From contig MU001705.1 in the NCBI GenBank assembly GCA_010093515.1, forward strand, positions 1 to 64,000: DNA of 64,000 nucleotides, in the 5' to 3' direction. The DNA is from Lineolata rhizophorae (Eukaryota > Ascomycota > Dothideomycetes > Lineolatales > Lineolataceae). Position 1 is the first letter of the stretch. Every line of letters begins with the position of its first letter. This document shows positions 1-64,000 of this stretch, in pieces. Position numbers and translations under genes: made by a program. Under the pieces are notes generated by a model. The model was not told where the DNA came from and searched no databases. It worked only from the letters and a program-made list of their open reading frames with translations.

Positions 1-3000
1 TCGCTTGTGAAGTACGTTAGTATTCTATAGATTTTTGCCTACGAATAAAAACGCGTCACGATTATGCCGCTAATCAAAGCCTCGCGCATTAAGAGGCTGC
101 TTGATACGGCTATAATAAGGTACCAGCGAAAGAAAGAGGGGCTATGCGGATTTTAGAATTTAGACCCTAGCAGGACCGATACTCCCGCGTAACAGAATAG
201 TGTGTTGTTCATAATTCACGACCTTTTCACAGTTAGCTTCTTCGTCGGGTATAGTGTAGAAAAGATATAAGTCTGCTAATTTTGCTAATCTAAGAGTAAC
301 TCCAAGAGCTTGCCAGCACTAGTAATTTTCAACAACATAACATAGTAGCCCAGATCCGAAGCTTTAAAAATCGACCAATTCTATACTATCTACTCATCAG
401 TCTTGATCATTTTATAGTAATTCTAGTTCTATAGGCACTTAAGGCTCTGTAGATGTCACGAAAGCGGTAGAAGCGGTCGTAAGTCGCTGATGAAGAGCGC
501 TCAGCCGCGCTAACTAGACTGATTCGCGATGAAAGGGTGCTCAATTAACAAGACGTTGCGTGAAGAACTATCTACAAGTCGGCGTGCGTGCGAGGAAAAG
601 GTGGGCGACAGTCGCTTAGGCGGCTGTTGCCATGTCAACCAGTTACGCATACAACAGTATGGTGGGTGCGCAGTGTCACTCCGTGACACTCTCTCCGTGG
701 ACAGACTTCTTCGAGGAGAGAATTTCTTCGTGGAGAGTTCCTCTCCGTGGAGAGAAGCGCTCTGCGGAGAGATTCTTCAAGGAGAGACTCTCTCCATGGA
801 GAAACCTCTCCAAGGAGAGATAATCTTCAAGTAGAGAATATCTCTGTGGAGAGACTCTTCGAGGAGAGAAGAGCTCTGGGGAGAACCCGGCCAGCTTTAA
901 CTTACAAGCTCCTTCGACTCGTTCACATCTGCCAGTTACAGTACTCATTCAGTTGGTTTACTTCCTCCAGAAGTTTCCTTATGTATTTGTGCAATCTGGC
1001 TAGCCCCCAGCTTATGTATTGTTCTACACCTTTCAAGGCTTTGACTTGATTTGACCGCATTATTGAAGGAACACGGATTTTTTATATCGTGGAGGTGGTC
1101 CCAGTTTCGGGCCCCTTTGATGCCAAGACGGCGAACTGTTTGTGTCAAGCCTGGCTTCGCCACCATAACGACTATCCCGAGTGGTCCGAAACTGGACCCT
1201 GCAGTACAGTAGAGAAGTTACGATCAATCTGAATCTTAATCGCTTCGGTATTTTCAAGTCAAATCTACTCTTGGCATACAGTCGACTAGGCTAGTCGGTT
1301 TAGGCCCTGTTAAATCAGCAAAATCTTACTCGGCTCAACCTTAGCTTAATGATGCTCATCATCAAAATCATGGCGCCTCGGGCTGCTCATGCTCGACCCT
1401 CTTTTGGTTCCTTCTCCCGATTCTGGTCCCGATTCTGGTCCCCCAACTCCTTGCTCTTCTCATTACAATATCAGCAACTTTAAACACATCCGGTTTAGCG
1501 GTACGTATTCAATTGAACGGCAAGCACACATCAGAAAATGGAGGTGCGCGGTGCGGCTAAGGTCACCAAGCTTCAACCTCTACCCGCGCCGCGACCTCGA
1601 CCCTCTCTCTGCCCATAACTACGCCCTTCCTCCCTCTGGAAAATCTTCTGTACAACTCCTCTCCTTGCGCCATTCCCCAGGCTCTAGCTTTACCACACCC
1701 AGTGTCTCATTTCCCTCAATGCTTGAGCCTTTTTTGCCATTGGCCTCCCTTTCCTCCTTCCTGCTCTGCCTGCAAGCTCCGACGTCTCGACTCGCTTCCC
1801 ACCGGCCGATGCGGGCATTCGTGCGCACTTCCTGTCTGCGGGACGCGAGTCCCCGGTGATTTCCCTCCTCCTCCCACTCTCTCTCCCTCTCCCTGCCCCG
1901 ATGGGAGCTGCTCCGTGGCCCGCAATGCGAATCCCCCCTCCAGCCATCCAGCCCTCCAGCACCTGGACCGCTCGAGTCGACTATTGCATGCTATCGCATG
2001 CCGCCGCGCCTCATCGCTTCGTCACCCCGCCCAACCATCTTTTCCTCAGCGGCCAGGCTGCGATCCTCGAATGCCGGGATGCGCTTGCGCGGATGGGAAA
2101 CGAAGGGAGGTGGCGAGACCGCCCACCTGGATCGGTCATCCAACCGCCGCCGCGACCGGCGCATCCCCTAGTCGAGCAGCCAGTTCGCGACGCCACATCG
2201 CATGCCCCTCCCGGCGCATGCATGCTACGCACGTCGAGCCACTAGGCTGATCGGTAGGGCCTCCACCAAGGCAGCACACCTCACGAGGCGGCGCACCTCA
2301 GCTCCGCAGACCCCGTGGTCTGGCCTTTCGCTTGCACGGTCCGCACGCCGCCGGCCGCCGTTGTCTTGCGGGTGGGCGAGCTTCCGCCCAGCCCAGGTCC
2401 GGCAGCACCACCACGACCACCATGGCGGTGGCGGCGGCGAACGATGAGGACGACGGTGATGACGACAACGTGTCGTGGATATCAATGTAAGGCAGCAGTA
2501 GACACGTGACGCTCGGGGCCAAGGTAATGCCGGCCCCGGTTCAGCGTGTAGCGTACATAGATCGCAGGGTGCAGGTCGACCTACACTCTGCAACCTCACC
2601 TTATACACTCTATTTTGCCACCGTATACGCTGTAGCGCTCAACACAACGAGTGCTACCGACATTCAATGACGAGGCGCAATCATCTTCCTACGACCCGGC
2701 CTCCGGCCGCCGCCATCTCCTCGTCCGGCGGGGCCAGCTGCCTCGTTAGGTGCTCTGCAAGCGGCCCGCGCGCGCCGGCGATATTCGTCTCGCATATTTG
2801 CTCATCTATTTGCTTATCCATCCTGTCAAGTCAGCGCTGTCCCACCACCAGCGTTCTTGGCGGCACAATCTGACAGATGAAGATGCAACCATCCTCTCCG
2901 ATCGAAAACCAAGGCGAGCTCTAGCAGTTGGCGTTGGCGCAGACAGCCGATGGAAGCGCCAGCACGACGCCAGCAATGGATAGCCGATATGGAGGCGCCA

Positions 3001-3560
3001 AGCACGACGAAACTTACAGTCTGGGTGGCAAGATGGTGCACACAACGGCATGAGAAATGCGCAACAAGCCTGGGACAGCATCCTCGACCCTCCCATTCCA
3101 TGATCTGCGAACGTGCACGATCTGCGCCGGTCCTCTACACATCCGAACATCAGAATCCACCACGCGATTTAAATCACCATTGTAGACTTCTTTAAACTGG
3201 CACGCGTTCTCGAGGTGCAACCTTCCAATCCCTTGACGGACAATTATCATCCCCCAGAAGACCAAGCACAGAAAAGCCTTTTAGCTTCTTCTGGTGGTGC
3301 AGTCTTAGTACAGAAAACGATCTGCTCGACCTCATAGCCAGCCATGAGGCGAGGATGCGAGCGGCACGTCAGGCCTACTAAGACAAGGAGGACACCAAAA
3401 CAAGCAAAGCTGAAAAGGAAGAGATGCGAAGACTCGAGTGAGCAACCCACAAGCAAGAGAAGAAGCAGGAGCACAAAGCGGAAGGGTGAAGCACAGGAGC
3501 ACGAATACATTTAGCGCATGCTCTAAAAAGCATGGACTACCCCCGATCTACACTGGGCTC
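1..3560. other. Gene-poor flank, no supported gene
   Basis: The first 0.5 kb is AT-rich with frequent stops on both strands. About 1850-2500 is GC-rich with CT-rich tracts, but its open frames show low-complexity composition (Pro, Arg and Ser rich) with no family motif, so I call no gene there. It holds a GGAGAG minisatellite (690-890), a 12 bp unit repeated twice in tandem near 1416-1441, and at 1504-1540 a short stretch resembling 6474-6510. The region looks like decayed or non-coding DNA. Confidence 0.5.
690..890. repeat. Imperfect GGAGAG minisatellite
   Basis: Roughly a dozen degenerate units of 15-17 bp follow one another, each built around GTGGAGAGA or GAGGAGAGA preceded by CTCT or TTCTT. 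Because units are close to 15 bp, several frames stay open and yield periodic Gly-Glu or Pro-Arg-Arg peptides. I treat these as a by-product of the repeat, not as a gene. Confidence 0.75.
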
Positions 3561-3894
3561 CTAAGCCTGATCCTTAAGCTCGGAGACAACATCTTCGGCG
3601 CTGGGCTCAGTCGTTCCTGGCATATCGAAGGAAAGGACGACGGCTTTGCCTTGTTTCACCCTCACTTTGTACTTCCCATCGGAGCCCTTCATCGTCTCTG
3701 TCCAGCATTTACCCCCGGTTGTCGACTTCCCATCTCCGTGAGCGCGGTTCCATCGGCCCTCGGGAGACCAATAGCAGGAGAAGCCACTGGCCTCGATATC
3801 GTTGACGTAGTCTTGCAGAACACCCTAGAGACCGGACACTGTCAGGGAGACCGGGAAGACTAGAGGACGAGACACTAGTGATTTAACATACCAT
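3561..3894 (-). CDS. Small 88-residue protein, function unknown, two exons
   Basis: On the minus strand an ATG (3892-3894) is followed directly by a GTATGT donor. A 67 bp intron (3825-3891) with a CTGAC branch site ends in CTAG, and the second exon (3561-3824) runs open to TAG. The product begins MGVLQDYVNDIEASGF and continues through a Cys/Trp/Gly-rich middle (SCYWSPEGRW, GGKCWTET) and a Lys-rich strand to a Glu/Asp/Lys tail. It has two Cys, no signal peptide and no membrane span. I do not recognise the family. Support comes from good splice signals, low-bias amino-acid composition and an open frame across the splice. The unusual point is that the first coding exon is only the ATG. Confidence 0.55.
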
Positions 3895-4300
3895 TATGGT
3901 AGAGAACTTCAAGAGAATGAAGAGCGACTAGCCTGACCAGAGAGAGATGGAATTGTTCTTCTGATCAATATAAGCCGGTGCAAACGACCATTGAAGTGAT
4001 TGAGACTCACGATTTTTCACGCAGAAACCTTCAGTTGGTTCTTAGCAGACAGAGTATAGCGAGGAGTGAGCTGTGGAAAACCTGATTCTCGAGCGATGAT
4101 CGGGCTATCTATACACCAAAAGCCTTCTCTATTACAAGGACTCTCCGAAGTATCCCTGGTGTTCTATCTCACTTCGCACTGCACATGGCGCCAACCGAAA
4201 CAATTGCAGGTATCACTGAGCCTTTGTAGTTTTGGATCCGTTGGAGCAGAGGGAAGGAAATTGAAATGCTGATTGCGCGCGCGTCCAAAGTGTGATAAAG

Positions 4301-4467
4301 CAGTTTCGACCTCACAATCGCTGAGGATCACAATCCAGCGGCGCTTACGGAGTTGGTTGGATAGCATAGTAACGGCATATCACCAGAGCGTCTAGCAAAG
4401 CATCCTAAGTATGATGAACCAGTTTTAACCTCATAATAGCTAAGGTGGTGCGGCACAGCGGCGCTTA
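4301..4467. repeat. Diverged tandem duplication, about 120 bp offset
   Basis: The stretch 4301-4347 is echoed at 4420-4467: both start CAGTTT, share ACCTCA and end CAGCGGCGCTTA. Many of the differences between copies are C/T or G/A transitions. Similarity extends weakly to both sides. It lies in the non-coding interval upstream of the kinase-like gene. Confidence 0.55.
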
Positions 4468-4791
4468 TGACAGGGTAGCGTACTGTGCCGCATTCCTCTG
4501 GCTGAAGAGTTTGTCCGCACAATATTGCACACTGTGATTGCACTCATGAGATCGCATCTGAGAAAGCATCGAGCGGCGTTATGTGCTTTAGCAAGTTGCT
4601 GTTGGGTACTGATTGCATTGCACGCAGCCTTAAGGCAGGAAGTTATCTCAGCAAGAAGCAAGAAGGCATTGTTTGTAGCATCTCCAAGGACCACGTCAAT
4701 CCGGGCTCTAATCTACAAGTCCCTAAACGTGAAGAAAAGAGGGAAGGGAGATACGTGGCTGAGGACAAGTCGCCAAAAGACATCTGTTTCG

Positions 4792-4811
4792 TCACGTGAT
4801 ACATCACGTGA
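4792..4811. promoter_or_regulatory. Paired TCACGTGA E-boxes upstream of the kinase-like gene
   Basis: Two copies of the palindrome TCACGTGA (4792-4799 and 4804-4811), each followed by T, lie four bases apart, about 350 bp before the ATG at 5160. TCACGTGA is the core bound by bHLH factors of the Cbf1/Pho4/SREBP type. The interval 3895-5159 otherwise holds only the duplication above and no supported gene. Confidence 0.45.
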
Positions 4812-5159
4812 TACTCGTTTTTACATTGCTGCCTTTATCTTAGTCAGAGGACGGAGTGACGTTTCACCGAAGCTCAAGCTTGAACTTCCAGGTTCCATAC
4901 GAGACGTGGCGCCCTCATTCTTCCAAAGACGATCCAATCATTTATCAGCACTTTCCCGTTGGTTCTCAAAAGGAAACTTCAGATCGCCCTCTGTAAGCGC
5001 CAGTACTAAAAGCGGTTATTCGGCGTCAAAGCAAGTGTTGGTGCAGGCTACGTTAGTAGCTAGGATCAGAAATGTGAGTCCGCTTCGCTCTCGCGGTCTC
5101 ATTCTTTTTTTCTATCCAGATCCCACTGGAACTAAACACTGTCAACGCGAGCGACACGG

Positions 5160-6157
5160 ATGGAGCCAACAATGTCTCGGTAAGTATATTCGACACGTCC
5201 AGCAGTCATTCTCCACTAATAGCTGTTAGCTGTCCATATCTCCCGGAGAAAACTCTACCTGTTCAAATCGACGGTCAACCCTCTGAAAGCCTTGATGTAA
5301 CCATCATCAAGGCGTTTGAGCCTTTCACTCTTTCGTGCGCTCTACTCGTTCGACTCAACTGGCCTATGTTGCGAGGGGAGTATGTCCTAAAACTATTCGA
5401 TCGACGCTATGCTACACAACTCCGACGAGACAATCAAGCCAGCGCTTGGACTGCCGATATCGAAGTAGCATATCACGCCCTTGTGGAAAGCACCGACATG
5501 GCTTCCCTTTTCGCGCTCTACGCTCAAAAAGAGACCGACTACGAGTGGACCCCAAAGGCGGAGGCGGGTTGGGATTCGGCGCATCGTGAAGCCTATCTTC
5601 AATTCTGCTGCCGAAAACATTTCTCGACGGAAACCCTAGTGTACGATCAGCTCCGCGACCTTCAAGGCGAATGCATTCCCCATCTTGCAGCCCGAATCCT
5701 GCTCAAATCCCCATCAAGCTCCGGCCCAACCCATGAATATCTCGACTGCCCAGGTATCTTGTTGGAGTACGTCCAAGGCTTCAGCCTAACCGATCTCGAC
5801 AAATTTGCACCCAAAGCTGCCTGGCAACAAATATGCGACGAAGCGATTCGGATTATCAACCTGATTGGCGGGAGAGGTATCCGCAATGAAGATGTCAAGA
5901 CGAGGAGCTTTATCGTACGTCATCATCCATCGACGAATAATCAGCAGACGACCCGGCCAAACGTTGTCATGATAGACTTTGGGTCCTGCGTTCTACGGAC
6001 AAAGGATCAAGATGATCGCGATTGGAGAGAGTGGAAAGCGATGCAAGACGAAGAAGGTGCAATTGGCGTGGTCATGGAGAGGAAGCTCAATGGAGGCTTC
6101 ACCTATGTACGCACTGCGGAGTCTGAGAGATTGATGGACGAATTCATGAGCGAATAG
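5160..6157 (+). CDS. Protein-kinase-like fungal protein, 315 residues
   Basis: A 20 bp first exon (5160-5179, MEPTMSR) ends at GTAAGT. The 50 bp intron (5180-5229) has a CTAAT branch site, and exon 2 runs 5230-6157. The joined protein reads through a glycine-poor N-lobe (DVTIIKAFEPFTLSCALLV, then GEYVLKLFDRRYATQLR with the expected beta-strand Lys), a hinge (ILLEYVQGFSLTDL), a degenerate catalytic loop (RGIRNEDVKTRSFIV, where canonical enzymes have HGDL or HRD) and an intact metal-binding DFG in VVMIDFGSC. This is the pattern of the poorly characterised kinase-like proteins expanded in filamentous ascomycetes. Substrate and activity are unknown; the altered catalytic loop makes a pseudokinase possible. 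An in-frame stop upstream of 5160 supports the start. Confidence 0.75.
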
Positions 6158-6814
6158 CAAATGTTGCAAGAATACCCAACGAGTGAGAAGGTCGAAGCTG
6201 CCCTGTGGGCCACTTTCAATATATCGCCGGTATCGACGGAGGTCCTTGCTGGCTCCCCCTTCCAGATGTGATCTTTCGAGGCCCAAGGCTGAAATCACTG
6301 AGGCAGACGCGCACCAAGACGCGTCTTTGCACTGCCCACATTTCCTCGGCGGTTTGCTGAGGGCTAGGTCAGGGGTGGTAAGTCAGGGTAGAGGATTTTG
6401 GCAAGTTGGCCGCAGAAAACCGTCACGAAAGCACCTAAAAAGTGAGGCCGAATTGCCGTTTGAAAGAGATGATTGGTATTCTATCAAACGGCAAACATGC
6501 ATCAGGAAAGTGACGCTTCCAAATCGGGCATCTGCCGCATTTGACCGCCCCTCGACCTCAACCCTCTTTTTGTTCAGGGTGGGGCTCAGTCTTGCTCAGC
6601 CGGTGCATGAGGGGGTCTGATTCAGGGGCCTCGTTGCATGAGCGGGTTCTCAGATTAGAGCTTTCGTCAAGGATTCTCAGATGGAAAGGCAGACGGTAAG
6701 AAAATATTAATACGTTCGTATTGAAAAGCTATATACGTTCTGCCGCCATTTTCGGCGGCATATGGCACCCCTTTCGTAGGGCGTTGTCGTCGGTGGTGAG
6801 TCTGTATGATGCAG

Positions 6815-7047
6815 CATGTGTCGATCCAGAAGTATTGCAAGCAATCGTGCCGTGCCTGTTCCCCGCAGAAGCGAATCTTCTTGTAACCACGTTTGTCCTT
6901 GCCACCGTCCCTTTCTAGGTCTTCAAGGGTTACCTCCTCCGCATCCGCTCCCCACGTGTGGGAAAGTATCGCATAAGGAGGTTCTGTGTGCTCGCTAAAG
7001 TTGGTAATACGAGGCTCTCCATCTTCTCCATACTTTAAAAGACGCAT
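6815..7047 (-). pseudogene. Truncated HET-domain (heterokaryon incompatibility) fragment
   Basis: Translating the minus strand from 7047 gives MRLLKYGEDGEPRITNF, then PPYAILSHTWG and YFWIDTCCI. These are the hallmark first blocks of fungal HET domains (YAxLSHTWG, then WxDTxCI). After about 80 residues the similarity ends, and the downstream frame has no later HET blocks. A full HET protein usually exceeds 400 residues, so this is an N-terminal remnant. HET proteins mediate allorecognition cell death and are often amplified and lost in repeat-rich regions. Confidence 0.7.
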
Positions 7048-7670
7048 AGCTTCGTATGGATGTGTAGTAGATGTACGTAGCAAGAACGAGATACACGGAA
7101 AGCTCAACGCGGTAGCCTAATAGGAAGAAAGTACGGTACAGACCTGCATATCCTAAACATTAGCGAAAGGAAAGGAGTGAGAAACGATATAACGCACCAC
7201 ATGATCACATCGACAGTCGTAGACTACGATGATGTTCTGAGCTGAGGCAGGCGTTGTTGGCCATGTTGTTAGTTTCGCGAAGGTGTCATATCAGGCCTCA
7301 GGCGAGGTAGGCGTGGCGGAATGCACGTGCTTAATGTCAGCCGCAAGGCTGTACCGCGGCTGTGCCAAGGGTCGCTAAGTTCTAGAGATATAGAACTCCT
7401 CGAGGCTGCTAGTAGGGTGGAAGAGAGCTGACCAGCTCCTATAAAGCCTGTAGTAATACAAGGCACAGACAAAATGGTGCGTACAAGCGCGACGTACATG
7501 CATGCTTACAGACGCTTAGTCTACGGACCAGTTAGCAAACAATACTAGCAACCGCTAGACATATCTCGAAGTGGCATTTACTTTATTACGACGTGACTCT
7601 TCCTGTAACGTAATCTACAAGCGAGTAACGCACCTAAGCGAGTGAATATATGAGACGAGGTTGGGCCTAC

Positions 7671-7734
7671 AGCCCTCCCTCGTCACTGTAAATATACAAG
7701 ATAACTTAACCTCAAAACTAGAGGGAGGGAGGCT
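7671..7734. repeat. Short inverted repeat next to a pyrimidine tract
   Basis: AGCCCTCCCTC (7671-7681) is answered by GAGGGAGGGAGGCT (7721-7734) with about a 40 bp AT-rich loop, and a TTTTTCTTTTTTCC tract follows. It may be part of, or an end of, the larger palindromic element to its right. Confidence 0.5.
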
Positions 7735-7780
7735 ATTTTTCTTTTTTCCTTTTTTTCTTTTTTAATCTCCCCCTAATTAA

Positions 7781-8252
7781 TACGATTAGGAAGCGCTATC
7801 TACAAAGGGAAGGTATACGTAATCGAGGTTAGATCTATATAGGGATCCAACCTCGATCTAAGAAACCTAGATAGCAGTTTATCTATTCTTATCCATATTC
7901 TACCCAACGTGTACTTTGTGATTGACCTATTAATCCGGCCCCGGTCGCCTATTAACCGGACTCTGATCTATGATCAACTATCTAGTGAGATTTACATCTC
8001 CACCATTTAATCCGCCTGCCAGAAGGCAGACCGTAAGAGCGAATCTCACTAGATGGTTGATTTTAGATCAGGGTCCGGTCGAGGGGCGGCCAGGGCCAGA
8101 TTGATAGGTCAATTACGATGTGCACGATGGGCAGAATATGGATAAGAATGGATGAATTACTATCTAGAGTTTTGGATCGAGGTTGGATCCTTATATGGGA
8201 TCCAACCTCGATCTCGTGAGCCTTCCATTCATGGAAGGCGCCTCCTAATCGT
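7781..8252. repeat. Imperfect palindrome with arms of about 230 bp
   Basis: The left arm starts at ACGATTAGGA near 7782 and the right arm ends with its reverse complement TCCTAATCGT near 8251. Inside, matching pairs keep register toward a common centre near 8017: GGATCCAACCTCGATC on both arms, ATTCTTATCCATATTCT, ATTGACCTAT, and TCTAGTGAGA (7981-7990) against TCTCACTAGA (8044-8053). Many differences between arms are C/T or G/A. The centre is a small perfect hairpin, CTGCC-AGAA-GGCAG (8016-8029). The structure resembles a foldback or MITE-like element, or two inverted copies; no coding capacity is visible. Confidence 0.75.
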
Positions 8253-8337
8253 GTCATATATAGTTCCTAGCCAGCAGCATTGCACTGAAGTGCGATACTG
8301 TACCAGTCTTTTGGTCAAGTTGGCTAGTTGCGTTCTA

Positions 8338-8380
8338 TCATTTACTCCGCCTGCCAGAAGGCAGACCGTGACAGCGAGTG
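8338..8380. repeat. Extra copy of the palindrome centre
   Basis: A stretch of about 40 bases containing CCGCCTGCCAGAAGGCAGAC repeats the central segment of the palindrome (compare about 8003-8044) with only a few changes. It lies 90 bp outside the right arm, so the central sequence is a mobile or shared module rather than a chance palindrome. Confidence 0.65.
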
Positions 8381-8511
8381 CGGGCGATTTTATAGTCCTG
8401 CGCGCGCAATACGATTTTTACTAACTTAAGTCCGCGCGATTTCGCCTAATACCAGCCCTAAGGTACCGCGGACATACACTTAACCGATAAAGCCTTTAGA
8501 ATAACGTATCT

Positions 8512-10164
8512 TCAAATCCCTGCTGCTCGCCCTATTAACCAACCCTTGACCCAACCAAAGCTATCTACAGCACTTAAGCCCCAGCTCCTCAATGGTACGA
8601 GCGGGCCCGACTGGACCCTATAGAGTTTATGCAACTTGTCGACAACGCCTAACATAGCATTGTTGGCAAGGTAGCGCTCCGAGGTGTACGGCTCGAGAGC
8701 GAGAAGACTGCCAATGTCCTGCCCCTGTTCGACGGCACGGGCAATAGTATGGGCAAGGGCAGCAGCGTCGCCTTGACCTTGGTTGAGGCCCTGGCCGGCG
8801 AGCGGGTGGATCGTATGAGCCGCATCGCTGGGAGACGGTCAGGCACAAGCAAACGGCAAGTTTGGGGTCAACTTACCCAACGAGGGCGACACGCTCCCCG
8901 GTGTACGTATCCGCGTGCCGCATCCTTAACGGGAAGCTCGCTATGCTGCTATTCTGCACACCGACAACCCGCATCGGCACCTTGCTCTCGTCCCAGCGCG
9001 TATGCGTCTCCCTCCACGCGACCTCGTCCGCAATCTCTGCTTCCGCTGCGACGCCCTTCTCCCCGGCGACCTGATGCAAATACTCAATGTCCACAGCCTC
9101 AAGCCTGAAACCTGCATTCACCATATGCGCGAAACCGGATCCGGTCCCTAGCCCCTTGAGTATCGTGCTCCTCTTCCTCGTCGTCGACCATACTAGCGTC
9201 GCCATGTCTCCGGGAAGCGGTAACATGGCGATGGGTCCGCTCGGCAGGAACCGTTGGTATGCAACTTTATGCCCGCCACCTCCTCTCCCAAGGCCCTCCA
9301 ACTTCAGAGTGGCTACCACGCCAACAGCATCGTAGTCCCAGCCTCTGCTTTCGATACCCGCAAACGTGCGCACGGGGCTGTTAGCGCCGTCGGCGCCCAC
9401 GAGTAGGCGTGCGGCGAGGCGGCGGCCGTCGGCTAGGGTGACGACGGGCCAGGACGATAGGTCGAGCTTGGGTGTGGATGCGCCAAGAGCGATTGAAGCG
9501 ACGCGCGATGGGGAGAAGATGGCTGTGGACGGTGAGAGCGAGGTGAGTCGTGTTAGGAGGGCGGTGGTGATGTTGGGGTTTTCGACCATGGTGGCGATGG
9601 TGGACATGTGAGAAGGGTTCGAGTCGAAGGAGATCCGTGATGCGGTAACGCCGTCCCAGACTTGCATCTCCTGGTAGGGCTGGACGCGCTCGGTGTGGAT
9701 GTGGCGCCAGGCGCCGATTTCTGGATGATGAGACGGAGCGTCAGTTGTTACCCGCGTAGGTCACCGCTTGGGGTAGGGACCTTTGAGATAGCTGACCGAA
9801 GCCGGTGTCAGCGAGCTGCAGCGGTTCGAGTAGCTCTCCGGCGACGGATTGCGCATCTTGCCCTTGTCGAGGTCCAGGCCGTCAATCAGCGCCATCTTGA
9901 GGTGCGAGGTTGCCGGCGACGATCCTGCGAGGGCGTGAGTCTAGCTCGGTGCGAACATTTCCAATGCTAGCCAGACTCACGCAACCCGGTGAGCAGGCTG
10001 AGCCCGGCCGGACCTCCGCCGACGCAGACGACATCGTACAGCTCTGGCTCCGGGCCCGGGGTAGAGGCAGAGGTAGCTTCGGATGCGAAACCTCGCCGCG
10101 AGGCACCATGTCGCGGAGTCCTGTGGAAGCTGCAGGAGAGCCGCGCGGGCACACGGCGCTGCAT
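8512..10164 (-). CDS. COQ6: Ubiquinone biosynthesis monooxygenase Coq6, mitochondrial
   Basis: Four exons (9981-10164, 9781-9924, 8877-9720, 8512-8827) join in phase to 495 residues. The first 35 or so are Arg/Ser-rich, as in a mitochondrial presequence. The FAD site follows (YDVVCVGGGPAGLSL), then SYSNRCSSLTPASVSYLK, the second FAD motif LLVGADGANSPVR, and the third motif GDAAHTIHPLAGQGLNQGQGD, which is created by splicing exons 3 and 4. Coq6 is the flavin monooxygenase that hydroxylates C5 of the ubiquinone ring, with electrons from ferredoxin, at the matrix face of the inner membrane. The donor of intron 2 (GTCCCT) is weak, but phase and family sequence (LKEIGAW) require it. The gene diverges from the copper transporter across a 281 bp shared promoter. 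Confidence 0.92.
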
Positions 10165-10445
10165 GGCGGGGATTTGGACGGAGGTTCAAGGGGCTCGCGA
10201 AGCAAAGCGGCGTCCACCTAGGCCATGGCTGCAGGCTCGGATGCTTGATGAGTGGTGTGAGAGCGGAGCTCTGTCGCGCGTCATTTACTATTGGAAGACG
10301 GGCCGGGGCGGAGCGCGTCCGTGCGTCGATACCTGCGCATATCAGCTCGCCCGCGTCGCCGACCTCGACCGCCTTTATCTGGGGCATAGCTCCTCGCGCC
10401 GCTCACGCTCTCGTCGTGGCCTCTCGCGCCTCTCGCACCTTCAGC

Positions 10446-11196
10446 ATGGACCACGAAATGCACCACGCGGCCATGGGCCACGGCGATATGGACCACGGCG
10501 GCATGGACCACGGCGGCATGGACATGGGCGACGACCACTGCAGCATGAACGTAAGCATCACGGCCACCACGGTCCGCGGTGCGTCTCCCTCGCTGACGCG
10601 GCGCGCTCGCAGATGCTCTTCACCTGGAACACCAAGAACCTGTGCATCGTGTTCCCGCAGTGGCACGTCCGCGGCGCGCTCTCGCTCGTCTTCTCCCTTG
10701 TCGCCGTCGCCTTGCTGACGACCGGCTACGAGCTCGTGCGCGAGCTGTCGCGACGGTACGAGGCGCGCTGCGCCGCCGCCGTCGACGCCGGTGAGTGAAC
10801 ACGCCTTCGCATCTCCCTTGACGAGCTCGACGCGCTCCAAGGCCAAAGCTAAACCTCCGGCCCTGCTCTCCCCGCCGTCCCCAAAGACGACCGTGATGGC
10901 GAGTCGAGCTCATTGCTTTGGCCAGGGCGCACCAGTGCCAACACCCGGGCCGGCCAGAGGCAAGTCAAAATCGTCCGCGCTGCTTTTTACGCCGTGCAGG
11001 TCTTTTATTCCTTTTTCATCATGTAGGTGTTTTCCCGCCCGAGGGCTAGATAACTGGGTCCTTGGAAGCTGATCCGAGCAGGCTTCTGTTCATGACATAC
11101 AACGGCTGGGTCATGCTAGCCGTGGCCGCGGGCGCCTTTATCGGATTCTTGTTGTTTGGACAGGGGTCGTCCACCAAATCGGTAGCCTGCCACTAG
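10446..11196 (+). CDS. Ctr-family copper transporter, 177 residues
   Basis: Proposed exons are 10446-10550, 10613-10790, 10887-11022 and 11082-11196. The N-terminus is packed with Met and His (MDHEMHHAAMGHGDMDHGG, then GMDMGDD), the copper-capturing ectodomain. A first membrane span follows (HVRGALSLVFSLVAVALL), then a hydrophilic loop, then FFIMLLFMTYNG with the selectivity-filter MxxxM, completed by splicing exons 3 and 4. The last helix has the packing motif GAFIG, and the tail ends with Cys-His. Ctr proteins form trimers that import Cu(I) across the plasma or vacuolar membrane. The boundary of intron 2 (10791-10886, acceptor AAAG) is the least certain part; the phase works. The small size and last-exon features fit Ctr2- or Ctr4-like forms. 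Confidence 0.87.
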
Positions 11197-11457
11197 AAGC
11201 GAGCGTGCGACGACTGTGTATTACTACGCTGCGGGACGGAGGAGCGCAAGGACTCTCCGCTTTGACGAGCCTGGGCCAGCTCAGGCTTATTGGATAGCTG
11301 CGATTGATACCAAGAATCATGAAGAAACGCATCGTTGTGGTTACATTTATCTTGTACACTCGAGTGCCCATTGACACCCAAGACCTATCAACTTTTGGTA
11401 CATGGGACGAACGCCAAAGGATTATAGCCTACCGACTCAATAATCACACACCCCAAT

Positions 11458-14400
11458 TTATTCCTCATCTTCGCTCTCGTCCTCATCCATCCCCTCGGCC
11501 GCCTCCACGTCGAATTCTAGCGCCTGATCGACGCCCACATAGCTATCGCACATGAGATAGAGCATCAACTTGTGGCGACCCGGGCTCGGAACCACAAACT
11601 CAAGTTTCGTCTTAAGCTGTCTGCCAACGGTGATACGCTTGATGGCGAGTAGACTCTTGGAGCTCTCCTCTCCGACCACGAGCCACCAGTTCTCCGTCTT
11701 CTCGCCCGGAAAGAACGGCGCGTGGACGACCATGCGCGGCTCCTCGTCCTCGTCGAGCTCGCGCGTGATATTGACGTTGAGGAGCGCCGGGCTGCCCGCC
11801 GCGACTTCGTCTGCGTCCTCGACTTCGAACTCGAGGTCCAAGTTCGGGTACGACTCGTTCGTGAAGGCGGCCGCGTCGGCGAGCTGCTTCTGGCTGAGGC
11901 CGAGCCGCTTAACGAGCTTGTCGTAGTCGGGATTGGAGTCGGGATCCATCTTGTCGAGGAACTCGGAAATATCCGAGATACCAAACTCGGATGCGGCCTT
12001 TACGACGCCGTTGTCGAAGTGCGGGATCTGTTTCAGAGGCGAGTCGCGATCCCACATGGCTTGCACTACCATCTGCGACATCTCCATGGCCGCGATGGCA
12101 TTGAGGTGACCGTCGGAGCTGAGCACGTCGACTGTGGCTTGCAGCAGGGGCAACACGCGCGAGAGGATCATATCTTGGTCCTTGCCGAGGTCGACGGGGA
12201 GCTGCATGCGCGAGAAATACGCTTGCAACAAGATGAAAGCCTTGAAGTGCGGCGATTCGTAGCTCTCCTGCACCATCTTGATCGGGACGCGGTCGTAGAT
12301 GCGCCGCAGGATGTGGTCCTCGTGGCGGCGGATCTGGATGCCTTCGAACTCAGTGGCGGACGTGATAATCTCGAGGATGCCTTTGCGCTTGGTGCGACTG
12401 TTGAGTGAAAGAAGTAGCGTTTGCATCGTGACGAACGAGATGTTGTAGTACGCCGCGATCATAGCCGGGTTGAGAGGCGTGACGGTGTCATCCTCCTCGT
12501 CCAGCTCGATGATCTTGGCGTCGATAAGCTCCTTTAGGGTGTTCTCGACCAGCTCCGAGAGGAACGCGCTCAGTCCGTCATGCGTCGTGTCGGTCAGCCC
12601 GTAATAGCTCGGGTTTGCCAGCAGCCGACGGTAGAAGTAGGTGTATGTCATCCAATCGACCGCATCCTGCGTAGACCCGATGACCTTGGTGCTGACTTCC
12701 GCCACGAACGCATCCGGGAGATAGTGCTGCAGGTGGCTCTCGATTGGAAGGGCCTCGTTCAGGAACTTCTTGTAGTAGTCCCTCTTCACCGCGGGGACCA
12801 TCAGCATGCCCTTCGCCGTCTTGTCCTCCCCCGTCCGGCCTGCCTTGCCAAACATTTGCAGGACCTCACTGATCGGGTAGTCGAGGTAGCGATGCTCGCG
12901 GCCCTCAAAGAACTGCGTTCCCATGACGATGACGAAATTGGCGTTGCAGTTGATCTCCCAACAGCAGTCGCGCGAGACGAGCATCAGCTGAACGGCGCCG
13001 ACCTTAAAGAAATGTTCGACCGCCCGTTTGTCGAAAGGCGTCAACGCCTCGTGGTAGTACGCGATGCCGTGGGAAAGCGAGTCGGCCAGAGCCCGTTCAT
13101 CGACCCGCTCCAGCACAGGGGCGAGGTCTTCGACCGATGCGTGCAAAAACCTGTCTTCGTCATCGTCGGCCACGCAATTGGCGAGAATGTCGAGCGCTGT
13201 CGCGCGTACTTGCTTCCTGCTGGGGACGAAGATGATCGCCGGCTTGTCGGGCGCGAGTTGCAGCACCGCCTGGTAAGCGGGCTTCGCCATGGCCAGCATG
13301 AGCGAGGGAAAGTGCGGGATCGAGAAGGACTGGACGTGGAGCTCTAGAGGCACCGAGCGAACGTGTGGACTAAAGTTGAAAATCGTGTGCTTCGACGCCC
13401 CGATCCACTCGCCAATGTCGCGGGCGTTGGACAAAGACACGCTCAGACCCACGATGCGCAGCTCCGACTCGAGCTGCAACGTCATGGCCTGCATCCTCGA
13501 GACGATGGTCTCGTAGGTGTATCCTCCCTGGCCTCCGATCATGTGGAGCTCGTCAGCGATAAAGAGACCGACGCTCTGGACGTTCTTGCGGCGTTGCCAC
13601 TGACGAGACATGACGTCCCACTGCGAAGGTGTAGCTAGGATCACATCGCCCTTGTCCAAAAGCCTGAGATCTGCCGTGGTCTCTCCGGTGAGCTTGACGA
13701 TTTGCTTGCCGCCTCGAAGGCCGGACAAACGGCCCTGCCAGTCCTTCAGCCGGGTGTCGACAAGCTCCTGGAACGGCGCGATGTAGACAGCGCGCCTCTT
13801 GCCCGCAGCTTCGGGTTTGGCCCAATGGCGCAACAATGCGAACTCGGCGCAAACAGTCTTACCCATACCGGCGGAAGCACCTACAAAGACGTTGTCGTCG
13901 GAGCTAAATAGCGAGTTGAAGACCTGCGTTTGCACCTTGTTGAAACGGTCCCAGTTTTGGTTGTGGTAGAGCTCTTGGTATTCGGGCAGCTTAAGCGCGG
14001 AGACCGGCAGCGGCTGGAGGTCGAGAAGGGGCGTGTGCGGCGGGAACTTTTCGGGCAGGATTAACTTTTGGAAGGAGACGGCGATCTTGGTTTCCGAGTG
14101 CATCCACCGATCTGAAACAACAGTGATGAAGTAATTTGGGGGCATCGGGTCGGTGATTGGCACGGTAAACTCGACCAGGTGCTCGTTCATCTCCGACATG
14201 GCGTACTCCCTGCGAAGGAGAAACTGATCGTGGAACAGTATCTCCTCTCCATCGCAATCCTCCGCTAGAATCCAGAAACCTTCGGCTGCGCCATGCAGTT
14301 CGTTATCCCATTCAAAACTCGGCGTGATGGAAAGCTCCACTCGAAGCAGTGAACGCGTCATAGGCTGCACCTGAGCCTGGATCTCGAGCCGCGGAAATTT

Positions 14401-17400
14401 GGATACTAGGGAGCAGACTGTCTTGCCGGCTTTAGGCATGCCCAGCAGCTCGCCCATTCGAGGAGGGTCGAGGTCGAAGTAGCTAGACCATGGAACGTCG
14501 ATCCGCTCGGCCTTTTGAATGATGTCTCGTGAGCAGTTCGGAAACTGCCTGAGAGGCGTCATGATCGGCCACATGCGCTTCTCTGCCATCTTGCACAGGT
14601 CTAGAGCTGTCTTCGCCACGGACGCCCAGCCTTTCTTGAGCGCGATGTCAAATATAGCGCGGAGAATACGACCGGCCGACTGCGTCACGTAAACCATGTC
14701 CGCCATGAGCGCAAGCCCTTCCAGCTTGAGTCGTGAGATATATGCTTGCAAAAGGACGTTGATTTTGGCATGGGGCTCATCGATGCCCTCCTTGACGGGA
14801 ATCGGCACGCTTTGGACGAGCTTCGAAATCTCGAGCTTCTCCTCCTGCCGCACGGGTATGTACTTGAACTCCTCACTGAGCGCGAAGATGCGGAAAAGCT
14901 CGATCGTGGAGACCGATGGCTGGATGTGCATGTTGTAGGTGAGCATGGACGCATGCGAGATGTAGTAGTGCGACGCCACGCGGCCGAGCTCCGTCGATTG
15001 CAGTCTACCGGTCCGCTTCTCATATTTGATGAGGTTGGTCCGCTCCAAGATAGTCGCCGCAGAATGGATGAGGTCGACTCGCTTCTGCTCCAAAAGGTTG
15101 TCATGTTCGTAGTCGGCGCCAACGCTATACAGACCTGGAGAGCGCAGCATGCGAACGAAGAGGTAGGTATAGCCCAGCCACTCGACGCCCTCGTCGCGAC
15201 TACGCACGTTGCCCAGCACAATCTCGGCGTTCAGGTTGTCCGCCAGCTTGCTCATGAACTGGCTTTCGATAGGAAGTTGCTGGTTCATGAGCGACAGGTA
15301 ATACTGCAGCTCGGTCTGGGTGGTGATGATGATGCCCTCGCCGAAGGTGTCGTATTGCGGTCGGCCTGCTCGACCGAGCATCTGCAAGACGTCTTGCGGG
15401 CTCAGTTCGACCCAGCTACCCTTCTCGGGAGAGTAGACCTGTGTGCCTTTGATGATGACCGTGTGCGCCGGGAGGTTGACGCCCCACGCAAGGGTGGCCG
15501 TGCAAACGAGCACCTGCAGATGTCCTTCCGAGAATAGCTCCTCCACCGAGTTACGATCGGCGCGGCTCATGCCGGCATGGTGGATGCCGAATCCGTAGGG
15601 CATCAGGTCCTTGAGGTCGGCATTTGACACACCCTCGCCTTCCTCCTTGAGAATCTCCCTGCTGGCTGCGTCGACCCGGAGGATCTGGCCGATGGTGTCC
15701 ATTTCGAGGGCCTTGTCCCTGATGTGCTTGGCTGTTTTGGCGGTCTCTTTTCGGGAATGGACGAAGATGAGCATCTGGTTGCGATTCTGCCCTACTTGTT
15801 CGAGGACCTTGTTGTAGCACACGTCATTCATCGTCTTCAGCTGCTTGATGGGCTTCCGATCGGTCACGCCGATGAACTCTTGCCGCAGTGGGCAAGGGCG
15901 AAACGATCCGTCAAAGTGGAACAGGCCCTTGGAGGGGTCGACACGGAGGAAGCTTGCGACGTCCCTATAGTTTGGCAGCGTAGCGCTGAGACCTACGATG
16001 CGAACGGGATCGCCGGTCTGCTCGGTGCGGCGAATCGTCCGCGCGACGATGCTCTCCAGGACGGGACCACGGTCGTCGTGAAGGAGGTGGATCTCGTCGA
16101 TGCAGATGAGGCGGACCAGGTTCGTATAGCTAGACTCGGTAGCTTTTCGCGTGATGACATCCCACTTCTCCGGCGTCGTGACGATTATTTGAGCCTCCGC
16201 GATTTGTTGCTTGGTCAGTTGGCGATCGCCGGTGAGTTCTGCGACTCGAATCCCGTACGGCTCCAAGCGTTTGCCAAAATTGCCAACTTGTTCCTGTACC
16301 AAGGCTTTCAGAGGGGCGATATAAATAATTTTGAAGTCATCCAGGCTGATCTCGCCCGTTTCAGGGTTGCGATGCTTCCCAATCTCACGCAGCATCGCCA
16401 ACATAGCAACGTTGGTCTTGCCAGAACCAGTGGGCGCGCAAATTAGCATGTTGCCGTCATCATTGAAAGCCGTGGGGAAGCAGCGGGTCTGGATGCGGTT
16501 AAGCTCTTTCGAGCTGCCGAATCCACGCCGGGCCCAGTCAGGAAGCGCCGAGGTTGGCATGTTTTTTGGCTCACTGGGATCCCGCTTGGCCTTCGGCGGG
16601 GGAACGTGAATCTCCTCGTATCCTTTCCCAGGGCGCTTCGTGGAGCCCTGGGGCAGCTTGACGTTCGGGTTAGTCATGAGATGGTTGCCCTGGTCAAAGA
16701 CGAGATTTTCCAAGTTGATGAGTTTCTTCGGCTGCAAGCCGCCAACGAGGCCGGCTTCCTTTGCGTCCTTCATCTCCACATCCCTTGACGGAACGTCCAC
16801 GTCCATCAAGTCGAGCTTCATTTTCTTTGCGATCGTAGCATCGGGCGCTTCATCCGGCTTCTCTCTCGTGCGGAGCTCGTCCAGAATTCGCCGATGACCC
16901 TCAGCGATCATCTCGCGCTCCACGGCGACCCTCGCGTTGCTATCTTCCGCAGCGCGACGCCATCGGGTGACCCATACGACTTTATCCCGATTTAGCACGA
17001 GCTTCTCGACAAGTTCGTGATGCTCGTACTCAAACAGCTCCATGAGGTCGTTCTCGATATCGCGGAGCGACTGCTCCTCACCGTCCTCAGTCACGCCGGC
17101 CAGGATCTGCAGCGCCTCCTGCGTCTTCTCTTGCTGGGTGTGCGCATCCTCGTAGATGTAGCCGATCTGGCGCTGAAGCCAGTACGCGTCGATGTCGAAG
17201 GCTAGCACGACTTTGGAGTCTTCGGTTTTCGCCGCGGCATCCTTGGCTCGAGATCCGATGACCACCTCTTCCTCCTCGTCGCTACCCAATACCTCCACGT
17301 TTCCCCCCGCCGCGCCATTTTGCTCATCTTCGTCCTTTCCCTCGTCCTCCTCTTCTTCATCCGACGTATCCGCTCCATCTCGGACCTCGAACGTCTGACC

Positions 17401-18138
17401 ACCACCTTCTTCTTCCTCGCTATCATCAAAAACTACGGCGACACCCTGCCTTTCGTCGAGGTTTGCTTCTTCGCCGCCCTCGCCCGCCTCGGCCATCTCC
17501 TCATCTTCATCCTGCGCATCATAGTCCGTGATCTTCTTGCCTAGGTTAACCAACTCGTTAAATTCCTTGGGGCTCATCGAATTCCCAAGAATCTCGTCGA
17601 TCTCCTTCTTTCTATCGTAGTCTTTCATTTCCTCATCCTTTAGATATTCGAGGATCGCATCCGCCGCGCTGCGTGTGACGTGACTCGGCACGTCTCCAAG
17701 GTTGCGACCGACGATGGTCGTGATGAGCTGGTACGTATCGCGCGTCGCTGGCGTACGTGGCTTGTACCGGAGATCCTCGACCACCAGATCTTGGCTCAGA
17801 ATGCCTGTACCTTGCAGTTGGCCGGCGCTCGCAGGATCCCGGCCGCCCAGCTTCCGTTTTTTCTGCTCGCGCTCAAGGACGTCCTCGCCCTCGCGAATAG
17901 CGCCGCGATCGATGCCAGAAGGACCCTTCGGTTTCCTTGACGGCTGCTGAGGAGCGTCCTCGCGCGTCACCCGCGAGCCCATGTCGCGGATGTTGATGCG
18001 GCCGGCCAGCGATTCCGGGTCGCCCGTGTTCTCATCGGTACGGCGCGAGACGAAGCGACGGTCCGCCTGGAGGACCAGGTTGGACATCGCCGCATACTTG
18101 TACTGGCCGAGCACATTTTCCTTCGATTTATCCGCCAT
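11458..18138 (-). CDS. BRR2: Pre-mRNA splicing helicase Brr2 (U5 snRNP), 2226 residues
   Basis: A single intronless frame encodes the full Brr2 architecture. After an acidic N-terminal region (Asp/Glu runs about residues 200-300) comes the first Ski2-like helicase cassette, with Walker A CAPTGSGKT (Lys about 574) and DEIH box (CIDEIHLLHDDRGP), then winged-helix and Sec63 units. A second, degenerate cassette follows (GASAGMGKT, Lys about 1427; IADELHMIGG) with its own Sec63 unit and an acidic C-terminus. Brr2 unwinds U4/U6 to activate the spliceosome, and the second cassette is a regulatory pseudo-helicase. Length matches fungal and animal orthologues (about 2100-2200). The 3' end faces the copper transporter 261 bp away. 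Long antisense frames here are composition shadows. Confidence 0.97.
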   Translation of the reverse strand: MADKSKENVLGQYKYAAMSNLVLQADRRFVSRRTDENTGDPESLAGRINIRDMGSRVTREDAPQQPSRKPKGPSGIDRGAIREGEDVLEREQKKRKLGGRDPASAGQLQGTGILSQDLVVEDLRYKPRTPATRDTYQLITTIVGRNLGDVPSHVTRSAADAILEYLKDEEMKDYDRKKEIDEILGNSMSPKEFNELVNLGKKITDYDAQDEDEEMAEAGEGGEEANLDERQGVAVVFDDSEEEEGGGQTFEVRDGADTSDEEEEDEGKDEDEQNGAAGGNVEVLGSDEEEEVVIGSRAKDAAAKTEDSKVVLAFDIDAYWLQRQIGYIYEDAHTQQEKTQEALQILAGVTEDGEEQSLRDIENDLMELFEYEHHELVEKLVLNRDKVVWVTRWRRAAEDSNARVAVEREMIAEGHRRILDELRTREKPDEAPDATIAKKMKLDLMDVDVPSRDVEMKDAKEAGLVGGLQPKKLINLENLVFDQGNHLMTNPNVKLPQGSTKRPGKGYEEIHVPPPKAKRDPSEPKNMPTSALPDWARRGFGSSKELNRIQTRCFPTAFNDDGNMLICAPTGSGKTNVAMLAMLREIGKHRNPETGEISLDDFKIIYIAPLKALVQEQVGNFGKRLEPYGIRVAELTGDRQLTKQQIAEAQIIVTTPEKWDVITRKATESSYTNLVRLICIDEIHLLHDDRGPVLESIVARTIRRTEQTGDPVRIVGLSATLPNYRDVASFLRVDPSKGLFHFDGSFRPCPLRQEFIGVTDRKPIKQLKTMNDVCYNKVLEQVGQNRNQMLIFVHSRKETAKTAKHIRDKALEMDTIGQILRVDAASREILKEEGEGVSNADLKDLMPYGFGIHHAGMSRADRNSVEELFSEGHLQVLVCTATLAWGVNLPAHTVIIKGTQVYSPEKGSWVELSPQDVLQMLGRAGRPQYDTFGEGIIITTQTELQYYLSLMNQQLPIESQFMSKLADNLNAEIVLGNVRSRDEGVEWLGYTYLFVRMLRSPGLYSVGADYEHDNLLEQKRVDLIHSAATILERTNLIKYEKRTGRLQSTELGRVASHYYISHASMLTYNMHIQPSVSTIELFRIFALSEEFKYIPVRQEEKLEISKLVQSVPIPVKEGIDEPHAKINVLLQAYISRLKLEGLALMADMVYVTQSAGRILRAIFDIALKKGWASVAKTALDLCKMAEKRMWPIMTPLRQFPNCSRDIIQKAERIDVPWSSYFDLDPPRMGELLGMPKAGKTVCSLVSKFPRLEIQAQVQPMTRSLLRVELSITPSFEWDNELHGAAEGFWILAEDCDGEEILFHDQFLLRREYAMSEMNEHLVEFTVPITDPMPPNYFITVVSDRWMHSETKIAVSFQKLILPEKFPPHTPLLDLQPLPVSALKLPEYQELYHNQNWDRFNKVQTQVFNSLFSSDDNVFVGASAGMGKTVCAEFALLRHWAKPEAAGKRRAVYIAPFQELVDTRLKDWQGRLSGLRGGKQIVKLTGETTADLRLLDKGDVILATPSQWDVMSRQWQRRKNVQSVGLFIADELHMIGGQGGYTYETIVSRMQAMTLQLESELRIVGLSVSLSNARDIGEWIGASKHTIFNFSPHVRSVPLELHVQSFSIPHFPSLMLAMAKPAYQAVLQLAPDKPAIIFVPSRKQVRATALDILANCVADDDEDRFLHASVEDLAPVLERVDERALADSLSHGIAYYHEALTPFDKRAVEHFFKVGAVQLMLVSRDCCWEINCNANFVIVMGTQFFEGREHRYLDYPISEVLQMFGKAGRTGEDKTAKGMLMVPAVKRDYYKKFLNEALPIESHLQHYLPDAFVAEVSTKVIGSTQDAVDWMTYTYFYRRLLANPSYYGLTDTTHDGLSAFLSELVENTLKELIDAKIIELDEEDDTVTPLNPAMIAAYYNISFVTMQTLLLSLNSRTKRKGILEIITSATEFEGIQIRRHEDHILRRIYDRVPIKMVQESYESPHFKAFILLQAYFSRMQLPVDLGKDQDMILSRVLPLLQATVDVLSSDGHLNAIAAMEMSQMVVQAMWDRDSPLKQIPHFDNGVVKAASEFGISDISEFLDKMDPDSNPDYDKLVKRLGLSQKQLADAAAFTNESYPNLDLEFEVEDADEVAAGSPALLNVNITRELDEDEEPRMVVHAPFFPGEKTENWWLVVGEESSKSLLAIKRITVGRQLKTKLEFVVPSPGRHKLMLYLMCDSYVGVDQALEFDVEAAEGMDEDESEDEE

Positions 18139-18307
18139 CGTGGCCGTATCGGGGTCAGAAAAACAGGGAAATTGAGAGTTGAAAGAGATGGAAAGGGCCG
18201 GTGAACCTAATCAGTCGGCATAGAGGTGGCGAGGCGGAGGTGCAGCTTTGAAGCTTTCGCCGCGCTTAACTTGGGCGCACGAGCGCGCTTGGACGGTGCA
18301 CGAGCCA

Positions 18308-18321
18308 TGCAGTCACGTGCA
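18308..18321. promoter_or_regulatory. E-box element TGCAGTCACGTGCA upstream of BRR2
   Basis: The 14-mer TGCAGTCACGTGCA lies about 170 bp before the BRR2 ATG, in the short gap between BRR2 and the GT90 gene. The identical 14-mer lies upstream of the other spliceosome gene in the window (31793-31806). CACGTG is a bHLH/Cbf1-type core. Confidence 0.4.
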
Positions 18322-18400
18322 CACCTTCAAAACACAACCGCAACGGCTATCACATGCGTGGTTGATACAGGTCCAATTCAAACGTATTGTACAAAATCTC

Positions 18401-21400
18401 TCATGCTACAAACCCAATGTTATCTCTTCGATCATCTGTGATCCTTCCCCACTCCAGCAGTAACCTGAAAAAGTAAATCTCCATATCCTCCTTCCTCAGT
18501 GCCCTCCTCGCCAATTCCCGCCCGCTCTCCGCAATCAGCTCCCCTTCCCTCACTCTTGCCGGCCAAGCCACATTTCTTGTTCCACTTCTACCTTTCCCAC
18601 CGCCTCTAAACTCAGCCTCACCTTCGAACCCCGCGAAATATGCCAGCGTGCTCCACAATCCCTGCCCACGCATGTCCAACGGGACAAAATGCTTCCACGC
18701 CATTACGCGGCCCTCCCACCATTCGCGAAAGAGCGCAGCCTTAAATGGCAGGCTACGACTCTGCAGAAAAGGAAGGAAGCGGCCGGAAAATCCAGCTCCG
18801 TCGGCATCGAGTAGGAAACGGTACTCCCAGTGCGATTGGAAAGAGAGAGTACGTGGCGCGAAGCCAAACTCCGCAGCCTGATCGGCACAGTCGCCCCCAC
18901 CGCAACGCGCAATTGGCGAGACAAAGCGGACAGAGGCGGAGACCGCGGACTGCAAAACCGACGGCTCCACGTTCGCGTACGAGAAATAGGTCGGCTTAGA
19001 CTCTTCGGAGTCTTCTCGTGGAGATGACCGCGGCAAGAGCACCATCTGTGGTGTCGAAACGTTGGTCGCGAGGTGCACCATGCGCTGCCTAGTCATTCCC
19101 CGCCAAGCATCGGAGCCGCCAGATACGCCCTCCGATGTGACCCCGCGCCAAAATAACGCGTTCGTTTTGTCGCGAAACGGGCCGTCAGGAAACTCGTCGG
19201 AAGGCTCGTAGGCGACCTTGTCCTCGTAATTCCACGCAGATGGGTATCGAATGTCGTTGAAGCCGCCAGGTTTGCTCTGGCTGAAGATAGGATAAAGCTT
19301 TCGCGAGGCCTTGAAAGCCGCGGGGGAGAGGTATAGACCGTGTAGATCGGCGAGGTCCGGTTGATGACAAACGTCGGCCGCCACGGTCCAGTTTTGGAGG
19401 AACTGCCCGAGCGAGTGTGGCGCGGTGCAAGAGGTGCAGAGATCTTGCACGTTCCAGAGGCGTTGGGTCCGCGCAGGAGAATCTGGAGGGCAACCGACGG
19501 AGCCAAAGTCCTCGAAAGTTCGGCGTAGGGAGAGCTCGACAAAGTCCGTCTTTGTAATGCGCTCCTTGGGTACATCTTTCCACTGAGATTTGCGGTTCTC
19601 GCTGAACTCCAGCATGACTTTGTCCCGATCAGGAGCAACGGATCGCTTTGCAGTGGCCTTCATTCGTTCAATTTCCTCGTACGGAACCGTAACGCGACTT
19701 TCGTCGTTGAGATTGAACGCCAGATCCATGTCGGGAAGAAATTCGGCGAATTTGGCGATGATATCGATGATACCTTCCAACATCCACTTGTGCGTAGGCA
19801 CGACATTGTTGCTGATCGAAGCTTTGCCGTTACGAATCTGAATGCCGCCGGCGTCGTTATTCTGGTTGGCGATTGCTTCCCACGTCCGCTGCCGGATATC
19901 TTCCGGTGAAACGGCCCAAAACGGTAAAAGGTCGTCGTAGATGTTGTCAAAATCATCGATCACGGGCGACTCCCGTGTTATCGCATACTCGTACCACTTG
20001 TCGAAATTGGGCGGCGGATTGCGACGGTATCGCTGCCGATACTCCTCGGTCGCCTGCCCGATGGAGTTGCTAGAAGCTGCTTGTTTCTCCCAGTCTTCGT
20101 AGGCAACTCGAGCGGTGTGGATAAGCACGTCGACCGGATGGTACTTTTGGTGCGTAGGCCTAGACGACCAAAGAATAGTGCGACCAATGAAAAGTAGGAT
20201 CAGAAACGGAACTGACCAGGCGGGTATCTTGAACGAAAAGACGTGCGCCCTACCCCGGAAACGAATCTCCCGGGAAGCTTCAATAAAGAGAAATGACACA
20301 AAAACAACGTAAAATGCCAAAAGCACAAAAACAACACCGACGCTAGGTCGAGGTGGGAACGGGATTCGGTGCTCCCACGCGGCGACGAAATCTGTGTAGG
20401 CAATCGATGCGAACGTAGCGATCATGGCCGTCTTCATTGCCCCATAGTAATGCACCTACTCAATTAGCATCGACTGTTCTTAGAGCTCCCGCATTTACAC
20501 TTACACATCGCAACCCGCCTACCACTGTCAACGTGATGAAAAGCGCCGCCTTGGCCAAACTCCGAACGTAAAAAGGGGAAACCGCCAGCATCCAATCGCG
20601 GTATTCCGCCTTCGCAAAATATACCACGACCCCGACAGCGACCCAGAATGCGGCCGAAAACTGCAAGTCTATTAGCTCAAGGTTTGCCATGTTGATCGAC
20701 TGCGGAGAGTGCTCACGAGAGAAGCAAGGCCCACCAAACGGGGCCCGCTCAATCCCAAAGGAGCGCGGCCTGCTACCCCACGATCGAGCAGACGCCAAAG
20801 TATCAAAACCAACAAAGCATCCAAAACAAAGCCGAAAAACTGTAAGACAGGGACGATACTAAAAATCGGCAAACTGGCCGGGCAGATGTACGACGACCCT
20901 GGGAGGGCGTCTCGCAGCAAAATCGTCATCCCACATACCGCCATCACCAGCGTCGTAACCACATATCGGAGACTACTCTGCGCAACGGATCTGAACATGT
21001 CGTCGTATATGGTATCGTCCGGGTCATCCTCCGTCACGCGAACGCGGCCCTTCCGGCTCGACCAGAAGTCGGCGACGGCCAAGACAAATGGTATCAAAGG
21101 CTCCATGTAGTTAGCAAAAACCTTCCGGAATGAGGAGGCCCAGCTGCGCAGTCTTGCCGGCATACCTCGTAACTCATCCGGTTCGCGCACTCCACATCTT
21201 TGATGACACGTCGCATAATCTCCATACGGGCACACACCGCTACCACGAGGAAACCGAACATCCATCGTAACGCCCTGGGGTTTTTTCGGGCGCCACGCTC
21301 GTGCACGTCGATGGGAAGGCTAGGAGAGCGATCCCTTCGAGCCGGCCGCTCATCGCCGTCAATGTCATCGAGAGGGATTGCCTCGTAGCGAAGCTTCTCG

Positions 21401-21648
21401 GTTGCATTTCGATGGGTCGGGAGCAAGCGCTCGAGAGCCAAGACGGCGGCGCCACAGAGCGCAAGAACAACGGTGGCCGAGTGTGCTGGGCGGTCGAAGG
21501 CATAGCTCTGCTGGTACGAGGTTGAAAGGTAACATGTCCCTACGAGAAGGCCACTGCGCGCACAAGACTAGGCGTTAGCAAAGATTTCCGAGGGCACAAA
21601 GTGGGGGCGCGAAACGCACGTCAGTGGTAAGATGTTCGCCCTATCCAT
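18401..21648 (-). CDS. Multi-span membrane glycosyltransferase, GT90/CAP10 family
   Basis: Five exons join in phase: 21620-21648, 21166-21553, 20717-21100, 20505-20660 and 18401-20455, giving 1003 residues. The N-terminal 450 or so contain about ten hydrophobic segments, for example SATVVLALCGAAVLAL, WMFGFLVVAVCA, YVVTTLVMAVCGMTILL and VGVVFVLLAFYVVFVSFLF. The C-terminal half resembles the CAP10/GT90 domain, with typical blocks such as NALFWRGVTSEG, RMVHLATN, YRFLLDADGAGFSGRFLPFL and SRSLPFKAALFREWW (substrate- and sugar-nucleotide-site region). Family members transfer xylose or related sugars in secretory-pathway glycan synthesis. This long, membrane-anchored form is common in filamentous ascomycetes; the exact sugar is unknown. 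It diverges from KRE33. Confidence 0.88.
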
Positions 21649-22106
21649 GATCCATGATAGAGTGAGCTGCAGACGGAACGCGCCGCGGGCGAGAGACCTT
21701 TGGCGCTGCCCCTTCCCGCGACGGCGCGACCACCATCGTCGGCGTCGGATCGGCGTCCGTGTTAGCCTTGGCGCGCCGGCTGCCAAGGCGATGCGCAGGC
21801 GGACGAGCGCCAAGATTTCGCGGGCGGTGAGAGCCGAGCGCGGCAAAAAAACTTCCCGCCTGGTGAGCGCATCGACAACGATAGGCGAACACTTTGTCCC
21901 CAAACACGCTTCAAAGCGTCTGAAACTGGTACGTATCGTTCGAGCTTTTTAGGAGCTCCCTTGAAACCGTTTCCGCTGTACACCGACCACAAACTCACCG
22001 ACCTCTTCGCGAGGAATTCTAAATTTTCGAATCTCAGAGACGACTTGGGGATAGCTTCAGTCGGGCTTGGAAAAGCTGGCTACACCGACCTTCATGCCCA
22101 GCCGAT
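21649..22106. promoter_or_regulatory. Shared divergent promoter, GT90 gene and KRE33
   Basis: This 458 bp gap separates two start codons on opposite strands. Open frames in it have no family features. I see no clear TATA box. Confidence 0.45.
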
Positions 22107-25100
22107 ATGGTCAAAAAAGCAATTGACTCGCGGATTCCAGCTCTAATCCGCAATGGAGCGCAGGTGAGTTTGCTCTCGCTGCGGGAGACGTATGCGCCAC
22201 GCTCACAATGCGCAGGAGAAGAAGCGGAGTTTCTTCGTCGTAGTCGGCGATCGCCAAAAAGACGTCATCGTGAATCTCTACCACATCCTCCTCAACGTAG
22301 ACGTCAAGCTAAACAAGTCGGTCTTATGGGCGTACAAAAACAAGCTGTTGGGATTCACGAGCCACCGAAAGAAGCGCGAGAAGAAGATCCGCAAGGAAAT
22401 CAAGCGTGGGATTCGGGATGCTGATACCGAAGACCCTTTCGAGCTCTTCGTATCCACTCAGAACATTCGATATGTTTACTACAAGGAGACCGATAAGATC
22501 CTAGGCAACACCTTCGGCATGTGTATTTTGCAGGACTTCGAGGCCCTTACGCCCAACCTTTTAGCGAGAACTATCGAGACCGTAGAGGGGGGTGGTCTAG
22601 TTTTGCTGTTGCTCAAAGGCATGAAGAGCCTGAAGCAGCTCTACACTCTGTCGATGGATATCCATTCGAGATATCGGACGGAGGCCCATGACGACGTAGT
22701 TGCTCGATTTAACGAACGGTTTATTCTCTCGCTGGGTAGTTGCGAATCATGCTTGGTCGTCGATGATGAAATGAATGTACTCCCGATATCAGGTGGGAAA
22801 TCGGTCAAGCAGTTGCCGCCTCCCAACTCGGACGATGCTAGAAAACCGCTCACGGCCAAAGAGTTGGACGAAATAAAGGAGAGCTTGCAAGAAACGCAGC
22901 CTATAGGTTCGCTAATACAGCTCGCAAGAACGGTCGACCAGGCGAAGGCCCTCCTGACTTTCGCGGATGCCATTTCTGAGAAGACTCTGCGAACCACCGT
23001 CACGCTTACGGCCGCCCGTGGTCGGGGAAAGTCAGCGGCCTTGGGCGTAGCAGTCACAGCCGCAATCGCGCATGGATACAGTAACATCTTCATCACTTCC
23101 CCTAGTCCCGAAAACTTGAAGACGCTATTCGAGTTCGTCTTCAGGGGCTTTGACGCTTTAAACTACCTCGATCACGTGGACTATTCCATCATACAATCCA
23201 CGAATCCCGATTTCAACAAGGCCATTGTCAGGGTAAACGTTCATCGCCAACACAGGCAAACGATTCAGTACATTCGACCCCAAGATGCGTACACTCTCGG
23301 GCAGGCGGAACTACTCGTCATCGATGAGGCAGCTGCCATACCCCTACCGCTGGTGCGCAAGCTCATGGGACCCTACCTCGTATTCATGGCGTCCACGATC
23401 AATGGCTACGAGGGAACGGGCCGTTCGCTTTCTCTAAAGCTTATCCAGCAACTTCGAGAACAATCACGAGGAGGGGTAAAAGTGAACGGGGGCGACATTA
23501 CCGTTACGGATCGGTCGACGGGACGGCCAAGCAAGGGCTCGGAAGTTTCTAGCGCTAGTCGATCCCTAAGAGAAATCACTCTCTCCGAGCCGATTCGGTA
23601 CGCTCCTGGCGATGCGGTGGAAAAGTGGCTAAACAGACTTCTATGTCTCGACGCCACATTGCCGCGGTCCAGCTTGGTCACTCGTGGGTGTCCGCATCCG
23701 TCCGAGTGCCAACTTCTACAAGTCAACCGGGACACCCTTTTTTCTTTTCACCCAGTCTCCGAGAAATTTCTCCAGCAGATGATGGCCCTTTATGTTGCTA
23801 GTCACTATAAAAACTCTCCCAACGACCTCCAATTGATGTCGGATGCACCCGCGCATCAACTTTTCGTCCTCGTCCCGCCCGTCGACCCCGATAGCAGTCG
23901 GCTGCCCGAGCCACTTTGCGTCATCCAAGTGGCTCTCGAGGGACAAATCAGTCGCGAGAGTGTGCTAAGCAGCTTAAGCCGCGGCGTGCGGCCAGGTGGC
24001 GACATGATCCCCTGGCTCGTCAGTCAGCAATTCCAAGATGATGAGTTTGCGGCTCTATCGGGGGCGCGGGTGGTGCGCATCGCTGCCCATCCTGACTATA
24101 TGAACATGGGATACGGGAAGCGCGCATTGCAATTGCTAGTTGACTTCTACGAGGGTAAATTCGCAAGCCTTGAGGAGGCGGACCAAACCGCGGAGCCAGA
24201 GGAAATGATCCGCGTCTCTGATGCGGAACTAGAACAGTCGACACTTCTTACTGACGATGTCAAAGTGCGCGACATTTCTGCCATGCCCCCGCTATTCGCG
24301 CGCCTGGCCGAGCGCCGACCGCCGCGGTTGGACTACGTTGGCGTCAGCTATGGCCTTACGCCCCCCTTGCATAAATTCTGGAAGCGCGGAGGATTCGCTC
24401 CGGTGTACCTACGGCAGACGCCCAACGAGTTGACCGGGGAGCATACATGCGTTATGCTACGTACTCTAGACTCAGGGACAGATCGGGAAGGGGATGGAGG
24501 CTGGCTCGCGGATTTTGCTCGAGACTTCCACCGCCGCTTCTTATCGCTGTTGTCTTTTCAATTCCGCGAGTTCCCCGCTGTTCTCGCTCTAGGTATTGAC
24601 GAGTCTGCGGCTGCGGCGTTCAAACCCATCGATCAGGGTGATACGAGTAGTGATACAAATGGCGTAGCCGCTAAACCAGCTATCCCTACTGCATACTCAT
24701 CCAGTCCCCTCAGTAAGCTCGACCTCGATGCGCTCTTCTCGCCTTTCGACCTAAAGCGTCTTGATTCCTATGCTCGCAACATGCTCGACTATCACGTCGT
24801 TCTTGACATGGTTCCCGCGATTGCCGTACTGTACTTTTCAGGCCGCTTGCGCCGTCATGGCGTGCGTTTATCAGGCGTCCAAACTGCGCTACTACTCGCC
24901 GTCGGTCTGCAGCGTAAAGGGCTTGAATCGCTGGAGAAGGAGCTCGGCCTACAAAACAGCCAGCTACTCGCAATGTTTGTAAAAGTGATGAGAAAGGTAG
25001 CGATGTGCTTCAGGAGCGTGGTCGAAGGAGCAGCCGCTGAAGGTATTCCGAATGAAGAAGCTGGTGGGGACGAAGCTGAAGCCAAAGAGTTTAAGCCATT

Positions 25101-25470
25101 AGACAAAACACTAGTGGACGAGCTAGAAGAAGCAGGCGATGAAGTGCGTATGGAAGAGAAGGAAAGAGTACGGAGCATGATTGATGCTTTGCCGTTGGAA
25201 CGGTAAGTACCGTCGTTTTCAAGCCTATTTGGCCATCGCGTAAGCTAACCTACCCTTAGCTACGAGATCGCCGTTGACACCGCCCAGACCGACTGGGACG
25301 ATGCTGAGCGCCAGATCAGAGCCGGCGGCAACAAAAGCACAACTGTGAGTATCAAATCAGGCAAAGATGGATCGGGCAAGCGCAAAGCCGACGGCGCGCT
25401 CGGCGAGGCACTTAAGGAGGCTGGTCGATTGAACGAAAAGAGAGTGAAGAAGGGTAGAAGCAAGGGATAG
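22107..25470 (+). CDS. KRE33: RNA cytidine acetyltransferase Kre33/NAT10, 1084 residues
   Basis: Exons are 22107-22163, 22216-25202 and 25260-25470. The start MVKKAIDSRIPALIRNG matches the orthologue N-terminus and is joined by splicing to EKKRSFFVVVGDR. Domains in order: N-terminal DUF1726-type region (ILGNTFGMCILQDFEALTPN), helicase-like ATPase with P-loop AARGRGKSAALG and DEAAAIPLPLV, GNAT acetyltransferase with the acetyl-CoA loop RIAAHPDYMNMGYGKRALQL, and a Lys-rich C-terminus (KRVKKGRSKG) suited to nucleolar RNA binding. The enzyme makes N4-acetylcytidine in 18S rRNA and some tRNAs using ATP and acetyl-CoA, and is needed for 40S biogenesis. A shorter ATG at 22192 lies inside the first intron and is rejected. 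Confidence 0.97.
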
Positions 25471-27737
25471 GGTGGCTGCTAGTCCGACACGCCACTTGCG
25501 GCCGGGTAGTCTTGTTTGCGTTCTATTTGTATATTCGAATGTAATGGCGTGTTTCAAGCGTGTTCACCGGGCGCGGCTTTAAGGCCCCCGAAAAATAAAA
25601 CTTCAAACACATTTCATCGGCTTTTCAGTCGATCGGCGAAGTTCCAAATCTGTTCAGGAGCCAGTTCACATACCCATGCTAGTCTATGGAATGGCTAGTT
25701 AAACTACATTTGCCTAAATGATTGGTCCCAGCCATCGCGTACGTAATTCAGTTGGTGATGTCTCCCAAAGCCCGTGCGTGCCTTTAGTCTCCTAGTTTTC
25801 AATCGCTCGATCATGATAAAAGGCTGGGCTAAAAACTTCGATCGCTTGCTATAGAAGACCATTAGGGTGCATTTCGGCTTGATGATATATGTTCTTCGGG
25901 CGTGTAGAAAGGGGGATCTATGCAATGGTAAGATATGGGGCCGCTCAAATCGCCGGCATACTGGCACGTCCATTTTTCTAGATATATGATAAACTTAGAT
26001 GTGGCCTAACCCGCAGAGTCTACTCTGTTTCGTTGACATACTTTTAAATAAACAGAGAGTAAAGCCTCTCTATTGATGTTATGCAAATAGATACTTGTGT
26101 GAATCAACCGACGGAACCCGGATTCCGGTGGTGCTCTTATGCTTCACACACCGCAGTCACTAGGATTGCAGTAGTATTTATCACAACATCTTATCTGCTC
26201 AAAGGACGTTACAAAACATTGACCGTGCTAAATGTCTCCTAGAGTCCGCGCTCGCATTGTTTCTCCGAGAAATTTTTTACTTATTTTGGCTTTAGTTCTT
26301 TTTGCCGGTTTTTTTTTTTTTTTTTTTTGCTCATGTGTATTCCTGATCACATCCTACTATTCCAGCACGGCTGAAACTCATAGGTACTGAATTTTGAGCT
26401 GTCTAGTCCGTCAGTTCCATTTACGAAAATATTAGCATTAACCTATGTCAGGAAACTACGAGCCTCGTATCATTTGTCTCCTAGCCTCGCATCTCTGCAT
26501 CTTTCATTTTCGTGGCATTATCTAGAACAAGTTGTGGAACTTGCTCCATTATTTCCTACCTCAGTTATACAGCTCAAGCAAATAAAGAGCATAGCTACTA
26601 GGCCATTTCTCAGAACGCAGGAATAGACGATACCCCTTTCAAACAATTTCTCGAATTTGCGCTATTCTAACGGGAGCAGATCAGGGCGCCAAGCAGAGCA
26701 TCAAAGTTACCCGCGGTGCGTTATCTCTCGGAGCGACTATCGTGTCTTTTCATGTTTGTCGGCCGAGGTCGTTGGCTGTCTTTTAATTGGTTTCTGGAAC
26801 ATGCGAGGCATAGGGCAGGCCTTCGCACCAATGTTAACAGGTTCGGACATTGTACTGGTAGCCAACTTCGTAATCCCCGTCATCCCGAAATCGCGAAGTA
26901 ATATCAGCGAGCAGTGGGAAATACTACAGCGGAACTAAGCCATTCGCACTCTATGGGCTGCGAAATACCATGAGAAGACTACTCCGCAGTGTTGCAAAAG
27001 ACTACAGTGGCGCAGCCAAACAATACTAAAACTTACGTGTATGACTGCTAGACGTTCGAATCGAGGCCTGTCGTTCTGTAACTTTCTCAGTGTCGATGAT
27101 CACCTATGATTATATTGCATAACCTCATTGTACCTAGTCGTATCAGCTGCTTCCAAAGGCGATGTAAGTCAGACGGGACTTTGTATGGAGGGTCGGAATA
27201 TGTGGATCGAGTGAACAAGACTGGCCTATACGAAACGTCAGGCTTTTTTCCAAGTTACGCTACGACGCTAGTAGCGTTTTGTTAGCTATCAATCTATCTA
27301 GGCAGATAAACGTCAAATGTGAACAGAAAAGTGTCAAAAGTACCTTTCTAGAGGAAGAATTCCCGCCTATCATTTGGTAAATGAACATTGGAGGTCTCAC
27401 CTAGACCGTTTTATATGCTGCCGACGTATGCGCCGAGACGGGGCCGGACGTACCAAGTAATGTCCTCGCTGATGGTGACTTCAATGGACGCTATATGCAT
27501 GATTCTGGGAGCACGAATGCTAGATGACGGGGTGAATCATCGGAGTCGATAGCACCTGCTCTGCCTGTGTCTCATTCACGTTATTCGTCATTTTGTGAAC
27601 CTGAAGTTTGAAAAGACCGGTGAGTCTAAGTATATAAAGTGGGCTACAACGATCGTCTGAGTCTGGTTTTCTTTTCATTGCCGAAGCCTGCTGGCCCGAT
27701 ATATAGTATGAATGACCTCTCAGCACAATAATCAAGC
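25471..27737. other. 2.3 kb AT-rich interval without supported genes
   Basis: Both strands are broken by frequent stops. There is a 20-T homopolymer at 26309-26328. Open frames around 25704-25973 and 26657-26938 have no recognisable motif. At 27008-27017 and 27054-27062 tRNA A-box-like and B-box-like strings occur, but no cloverleaf forms. It is probably intergenic DNA with old element remains. Confidence 0.5.
26309..26328. repeat. Poly-T tract, 20 bases
   Basis: An uninterrupted run of 20 T stands in the AT-rich gap after KRE33. It could be the A-tail of an old retroposed insert in minus orientation or simple slippage; no flanking duplication was found by eye. Confidence 0.7.
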
Positions 27738-28245
27738 TTAGTCCCATCTCTGCGGCTTACGACCCCATTTGGAACCGAAAGCCGCGTCAATGCCCTTATT
27801 GAGGTAAAATAGCTCCTCTTTGTAGTATGCTTTCAGCTGTAAGCGCCCGTTAGCTCCGCACGCTATACAAAAAGGTGAGAACACAGGCAGCGATGCCTAC
27901 CTCTTTGTAGTAATGTTTCCAGAGCTTTTTGCAGCATTTTTTGGACTTGTGGACGTTGTCGGACCAAGGACGCCTGCTCATGCACATTTGCAACTCTGTG
28001 TAATACTTGTCCGGGTTGTATTTGGTGAGGTTCGTGTGTCTCTCATTGAGGCGCTCCGCGAAACCTTGCCAGCGATGTACGGGATTTTTGATCTTCGTGT
28101 TCGGCTTTGGGCGGTGGGGAAGGTCCAGGGCATTTGTTTCGTCGACTGTGGCGTACTCCGTCTCGTCAACAAGGAGGAATTGGGTGGCAAAGGCGGCTAC
28201 CGAGAAGGCCACGGTAAATACGAAGAAGGCTTTGAAGAACTTCAT
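27738..28245 (-). CDS. Small secreted protein, 147 residues, function unknown
   Basis: Exon 1 (27901-28245) starts with a clear signal peptide (MKFFKAFFVFTVAFSVAAFA). The 64 bp intron (27837-27900, GTAGGC...CTTACAG with GCTAAC branch site) joins in phase to exon 2 (27738-27836). The mature part is basic and aromatic: a motif HRPKPNTKIKNPVHRWQGF, an LNERHTNLTKY sequon, then MCMSRRPW and SKKCCKKLWKHYYKE, and a C-terminus rich in Tyr and Phe ending GRKPQRWD. It has only three Cys, so it is not a typical disulfide-rich effector. It lies just downstream of VPS53 on the same strand, with its own TATA-like box. I do not recognise the family. Confidence 0.72.
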
Positions 28246-28316
28246 CGCTTTGGGTGGGATATCGCGGCAGATGAAGCAGGGTCAGGGAGACGGCGACTGG
28301 CGAAGCGCAAGTCAGG

Positions 28317-28324
28317 CTTATAAA
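28317..28324 (-). promoter_or_regulatory. TATA-like box of the small secreted gene
   Basis: TTTATAAG on the minus strand lies about 75 bp before the ATG at 28245, a typical TATA distance in ascomycetes. It lies in the 175 bp gap after the VPS53 stop codon. Confidence 0.4.
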
Positions 28325-28420
28325 TGGCGTGTGGGTTGAAAATCTTTGCGACCACGCAGGCACCTATCTATCACGGATCGCTCCTCGCGTGACCACCCCA
28401 AGTACAGCCTACCAGACTCC

Positions 28421-31239
28421 TCACTTGCTCTCTTCCTCTCGCCTCCCAAACCGTCCGAACGTGCCAACGTCTCTGCGGAAAAACTTGCCAATATTCCTCA
28501 GATTTTCGTTCAGGTTAGTTGACCCGTGGGCTGCCCCTCCGTCGCCATGCTGAGCCAATGGAGGTGACGCTGCCTGAGCCGCTGGCACTCCGCTAGCACC
28601 GCCAGAACTACTGCTCGCGTTCGCACTAGCACCAAGGGCTGGGCTACCGAACCGATCCACGCCATCTCTCGCGGCGTTAATAAGAGCGGACCCGAAACTG
28701 CTCGCATCAAATGCTCTGCTTCCTAAGCTAGGCGTGCTTGTGCTCCCTAACCCGCTGATACTCCCGCCTGCTGCGCCGCTGGTAGATGATATCTGGAGCG
28801 GTGTGAGTAGCGGAGAGTTTTGCGCGAGGCCGGCGTGGGCGGGGCTGGCACGGTGGGCTAGGAACAAGTCGATGAGCGGTCCTTGCTCTGCTTTGCGCGT
28901 GATGCCTTTTAAGTCGAGGATTTTGCGAAAGTTGGTGTCGGAGCGGTCGGCTATGTGGATGAGGTAGGCCTGAACGAGAGCCTCTGACGGCGATGGACGA
29001 ACTTGAAGCGTCTTGAGGAGGGGGTCTAACTTGGCTGTCGTTATGTTGACGCGCTTGACGAAACTAGGAAATGTTAACGCACGTAAAGCCGGAGATGTTC
29101 TGAATGCGTACCCTGCAGGTGGTTGCGTGCCAGGCTCTTCGTTAAGCGTTGCCAGCTCAGTAAAACCTTTTTTCAGCACGTACGAGTCCAGTAGCATTTG
29201 TTCCGCCCCAACCTCTGACACTGGACGACACTGCACGATGTTTGCAATGTAAGAATTCACCAATCCGTCCACCAGATTGTCGCAGAATGCCCTAGCATAC
29301 TGCTGCTTGTGCAACAATTTCGAAATCTCCGCGGTGCGTTCCTTTACGCGCCGGAGGAGTTCCGCCACGTAGGTGCTCTGATCGCCAACGCTCTCAAGTT
29401 TGCTCCAGGGCGTGGCCCGCATCTCGCGCCAGGCTGGCTCGCAGTCGATCTCGACCTTGCGGACGAGAGCACGCACGGCCGCGCTGGCTATACCCATGAA
29501 AGCATCAGCCTGGCTCTGTAGATCCACGGCTGACTTGTGCTCCTCGTCGATGCGGCCTTTGATCTTTTCTTCAAGCTGGTTGCACGTTATGTAGCAGTAG
29601 TCCGCTGTATTAAGGATCAGGATGGCGTCTTCCACGGATGGACCCTGAGGTCCCGGCCGTTCACTCAAAAAGTAGAAGAGCACTTGTTGGCTATATTGGT
29701 CCAGGTACTTGGCAAAGGTTTTAGAAAGCTCTAGTAGCCTTGACCCGGTGGATAGCTTGGCGCACTGTGCGAGGTTGACGCGGTAGAAGTGGAAGAGCTC
29801 GGTCGAAGAGGGTATGACCAACTGAGCGGTGAAATCCTCGTCGGCGTTTCGCAACGGCTGCTGGCGGTACTTCGGTATCAAAGTTGCCAGTTGCCTGCAC
29901 TGTTAGTCGGCTGAAGATGAGCGAAACTAGGCGACGTACTTGTCTTGTGAGTCAACCCATAGACTCATGTAGGGTTCGAAGGCTTCTGATATGGCCTGCC
30001 CGAAAGTCATTTTGTTTTCGTCCTTGGACATCATTGTGTCGATTGACGACCGTGACTGGGCCGATTAGCTCATGAATCTCTAGCGAGCAACGGGTGCCCA
30101 ACCTCGTTGGTCGTGAACCGCCTCTCTAGACTATTTTCAAAATCGAGGGTTTCCTGCAGACAGGAAAGGAGCAGATTTACGTCCAAGGTCTGCCCGTCCG
30201 CTCGCCTCATGGACCGCTGCAAAATGCTCTTGTAGTCTTCCCTCGTGCTTTCGCAAAAGGCGTTGGCCAGCTGCTCGTTGACCCGCCAGTGGTGCGGGAA
30301 GATGGCTGCATGCTCGCTATCGTACGTCTTCAGCATACGATTAAACCACGAGTATCTCCGCGAGATGTTGTCAAGAGACCCTGCCTATCTCCGATTAGCG
30401 TCCTAATGCATTCGCTTCGATTACAGAACTTGCTAACCTCGTCGCTCCCCCGAAAGATGTGTCGGTATTCCCGCAACTGCGTGTTGCAATACCAGTTGAC
30501 CAGTCTAGCTCTAGCGTGCTCTCCCAGTGCATCCATGACGCCGCACGCCTCGGATAGAACACCTCGCCGTGCGCTAACTTCGCCCTTCGCGAAGCACACC
30601 TCGAAGTCCTCGCAAACCTGCTCTAGCAGTTCGCGTTGTAGTTCGGAGACATTGCGGCTCAGAGCCGCAATTTGCTCGACGCTCCGATAGCTTTTGAAGT
30701 GCGCAACTAACTGTATCACAGCCTGCAAGAGCTGCGCGCAGTCCCGGTACTGACGTGAGCGTGCCAAGCCACGGAGCTGCTCGTATGCCGTCGTCAGCAT
30801 TTGAAGGCGCTTGAGCGCCGTCATTGATTGCGTCAGATTGCGCTTGGTGCCATCCAAGCGCTTGATGTCAGCCGTCATAGCCGTGATGGCTTCCTCGGTC
30901 TGCATTGCGCGGGAGCGAACTCCTTCGATTCTCGCGAATAGCTCAGATAGTTCTGCTTTGGCAGACTGTATTCGTGCGACGGATTCCGTGTCGGAGGCGG
31001 ACTGGTCGGCGACGAGCGCCGCGATGTCGGCGTCGAGGTCATCTTGGTACGTGTGGAGATGGGCAGCAGTGGCGGCGACAGAGGTTAGGGTCGAGGGATG
31101 CGAAAAAATGGAATTGAGGTGGGAGACGGGGTCATAATTGGCTACGGAAGTCAGTATTAGTTCACGAGATTCTCTAAACTGCGCGACTGTAGAGTTTGTA
31201 CGAACCGGAATCTAGCGAGCTCGAGGGAACTGCAGACAT
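28421..31239 (-). CDS. VPS53: GARP tethering complex subunit Vps53, 869 residues
   Basis: Five exons join in phase: 31206-31239, 30438-31141, 30103-30384, 29940-30055 and 28421-29894. The product starts MSAVPSSSLDSANYDPVSHLNSIF, the Vps53 opening that positions the N-terminal coiled coil. It continues through heptad-rich helices (about residues 40-110), the conserved AGSLDNISRRYSWFNRMLK and KTFAKYLDQYSQQVLFYFL. The C-terminal signature RPSPSEALVQAYLIHIADRSDTNFRKILDLKG is followed by a Ser/Ala/Gly-rich tail. Vps53 is a core of the GARP complex, which tethers endosome-derived vesicles at the trans-Golgi. Introns are 45-64 bp; acceptor choices were set by phase. Part of the sequence looks like COG subunits because both belong to the CATCHR fold. 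Confidence 0.95.
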
Positions 31240-32117
31240 AGGTGGATGCTCGTAGATGCCGTACAATATAAGACAAACGGAACCTAAACTGCAGAGTCTG
31301 AGTATGTTGGAAAAGGCGGCGACCGTCGATGGACTGCGGAATCCCAGGAATGGTGGCACGCGTCGTCGGAGGCGAGACGTTGCAGATGTATCTACGCCAC
31401 ACAACGAATGTGGCTAAAGCCCTTCTGCGCCGCACCTGCAGTACGGAGTAGACCGGATTGATTTGTACTATGTAGATATTCCATGCAAGGGCATAACAAT
31501 GTTGCCTGCTTCCCAAATATGCCGTAGAGCATGCTGAGCACTCGGAATCTACACATATCTTGTCTCACAAATCTCGGTTCGCCCTGCCCTTGAAGCCTGG
31601 TAGGAATTGCTAATCAATCATCTGGCACCCCGAAATGTTTCAATCCTCAGTACAGGACAGATTTTTGTCTAAGAAGTAGTTCCAAGCTACCTCAGAGTCT
31701 TCGAAATATTCGTGAATCTGTCCCAATTTCAGGCCCAAAGAGCCTCGAGAGACCCAAATAGGACTAGCATAGCTTTATGAAGTTGATCGCAGTGCAGTCA
31801 CGTGCATATCGTAGGTTCGGTGTTGAGATTCTCCGTACCGAGCATCATCGCATATTGCCATCTGCCATCACAATATTTGCCTCTGCATCTCCACCTTCAA
31901 CACTCGCATCGCGCGTCCACGTGCGCCGTAGAGATCAACCGTCAAACATCTAGCCACACCATTTTCCGTCGCTTGGCATACGTTGAAGGTCCTTCCAGGC
32001 TTTCCCACGCTTGCCCTGCTCTCGTGCGGCGGGCACTGCTCGAGGTGACCAGTTTCGTCGGCGGGCATCGAGCTCTCGACCGCGAAAGCTTCCTGAGGAT
32101 CGGTGACAATATCTAAC
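31240..32117. promoter_or_regulatory. Divergent promoter region, VPS53 and HSH155
   Basis: An 878 bp gap separates two divergent starts. No gene is supported. It carries the E-box element at 31793-31806 and pyrimidine-rich stretches (for example TGCCTCTGCATCTCC near 31880) as in fungal core promoters. Confidence 0.5.
31793..31806. promoter_or_regulatory. E-box element TGCAGTCACGTGCA upstream of HSH155
   Basis: This 14-mer is identical to the one at 18308-18321 upstream of BRR2. It lies 312 bp before the HSH155 ATG and is in opposite orientation relative to its gene. Confidence 0.4.
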
Positions 32118-35100
32118 ATGTCTGACTGTATGTACTCAAAGCTCGAGTCTGCCGGCATAGGTCTGGGTACTAAGATGAGTTCCTGCAGCGGATTTTGAAA
32201 CAGTTCGGCGGCTCCAGCAAGAGCGCAACGCTGCTGCCGCCGCTAAAAAAGGTTCCAAGAACTTTGACCCGGCCAGCCAGCGGACTAACTCGACCAAGGC
32301 CTCCCTTACCGAATCATTCGACACGGAGCTATACGACGGCCAGAACGGAAATAAATATGCTGGCTATAACACGTCCATCGCCGTCGACGGAGATGGCGAA
32401 GTCGAAGACGCCGATGGAGGAAAGGCCGTTGGCTTAGTTGGTCAGTACACGGCTTCCAAGGCCCAGCTCAACGAGTTCGCCGACACCGGCCCGGACGATG
32501 ACAATATGATGATGAGCCGCGAGAAGATGGCGCAGGTCCAGTCCCGTGAGACGGACTATCAGAAGCGCCGTCTTGCCCGCCAGCTATCTCCGACGCGCGC
32601 GGACCCTTTTGCCGCCGATGGTAAGGCAGACGGAGAGGGCTATAGTTATCGCGACGTCATGACAGCTCGCGAGATTGAGCGTGAGGAACAGCGCGTTATG
32701 CGGATTATTGCTGAGAAGGGTGCTCGTGGAGAGGACGAAAACGGCAAGGAAGTGGAGGAGCCGACGCTCGCTAAGGAAGTTGACGGTGGCGAATCTGGCT
32801 CGACGCCCCCGGCCCCAGCTGCAAGCGAGAAGAAGCGCAAGCGGAGATGGGATATCTCTACCGAGCCGGAACCGGAGACCAATGCCGAGACTAAAGCAGA
32901 GGAAGCCAAACCCAAGCGTTCGCGCTGGGACGAAGCGCCGGCCCCAGGCGAACCCGGCAAAAAGAAACGCTCGCGCTGGGACCAAATCCCGTCCGTCCCC
33001 GGCGCGCAGTCTGGAAATCAGGTTGCGGCAACACCAACGCAGACATCGAGGCCCACGATTTTCAACGGAGACATGGCGCAGCGCCCCGGCTTCATCACCG
33101 ACGAGGAGTTGGATCTTGTCTTGCCTGGCCCCACAGAAGGCTACGAAATTCTCCAGCCACCCCCGGGCTACGAGCCTAGGCACGCCGTGATGGGTTCCGC
33201 GGCTCCTATCGATGGCCCCGGCGCCTTTATGGCGCAGGAGCCGGAGCGTGCGATGTTTATTGGCAAGACGCTTCCAACCGACAGTATCGCCGGCGTTGGC
33301 GAATTGTCCTTCTTCAAGGAGGAAGACAAGCAATACTTCCAGAAGCTATTGGTCGATGTCGATGAATCCACGCTGTCGGTCGACGAACTGAAAGAGCGCA
33401 AGATTTCGAAGTTGCTCCTGAAGGTCAAGAATGGCACTCCGCCGATGCGCAAGACTGCTCTTCGCCAACTTACGGACAATGCCCGCAACTTTGGGCCGGG
33501 TGCGCTCTTTGACCAAATTCTACCCTTGCTGATGGAAAAGACTTTGGAGGATCAAGAGCGCCACCTGCTTGTAAAGGTCATTGACCGCATCCTCTACAAG
33601 CTTGACGATCTCGTGCGTCCCTATGTTCACAAGATCCTCGTCGTCATCGAGCCTCTGCTTATCGACCAAGATTACTACGCTCGCGTCGAGGGTCGCGAAA
33701 TCATTTCCAATCTGAGCAAAGCTGCCGGTCTCGCGCACATGATTAGCACCATGCGGCCTGATATTGACCATGCCGACGAGTACGTCCGCAACACTACTGC
33801 CCGCGCGTTTGCTGTTGTTGCGTCAGCGCTCGGGATCCCGGCTCTCCTCCCGTTTCTTCGCGCCGTTTGCCGTAGCAAGAGGTCGTGGCAGGCGCGCCAT
33901 ACGGGTGTCAAGATCGTCCAGCAAATTGCCATCTTGATGGGCTGTGCCATCCTGCCACACTTGAAAGGCCTAGTGGATTGCATCTCATACAATTTGAACG
34001 ACGACCAGTCGAAGGTGCGCACGGTCACGAGTTTGGCGATCGCGGCCCTCGCGGAGGCTTCCAATCCCTATGGCATTGAGAGTTTTGATGACATCCTCAA
34101 TCCGCTCTGGACCGGTGCCCGCAAGCAGCGTGGCAAGGGTCTGGCTGGGTTCCTCAAGGCCGTCGGCTTTATCGTTCCGCTCATGGACGAGGAGTACGCG
34201 AATTATTATACCGATCAAATCATGGAGATTCTCATGCGTGAGATGGAGTCTCATGACGAAGAGATGAAAAAGACAGTTTTGAAGGTGGTATCGCAATGCG
34301 CTGGGAACACTGGTGTGACGGCCACATATCTCAAGAATACGATGCTTCCTCATTTCTTCAAGTGCTTCTGGGTTCGTCGTATGGCCTTGGACAAGCGCAA
34401 CTACCGCCAGGTGGTCGACACCACGGTCGACCTCGGCCAAAAGGTCGGTGCCGGTGAGATTGTGGAGCGTGTCGTTAACAACCTCAAGGATGAGAGCGAG
34501 GCCTATCGGAAGATGACGCTTGAGACGATTGAGAAGGTCGTTGCTAGTCTCGGCGTTGCCGACATCAATTCCAGGCTCGAGGAGCGTTTGATCGATGGCG
34601 TTCTGTTTTCGTTCCAGGAGCAGAGTGTCGAAGATGTCGTCATGCTCAATGGATTCGGAACTGTCGTCAACGCCCTTGGTGAGCGCTGCAAACCCTACCT
34701 TCCGCAGATTGTGAGCACGGTACTTTGGCGGTTGAACATGCGCTCGCCGACGGTGCGCCAACAGGCTGCCGATCTCATTTCTCGTATCGCTATCGTGATG
34801 AAGCAATGCGGCAACGACCAGCAGCTCACCCAAGTGGGTAAGGTGCTCTACGAGTATCTCGGCGAGGAATACCCCGAGGTTCTAGGCTCCATCCTCGGCG
34901 CGCTGCGCTCCATTGTCACTGTCGTCGGCATCCACCAAATGGAACCACCGATTAAGGAGCTCCTACCCCGCCTGACACCCATTCTACGCAATCGTCACGA
35001 GAAGGTGCAGGAGAACACCATTGATTTGGTGGGCCGCATTGCGGACCGCGGACCGGAGTCCGTCAATGCTCGCGAGTGGATGCGCATTTGTTTCGAGCTC

Positions 35101-35826
35101 CTTGACATGCTCAAGGCCCACAAGAAGGGTATCCGCCGTGCGGCCAATAACACCTTTGGCTTCATTGCGAAAGCCATTGGCCCGCAAGATGTGCTTGCAA
35201 CCCTGCTCAACAATCTGCGCGTCCAGGAGCGCCAGTCCCGCGTCTGCACTGCTGTGGCTATCGGTATTGTAGCCGAAACTTGCGCACCCTTCACCGTCCT
35301 TCCAGCGCTCATGAATGAGTATCGTGTCCCGGAGCTCAACGTCCAGAACGGCGTTCTAAAGAGCTTGTCCTTCCTGTTTGAGTACATTGGTGAAATGGCC
35401 AAGGATTATGTCTATGCCGTGGTTCCCCTTCTCGAGGACGCCCTCATCGACCGCGACCAAGTTCATCGCCAGACGGCAGCGAGCGTGGTGAAGCACGTTG
35501 CTCTTGGCGTTGTCGGCCTAGGATGCGAGGACGCAATGATACATCTGCTTAACCTTGTTTGGCCCAACATCTTCGAGACGAGTCCACACGTCATTGACCG
35601 CATTATTGAGGCCATCGACGCCGTGCGTATGGCTGTGGGCACTGGCATTGTTATGAACTACACATGGGCAGGCCTCTTCCATCCTGCACGCAAGGTCCGT
35701 ACGCCTTACTGGCGCCTGTACAATGATGCATATGTTCACGGCGCGGATGCCATGGTCCCGTACTATCCGATCAACAATAAGAATAATGAGTACTGCAACC
35801 GGGTGGAGTTGGAAGTTTTCCTCTAG
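32118..35826 (+). CDS. HSH155: Splicing factor 3B subunit 1 (Hsh155/SF3B1), 1215 residues
   Basis: A 10 bp first exon (32118-32127) is followed by a 61 bp intron with the perfect branch site TACTAAG, then exon 2 (32189-35826). Splicing gives [17 protein letters not shown], an orthologue-like start. The N-terminal third has three U2AF-ligand-type motifs (KRRWD, RSRWDE, RSRWDQ), bound by UHM domains of U2AF or related factors. About residues 400-1215 are HEAT repeats nearly collinear with human SF3B1. Lys612 (in NDDQSKVRT) corresponds by eye to the human Lys700 tumour hotspot. The protein clamps the U2-branch-site helix in U2 snRNP. The HEAT region is conserved to the last residues ([18 protein letters not shown]). 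Its first coding exon is itself minute. Confidence 0.97.
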
Positions 35827-36890
35827 TGGATCGTGGATAATGTACGATAGGGGTGTACGATGTGTCTGGAAGGGACTTTCAAGTAATTGCGGGCATGGGG
35901 CCATTCGTGGGAACCTGGTTTCATGTGCGGGAGCTTTCTTCATTCTTATCAACTGTCTAGCGCCTCGGGTTGGTGTTTCGAGTCATCGGGGCGGCGCAGC
36001 TACGTGGTGGTCCTTGCTATTACCACAGTTCTTAAAGTGCGCTACTAAAGCCTAGAGTACGCCTCTAGGCGAGTGTTGACCGTGAGGGTGAGTGGAGTGG
36101 ACTAGCTGAGTAGTGTTGCGATGGTTATGCGGTAGTGTCTGGAATTGTGCGGTTGCATGCAGCGTAGGTAGGAGCATGGTAATAGACGAAGTATTCTTAT
36201 AATGTGCTACTGCGTCAAGTGAAGAAATCAATGTTTGCTAAGACGATTATCGATGGTTTTGAGCAACGTCAGCAATTTCTAAGTATTTGTATAGCTTCAG
36301 GGCTGGAAGTGCACGTTAAATCAAGAATTCAAAGTATGACCACCTATCGGACTACGAAGATCTTAGACCATCAAACCCAAGTGCCGAACCAGTCAAACCA
36401 TATATAGTCGTAGTATACTGTGCAAAAATATGAGTTTCCCATACCTCAAGTTGACGGAAAGTCTAAAAGACAAGGAGGAGCGCTCATCCCCTAGCGGAGC
36501 ACTTATTATATCGACGAGGTCGGACCCTAGTTGGAGTGCAGTCCATTGTGCCTACTACGTAGACACGGGCTCGCGCGATCACGTGACTAGGCGTCGACAT
36601 CGGGCAAGAGCGCGGAAGCCGGATAAAAGTGAACCGAAGTGCGCCGCAGCTTCCAATACCTCACGGCAGGGTCCACCGCCTTCTTCAACGGTCCACCATT
36701 TTCCGCCTTCCCTCGCGGAAGCAGTTTTTTGCGTCACGAGAGGATCCTTCGCGGCCACCGCTGTCTCTGCGTCAAAGTGTTTCTGGGCAGCCCATCGTCC
36801 TTGCAGCATTCCGCCCTTTCTATCTTCCGCACCACTACATCCGACGTACCGTCGCATCCGCGTATCTCACTTTGGCCACCAACTCACTGA
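35827..36890. other. Intergenic region between HSH155 and TAF2
   Basis: It holds the HSH155 3' region and the TAF2 promoter. Open frames near 36430-36921 lack family features. A TCACGTGA E-box is present at 36579-36586. Confidence 0.5.
36579..36586. promoter_or_regulatory. TCACGTGA E-box upstream of TAF2
   Basis: A perfect TCACGTGA palindrome lies about 305 bp before the TAF2 ATG. It has the same core as the paired sites at 4792-4811. Confidence 0.35.
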
Positions 36891-39800
36891 GTGGTGGCCG
36901 GCGCGATGCCCGGTCTGGTGACCGGCGATGCCATGGCTACCCCTCATGCTCCGGGCTTCTCGGTGTACAGCCAGAAAGTGGAGCTAGACATCAACTTCGC
37001 GACACGATCCGCCTTCGGCCGCACTGAACTCACGATTCTCCCGCACTCCAGAGACCTGCGGCATATCCGTCTGAATTCTCGCCAATGTACTCGCATCACG
37101 CGCATGAGCGTTGAGGGCAAGCCCATTAACGTGCTTGAGTTTGAGGATGTCTACGCCAAACTCAACGTCTTTTCGAAGGAGACGACGGTGCACCAACACC
37201 ACCTGCTGCGCAAGCGAATCCAGCCCCAGATCGAAGAACAGCCCGAGGAGGAACTCGTCATTGCAATTCCCAAGTCGGTCCACATCCGGGAATTCGATCC
37301 GTTCTCCGCCGCGGGGCAAGGGATTCTTTTGGACAAGATTGGTGGCGCCGCCCTGGCCGCGGCGAAGCAGGATGGTTCGGATGCGCCTGTGTCGGCGCTT
37401 GAGACATCTGGCATACGAACGGCTGGCGAACAAGGCCAGTGGGCCCCGATCAAAGTGCTCATGGAATACTACGTTGAGGAGTTCCGAGACGGGTTGCAAT
37501 TCGTCGGCCTGGCCGAAGACGATTTGAGGTACCCACACGTCTACACTCGAAACTCGCCTTTCCCTGGAGCGGCTTGCTGTCTTTTTCCGTGCGTTGATAA
37601 CCCAAATTCGAGGTGTTTGTGGGAGATCTCGATTCGTTGCCCGAGAACGCTGGGAGATGCCATGCGGCCGCTAGGAAAGTACACTGCTACAAAGGAGACA
37701 GCTGGAATCAATGGTGCGAAGGGATCAAGCGGAGTAAATGGCGTGCATCCGGAGGAAGACGATGGAACTGGGCTAAGCCCGGAGGAGAAAGGTCTGGATA
37801 TGGCAGTTGTGTGTTCTGGAGAGATGACGGATGAGATAATCGACAAAGCCGATCAGACCAGGAAAGTTGTCACGTTTTCATGCCAGACGCCGGTGGCTCC
37901 TCACCACGTCGGCTTTGCGGTTGGCCCCTTCGAACACGTCAATCTATCTGATTTTCGCGAGAGCGACGAGGACGAAAAGCTCGGCCAGAACGCCATTCGC
38001 GTGCATGGTTTCTGTTTGCCAGGAAGAGCCACGGAAGTGGAGAATACATGCATGACGCTGGCAAGAACCATCGATTACTTCAGTGTCAACTATGGCTCCT
38101 ACCCCTTCACGAGCTATAAGCTCTGTTTCGTGGACGAGCTTGTCGAGGATGTTCTTCATACCTCGTCGTTCTCAATATGCAGCACGCGACTGCTATTTCC
38201 CCCTAACATTCTGGATCCCATCGACGAAGTGACTCGGACCGTTACACATGCCGTCGCGAGCCAATGGATTGGTGTCAACATCATACCGAAGGACCTTTCG
38301 GATTCTTGGGTCATCTTTGGAGGTTCTTACTTCATGACAGACATGTTTCTCCTGACGCTCTGCGGCAAGAATGACCACCGATTTCGATACAAGATGATGG
38401 CGGATAGTGTGGTTCAATCGGACGTACATCGGCCCTCCCTCACAGATCTTGGACGGTGCCTTTCGATCGACCCCTCAGAATCGGAGTTTATGGCGTTAAA
38501 GTCTGCTTTGGTCCTGTTTATCCTCCACCAGCGCATGATCAAGGCAAGCGGCAGGAATGGTGTGAATCGCGTTCTCTGGAGGGTCTTGCTCAATAGCAAG
38601 GTCGGTAACCTGCAGAACGGCGAGATCAGCACTTCCGACTTCATGCGCGTGTGCGAGAAGGTAGGCCACATGGCGCTACATACCTTTTTCGGCCAATGGG
38701 TGCATGGAGCAGGTTGCCCTCAATTCGTCGTGACTCAGAGGTTCAACAAGAAGAAACTTGTTGTGGAGATGAATATCAGACAGGTGCAGAATGAGCGAAC
38801 TGAACCCCCACCTCTTGAATCACGCACATTCATGAGAGATTGGAAAGAGGACAATCACAAGGTTTACGCTGGAACCATCCAACCTGTTTTCACGGGCCCT
38901 ATGACGATCAGAATCCACGAAGCTGACGGAACTCCATATGAGCACATTGTGGACATCAAAGAGATGGTCACAAAATTCGAAATTCCCTATAACACCAAAT
39001 ACAAGCGTCTGAAGAGGAGTCGTCGACAGAAGGAACGGGCTGCGGCGGCTGCCGGATTGGATATCTCAGGTGATACTCAAGACGACGTGCTCCTTTACTG
39101 TTTGGGTGACGTATTGCAGTCTGAAGAGGAAGTCAACGATTGGAAGCTAGAAGATTGGTCCAAGGAAGACGAGGAGCGCATGAGCCAGGAGTCGTACGAG
39201 TGGATTCGCATGGATGCAGACTTCGAATGGATTTGCAAGATGACGCTTGGCATGCCGCATTATATGTTCGTCTCGCAACTTCAGCAGGATAAAGATGTTG
39301 TTGCGCAGGTAGAATCTCTTCAATACTTGGAAGGTCAGAACCCTCATCCGCTCATTTCAAGCATCCTCACACGTACATTGATGGACGGCCGCTATTTTCA
39401 CGGCATCCGCACAAAGGCTGCCAGCGTTTTAGCTAGATGTGCTCGAGACGAACTGAATTGGATTGGCTTGGATCACCTGGAGAAAGCGTTCCAGGAACTC
39501 TTCTGCTTCCCTAACTCTCCAATGACCCGATCGAACGACTTCTCTGACCGCAGCCTGTACGTAATTCAATGTGCGATCCCCCGTGCCATTTCCAAAGTCC
39601 GGGACAATGGCGGCAGAGCTCCAGCGCGGGTCAAGCAATTCTTCATCGACAAGCTCAAGTTCAACGACAATTCAAACAACGAGTTTTCCGACGAGCATTA
39701 CGTTGCGACACTCATGTCCTGCATGGCCGAAACACTTTCATCGTTGCCTCCGCCGCCGAATGACTTCGACTTTGAGGATGCTGAGGGCGACATCGATGAA

Positions 39801-41504
39801 GATTTCGATTTCGCGTACGAACATGAGATACGCGCCAAGGAAAATGAGCTTCAGAGCAAAGCTATTGCAGAAATAGAGCGATATCGGCGCATTGATGAGT
39901 GGATTCCAAGCTTCCACAACGTATATTCCACGACCGCACTTGACTGTCTTAGGCTGCTTACGCAGAAAGGTGTGATTCCGCGGAAAATTGCTGATTTCTT
40001 GCAATACACACGTCCAGGAAACTCCGAGTTTGTGCGCCTACGAGCGTTTCAATGCCTGGCTGATATCGGGGCAATGCGGAGCCTTTCTCTACTTCGGTAT
40101 CTATTGTACTCTTATGAGATGGAGGAGTCCCCGTACATGCGGGATCGGATGTTCCGCCTTTTGGGTTACATTCTCGGAAAAGTCGCAATTGGACAAGATA
40201 TCCAAGAGAAAACTTCAAATACCTCCACGGAGGGCGGTCTAGTCGTCGAGGATGCGGACGCGACTACGGCGCTCAGGCAAGCCAACAAGGAACGCACCCA
40301 TACGGTGGAAGGCGCTGTCAGAGCGCTAAGGGAAGAATTGGGACAGATCCCTGCGCTTAAGGAGGCGCTACTCAAGGCACTAACTTCACCGCTCCTTGGT
40401 TTATACGAGTTCGCCGGCATACTTGACATTTGTGATGTCTTGTACGAGAAAGAAACTAGACTAGTAGTGGTCCTAGATCTTCCACACTACTGGGCTTGCA
40501 GGCATCTTGGTAATGCCCATATGCACTTCTATCAAACCGACAAGGTGCGCACGAAGCCGCGTCTCAAACTGGTCTCACCGCCAGCACCCCATACAGACGC
40601 GGCGGCTATGCCGCCGCCGGCTTCTCGCCCTCAGAAAGATGCGGCGGGACAACCTCAGCGACGTTCTAGCCATATTCTCAAGATCAATACAAAGGCTTTC
40701 CAACAGGCAGGCAAATCCAGCGCGGCCCCACTCGTTTTCGCCGCGACTGTAGACGGACAAACACGACCTGCGGTATCACAAGATGATTACAGCCATCCGC
40801 CTAGCAACAATGGCATCACTGGAAACAACTCGCTCAAGCAGCTGCGGTCACCTACAAGCACTCCGACACCCCAGCATGTCACTGCCGCCAGTGCCCCGTC
40901 GGTCAGCCCAGCCGTTGGTCCACCGAGCCTTCTCGGTTCTGCTACGCCTCTCACGGTGCCCAAGCCTCCTCGAAAAGCAAAAGCTCCACGCAAGTCGAAG
41001 ATTGTCACATTTAAGCTCCCGTCTGACAGGCTTAGCCAATTCAGCCCAGAGAATGCTGATGGGTTGGCGGGCCGTCCTCAGCCTCCCGCCGCCCAAGCAA
41101 TTCCCAAACTCGCCTCCCCAGGTCTTGGAACGCCACCGATCGAGCAACAGCAGCCTCTTTCTATCGGCCCTACTGGAAGCGGTCGCGGCCGAGGGCGCGG
41201 ACATGGTAGTGCATCGGCCGGCGCTGGTCGCGCCTCGGCAAGTAAGAGTTCTCGCGGTAGTAGCACTCGCGGTAGCCGAAGCCCGGCCGCGGGCCGTAAA
41301 GGCGCGAACGCTGGCGTGGGTTCCGGACCGAATGCACATGATGGCAGTGCGGGCGCTGAGATGCCATATGGACAGCAACAGATCACCGGTCAAACGCAAG
41401 AGGTTGCCGGAGGAGAGTCGGCGACGCCAGCGACACCGGCGACCAAGCAGGCTCCATTTAAGCTCAAGTTGAAAATGCCGAATCAGCGCGGAGGAAGGAC
41501 TTGA
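36891..41504 (+). CDS. TAF2: TFIID subunit Taf2, 1537 residues
   Basis: One uninterrupted frame encodes an M1-aminopeptidase-like fold without catalysis. The N-terminal beta domain begins GFSVYSQKVELDINF. The conserved RYPHVYTRNSPFPGAACCLFPCVDN and the pseudo-active region RTVTHAVASQWIGVNIIPKDLSDSWVIFGGSYFM follow; the zinc motif HExxH is replaced (HAVAS), as expected for Taf2. Helical HEAT-like repeats run to about residue 1150. The last 350 or so are low complexity, with Pro/Ser/Ala tracts and an Arg-Gly-rich segment (GSGRGRGRGHGSASAG). Taf2 contacts Initiator DNA and stabilises TFIID. ATGs at 36891 and 36906 are both possible starts. The disordered RG tail is long for the family. Confidence 0.94.
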   Translation: MVAGAMPGLVTGDAMATPHAPGFSVYSQKVELDINFATRSAFGRTELTILPHSRDLRHIRLNSRQCTRITRMSVEGKPINVLEFEDVYAKLNVFSKETTVHQHHLLRKRIQPQIEEQPEEELVIAIPKSVHIREFDPFSAAGQGILLDKIGGAALAAAKQDGSDAPVSALETSGIRTAGEQGQWAPIKVLMEYYVEEFRDGLQFVGLAEDDLRYPHVYTRNSPFPGAACCLFPCVDNPNSRCLWEISIRCPRTLGDAMRPLGKYTATKETAGINGAKGSSGVNGVHPEEDDGTGLSPEEKGLDMAVVCSGEMTDEIIDKADQTRKVVTFSCQTPVAPHHVGFAVGPFEHVNLSDFRESDEDEKLGQNAIRVHGFCLPGRATEVENTCMTLARTIDYFSVNYGSYPFTSYKLCFVDELVEDVLHTSSFSICSTRLLFPPNILDPIDEVTRTVTHAVASQWIGVNIIPKDLSDSWVIFGGSYFMTDMFLLTLCGKNDHRFRYKMMADSVVQSDVHRPSLTDLGRCLSIDPSESEFMALKSALVLFILHQRMIKASGRNGVNRVLWRVLLNSKVGNLQNGEISTSDFMRVCEKVGHMALHTFFGQWVHGAGCPQFVVTQRFNKKKLVVEMNIRQVQNERTEPPPLESRTFMRDWKEDNHKVYAGTIQPVFTGPMTIRIHEADGTPYEHIVDIKEMVTKFEIPYNTKYKRLKRSRRQKERAAAAAGLDISGDTQDDVLLYCLGDVLQSEEEVNDWKLEDWSKEDEERMSQESYEWIRMDADFEWICKMTLGMPHYMFVSQLQQDKDVVAQVESLQYLEGQNPHPLISSILTRTLMDGRYFHGIRTKAASVLARCARDELNWIGLDHLEKAFQELFCFPNSPMTRSNDFSDRSLYVIQCAIPRAISKVRDNGGRAPARVKQFFIDKLKFNDNSNNEFSDEHYVATLMSCMAETLSSLPPPPNDFDFEDAEGDIDEDFDFAYEHEIRAKENELQSKAIAEIERYRRIDEWIPSFHNVYSTTALDCLRLLTQKGVIPRKIADFLQYTRPGNSEFVRLRAFQCLADIGAMRSLSLLRYLLYSYEMEESPYMRDRMFRLLGYILGKVAIGQDIQEKTSNTSTEGGLVVEDADATTALRQANKERTHTVEGAVRALREELGQIPALKEALLKALTSPLLGLYEFAGILDICDVLYEKETRLVVVLDLPHYWACRHLGNAHMHFYQTDKVRTKPRLKLVSPPAPHTDAAAMPPPASRPQKDAAGQPQRRSSHILKINTKAFQQAGKSSAAPLVFAATVDGQTRPAVSQDDYSHPPSNNGITGNNSLKQLRSPTSTPTPQHVTAASAPSVSPAVGPPSLLGSATPLTVPKPPRKAKAPRKSKIVTFKLPSDRLSQFSPENADGLAGRPQPPAAQAIPKLASPGLGTPPIEQQQPLSIGPTGSGRGRGRGHGSASAGAGRASASKSSRGSSTRGSRSPAAGRKGANAGVGSGPNAHDGSAGAEMPYGQQQITGQTQEVAGGESATPATPATKQAPFKLKLKMPNQRGGRT

Positions 41505-42432
41505 ATGGGCTATGGAGGGGAGGCGTCTAGGCACATTGCGGTTTCAAATGGCAGTCGGAATGTTTGTCTTCACCTAATGGGCCAAAAGTGAGTTTCAAGG
41601 CATAAATGAGGACAAAGCGGCGTTTAATTTGATAGACACCCATTCTGAGCGACGTCATTTTCCGGGTATCATCTCGCTTTTTGTTCACATTTTCATATTA
41701 GTACTTGAAGCAGAAGTTTAATTGAGAATAGACCCGCAGTACCGCTTAAGCTGCCGTAAATCTCGAATGGTCAGTAAGAGATGCCCACCTACGATGAGAA
41801 ACCCGGCGGCCAGGCTGTTTTGCGTTATCTGGTCATTATCTCGCGGGGAAGGTAGGGCAAACCGGCCAAGGTCTTGAGCGTTCTGTCGGAGGACCTTGTA
41901 AATGCTAGGGAGTGGAATAAAATTGGCATACGCCTACAGCTCTTGATCAGCCGAAAGCTTACACAATATAGCGGCTTCTCGAGCACGCGTGCGCCATTGC
42001 ATTGGCGTGACCAAAGAGCGTTTACCTAATGAGTGCAAGGCAGTGATGTCGGCGGCTCCGGCAACCGTCGGCGGGGCAGCTTGGCCAATACGAGCTTCTG
42101 CTGACATATTGCACCATCCAGCCCACACGGCAGCGATTATTCAAGCGGTTGAGCCACTGCTATTGTATATAAGTTTTCGCGGCTGCCGGGCTTCGCCTGC
42201 AATTTTCTGGGCTTTCTAATTGTCTGCTCGAACACTAATTGCGCAATTGACTGGCGCCAGCGATAACTTGTCCCCAGCGTCTTGGCCGCTTTGTTCGCAC
42301 GAATTTCCGCTCTGAGTACCCCCGGCTCTCGCCTGCCTTCCTCGACAATCTTTCCTGACGCGCGAGGCGAAAGTTATTTGCGAACTGGAATCGGACACTG
42401 CCGTCCTAAATCCCTCCAGTTCGCAGGCCTCC
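41505..42432. other. Intergenic region between TAF2 and CYS3
   Basis: No coding region is supported. A TATATAAG box stands at 42166-42173, followed by a CT-rich segment toward the CYS3 ATG. Confidence 0.5.
42166..42173 (+). promoter_or_regulatory. TATA box candidate of CYS3
   Basis: TATATAAG lies about 260 bp before the ATG of the cystathionine gamma-lyase gene, implying a long 5' leader if used. Confidence 0.35.
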
Positions 42433-43812
42433 ATGACGCACCAGGAGCAACCTGTCGAAACGCCTCCGCGGGCTCCCTCGCCAGAGCACCGCTTCGCGAC
42501 TCTAGCCGTCCATGCAGGCGCCCCTCACGACCCCGTCACAGGCGCCGTGATTGAGCCCGTGAGTCGCCATCTGTATCGGGACCATTCACGATTTGGACTT
42601 TGCTAACCTGGCGCGCAGCTATCACTTTCCACAACGTTCGAGCAGACTGCCGTGGGCAAACCTGTAGGGCAGTACGAATATAGCCGGAGCTCGAACCCGA
42701 ATCGGTGAGCATGGTCCGATATTTTAAGATATAGAAGCTAGGAGCTGATATGATTGGCACGCAGGGACAATTTCGAGAAAGCTGTCGCCGCGCTCGAGCA
42801 CGCCCGCTACGCTCTCGCCTTCTCCTCCGGCTCCGCTGCCACAGCTACAATATTGCAGTCGCTCGCCTCGGGCTCCCACGTCGTGTCAGTATCTGACGTG
42901 TACGGGGGCACGCATCGATACTTTACCAAAGTGGCCGCTGCACACGGCGTGCACGTCACCTTTAGCCCTAGCATCGAGCTCGATGTGGAGGAGCTGATTA
43001 GGCCCGGCGTGACCAAACTAGTATGGATCGAGTCGCCGTCGAACCCGACCCTTTCCCTGGTGGACATCCGTGCCGTAGCCAACATTGCGCACGCGCACGG
43101 CATCCTCGTAGTCGTCGACAACACGTTCCTATCGCCATACATCCAGAACCCACTTGACCACGGAGCCGACATTGTCGTACACAGCGTGACCAAGTACATT
43201 AATGGGCACAGCGATGTCGTCATGGGGTGCGCGGCCTTCAACTCGGCGGACCTGTACTCGCGGCTTTCGTTCCTGCAGAACGCCATCGGAGCCGTCCCTT
43301 CGGCCTTCGACGCCTGGCTAGCCCACCGCGGCCTCAAGACGCTACATCTGCGCGCGCGCGAGGCCTCGACCAACGCGACCGTCGTCGCCACGACGCTGCG
43401 CGCGTCGCCGCACGTGCTCGCCGTCAACTACCCGGGCCTGCCGTCGCACCCGCAGCACCGCATCGCGCTCAAGCAGCACCGCGGCGGCATGGGCGGCGGC
43501 ATGCTAAGCTTCCGGCTGCGTGGCGGCAAGCGCGCCGCCGAGCGCTTCTGCCAGTTCACGCGCGTCTTCACGCTAGCGGAGAGCCTGGGCGGCGTCGAGA
43601 GCCTCGTCGAGGTGCCGAGCAGCATGACGCACGCGGGCATCCCTCGCGAGGCGCGCGAGGCGGCGGGCGTGTTCGATGACCTAGTGAGGGTGAGCTGCGG
43701 GGTAGAAGATGCGGAGGACTTGAGGGAGGACGTTCTACAGGCGTTGGAGAAGGCGGTCGCTGAAACGGTGGGGAAGGCGGAGCAGAACGGGGAAGTTATG
43801 AACGGAGAGTAG
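42433..43812 (+). CDS. CYS3: Cystathionine gamma-lyase, PLP enzyme of transsulfuration
   Basis: Exons 42433-42558, 42619-42704 and 42765-43812 join to 419 residues. The start (MTHQEQPVETPPRAPSPEHR) leads into FATLAVHAGAPHDPVTGAVIEP, then LSLSTTFEQTAVGKPVGQYEYSRSSNPNR created across two splices. The PLP region has AFSSGSAATATILQSL and the Schiff-base Lys in HSVTKYINGHSD. The C-terminal block CQFTRVFTLAESLGGVESLVEVPSSMTHAG is typical of Cys/Met PLP enzymes. It converts cystathionine to cysteine, 2-oxobutyrate and ammonia. Its closest relatives are cystathionine gamma-lyases rather than beta-lyases or gamma-synthases, judging by SRSSNPNRDNFE and length. The third codon is strongly GC-biased compared with the flanks. 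Confidence 0.93.
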
Positions 43813-45221
43813 AGGTCTAGTTCTTGCAACAGTGTGAACGCTGTTTGCAGTGACTAAAAATTTTTTGGTCCCATTTTCGGGGGCAATGGCGGCGTCGTCG
43901 GATAGACAGGTCTTTTCAAAGTTGGTTCTGGAGCTTTGTGATATCCGGAGCCTCGATACTATTGTTTGGAACGACTAGAACTACGACGATCTTGTTCATG
44001 CTTTGAATCCACTACGGCAATGGTATGTCCACATTCATCTTTTTACCTACTTCGGCTTCTTATTCTTAGAACGGGGCGCTTTGTAATCCCGTTCAGGTAA
44101 AATCCTGATCAGAGACGCGCTTGGTTTGGCCTCGCAATGGATGTCACCTTTAGCTCCTGGGATGATACTGAGCAACTTATTATTTTTTGTCATGGAATCT
44201 TAATCACAGTTAGGATGGTGCGGCAGTCTTCGTGACGCTTGGGCAATTTGCCCGTAGGGCGGAGGTCCAGAACGCATCAAGACGCTAGGGCCATGGCCTA
44301 TGGATGCGGTGGCAAACTTCAGCACAAGAGCAACAGTCAAAGAAAAAAAAATTCCTCTTGAAGCTAGCGCCCTTGGCCTTGGACCGATTTACCCACGTGA
44401 GAAAGCTGTCAGGGGAGGGAAAGCAGTGCTGCCGTAATAAACTAGCGCCCACTCTATTTTCCCACGACAGCCGGAGGGTCCGGGGGCAGACTGTGGCTGA
44501 CAAGGGAAATCGACCGCATCATTGGGCGCCACATGCGGCGCAGTCTGGAGCCGCTTGCGCCTGCCAAGGACTTGGCCGCAAGCTTAGCCCAGGGCTGCGT
44601 CCGCCGTGAGCGGAGGCTCCGGCGCGGCGCCTCGAGTCTCTCGAGGTGGTCGTCGAGCTTAAAGCGCCGATACGAGAGCCAAGCGCGCCGGTTCCTGCTT
44701 GGCCTTCTCCTCGGCGCTCTATACAGCATGTGTAAGCTCCGGGGTGTGCCCCCCGGAATAGCAACAGCATCTTCGATTCGCCGCCGTGAGCGCCTTTTGC
44801 GCCTGCGCCAAGTCCTTTCGAATTAACCCATCCCTGGAGTGCCCGGGGCGGTCTGATGGACATGTAGTCCGCTGTCACCATGTGGCTAACGCCAAATTAC
44901 CGAGCCCCGTTGGGGCATGGCATCCTCCAACCCTTGTCTTCCGTCGTAGCTGAATGTGCAGGCCAAGAGCATCATCAATGGGCTCGGCACTGGTAGTATG
45001 GACGGGAGCGTCGCCCGCAGCTGCAAGCTGAAGCAAGCAGCATGAAACATAAAAGCATCGATGGTCGCGCTGTTGAGACGGGTTGCCTCTTCTAGATATC
45101 AGAACATTCTTTAGGCACCCTTTCCTTTAGACTCGGTTTCTATTTCCTCTTACGTTTCATTTTCTTCAGTCTGTCGTTCACGACTAGTGGTCATCGTTTA
45201 TTTCTTGATTTTCTTTTCACG
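43813..45221. other. 1.4 kb intergenic region
   Basis: The interval between CYS3 and the secreted-protein gene shows short A-runs near 44341-44350 and a GC-rich patch around 44450-44900. Open frames there are Arg/Ser/Leu rich with no family features. The last 150 bp are pyrimidine-rich, as in a fungal promoter. Confidence 0.5.
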
Positions 45222-48102
45222 ATGAGGTGCCGGTACTACGCCGCACTTTTCTCGTTGGCCATCCCTGTTCTCAGTTTACCTGCCAATAGCACTCAGACGA
45301 ACTCCACCGCTCTTGCTACCCCTCATAATGTCACTACAATTGTGGTCCCAACTCTAAGCCAGAACAACCCTCTACCTGACCCCGACGATGACCGTGACCT
45401 CGATGAATTCCTGGGCATCACTCACTCGGATAGTCCCGGTGCTACCTCTACGTCAACGGCGGAGCCTTACTTTTCAACCGCTCCGGCACCCCCGTCGAGA
45501 TCTCTGATGCCAGCGGTCCCGTGGAACATAGATCTTAACTCGCTGGACAATGTTAAACTAAATCAGACTGCCGAACTCTACTACGCTGAAGTACCGGCTC
45601 GCAATGGAGAGCGTAAGTGACTCCTGCTGTCTATACGGAGAAGTCTCGCTAAGCATCTGTCGCTTTTCGAATAGGGCCACCCGCCAATGCTGGTTGGGGT
45701 ATCGTCACCGTCCCAAACATGAAGTACAAGACGGTTCAGACCGAGAAGTCGAACTTCGTCTCCGAGGTCGTGTGTTCTGGCTCGTCCATGACGGTTAGAT
45801 TCAGTCAGCAAGACGCCTGCGACCTTGCCTGGGAGTCATGGGAGGAGGAAGAGCAGTATATGGTCATCACTGACTCCAGCAACTGCGTCGGTGGCGGGAG
45901 CACTGGCGAGCGCACTTTCTTCCGCGTCGACTGGGCAACTCGTAATGGCATGGAGATCGTTTGCGAGGGTGAAGATATTGGCTTCGAGGAGTCGGTTGAT
46001 GAAGAGGAGAACATTCAGCTCGAGTTTAGTCAGGTGGGCTCAAATTCAGGCAACAGCACGGCCGGATTCACTGCCAACGCCAACGCAGCTGCAAACCCGA
46101 CCAACGCCACGACTTTGGGCAATAACGAGACGCAGCTCGTCGATCCAAGTGGCGACACCTCTTTTGATGAGGAGCTGGATGCCGAGATTGGTGTCATGGA
46201 TGATGAGGCGTTGGCTGAGTATCTAGGCCAGTTCAACCTTACTATCGCCGATTTCTTCGAGCCAGACGATCTGCCGGACTTGGTGTCTGAGGAAGCCGGC
46301 GATCTGAGGAAGCGAGTGGCTCATGCGAGGCGCAATCTCGCCAAGCGTGGCTTGTTCTCCAGGATCAAGAAAGCGTTTAAAAAAGTACGTGCGGTTCATG
46401 ATGCTCCAACGACTATATTCTTAGGGCTAATCTTCTTCAGGTCAAAGAAAAGGTCAAGCAAGCTGTCAAGAAGGTTGTTGAAGTTGTGAAGAAGGCTGCC
46501 GAGACTATCAAAGGTATCGCTTCACCCCTGCACCTCATTTCCAACGCATGCTCATATGGTTTAGATGCCGTTGAAACCGTAGTAGAGGCCCTCGACGAAT
46601 TTACTACGATCAGCAAAACCTTTGGCAGAGATGTCGGCTTCGAGGCCTTCCCCGGTGACCTTGTTGATACTCCCTTCGGCGATGGCGTCCTCCTCTTCTC
46701 TAAGGAGGGCCGCAACGAGACGCTTCGTGTTGACGTCTTTTGCGTCGAGTGTGGTGCCGAAGGTGACTTCCGCATTGACGGCAAGGTCGAGTTCAGCTTA
46801 GTAGCCGGCTTCAAGACTGGCCTTATTACCGCGACTGGCGACATGCAGGCTGGGTTGGCTATCGGCATTCTGGCCAACTTCAACGACGGCGTCGACTTCT
46901 CCAAGCGTATCCTCACGGTCCCGTTGTCGCCCTTTAGCATCCCCGGCATCTTGATTGTTGGCCCTAGCGTGTCTCTGAGTGCTGGCGCAGGCCTCAGCAT
47001 CGACGCCAACGGTCGCTTGTTGGTCGGTGCGAAGGCGGTCTGGCCGAATATCCGCGCGCAGCTTGACCTCATCAACCGTGACAACGTCGCCGAGGGCTTT
47101 ACGCCAGATATCGTACCCATTTTCGAGGCCGGTGGTGACATTACAATCGAGGCAAACGCGTTCCTCGACTTCAAGCTAGCTGTCGGCATTGATATCCTTA
47201 ACGGTCGTCTTGAGGCTTCGGTTGGCCTAATTGACAGGCCCAAGGTCACAGCCACAGCCGAATTTGGCCTCGAGGTTGATTTGGATGGCGTTACCGTGGG
47301 AAACGAGGAGTGCGGTGGCATCGGTATTGAGGTTGGGTTCGACAATGAGGTGTTGTTCGACGTCTTCGGAAACGAATTCAACATCTTCACGTTCAACGGG
47401 CCCAGCTTCGATACCTGCATTCTCGAAGACCTTGCCTCGACCCTCGAAAGTCGCGACCCCTTCAACCGCTTCCATAAGCGCCAGCAAATTTCGGACGAGG
47501 GGGCCTCGTTCACCCAGATCCGAACCCTTGACGGGTCTATCGAGGTTCACTACTCACCCAACGGCAACTCTTACGCTGTCCCGCTCAATAAAGTCGGTGC
47601 CGCTCCCGATGGCGCGGAAGACCTCTCTGACCAGTTCTCCGCGGACCCGACTGGTGCGATGGCGCTTGGAGACACCCTTGGAAGATACTTCCACGGGTAC
47701 GTGGACACAATTCGGGAACTTGGCGTCAGCCGTTTGAGGCTCCACAAGGCCAACCAAATGCCGGAGACGGCATCAATAATGTGAGTATACCCTTTCGAAC
47801 ATTCCATAGGTTATCTGAAGTTCACGCTAACGATTTGCCTCCGCAGGTCCTTCGCAGCTGTTGAGAACGATGAAGGTGGCGATCCTTTCCTCGTCCTTGC
47901 CGATCTCGCGGGCGACATTTACTTCCCCATCATTTGCACCTTCGCCGAGGGCATCTATCCCAAGCTCTTTCTCGCTAATGACACCGACATCGGTGCGACG
48001 ACTCTAATGGATCCAGCCCTCAGGGAGACGATTACGGGAAATGATGTGATTGAGTGTGGCTACCTGCCCCTTACGAACGCCCAACCGGGCACAGAGCTAT
48101 GA
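45222..48102 (+). CDS. Large secreted protein with internal cationic amphipathic helix, 898 residues
   Basis: Exons 45222-45612, 45675-46384, 46441-47780 and 47847-48102 join in phase. A signal peptide (MRCRYYAALFSLAIPVLSLP) is followed by an Asn/Thr-rich sequon-bearing stretch, a Cys-containing beta domain (ELYYAEVPARNG to ERTFFRVDW), an acidic segment, then several dibasic sites (LRKR, LAKR). Directly after KR lies a Lys-rich helix, residues about 356-392, beginning GLFSRIKKAFKK and continuing VKEKVKQAVKKVVEVVKKAA. A long Gly/Val/Asp beta-rich domain with a conserved Cys pair (VDVFCVECGAEGDF) follows. The order recalls the fungal secreted DUF7029/DUF7223-type proteins (from memory, moderate certainty). 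Function is unknown; it probably acts at the wall or outside the cell. Confidence 0.8.
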
Positions 48103-48357
48103 GGATTGAAATCGGAGTTGATGGAGCGGGCATGGTGTTATTTACGAATTAGATTTTAGCGATTATACTACCCTACGCTCATTGTGATAGCATAATCTAG
48201 ACAGCATATAATTAATGCCTTTCTGTGGCTGTATCTCCTAGGAAAGTATTTGATATTAGTGATTCAACATCAATTTTAAGTGTGATAGCGATGGTAAAAT
48301 GAAAACATAGCAACTTAAATATAGACAAGAATATGAACTCTGCAAACAAGCCATGCG

Positions 48358-49272
48358 CTAGATTTCCTGCAGAAACTCCGTTACAATTTCGCAGAATTGA
48401 TCGAACCCATCCACATACGGCACGTGTCCCGCGCCTTTGATAATTTTTAACTCGACATTGACGCCTTCCTTTCCGGCAGATACGAACCCTTGACGAATTT
48501 GATCCCGCAGTTCTGCCATTGACTGTGGCAAATTAGCATCTCGCTCGCCAACGACGAGCATCGCACGGTCCACTGACGAGCCGACTTTAGGTGTCAACGC
48601 TCTGAGATCAAACGAAGTAAGCGTGAGAGCATTGCAGCATGCTGCGAATCCTTCGACGCTTGTCTTTCTCATGGCCGCCCTCATTCTTTCCGTCTCCGCC
48701 GAATTGACTTCCATCCACGGCTCAGCGAACCATCTCGCCAGTGTCTGCTCAACAATGGAGTCCAGATTGCCTTCTCTTCGTGCTATCTCTACCCGCGGAG
48801 CGAACAGATTCTCGACGCCCGCTACCACTGGAGCGCACGAAATAGTATCGCAAATGACCAGGTTCTTTACAACCCCGGGATTCCGCGTTACGAACACAAT
48901 TCCTGTGGCAGCGCCCATGGATACTCCTATCCAGGCATACAGGCTCGTAATGCCTAGATTAGAGAGGAGACTATAGACGTCATCGGCAATGGACTCAAAG
49001 GTTGTAGATTCGGGATTTGCTGGTGGTGAGGACGAGCCATGGCCTGGTTGGTCGTAGCGGAGAACCCGAAATCCGCGATTGTGTAGCACAGGTACCACGT
49101 GATCCCAGGTCGTAAAAGACGCGCACAGGGAATTGGAGAGCAAAACGGTTGGAGAATATTCATCAGACTTAGGAGAGAGTTCATAGGACATCAAACGTCC
49201 GTCCGGAAGGGAGAATTGATTGGCAGATGGCATGGTGGCGGCACGACCGATGCGTGATGGCAATTTTGGCAA
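48358..49272 (-). CDS. Alpha/beta hydrolase, 3-oxoadipate enol-lactonase-like
   Basis: A single exon of 304 residues. FSLPDGRLMSYEL starts the fold; the oxyanion and cap entry lie at SLCASFTTWDHVVP. The nucleophile elbow is GVSMGAA (Ser118), and the likely acid and base are the Asp of VVGERDAN and the His of GAGHVPYVDGF. Family members hydrolyse 3-oxoadipate enol-lactone in the beta-ketoadipate pathway, though related esterases share this pattern. ATG at 49233 (MPSANQFSLPDG) is also a good start. It diverges from the Zn2Cys6 regulator, with a CGG-N10-CCG site between them, and fits as a late step of aromatic breakdown. It is a broad family, so the substrate is uncertain. Confidence 0.8.
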   Translation of the reverse strand: MPKLPSRIGRAATMPSANQFSLPDGRLMSYELSPKSDEYSPTVLLSNSLCASFTTWDHVVPVLHNRGFRVLRYDQPGHGSSSPPANPESTTFESIADDVYSLLSNLGITSLYAWIGVSMGAATGIVFVTRNPGVVKNLVICDTISCAPVVAGVENLFAPRVEIARREGNLDSIVEQTLARWFAEPWMEVNSAETERMRAAMRKTSVEGFAACCNALTLTSFDLRALTPKVGSSVDRAMLVVGERDANLPQSMAELRDQIRQGFVSAGKEGVNVELKIIKGAGHVPYVDGFDQFCEIVTEFLQEI

Positions 49273-49336
49273 GAAACAACTCCGTTAAGCCGAGGAATTT
49301 TACGAGCATAACTATTACTTTGGCCGAGTCACGTGT

Positions 49337-49352
49337 CGGAAGCACGCATCCG
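49337..49352. promoter_or_regulatory. Cluster operator 1, CGG-N10-CCG, hydrolase/regulator promoter
   Basis: CGGAAGCACGCATCCG; read on the other strand it is CGGATGCGTGCTTCCG, fitting CGG-ATGCNNNCTT-CCG. It lies 65 bp from the hydrolase ATG and 113 bp from the regulator ATG. Confidence 0.65.
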
Positions 49353-49465
49353 CCAAAGCGCCGAAAATCAGACTCCACCTGAATCCCCGGACTTTAGTAT
49401 CCCCACACTTTCCTGCATCTCAAATATAGCCCACTGCCAGAGCGGAACGACGTCTCCGCCAGGCC

Positions 49466-52257
49466 ATGTCCGCGACAATGAGTGCGCGCCCGGCTAAACG
49501 CCGACGCATCCCCGAAGAGCTAAGAAAGCGAGCGCAACAGAGCTGCGATCATTGCAGAAAAGTGGGTGAAGTGAACGCCAAGGACAGCCTAAAGAAATAT
49601 GCTAATGCTCCGAAGCGCCGCTGCAAATGCGTCCCTTCGGAAATCGAGGGGACGTGTCAAGCATGCTATGAGCATAAAGTCGATTGCTTGTACATGCTGC
49701 CTAGGAAGGCGCGATTCTATGGAAGCGTGGATGGATTGAGTGATCGGTAACACCCCTGCGGCAACCAGCCGATTAAACCAACATCCACTAAGTTGATTCG
49801 CAAGATACCGCTGTCTTGAGGCCATAGTCAACGGCGCATTCCCCAATGAGCCGACGTCGGCAACATCGGACCTGCTCAGTCTGGGGGAGCGAATGGGTTA
49901 CGTCATGCCTGACTTGGCAGATGCAGTTGCTCCCAGCCGGACCGTGTTTCTCAAAAGCCATTCATCCGACGTAGAAGACTGTCGGTGCTCGAGAGCAAGC
50001 ATTCCCAGAGTGACCGAACGGGAATCTCATTCATCAAATGACTACTGGTGATGGCGCTCACGTTCCCCTTGTCCGCGACACTGCTGGGAACTCTCATTAC
50101 ATCGGTCCATCTGGAAGCCTTGCGTTCTTTGCCCAAGTTCGCCGCCTCGTATCTTCACGCCATCCACCTGGGAAGGAGTCCATTCACCCGTCGTCAAATT
50201 TTGCGGGTGACGACACAGCGGAAGCTCTTGAAGCGGAGCGCCAGGAAGCTCCAGAACCGGAGCCGGAAGAGAATTCAGACCAGCGAGACGGCCCTTCGCC
50301 AGCCTCCGTCGCTTCAAGAAGTTCCAGGGATTTTTCAGCCCCAACGCACCCTGATATGGATCAATGCTTGAAACAGCTGCCATCTCATGAGACAATCGAC
50401 GCGAGAATTCAATTTTATTTCGGGAATTGTCATGGAGACTTTCCTCTGTTCCACCGCGCTACCTTCGAAGAAGAGTACGAGACGTACATTGTTCAAGCAC
50501 GGACGACCTCGACCCGAAAATATCACACGCCTCATTTTTTGCATTCGTCTCTGAAAGAAACAGGCTCTGTACGACCGGACTGGGGCTGGCTAGCCTGTCT
50601 TCACATGATCTTGGCCTTCGGGACTAATGGTGGTAATGACGATTCCGTTCGACAAAGTTCCCTCTCGATTACTCGATCACTCCTACCGCAGCTCGTTTCC
50701 AGTTGCAGCGAGTCGAACGTACGAGCGTTACTCCTGCTCTCATTATTTCTCCATAACAATAGCGAGCGTAATGCGGCTTGGATTATGGTCGGAGCCGCGA
50801 CGCGAATTTCACTCGCTCTGGGCCTTCACAGAAGTGACGTGGATCTCTCATTTCGACCGTTTGAGCGCGAGATGCGAAAGCGCATATTTTGCACTCTTTA
50901 CTGTTTTGAACAGTTTCTGAGCTCGAGTTTGGGACGTCCTAGTGGAATCAACGATTTTGATGTCGATATTAGACCACCACGAGAAGGTCTTCTTGATGGA
51001 GGAAGCGGTGGAGTTACGGAATCCAGTCAAAAGCTTCACGCGATTCTTGGCATGGCAAGGAAGACTTCGTTAGGACCGCGCGCAAAATCAGAGCAAGAAG
51101 TAAACCCCTCTCTCTCAGAGATCTTCCAACTCCTTGAAGCCTGGAAAGGGCGAGTTCCTGATCATCTGGATCTTCCTACTATATTCAGCGTGTCTGGTGT
51201 TACCATTCCAATACCTGGATTACACAAGCAAGACAATCCTGCAGCCTTCGATGAACTAAAGGAGTCCTTATCCCATCAGACTCCACAACAACTCCGCGCG
51301 TTGATACTACTGCACATCCAGTACAACTATATTGGTCTTCTCGTCAGCCGCCCGGCACTCCTTCGACACATCTCTTCGAACAACACCAGCACAGAATCAC
51401 CCTCAGAGCATCTTACTTCTATCGCAAGCCTTTCAGAAAGTTGCATATTTCACGGATGCCAATTGGCATTGCTCATCGTTCTAATGGACGCCTTCGATTT
51501 ATTGAATGGGACCTTTAGCCTCGATGTGTTTTACGGCTATTCTGCAGCTATGGTGTTGACATTACGATTGCTCCGAGTACCATCAAAAGCAACCATCAGT
51601 CCGTCTGAGCAATTTTTAGATCCAGGAGAGGCCCAGTTACACATCACTTTGCGCCATCTCATCAGACTCGTCCAGAATTCAGTGGCTCGAATATGCAAGA
51701 GTGGGACGATGAGACGTCTGGCCCGAGTCATGAATAAGTTTGCAGAATTTGCATGCAATGTTACCAATGACTATATCCACCGCGAAAATGACAGACCCGA
51801 AGTTCAACAGACCATTTCACAAAGAGAAGGACACCACGCGGACGCTGATTGTGGAGGATTTCCGAACAACATATTAGCAACGCCAAATAGTAGCACAAAT
51901 TCGAGCGTGAATCAACGGCTGACAGAACATCAAACTGTTGCATCCAACAACTCGAACCCTGGTCTACCGTTCCATAGCCGTTTTGAAGAGCTGCAACCTC
52001 CGACATATCTTTATCAGCACGGTATTTATCAGCGCAACACGGTATTTCCCCAGCCGGGCTTAGCGCAAACTGGATATCTCAATTTATCCACTCCAAGTAC
52101 ATCGCCCCCAATGCTTACTTCCCAACATGGGGTCCATGATCCATCTGTGACAAATCAGGATGTTTGGTCTGACTGCTTCACGTCTGCATTGCAGAATGGG
52201 GATTTGCTAGACTGGGCAGAGCTGGAAAATTTCCTCTCCAGTCAAAACTTTGCTTAA
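49466..52257 (+). CDS. Zn2Cys6 transcription factor, likely regulator of the cluster
   Basis: Exon 1 (49466-49561) and exon 2 (49616-49746) join to form a perfect binuclear zinc cluster: CDHCRKRRCKC, eight residues, then CQACYEHKVDC. The 54 bp intron between them is in frame and without stop. Exon 3 starts at 49805 (RYRCLEAIVNGAFPNE, LGERMGYVMPDL). The frame that holds the rest (LVRDTAGNSHYIGPSGSLAFF and the fungus-specific TF domain with LHMILAFGTNGG, ALLLLSLFLHNN, GAATRISLALGLHR and FCTLYCFEQFLSSSLGRPSGI) is offset by +1. The frames overlap only at 50014-50048, and no GT-AG intron can join them. So this is either an indel (assembly or real) or two proteins. The C-terminal Gln/Asn/Ser-rich tail suits activation. 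Confidence 0.85.
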
Positions 52258-52847
52258 TGGTAAAGTCGGCAACTAGCATAATTGATTTGTTTAGTTTAGC
52301 ATTAATGATTTCGCTTATGGAAGCTTTCGACGGTTTAATTTGCACTTTCCTGCTTGGTTTGCATACGTCCAAAGTTTCCAGCTGGGTCTGGGGATAGTTC
52401 TCTCCAAATTTCAGGGTAAAACAACCTCAAGAAGTATTTTTACCTTATGTAAGAACAATCTAGAGTCATTTCAAACTTGAAAACAATCTATTTCGGGCCG
52501 TACCATAGTATGCCAAGGATTTGTGGATGAACATTGACCTCTGATGGTGGCCCTGACGAAGTTTAAAACCGTCCGGCACGATCAGAAGCTGCAAGGGTCG
52601 GAATGTACTTATCGACGCTTCTCCGACGCTTTTAACCCTTCTCTATGACTTTCAGTTTTCCCGCTACCGGAAGTAGGATTCTTTTCTATTCTGCGGGATA
52701 TATTTGTCCTTACAAAGTTCCCAAGCGTAGTGCCAAAAGCACCAGAAACCTAGTTCATAACTTCATACGATTGAAACGAACCTATAATATGTAAGGCCCT
52801 AGTCACGGCTTGATATCCATAACCCATCATTCTTCAATAGTACCCAT
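52258..52847. other. Convergent gap, regulator and MFS gene
   Basis: This 590 bp stretch lies between two 3' ends. It is AT-rich with no supported coding region or site. Confidence 0.5.
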
Positions 52848-54553
52848 TTAAACAGTGTACCTGAAATCTGGATGCTTCTCGCCTTTCCCTTCAAGATTTT
52901 CAGGCGGCAGGTTCCGTAGGTGCTCACGTTTCCCAGCATCGCGCATGCGGTTCTCATACGCGCCAAAACCCCACATGCATGAACCGGCAATGATGCCAAC
53001 AAATGCGAAGGCGATGCAAGTCGAGATACCAGGGTAGTACCGCGGGCCGTCTTGCTTTGGGAAGACAAGAGCAGAGATGATCCCACCAATCTGACCAGAG
53101 CTAATTGCAAAGGCAGTGAGGGTGCCACGCTTAGTGTATCCCACGACTTGGTTGGATCTATCGCACAAGGAATCAGCATTGGAATAAACGTACAGAGCGC
53201 TGGACTACTTACCCCCAGGCGATGCAAAGTGGCTGAACGATATAAATGCCAATCGCGGCGAAGTACAGTCCCATGTAACGAACGTTGTTGTTCGGATGAA
53301 GCATAACGATCAGCGAGCCCATAATCGAGATGGTGTAACCGGATAAGCAAAAGATACCGCGGCGTTTAACTTTGTCCGACCAAAAAGCCATGGCCACGGA
53401 AACGATACCGGATACAATTCGTACAGGAGCTGTGAGCAAGTTCGACTTCAGACTATCCCAACCGAAACCTGAAAGGATGGTTGGCTGAAAGATGGTAATG
53501 GAATATGCGGTGACACAGACAGCCAAGTACATGACTCCCGTGCAAATGATTCTCCAGTCGGCTAGGGCTCTAAAAACCCCTTTCAGTGTGATCTTCTCTC
53601 TTTCCTTGTTCCTGTAATCATCCGCCTTGAGGCGGCGCAAGAGCCACTCCTTTTCGTCCAGAGAGAGAAACTTTGATTCTTCGGGGAATGGCAGAACGCA
53701 GAAGAAGGCAAGAATTGCGGCAGCGCAAGTCACACCTCCCTCTACAAAGAAGATCCAGCTCCAACCAGAATAGCCCTTGATGCCGTCCATTGAGCCAAGG
53801 CCAGCACCCAGCAGACCAGAGACAGATCCAGCAATGTCATTGGACACCATGAACAAGGCCATGCGAGTCAGGACCTCATGCCGTCTGTACCAGGAGCTGA
53901 TCAAGAAGAGGCAACCCGGAAACATGCCTGCTTCGAAAATTCCGATGAAGATGCGAGCCGTGAGGAGACCTCCGAAGCTTGTTGAGAACCCAGCGAACGT
54001 GACAGACACTGAATGCGTTCATTAGCGTCGAACTCTTTTGCAGGAGAATAAAAAGCCCTTACATCCCCAACCCATCGTTAACCCAGAGATCCAGTAGCGG
54101 GGCTTGATCCGGTTGATAATCATATTGGAAGGAATCTAACGTCGGTAAGTCTTCATAGACAAACTCAACAAGTAACTGTTTAGAATACCTCTAGCAAAAC
54201 GTAAGGAATGTAAAACACTAAAAGTCGTTAGCAGGAAGCACGTTTGTTGTTCAGTTCCGTCTGCACATACCCATAACAACTATGTTGTAGTGGTAACCAG
54301 TCATCCCCAAGTCATCTTCCATCCCCCAAAGCCGTGCATTTCCAATGTTGACTCGGTCAAGGAAGGTGAGGGTGTACAGAAACACCAGCAGAGGGAGTAG
54401 TCTGATGTCAATTTTCCTTATGACTTTCTTGGCCTCGATGGGATCCTCGGCATCTTCACGAACCGACCCTTCGTAAAGCTCCTGGTGTTTGATGTCGGTC
54501 TTCTCGAGGTCGGGGTAGCTACCCCCAGAGGTCTTGCGGTCCAGCGTGACCAT
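52848..54553 (-). CDS. MFS transporter, anion:cation symporter (Dal5/Tna1-like) type
   Basis: Five exons (54271-54553, 54189-54217, 54063-54135, 53213-54008, 52848-53157) join to 496 residues. The N-terminal signature of the ACS family is clear: RKIDIRLLPLLVFLYTLTFLDRVNIGNARLWGME, then INRIKPRYWISGLTMGWG. TM4-5 carry the conserved LLTARIFIGIFEAGMFPGCLFLISSWYRRHE. The central loop has LKADDYRNKEREK, and the last helices end with GQIGGIISALVFPKQDGPRYYPG. ACS transporters take up organic anions such as allantoate, nicotinate and carboxylates with protons. The position in the cluster suggests uptake of its acid substrate (inference). One exon is only 29 bp. Confidence 0.92.
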
Positions 54554-54982
54554 GATGAATGGGGCAAAGGAGAGGGCAAGAAAATTAGAAAACTCCTCTG
54601 GAATGAAGGCCAGCGGAGGACGAAGGATCGGGCAAACTTATGAAGGGCTTGCGGTCGGGGAGCCCATGCCAACCTCCAGGATCATATCAAGCGTAGATCC
54701 CCTGATTGATTTATACTTGGATATCTCTGAATGCTTGGCGGACCCGACGTGGTGGGGATCGTCCGGGGAAGCTCTCGGGGAACCTGGGGTCCCCGCGAGG
54801 AACTGCACGGTTTGACCGAATCGGGAATTAGTCCGCAGCTAGTCGGAGACAGCGTGCGAGTCTGGAGGTAAGCTCCCGTCGCTGTGCATCTAGCGCGCGA
54901 ACTATATTAGGCCGGAAAGGGCCGATTGGCTGCAGTAGTCCGAGGCCCGGCCCCTCAGCCACTGCCCGAAGTGAGCGAGCGG

Positions 54983-54998
54983 CGGATGCATGCATCCC
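54983..54998. promoter_or_regulatory. Cluster operator 2, near-match on the MFS side
   Basis: CGGATGCATGCATCCC keeps CGGATGC and the N10 spacing, but the right half is CCC instead of CCG. It is 430 bp before the MFS ATG. Confidence 0.45.
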
Positions 54999-55556
54999 TT
55001 TCCCAGCAAACTCGGGTGCAAACATTTGCGGATTGACCATCCGCTCGAACTTTTGAATGACGATGGCCTATTCATGCAAGGTCCCACGTGGGCAGCGTGG
55101 AAATGGTTTGGAGCGAACATCCAGAGTGTATGGATCCCGGGCTATCCAGATTCATGGATCGACTCTATCGAGTCCGGCTGGGTCGAGAAATTGATGCGCT
55201 TTGCCCGATGGAGTAGTGCCGACGTGTTGAGCGCCCGCAAACCATGGAACGAGCCTCGAGCTGCCGATTACCATTATCAGACTTCGCGTCGGCTACGTAT
55301 CTTGCGACGAGATAGAGATCCATATCTGGAAAGCATTCCTTTCGCTATGAGTAGATGTCTACGCAGCGCATTTATGGGACACTTACTAGAATCCTTACGG
55401 GCATAGCGCTAGCATAAAATACCATGTATCTGATAGTTGAATATAGGTCTCTTGAGTTTACTACGTAAGGTGTGGGCCCGTAGAGATATCGTTGAAATTC
55501 CCTAGTCCTAGAGGCTCTTGGAATCTGTAGGCTCCATACACTTTCTACACTGCATT

Positions 55557-55572
55557 TGGATGCAGTCTTCCG
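55557..55572. promoter_or_regulatory. Cluster operator 3, monooxygenase promoter
   Basis: TGGATGCAGTCTTCCG is identical to operator 6 except for the first base. It lies 243 bp before the monooxygenase ATG. Confidence 0.6.
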
Positions 55573-55575
55573 CGG

Positions 55576-55591
55576 CGGGTGGATGCTTCCG
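55576..55591. promoter_or_regulatory. Cluster operator 4, monooxygenase promoter
   Basis: CGGGTGGATGCTTCCG, a full CGG-N10-CCG, starts three bases after operator 3, giving a tandem pair about 19 bp centre to centre. Confidence 0.6.
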
Positions 55592-55814
55592 CCAAATGGC
55601 GGCGGCAATTTTGATCACCACCTACGGCCCGAAGTATCAACTGACAAAAGAACATTATGAAAGCCTCCGAACCCTGGACTCTCGGATAACGCGGTTACCT
55701 GGGCTTCATTATTCTACAAATTATATATTCTCCCAAGTGAAGAACTCGTTTTGCTTCGTTTCCGATAGTACATCGCGAGATTAGAAAGACAGGAAACTCA
55801 CAAGTATCTTCAAA

Positions 55815-57141
55815 ATGCCCACCACTGCTTATCCCCGCGACATCCTCATTGTTGGTGCTGGCCTAGGAGGGCTGGCGGCGGGCATAGCTTTGAAGACCGA
55901 CGGTCACAAGGTGACAATCATCGATTCAGCGCCTGAGTTTGCAGAGGTAAGAGCCATCACAGCAATCGTCCGGTAAAGACAATTGACAATCCCAGGCTGG
56001 CGCCGGCATTCGTGTGCCTCCAAACAGTTCGCGGCTTCTCTTGCGATGGGGTATCGACCTCGAGAAAATGAAAAAGTCCGCCTCTAGGAGATATCACTTC
56101 ATCCGCTGGGAGAACGGTTCGACCATCGTGAAGCTGCCCTTCGAGAACATTGTCGAGTCCCACGGCGCACCCTACTATCTCGTCCACCGCGCCGATCTCC
56201 ACACTGGCTTCCTCGAAGCCGCAAAGAGGGCCGGCGTGGTAATCCACACCAACAAGCGCGTGATCGAGTACGACTTTGACGCTCCGAGTGTGAAGACACT
56301 GCAAGGCGAGGTCTGGAAGGCCGACCTTGTCATCGGTGCCGATGGGATCAAGTCCGTCGCACGGCCCCTGCTCACCGGCCAGCCCGACGTACCGCGCGAC
56401 ACAGGCGACGTCGCGTATCGCATCCTGATCCCTGGCAAGGACCTTCTGGCTGACCCGGACCTGGAGTCGCTGATCACGGACCCATGCACGACGTCGTGGT
56501 GCGGGCCCGACGCGCACTTGGTCGGCTATCCGATCCGAGATGGCGAGCTGTACAACATTGTCGTGTGCGCTACTAGCTACAACGAGACGACGGACGAGGT
56601 TTGGGTGGTCAAGGGCGACAACCGCGAGCTGTGCGAGCGCTTCGCCAAGTGGGAACCACGCGTTCAGAAGCTCTGCAGACTCACCCGCGACTTCATGAAG
56701 TGGCGCCTATGCGACCTACCCATCCTTTCTCGCTGGGTGCATCCTTCCGGCAAGGCCTGCCTGCTGGGAGACTCCTGTCACCCGATGTTGCCGTATCTAG
56801 CTCAGGGTGCGGCCCAGGCTGTCGAGGATGCCGCCGTGCTGCGGCAGTGTCTGGCAGCGCAAAAAGATTTGGGTGTTGCGCTCAAGCAGTACGAGAGCAT
56901 TCGCCTACCGAGGTCATCGCTCGTGCAAGAGAAGACGCGTGAGCACCAGTATATCCTTCACATCGAGGATGGCGAAGAACAGAAGGCGAGAGATGTCCGC
57001 ATGGCCCTCAATTCCCAGGAAAACCCAGTATTCTGGGGCTACGACGATAGGCGTAACTGGCTCTTTAGTCACGATGCCGAGGTTCTGAACGAGGACGGCG
57101 CAAACTGGAAGCCTCAGGGACACGCTGTGAAGGCTCACTAG
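55815..57141 (+). CDS. FAD-dependent aromatic monooxygenase, salicylate-hydroxylase-like
   Basis: Exons 55815-55946 and 55996-57141 join to 425 residues. The FAD dinucleotide fold is at the start (DILIVGAGLGGLAAGIAL), completed after the 49 bp intron by AGAGIRVPPNSSRLLLRWG. The second motif is LVIGADGIKSVARPLL, and the third is CLLGDSCHPMLPYLAQGAAQAVEDAAVL. This is the group A flavoprotein family (salicylate 1-monooxygenase, 3- or 6-hydroxybenzoate hydroxylases), which uses NAD(P)H and O2 to hydroxylate an aromatic ring, often with decarboxylation. The substrate cannot be read from sequence. Two operator-like sites stand upstream. Confidence 0.9.
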
Positions 57142-57658
57142 GATGTCGGGTGCCGAATTCGAGCACGATGATAAGTCCTTTACCAGTCCAGAATATAAAA
57201 ATAGTCGAACGTATGCATTCAGCACAATCCAATTTGACTGCATTTTTTCATGTCTTGAATCTAGTGGACTCCGATAGATGAGAACAACATACCTGTCATG
57301 TTATTAAAACTTACATTTGAACGCTGGTTAGCTGCAGTTGAACACGAGCAGTGAGCTAATCGCACCTTGATCGTGGGATACTTTGACTAGGATATGTCAC
57401 TACCAAATGCTTGACATTTTCGGACTAGGACCCCTCTAGATTTACTAGCGTTGGTTAACGTCTAAACTCTTGACGTAGAATGAGAGCCATAGAATAGAAA
57501 TTCTTTCAAAGTCATTGCTCAAACGAGCTCTTGGTGTATGCGTGGGATTTCATTCTTGCCGGAGATATCAAGGTGCGAATAAAATTGCAAATCTTAGACT
57601 ATATATAAAAGTGGCACTCACAGGATTTGGGAGACATCATGACAAAAATGTTTTACTT
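57142..57658. other. Convergent gap, monooxygenase and FMN enzyme
   Basis: This AT-rich stretch between 3' ends includes TATATATAAAAG near 57600. It is not placed as a promoter because no gene starts nearby. Confidence 0.5.
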
Positions 57659-58996
57659 TCACAGTTTACTCAAAATATCTGGGTGTGCAGGCATCAAGTA
57701 CTCCGGTCCCAGCTGCTTCACATTCGAACATCCAGCTAGCCCCATGCAAGAGCGAAACTCATCCTCCAGGATACTCAACGCGAGCTTGAGTCCATTCTCT
57801 CCATCATAAGCAATCGCCCAAAGGGCCGGCCGGCCGATCCAGACCATGTCGGCACCCAAACACAGCGCTTTGAATATGTCGGATCCTCTTCGGACGCCCC
57901 CGTCGAAGTGCTGGGATAAGCGTTAGATTGAGAACAACAGACAATGGCTTCAATATAAATATACACACCACAGGTATGCGGCCATTGATCACTTTGGCAA
58001 TGCCGGGCAGGACCTCGAGTGTGGGTGGCGCGCAGTCAAGTTGACGGCCACCGTGGTTGGATACAATGATAGCGTCGACACCATATTCGACGGCAAGCTC
58101 GGCATCCTCGACTGAGAGGATCCCCTTCAGCCAGATGGGGAGTTTTGTGACGGTCCTGAGATAGGAGATGACGTTCCAGGTCATGGAGGGGTCGTTCTTG
58201 TTTGGGGGCTGGCCTGATTCCAGCTTCGCGCTACTATTGCTGGGGTTCGTCTTTGCGAGTTCCTCAGTTCGTAGTTCGGAACCGGTCTTGACCCCGAGGC
58301 TTGCATCAAAGTTAGCCATACGTAAGTGAGGCGGCACACGGAACTCATTGCGGATTTCCGTAAGCCTCCTTCCGAAGTACGGAGTGTCGACCGTAAGCAC
58401 TATGGCCTTGTATCCAGCGGCTGCACCCAGTATTAGTACAGGCACATCCCGCTCCACATACTAGCAACATTCCACAAGGCTAGCCCCAACTTACCTTCGG
58501 CCCTCCAGATCAGCCCCTCACTTACGCTCCTATTTTCAAACAAATACATCTGCAACACACACTCACTTCCGCCCTCCAAGCCTGCCTTCGCCCTCGTCCC
58601 GTCCGCCTCCCGCTTCACTTCCTCCAACCCCGTCATGCTAAAGCTGCTCAGCCCCATCACCGTCCCGTAGGCTCCGCACGCCCTCGCCGTCGCCGCCTCG
58701 CCCTCCGGATGCGCCATTTTCTGCATCGCGGCGGGCGCGACGCACAGCGGGAAGGGCAGCGAGTGGCCATCGGGAAAGGCGCGCGCCGAGAGGTTGAGGT
58801 TCGCGACGTCGCGCAGCACACGCGGCCGGATCCAGTGCCGTGCGTAGGCAGCGCGGTTGGCGCGCAGGGTGATGGAATCGAGTGCCCCGCCGTTGAAGTA
58901 GTCGCGCGCGAACTTAGGCAGGTGCGCGTTGGCGTAGGATTCGAGGTCGTCGATGGTGAGCACGCGCGGCTTGTGGGACATTGTGGTTGAAGTCAC
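57659..58996 (-). CDS. FMN-dependent 2-hydroxyacid dehydrogenase/oxidase
   Basis: Exons 58495-58996, 57969-58420 and 57659-57910 join to 401 residues. The family blocks are in order: YFNGGALDSITLRANR, LPFPLCVAPAAMQKMAHPEGE, GLSSFSMTGLEEV, KAIVLTVDTPYFGRR, LPIWLKGILSVEDAELAVEYG and the active-site SNHGGRQLD (catalytic His, substrate-binding Arg). The FMN phosphate loop HFDGGVRRGSDIFKALCLGAD is made by splicing exons 2 and 3. Members (glycolate oxidase, lactate and mandelate dehydrogenase) oxidise an (S)-2-hydroxy acid to the 2-oxo acid. There is no N-terminal cytochrome b5 domain, so it is not flavocytochrome b2-like. Between the monooxygenase and the decarboxylase, it should be the entry enzyme of the chain. 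ATG at 58981 is an alternative. Confidence 0.92.
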
Positions 58997-59530
58997 GTGG
59001 ATACGTAATAGCTGTTGAGTGAGGACGGTGTGTCGAGGCGCAGATTAGACTACAAACAGAATACGCGTTACATGCGGCGGGCCTAGGCTCATTTTCTGGA
59101 CAGGCCCGGCACCAATTGAGCTAGAGATGAGCGGTCGAGAGCATGACGCTGCGAAGATCATCGGAAGGCTGCATCCGTGAGGGCCACGGAGGAAGCCGGC
59201 CGGAGCTTATCCATTAACTTTGACTGTTTTGTTGAGGAGCACTGCGGGCTGGTTGAAATTTAGATTACGAATTGTGGAGTTCTCTCGAATTCGCGCGCGA
59301 TTTCTCGCGATAATCAGAGTTTCATCCCAGCGCCGAGAGCAACATGATTGTGATTCTCTCACGTGATTACGCGTTAACGTCTTCTCATCGTGCTTGTTGG
59401 TCGAAGCCTTCTGAACTCTGACTCGAGATGAGGCCAATTCACAATTCGCGTCCTTGGCAAACAAAGACGTCAATCGTTCGATTTCATTCATCTACACTGC
59501 CAAGACGGTATCGATAACATTGAAGACGCT
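58997..59530. promoter_or_regulatory. Promoter region of the FMN enzyme
   Basis: The gap between the FMN enzyme start and the ThDP enzyme stop has no gene. It holds a full operator at 59162-59177, a CACGTG directly before the ATG (about 58994) and another near 59360. Confidence 0.5.
59162..59177. promoter_or_regulatory. Cluster operator 5, FMN enzyme promoter
   Basis: CGGAAGGCTGCATCCG; on the gene's strand it is CGGATGCAGCCTTCCG, which differs from operator 6 by one base. It lies 166 bp before the ATG. Confidence 0.65.
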
Positions 59531-61486
59531 CTAAATCTTGGGAATCATAACCTCCACGACCGCAGACCGGCCTTCCTCGCGCACCACCCGAATCGCCTGC
59601 TCGCATGCCTTGTCCACCTCGAACACGCTCGTCACCGTCGCCCACCACGCCTCCCCGGCCCCTTCGGCGATCTTGCCAAATGCCGGCGACGGATCAATAG
59701 CTGTGAGCATGCTCTCGCTGAGCTGGCTGACGCCGGCAGCGCTACCATTCTGTCTCACCCCAAACGTCTCGCCCACCTCAGGGTGGATGCGCAGGCACGC
59801 GTTCTTGGGCGAGGCCCAGCCGCCGTTGTTCCAGATGATGGTCACAAAAGGGGTGTTGTACTTGCGCGCCATCCAGTAAGCGCAGCTGGGCACGCCGAAG
59901 AGCCAGGTGCCGTCGCCCGCGAAGGCGACCACCAAGGGATCGTCTCCACCTTCAGCCACTTTGACCTTGAGCCCCATGCACGCCCCGATGGCGCCGCCGG
60001 AATACCATCCCAGCGCCCCGCCACCGCTTCCAATCAACGACAGCGGCGCGTCGTGCCGGAGGTGGTCCGCCACGCTGCCCAAGTTCGTTGTCGACTCGTT
60101 TAGCCCGACGACCCTAACGCCCGCCGCGGCCGTCGCGGTGCGCAGCCGCGCCATGAAGAACGGCGCCGTGACGGTGCCATTCTCAGGCGGTGCCTCCGCT
60201 CTCACGAGCCGCTCCTGGCGCGCCGCGAAACGCTGGCGCAGGGAGTCTGTGCGCGAGGCAAGGCGATGCTTGGTGCCGGGGACCGCGAAGGAAGGATGGC
60301 GGGTGATAACATCGGCTAGCTGACGCAGCGCTACGCTCGAGTCGCATTTCCAGCGCTTCTCGCAGGGGAGGTACCACAGCGTAGTGCCTTCCTTGAGTGG
60401 GTCGCTGTCTAAGTGATATATAGCGGCCGCATCGGCAGGTTTAGACTGCGCGGATATCCACGGAACGTCCGAGTCAACGACGAGGACGACATCAGCCTCG
60501 GCCAGGGCGAGGAGCTGCCCGCCGCCGTTCCACTGGTGGCCTTGGTGCAAGAACGACGTCGTCGGGAAATTGTTGTAGATGGGCGCGTTCTCGTGCACGG
60601 CGATGGAGAGCAGCTCTGCGACCGTTTGCAACGCGGCGAAGCCCGCCGCGGTGCGTCCGCAGTAGCTCGTCACGATCAGGGGCCGCTCGGCGGCCAAGAG
60701 CACGCTCGCGAGCTCGTCGAGCGCGTCGGGCATCAGGCCGGTTGTCTCCAGGGCGCCGTTCTTCCTGAACGCCTGCGACGGCTTCAGTGGTGCGGCGAAT
60801 GGGTCGGCGATTTCTTGCTCCAGCGTCTCACGTGCCGCAATCAGGTACGTTGGGCCTTGCGGCGAGGAAGTCGCGAATTGTAGCGCCCGGAACACGATTT
60901 GCGTGGCGTTGACGGCATTCCGGATTTCGTGCTCGTAGCGCATGTATTGCCGGACAATGGCGCGCTGGTCCGGCACGTCTTGTATCCAGTGGATGTACCT
61001 GATGTGCTGTCAACTGGCTGGTCCAATTTCGGAAATTACTGGCAGCAGGGGTTTTATTTCGCCCAAATGCGCGAAGCGAACGGACACTCACTCGTTCCTA
61101 CTGCCCTTCAACTCTCCTTCTTGAGTAATTGGTACGGTCCCCGCCATAATTATGACCGGTATCCGCCCTTTGCTTACATTGTGCACCGCGCCGGCCAGAC
61201 CCTGCGTGCCGCACTCGACATGAACAAGCACCACGGCTGGCTTTCCGGTCACCTGCGCGAACCCTGAGGCCGCGGACAATGCGTTCATTTCATTTGGTGA
61301 CGTGAATATCTGCAACATTGACTCGGTTGTTTTTTGCTGAACAAACGCGGAGAGAAATGCTGGGTGATCTGATCCAAGGTTTACGAATAGATGCGTGATA
61401 CCTGCGGCTTCCAGTGCTCTCAAAATGGCCCTGGCACCAGTAATGGTGTGTGCCGCACCATTGCTATTCCCATTAACGGGCGTCAT
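59531..61486 (-). CDS. ThDP-dependent decarboxylase (benzoylformate decarboxylase/ALS-like)
   Basis: Exons 61092-61486 and 59531-60998 join to 620 residues. The PYR domain has the ThDP-activating Glu in FTSPNEMNALSAASGFAQVTG. The splice builds NEYIHWIQDVPDQRAIVRQY. A central domain follows (about residues 210-350). The PP domain has the cofactor motif GDGTWLFGVPSCAYWMARKY and IIWNNGGW (GDG to NN). This family is often labelled acetolactate synthase in fungi, but the biosynthetic enzyme has a different N-terminus and a regulatory partner. Beside a 2-hydroxyacid dehydrogenase and an aldehyde dehydrogenase, decarboxylation of a 2-oxo acid to an aldehyde is the best reading. It diverges from the aldehyde dehydrogenase and shares operator 6 with it. 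Confidence 0.88.
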
Positions 61487-61946
61487 GCTGGGTGGTGGTT
61501 TTTGATTGCAATCGACTTGAATAACCCAGAGATAGAGAGTTACATTTATTAGGGTGACGTTTTAGCACTATTGATCATGGGTAGATTTCAAATTACAGAG
61601 TAGGCTCCAGTATCTTGTCCTCAACCAGTAGTGATCAACTTAGCATCTAGCGTTCCATGAGTCCCGTTGCGTGGCGGATGCAGTCTTCCGTCGGCAATAC
61701 TGCGGTCTAAGTTCCGGGGATCAGTGCTTCCGGCTCTGCCCCGCATAACGACGCCTCCGCTCCACAGCTTTCCTGCGAAGATCACGGTCACAGACCGCAG
61801 AATGGGTCTAGGAATATTGAAGATCGGCAAGCTCAGGTGAAACCCGGTCAACATGTGCGCTTAAAAACACTGTTCTAGAGAGGAAAGTATAGGATTGATT
61901 TCCCGGGTTTCTGTTGTAAGGAGTTTCTGATGTCCGTGTCATTACC
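61487..61946. promoter_or_regulatory. Shared divergent promoter, decarboxylase and aldehyde dehydrogenase
   Basis: A 460 bp gap with both genes starting outward. It contains operator 6 and no coding region. Confidence 0.55.
61675..61690. promoter_or_regulatory. Cluster operator 6, decarboxylase/dehydrogenase promoter
   Basis: CGGATGCAGTCTTCCG, a full CGG-N10-CCG, lies 189 bp from the decarboxylase ATG and 257 bp from the dehydrogenase ATG. It shares 15 of 16 bases with operators 3 and 5. Confidence 0.7.
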
Positions 61947-63552
61947 ATGGCCATGCCAAACGGGACCGCTACCCAGGCGTCCCCGACTTCGCTCTCGGAC
62001 GAACAGCTACTCTTCATTGATGGAGAGTACACGAAATCGTCCAAGGGATCAACCTTTCCTGTCAAGAATCCCATGACAGGAGAGCAGCTCTATCAAAGCG
62101 CTGCAGCCGGTAAAGCGGACTACGAAATCGCAATCCAGAACGCGCACGAAGCCTTCAAGTCATGGTCTTCAACGCCGCCATCGGCAAGACGACTGATATT
62201 TCTCAAAGCTGCGGACATTTTAGAAAGCTATCTCAAACAGGATGCGCCAGAGATTCTGTCGGCGGAGGTGTCGGCCGTTCCTAGTTGGGTCAAGGTCAAT
62301 GTCTTGGCCACGGCAGGCATCTTGCGCGAAACGGCGGGCTTAGTGACGCACATTAAGGGAGAAATAGTGCCAGCGGATAGGCCAGGAACGACAATCATGG
62401 TGCTGAGAGAAGCAGTTGGCGTGGTGTTCGCCATGAGTCCTTGGAACGCTCCAGTATGTGCTAAAAGTTGCTAGGGCACCGATCAAAGCCACAAAATACC
62501 TAAGGGGTTAAGCAACTCACCAACTCCACCAGGTCAATCTCACTGCGCGTGCCATTGCCACTCCGCTCATCTGTGGCAACACCGTCATTCTCAAGCCCTC
62601 CGAATTCAGTCCCAAGTCCCAGCACCTCGTCGTCCGTGCCTTGCGAGTTGCCGGTCTGCCCAAGGGCTGTCTCAACTTCCTACCCACAAGTCCCGCCGAC
62701 GCTCCCGCCACGACCGAATTTGCCATCAAGCACCCGCTGGTGCGTCGCGTCAACTTCACAGGCTCATCGCGCGTCGGCCGCATCATTGCGGGCCACGCCG
62801 CGTCCGTGTTGAAGCAGTGCGTGCTGGAGCTGGGCGGAAAAGCGCCCGCATTGGTTCTGCGCGATGCGACTATTCCAGATGCTGTCGATGCCATTGTTTT
62901 CGGCGCGCTATCGAACAGCGGGCAGATCTGCATGTCCACAGAACGCGTGATTGTGGATCAGGCGATTAAGGACGAGTTCATCAGTTACTTGCTGGAACGC
63001 GTGGCGAAGGTACGATACGGCAACCTCCTCGACCCTGCAATGGCGGACGTCTCCATGTCGGGCCTCTTCTGCGCAGCGTCCACCGAGCGAGTCATCGAAC
63101 TCTGCCGCGACGCCATTTCCCAAGGCGCCAAACTGCTCGCCGGTGACCTCGAGGCGCGCGGCCCGCAAGGCACCATTCTGTCGCCCATCGTGCTTGACGG
63201 CGTCACGCGCGACATGGCCGTCTTCCGTGATGAGACATTCGGCCCAGTCATGTGCCTGTGCGCCGCGGACGGCGACGACCATGCTGTTGCTGTCGCGAAC
63301 GACTCTGAATACTCGCTGTGCGCGAGCGTCTTCTCGGCCGACGTCATGCGCGCTCTCGCCGTGGCGAGGAGGGTGCGTGCCGGCAGTTGCCATGTCAACG
63401 GGCCGACAGTATATATTGAGGCGACCTTGCCAAACGGCGGAACTGGGGGCGCAAGCGGGTATGGAAGGTTTGGTGGGATTGCGGGAGTGGAGGAATTCAC
63501 GGAGAGAAAGATTGTAAGTTTGGCGGAGCCGGGGATGACATATTCTTTTTGA
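61947..63552 (+). CDS. NAD(P)-dependent aldehyde dehydrogenase, 508 residues
   Basis: Exons 61947-62453 and 62533-63552 join to 508 residues. The splice builds the cofactor-side block SPWNAPVNLTARAIATPLICGN. The NAD(P) site TVILKPSEFSPKSQHLV, NFTGSSRVGRIIAGHAA, the catalytic Glu in VLELGGKAPALVL and the catalytic Cys in NSGQICMSTERV are all present, as is the C-terminal DETFGPVMCLCAADG. The sequence resembles the salicylaldehyde/benzaldehyde dehydrogenase subgroup (VNFTGSSRVGR, SNSGQICMSTERVIVD), from memory. It would oxidise the aldehyde made by the neighbouring decarboxylase to a carboxylic acid. The ATG at 61947 is followed by a second at 61953. Confidence 0.92.
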
Positions 63553-63778
63553 GAGTTGAAGGAGATGTGAACTAGGTCTTGGAAGTGCATGCAAATGATA
63601 AGCACCGTTCACGATCAATAGCAATCCTTTCTCGTGCCTGGCTTGCCGCAAAGATCCACGGCCCGGCAGTGGCAACGAAGATATCATGTTCTATGGATGC
63701 TCTGCATAGAATGCGTACGTATTTTCGGCTCGTGATGAAATATCTAAAGCCTAGGCTGTAGGAATTAAGCCAGTCACA

Positions 63779-64000
63779 ATGAAGAGAAGGGAGGAGGATG
63801 GAAAACCCAAGCGGCATTTCATCCAGTGCCTTCTGTGTGACGGCTTCTTCCCGCTGAAGGGTATCCAGGTCCACTTTGTGAGGACGCACCTGCCCGTACT
63901 AGGTTCAGGATCTGCGTCAAGTCTTGAATCCAGCGGCCGGCACGAAGGCGAGGAGGAGCCGAAGTCACGTATTGCCGGAACTAGCGCATGGAATGAGCAT
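63779..64000 (+). CDS. C2H2 zinc-finger protein, 5' part only, cut by window end
   Basis: From ATG 63779 a frame stays open for 74 codons to the end of the window. It starts with a basic stretch (MKRREEDGKPKRH) and one C2H2 finger, CLLC, eleven residues, then HFVRTH (C-x2-C-x11-H-x4-H). A Ser/Gly/Glu-rich linker follows. It may be a DNA-binding protein or the N-terminus of a longer multi-finger protein. No cluster operator is seen before it, so it is probably outside the regulon. An unnoticed intron could shorten the coding part. Confidence 0.5.
   Translation, partial: MKRREEDGKPKRHFIQCLLCDGFFPLKGIQVHFVRTHLPVLGSGSASSLESSGRHEGEEEPKSRIAGTSAWNEH

Follow-up and report, generated by a model that had tools for sequence, protein, structure and literature searches.

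A repeated promoter site in a Lineolata rhizophorae gene cluster as probable operator of the cluster's own Zn2Cys6 regulator

Seven adjoining genes in a 64 kb window from Lineolata rhizophorae (the whole stretch of DNA analysed) form a cluster whose promoters share a 16 bp site, and the excess of this site over chance was confirmed. The repeated site probably serves as operator for the Zn2Cys6 activator that the cluster itself encodes, and this activator would also regulate its own gene and serve a pathway for a mandelate-type aromatic acid. Most likely, the cluster thus illustrates clearly a type of gene control that is already known. The genes are as follows; the 3' ends of the MFS and FMN oxidase genes were computed from spliced models.

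48358 to 49233, minus strand: gene for an alpha/beta hydrolase resembling 3-oxoadipate enol-lactonase (PcaD); open reading frame; Abhydrolase_1, 69 bits
49466 to 52257, plus strand: regulator gene, Zn2Cys6 plus Fungal_trans; from Pfam, splice enumeration and codon bias
52848 to 54553, minus strand: MFS transporter gene, five exons; spliced model of 496 aa; MFS_1, 123.6 bits
55815 to 57141, plus strand: FAD monooxygenase gene; spliced model; nearest to decarboxylating vanillate / 4-hydroxybenzoate 1-hydroxylases
57659 to 58981, minus strand: FMN-dependent 2-hydroxy-acid oxidase/dehydrogenase gene; spliced model of 396 aa; clear member of the FMN_dh family
59531 to 61486, minus strand: thiamine-diphosphate (ThDP) enzyme gene, likely an aryl-2-oxo-acid decarboxylase; spliced model of 620 aa
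61947 to 63552, plus strand: aldehyde dehydrogenase (ALDH) gene; 508 aa in the spliced model; the frame with the second exon scores 309 bits for Aldedh

A further candidate gene at 54975-55406 was dismissed, having no Pfam family at E 1e-4. The shared sites, with mismatches counted against the consensus of the earlier note, are these:

49337 to 49352, minus strand: candidate operator between the divergent hydrolase and regulator genes, CGGATGCGTGCTTCCG; full CGG-N10-CCG, no mismatch
49443 to 49458, no strand assigned: weaker second site, CGG-N10-CCG / GGA-N8-TCC, directly before the regulator ATG; poor interior, three mismatches
54983 to 54998, plus strand: candidate operator before the MFS gene, CGGATGCATGCATCCC; CCC at the right, two mismatches
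55557 to 55572, plus strand: first of two candidate operators before the FAD monooxygenase gene, TGGATGCAGTCTTCCG; TGG at the left
55576 to 55591, plus strand: second candidate operator before the FAD monooxygenase gene, CGGGTGGATGCTTCCG; full CGG-N10-CCG
59162 to 59177, minus strand: candidate operator before the FMN oxidase gene, CGGATGCAGCCTTCCG; full CGG-N10-CCG, no mismatch
61675 to 61690, plus strand: candidate operator between the divergent ThDP-enzyme and ALDH genes, CGGATGCAGTCTTCCG; full CGG-N10-CCG, no mismatch
61717 to 61732, plus strand: weaker second site, GGGATCAGTGCTTCCG, 42 bp after 61675; GGA-N8-TCC core

The six sites of the earlier note, that is, all but the two weaker ones, were found at the positions given there, and its division into four full CGG-N10-CCG copies, one with TGG and one with CCC was likewise correct. 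It had spoken of five promoter regions. All five do contain sites and together serve seven genes, but they come from four intergenic sequences: the divergent MFS and FAD-monooxygenase genes are 1261 bp apart, and this interval was halved to give two of the regions. According to gene models and site positions, a site precedes every cluster gene including the regulator, as had been proposed. Distances between the six sites and the start codons of their assigned genes run from 104 to 430 bp: 49337 is 104 bp away from the ATG of the hydrolase and 114 bp away from that of the regulator, 54983 is 430 bp from the MFS ATG, 59162 is 181 bp from the FMN oxidase ATG, and 61675 is 189 and 257 bp from the ATGs of the ThDP enzyme and ALDH, respectively. 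Site 55576 begins 19 bp after site 55557. The flanks differ between copies, and a mobile repeat as origin of the sites was dismissed on this ground.

The shared motif is better written as the near-palindrome CGGAWGC-NN-GCWTCCG with the core GGA-N8-TCC, a geometry that all six conserved sites show apart from 55576, where the left triplet is GGG. Site 54983 is the most palindromic copy (inner pairs 5/5); over all six, 16 of 30 inner pairs are complementary (binomial P 8e-4, for sites that were preselected). The earlier suggestion that the site is the target of a Zn2Cys6 dimer is supported by its form, two inverted CGG triplets with a half-site that is extended and in part palindromic, and by a Zn2Cys6 gene within the cluster. 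The likeness to Put3 drawn at the same time holds for the spacing and is limited to it. The Saccharomyces cerevisiae Put3 site is CGG-N10-CCG, the same spacing as in the Lineolata sites, whereas its interior sequence and the pathway differ from those of the Lineolata cluster. Put3 structures 1zme and 1ajy were weak, marginal PDB matches of the zinc-cluster domain (E 0.5-0.6).

The statistical weight of the six sites comes from their interior sequence and not from CGG-N10-CCG alone. With at most one mismatch to CGGRTGCNNNCTTCCG, the 64 kb window contained six matches versus 0.27 expected, and six were reached in none of 100 shuffles; this set includes a copy at 56734 in the FAD-monooxygenase coding sequence, which is not among the sites of the earlier note, and omits 54983 with its two mismatches. 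When each promoter was left out in turn, the held-out site ranked 1 or 2 in the window with directional matrices and 1 in all five cases with symmetric ones (49337 and 54983 ranked 2 directional and 1 symmetric, 59162 and 61675 ranked 1). The eight best matrix matches of the window all fall inside the cluster, being the six sites and two copies in coding sequence, at 56734 and 58359, which were treated as coincidence, though this is unproven. In the directional full model, the best score outside the cluster was 12.0 versus 21.3 or more inside, and the matrix scan showed no comparable copy in the sequence leading up to the cluster, about 48 kb with several housekeeping genes. In the full-model window scan, the weaker site 61717 ranked 9 with the symmetric matrix and 13 with the directional one.

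A motif-free search for the best 16-mer shared by the promoters returned the same site, with 61675 as the seed of the motif. Its score of 55 out of 64 compares with 46.1 +/- 0.8 in shuffles of the promoters themselves and was reached in 0/300 of these, nor was it reached in any of 300 random region sets, which were drawn from positions 1-48000 with coding sequence included and are not a pure promoter control. CGG-N10-CCG alone was not enriched in the window (19 versus 23.6 expected); within the cluster promoters there were 6 versus 0.74 expected by length. The number of regions with CGG-N10-CCG was equalled by 2 of 5000 random placements for N10 and, when any CGG spacing was allowed to win, by 401 of 5000, which is weakly significant (placements from 1-48500, again including coding sequence). 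For GGA-N8-TCC, nine copies were counted in the cluster promoters versus 1.17 expected by length, and nine GGA/TCC copies at any spacing from 0 to 20 occurred in none of 5000 random placements, a result that survives correction for spacing, the GGA triplet having been chosen with the sites already in view. At three mismatches the consensus came near background (58 versus 42.8, reached in 3 of 100 shuffles), as did its palindromic form (15 versus 13.2, reached in 36 of 100).

Further shared elements (6- to 8-mers, CACGTG, CCAAT, SYGGRG and HGATAR) were examined in the cluster promoters. No 6-, 7- or 8-mer there would remain significant once the number of words tested (1416, 2092 and 2339) is corrected for; of the words ranking highest, GATGCA, GGATGCA, TCCGCCA and CGGATGCA coincide in part with the operator. 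CACGTG was present in three and SYGGRG (CreA-type) in four of the five promoter regions. GGR-N10-WCC occurred eight times in the cluster promoters versus 1.80 by length, in four of the five regions; it was not found in the hydrolase/regulator promoter.

In the regulator, removal of a proposed intron at 49562-49615, which sits within the zinc-cluster codons, yields the cysteine spacing CX2CX6CX8CX2CX6C, and a 54-residue stretch then scores 21.8 bits for Zn_clus in Pfam (cut-off 21); a 113-residue version of this region had no Pfam family at E 0.001. Fungal_trans (PF04082) scored 82.1 bits (cut-off 23). Enumeration of one- and two-intron combinations gave 12 models that join the zinc-cluster exons to the Fungal_trans frame, and none joined the two domains in a stricter splice enumeration. 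Because all 12 share the acceptor ending at 50117, which removes the residues before LAFFAQVRR that are expected to be coding, the regulator gene may be disrupted in this sequence. Codon bias is ambiguous over the stretch from about 49.92 to 50.12 kb.

As regards the enzymes, the hydrolase scored 139 bits against NCBIfam protocat_pcaD, under the equivalog cut-off of 255.85. The top three PDB matches of the FAD monooxygenase (8x38, 8gsm and 8r2t; 296-303 bits) carry the names vanillate 1-hydroxylase and 4-hydroxybenzoate decarboxylase, plus an unnamed FAD protein, and the fourth is tropone 2-monooxygenase at 172 bits; its top NCBIfam model, 3-hydroxybenzoate 6-monooxygenase, reached 265.6, below the cut-off of 459. 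PDB matches of the FMN enzyme include 4-hydroxymandelate oxidase (228 bits) and (S)-mandelate dehydrogenase (198 bits), both outscored by lactate and glycolate/hydroxyacid oxidases. For the ThDP enzyme, the nearest solved structures are benzoylformate decarboxylases (74 bits). It exceeds the cut-off of NF006203 (495.5 versus 456 bits), a family that NCBIfam labels merely as thiamine pyrophosphate-requiring protein with no named substrate, and falls far short of the benzoylformate-decarboxylase equivalog (79.2 versus 493). No cut-off was reached by the ALDH among the 25 NCBIfam families listed, and Pfam and NCBIfam scans of the seven cluster genes revealed no member of the mandelate racemase family.

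Read from the sequence, a regulator homodimer would bind with a zinc cluster at either of the inverted CGG triplets and would contact the adjacent A-W-G as well, which would account for the near-palindrome. An aromatic inducer would switch on the activator bound in all five promoter regions, so that uptake, side-chain and ring steps are turned on together, and the activator's own gene would be switched on through the promoter shared by hydrolase and regulator. The substrate would be an aromatic 2-hydroxy acid of the mandelate type, probably 4-hydroxy- or 4-hydroxy-3-methoxymandelate, taken up by the MFS protein as importer. The FMN oxidase would convert it to the 2-oxo acid, the ThDP decarboxylase this to the aldehyde, the ALDH the aldehyde to the acid, and the decarboxylating FAD monooxygenase the acid to the (methoxy)hydroquinone; the PcaD-like hydrolase would act after ring opening.

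That the sites are a chance resemblance picked by eye from promoter sequence is hardly credible. CGG-N10-CCG alone is unenriched in the window, the CGG spacing is weakly significant if any spacing may win, and loose consensus matches lie near background; this reading is nevertheless already largely refuted by the de novo test (0/300 in both nulls), the held-out ranks of 1-2 and the spacing-corrected GGA-N8-TCC count (0/5000, with the triplet chosen post hoc). A real shared element that serves a general factor instead of a pathway regulator is very unlikely: general-looking elements, CACGTG and CreA-type SYGGRG, do occur in most of the regions, yet the upstream 48 kb with its housekeeping genes holds no comparable copy, and PMC8929692 describes inverted triplets as characteristic of the sites of Zn2Cys6 proteins.

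A different Zn2Cys6 protein from elsewhere, for example a wider aromatic-acid or hydroxybenzoate regulator, might bind the sites in place of the cluster regulator, which would then either not bind them or not function. The frame without a clean join between about 49.92 and 50.12 kb speaks for this, as does the use of inverted CGG/GGA pairs by other zinc-cluster proteins (PMC8929692, in part); we regard it as unlikely, given that the zinc-cluster gene in the cluster bears a site in its own promoter and that the 64 kb hold no near-scoring site beyond the cluster. Somewhat less unlikely is that the operator reading holds and the substrate is another 2-hydroxy acid, such as phenyllactate, lactate or glycolate. 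The top-scoring PDB matches of the FMN enzyme, lactate and hydroxyacid oxidases, and a ThDP family without named substrate point that way, against a ring monooxygenase nearest to decarboxylating hydroxylases, a PcaD-like hydrolase in the same cluster and the benzoylformate decarboxylases as nearest structures of the ThDP enzyme.

The operator of a cluster activator for mandelate-type acids, our preferred reading, has its nearest described counterpart, among the systems found, in Otf1/MNX1 of Candida parapsilosis. In the excerpts of PMC8929692, Otf1 controls hydroxybenzoate (3-oxoadipate) genes including MNX1, with gel shift support. Like the Lineolata regulator it is an activator with Zn2Cys6 and fungal transcription factor domains; its inverted 16 bp GGR...WCC site stands in hydroxybenzoate promoters, including those of a decarboxylating 1-hydroxylase and a transporter, its motif is asymmetric, and SYGGRG sites occur in such promoters. 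The spacing differs, GGR-N10-WCC in Otf1 versus GGA-N8-TCC with outer C/G in Lineolata, and in Lineolata, unlike Otf1, a single site type precedes all genes of a cluster, those for the regulator and the side-chain enzymes among them. Neurospora qa-1F similarly activates a catabolic (quinate) cluster through a palindromic 16-mer, quoted in PMC8929692 as GGATAATCGATTATCC; with up to three mismatches, this sequence had no match in the window. TerR of Aspergillus terreus (terrein) is a cluster-specific factor with a zinc binuclear cluster domain and a high-affinity motif derived from the cluster's own genes, but its motif consists of CGG direct repeats, TCGGHHWYHCGGH, and its cluster is biosynthetic, not catabolic (PMC4360782, in part).

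Among pathways, the Pseudomonas mdl/bzf mandelate/benzoylformate system resembles the cluster in that bzf has a benzoylformate decarboxylase, an aldehyde dehydrogenase, a transporter and a local regulator; it is bacterial, and the bzf regulator is of LysR type (excerpts of PMC7760541). The Lineolata ThDP enzyme fits another family model, NF006203. The VhyA/MhdA/OmeA route of Aspergillus niger shares a vanillate hydroxylase yielding methoxyhydroquinone and differs in that no 2-hydroxy-acid oxidase or ThDP decarboxylase was found in the passages of PMC8336404 examined, the main text of which contains neither 'mandel' nor 'regulator'. By title and start of abstract, none of the matches listed from open-access PMC text deals with a mandelate-type cluster in a fungus or with this operator. 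Searches for CGGN10CCG or CGG-N10-CCG likewise gave none among the matches listed (the best 30 of 332), none being on fungal gene regulation by title.

More tentatively, and with a chance of being right that we place below even, this could be a fungal cluster for hydroxymandelate or lignin-derived aryl-2-oxo acids that ends in (methoxy)hydroquinone and controls itself through an operator whose geometry, GGA-N8-TCC inside CGG-N10-CCG with the half-site CGGAWGC, was not met for any aromatic-acid regulator in the literature searched. If true, the NF006203 ThDP family would gain a function through the decarboxylase. According to a review on A. niger (PMC12388069), the regulators so far identified for the metabolism of aromatic compounds are few. 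The operator and its candidate regulator tie the predicted pathway to a testable inducer; the site sequence is usable for finding co-regulated genes in related fungi and could serve as an inducible promoter element.

A scan of genome contigs with the ThDP enzyme gave five bacterial loci (L001-L005), informative on neighbours only; for the FAD monooxygenase and the regulator, two scans found no relatives in viral contigs. Neighbouring ORFs of at least 180 aa, the match itself excluded, were scanned with Pfam (10 of 10 in L001, 10 of 22 in L002, 8 of 9 in L003, 6 of 21 in L004 and 6 of 20 in L005). No aromatic-ring genes were present among the six ORFs tested in each of L004 and L005, a point against the preferred reading. 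In its favour, the ThDP relative in the other loci lies near a mandelate-racemase-family gene, an ALDH and a Rieske oxygenase (L001), homogentisate dioxygenase and fumarylacetoacetase (L002), or ALDH, FAD_binding_3 and Rieske genes (L003).

The seven genes of the cluster (hydrolase, Zn2Cys6 regulator, MFS transporter, FAD monooxygenase, FMN oxidase, ThDP enzyme and ALDH) span 48.3-63.6 kb; five were modelled by hand, and the hydrolase and the regulator were taken as open frames. The gene models in the window contain short introns, and its upstream part carries eukaryotic housekeeping genes, e.g. those for a BRR2-type helicase, NAT10, SF3B1, TAF2 and VPS53 (Pfam); on these grounds the DNA was treated as fungal. 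Outside the cluster, two long overlapping frames with DUF7029 and DUF7223 domains (45653-47784) perhaps form a single gene, and a further frame (8873-9760) gave a weak FAD_binding_3 match.

An earlier note proposed six 16 bp operator sites of the CGG-N10-CCG type in five promoter regions of the cluster. A pattern scan recovered all six sites at their positions:

Operator sites of the cluster (start position, strand on which the site is read, promoter)
49337, minus strand, hydrolase/regulator promoter
54983, plus strand, MFS transporter promoter
55557, plus strand, FAD monooxygenase promoter
55576, plus strand, FAD monooxygenase promoter
59162, minus strand, FMN oxidase promoter
61675, plus strand, ThDP enzyme/ALDH promoter

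Sites were indeed found in each of the five regions, which together serve all seven genes, but physically these are four intergenic stretches, since the MFS/FAD monooxygenase stretch (1261 bp) was halved at its midpoint and counted twice. Three of the four are divergent (hydrolase/regulator, MFS/FAD monooxygenase and ThDP enzyme/ALDH), and the FMN oxidase promoter is the only one serving a single gene. The distance from site to assigned start codon, computed from the gene models and the hydrolase ORF, ranged from 104 to 430 bp.

CGG-N10-CCG by itself was not enriched in the whole window (19 copies versus 23.6 expected), whereas the five promoters held 6 copies versus 0.74 expected by length. 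With N10 fixed, its presence in four promoter regions was equalled by 2 of 5000 random placements, but with spacing left free from 0 to 30 the CGG-pair result was equalled by 401 of 5000; all placements in this study were drawn irrespective of coding status and are therefore an impure promoter control. The signal of the site resides in its interior, not in the CGG ends alone. Allowing at most one mismatch to the consensus of the earlier note, six matches were found versus 0.27 expected, a number reached in none of 100 shuffles; these six include a coding copy at 56734 and exclude 54983, which has two mismatches. When matrices were built leaving one promoter out, the best site of the held-out promoter was one of the proposed six in all five cases, ranking 1 or 2 (directional matrices) or always 1 (symmetric matrices) among ~63,950 window positions. 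A motif-blind search likewise returned site 61675 as the best shared 16-mer with a score of 55, compared to 46.1 +/- 0.8 (maximum 49) in 300 shuffles of the promoters themselves and a maximum of 50 in 300 random region sets from positions 1-48000, again drawn irrespective of coding status. The operator-like sites ranked 7th and 8th in the window (56734-56749 and 58359-58374) lie in the coding sequence of two cluster genes.

Reading both strands gives a better description of the site: CGGAWGC-NN-GCWTCCG, which is nearly palindromic. Of the 30 position pairs between the outer triplets, 16 were complementary versus 7.5 by chance (P 8e-4, a generous value, the sites being preselected). Every one of the five regions contains the core GGA-N8-TCC, with nine promoter copies altogether versus 1.17 expected by length; with spacing free from 0 to 20, nine copies were reached by 0 of 5000 placements and all five regions by 4 of 5000. 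This corrects for the spacing and leaves the choice of triplet uncorrected, as the core was picked after the sites had been seen. Five of the six sites are asymmetric, with T in the left half and A in the right half in the orientations listed. In the FMN oxidase promoter and the FAD monooxygenase half the asymmetric sites share their direction relative to the gene, although these are too few to prove anything.

As to the binder, one predicted cluster protein combines a Fungal_trans domain (Pfam) with a Zn2Cys6 domain that scores 21.8 bits for Zn_clus (cut-off 21), and its zinc cluster has weak sequence resemblance to those of LAC9, Gal4 and Put3 (E 3e-4 to 0.6). For the enumeration of splice models the first intron was kept constant and one or two others of 40-140 bp were added, using limited donors and any AG acceptor. 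In twelve models the Fungal_trans frame is reached from the zinc-cluster exons, always through an acceptor ending at 50117, which drops the residues before LAFFAQVRR, a stretch usual in this protein class; an enumeration restricted to CAG/TAG acceptors gave zero connecting models. Codon bias over the affected stretch (49920-50120) did not decide the matter, and the remaining cluster genes read cleanly in the gene models. Three causes are possible: an indel in the assembly, an unusual intron or disruption of the regulator gene. The splice result counts against the simple story in which the cluster regulator binds the sites.

The closest described system found is Otf1 of Candida parapsilosis, a zinc-cluster activator with an asymmetric GGR-N10-WCC site in hydroxybenzoate-gene promoters, that of decarboxylating MNX1 among them, and with gel shift support (PMC8929692). 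The predicted site would act like that of Otf1, with a different spacing. GGR-N10-WCC itself was over-represented in the cluster promoters (8 versus 1.80 by length, 4 of 5 regions); copies lie within 54659-55684 and at 59098, 61716 and 61920. The quinate activator site did not occur in the window. TerR offers a likeness as a cluster regulator whose motif was derived from its own cluster's genes (PMC4360782). Among the literature matches listed, in open-access text, no fungal cluster or operator of such kind was found.

The cluster probably encodes hydroxymandelate-type catabolism with a hydroquinone as end product. The PDB matches of the FMN enzyme include 4-hydroxymandelate oxidase (228 bits), mandelate dehydrogenase (198 bits) and hydroxyacid oxidases, and lactate, hydroxyacid and glycolate oxidases score above the mandelate enzymes. 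For the ThDP enzyme the closest solved structures are benzoylformate decarboxylases (74 bits); it exceeds the NCBIfam cut-off of NF006203, a family without named substrate, and scored 79.2 against the benzoylformate decarboxylase model, far under the cut-off of 493. Among PDB entries, the FAD monooxygenase comes closest to vanillate and 4-hydroxybenzoate hydroxylases of the decarboxylating type, and its top NCBIfam model, 3-hydroxybenzoate 6-monooxygenase, stayed under cut-off, as did the score of the PcaD-like hydrolase. ALDH passed no NCBIfam cut-off among the 25 families listed. Aromatic-acid genes lie near the ThDP-enzyme relative in three of five bacterial loci. L001 and L003 each have an ALDH and a Rieske oxygenase, together with a mandelate-racemase-family gene in L001 and a FAD_binding_3 monooxygenase in L003, and L002 has homogentisate dioxygenase and fumarylacetoacetase; none were among the six ORFs examined in each of L004 and L005. 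The neighbourhoods of the NF006203 relatives in L001, L002 and L003 hint at an aryl-2-oxo-acid decarboxylase function. In A. niger, mandelate is reportedly converted via benzoylformate, benzaldehyde and benzoate to protocatechuate, a ring route that differs from the one proposed here (PMC12388069).

The octamer TCCGGGGA/TCCCCGGA has three copies in the window (49384, 54762 and 61713), all in cluster promoters, and was non-significant once corrected for the number of words tested. It includes a CreA-type SYGGRG match, as would be expected if the cluster is glucose-repressed.
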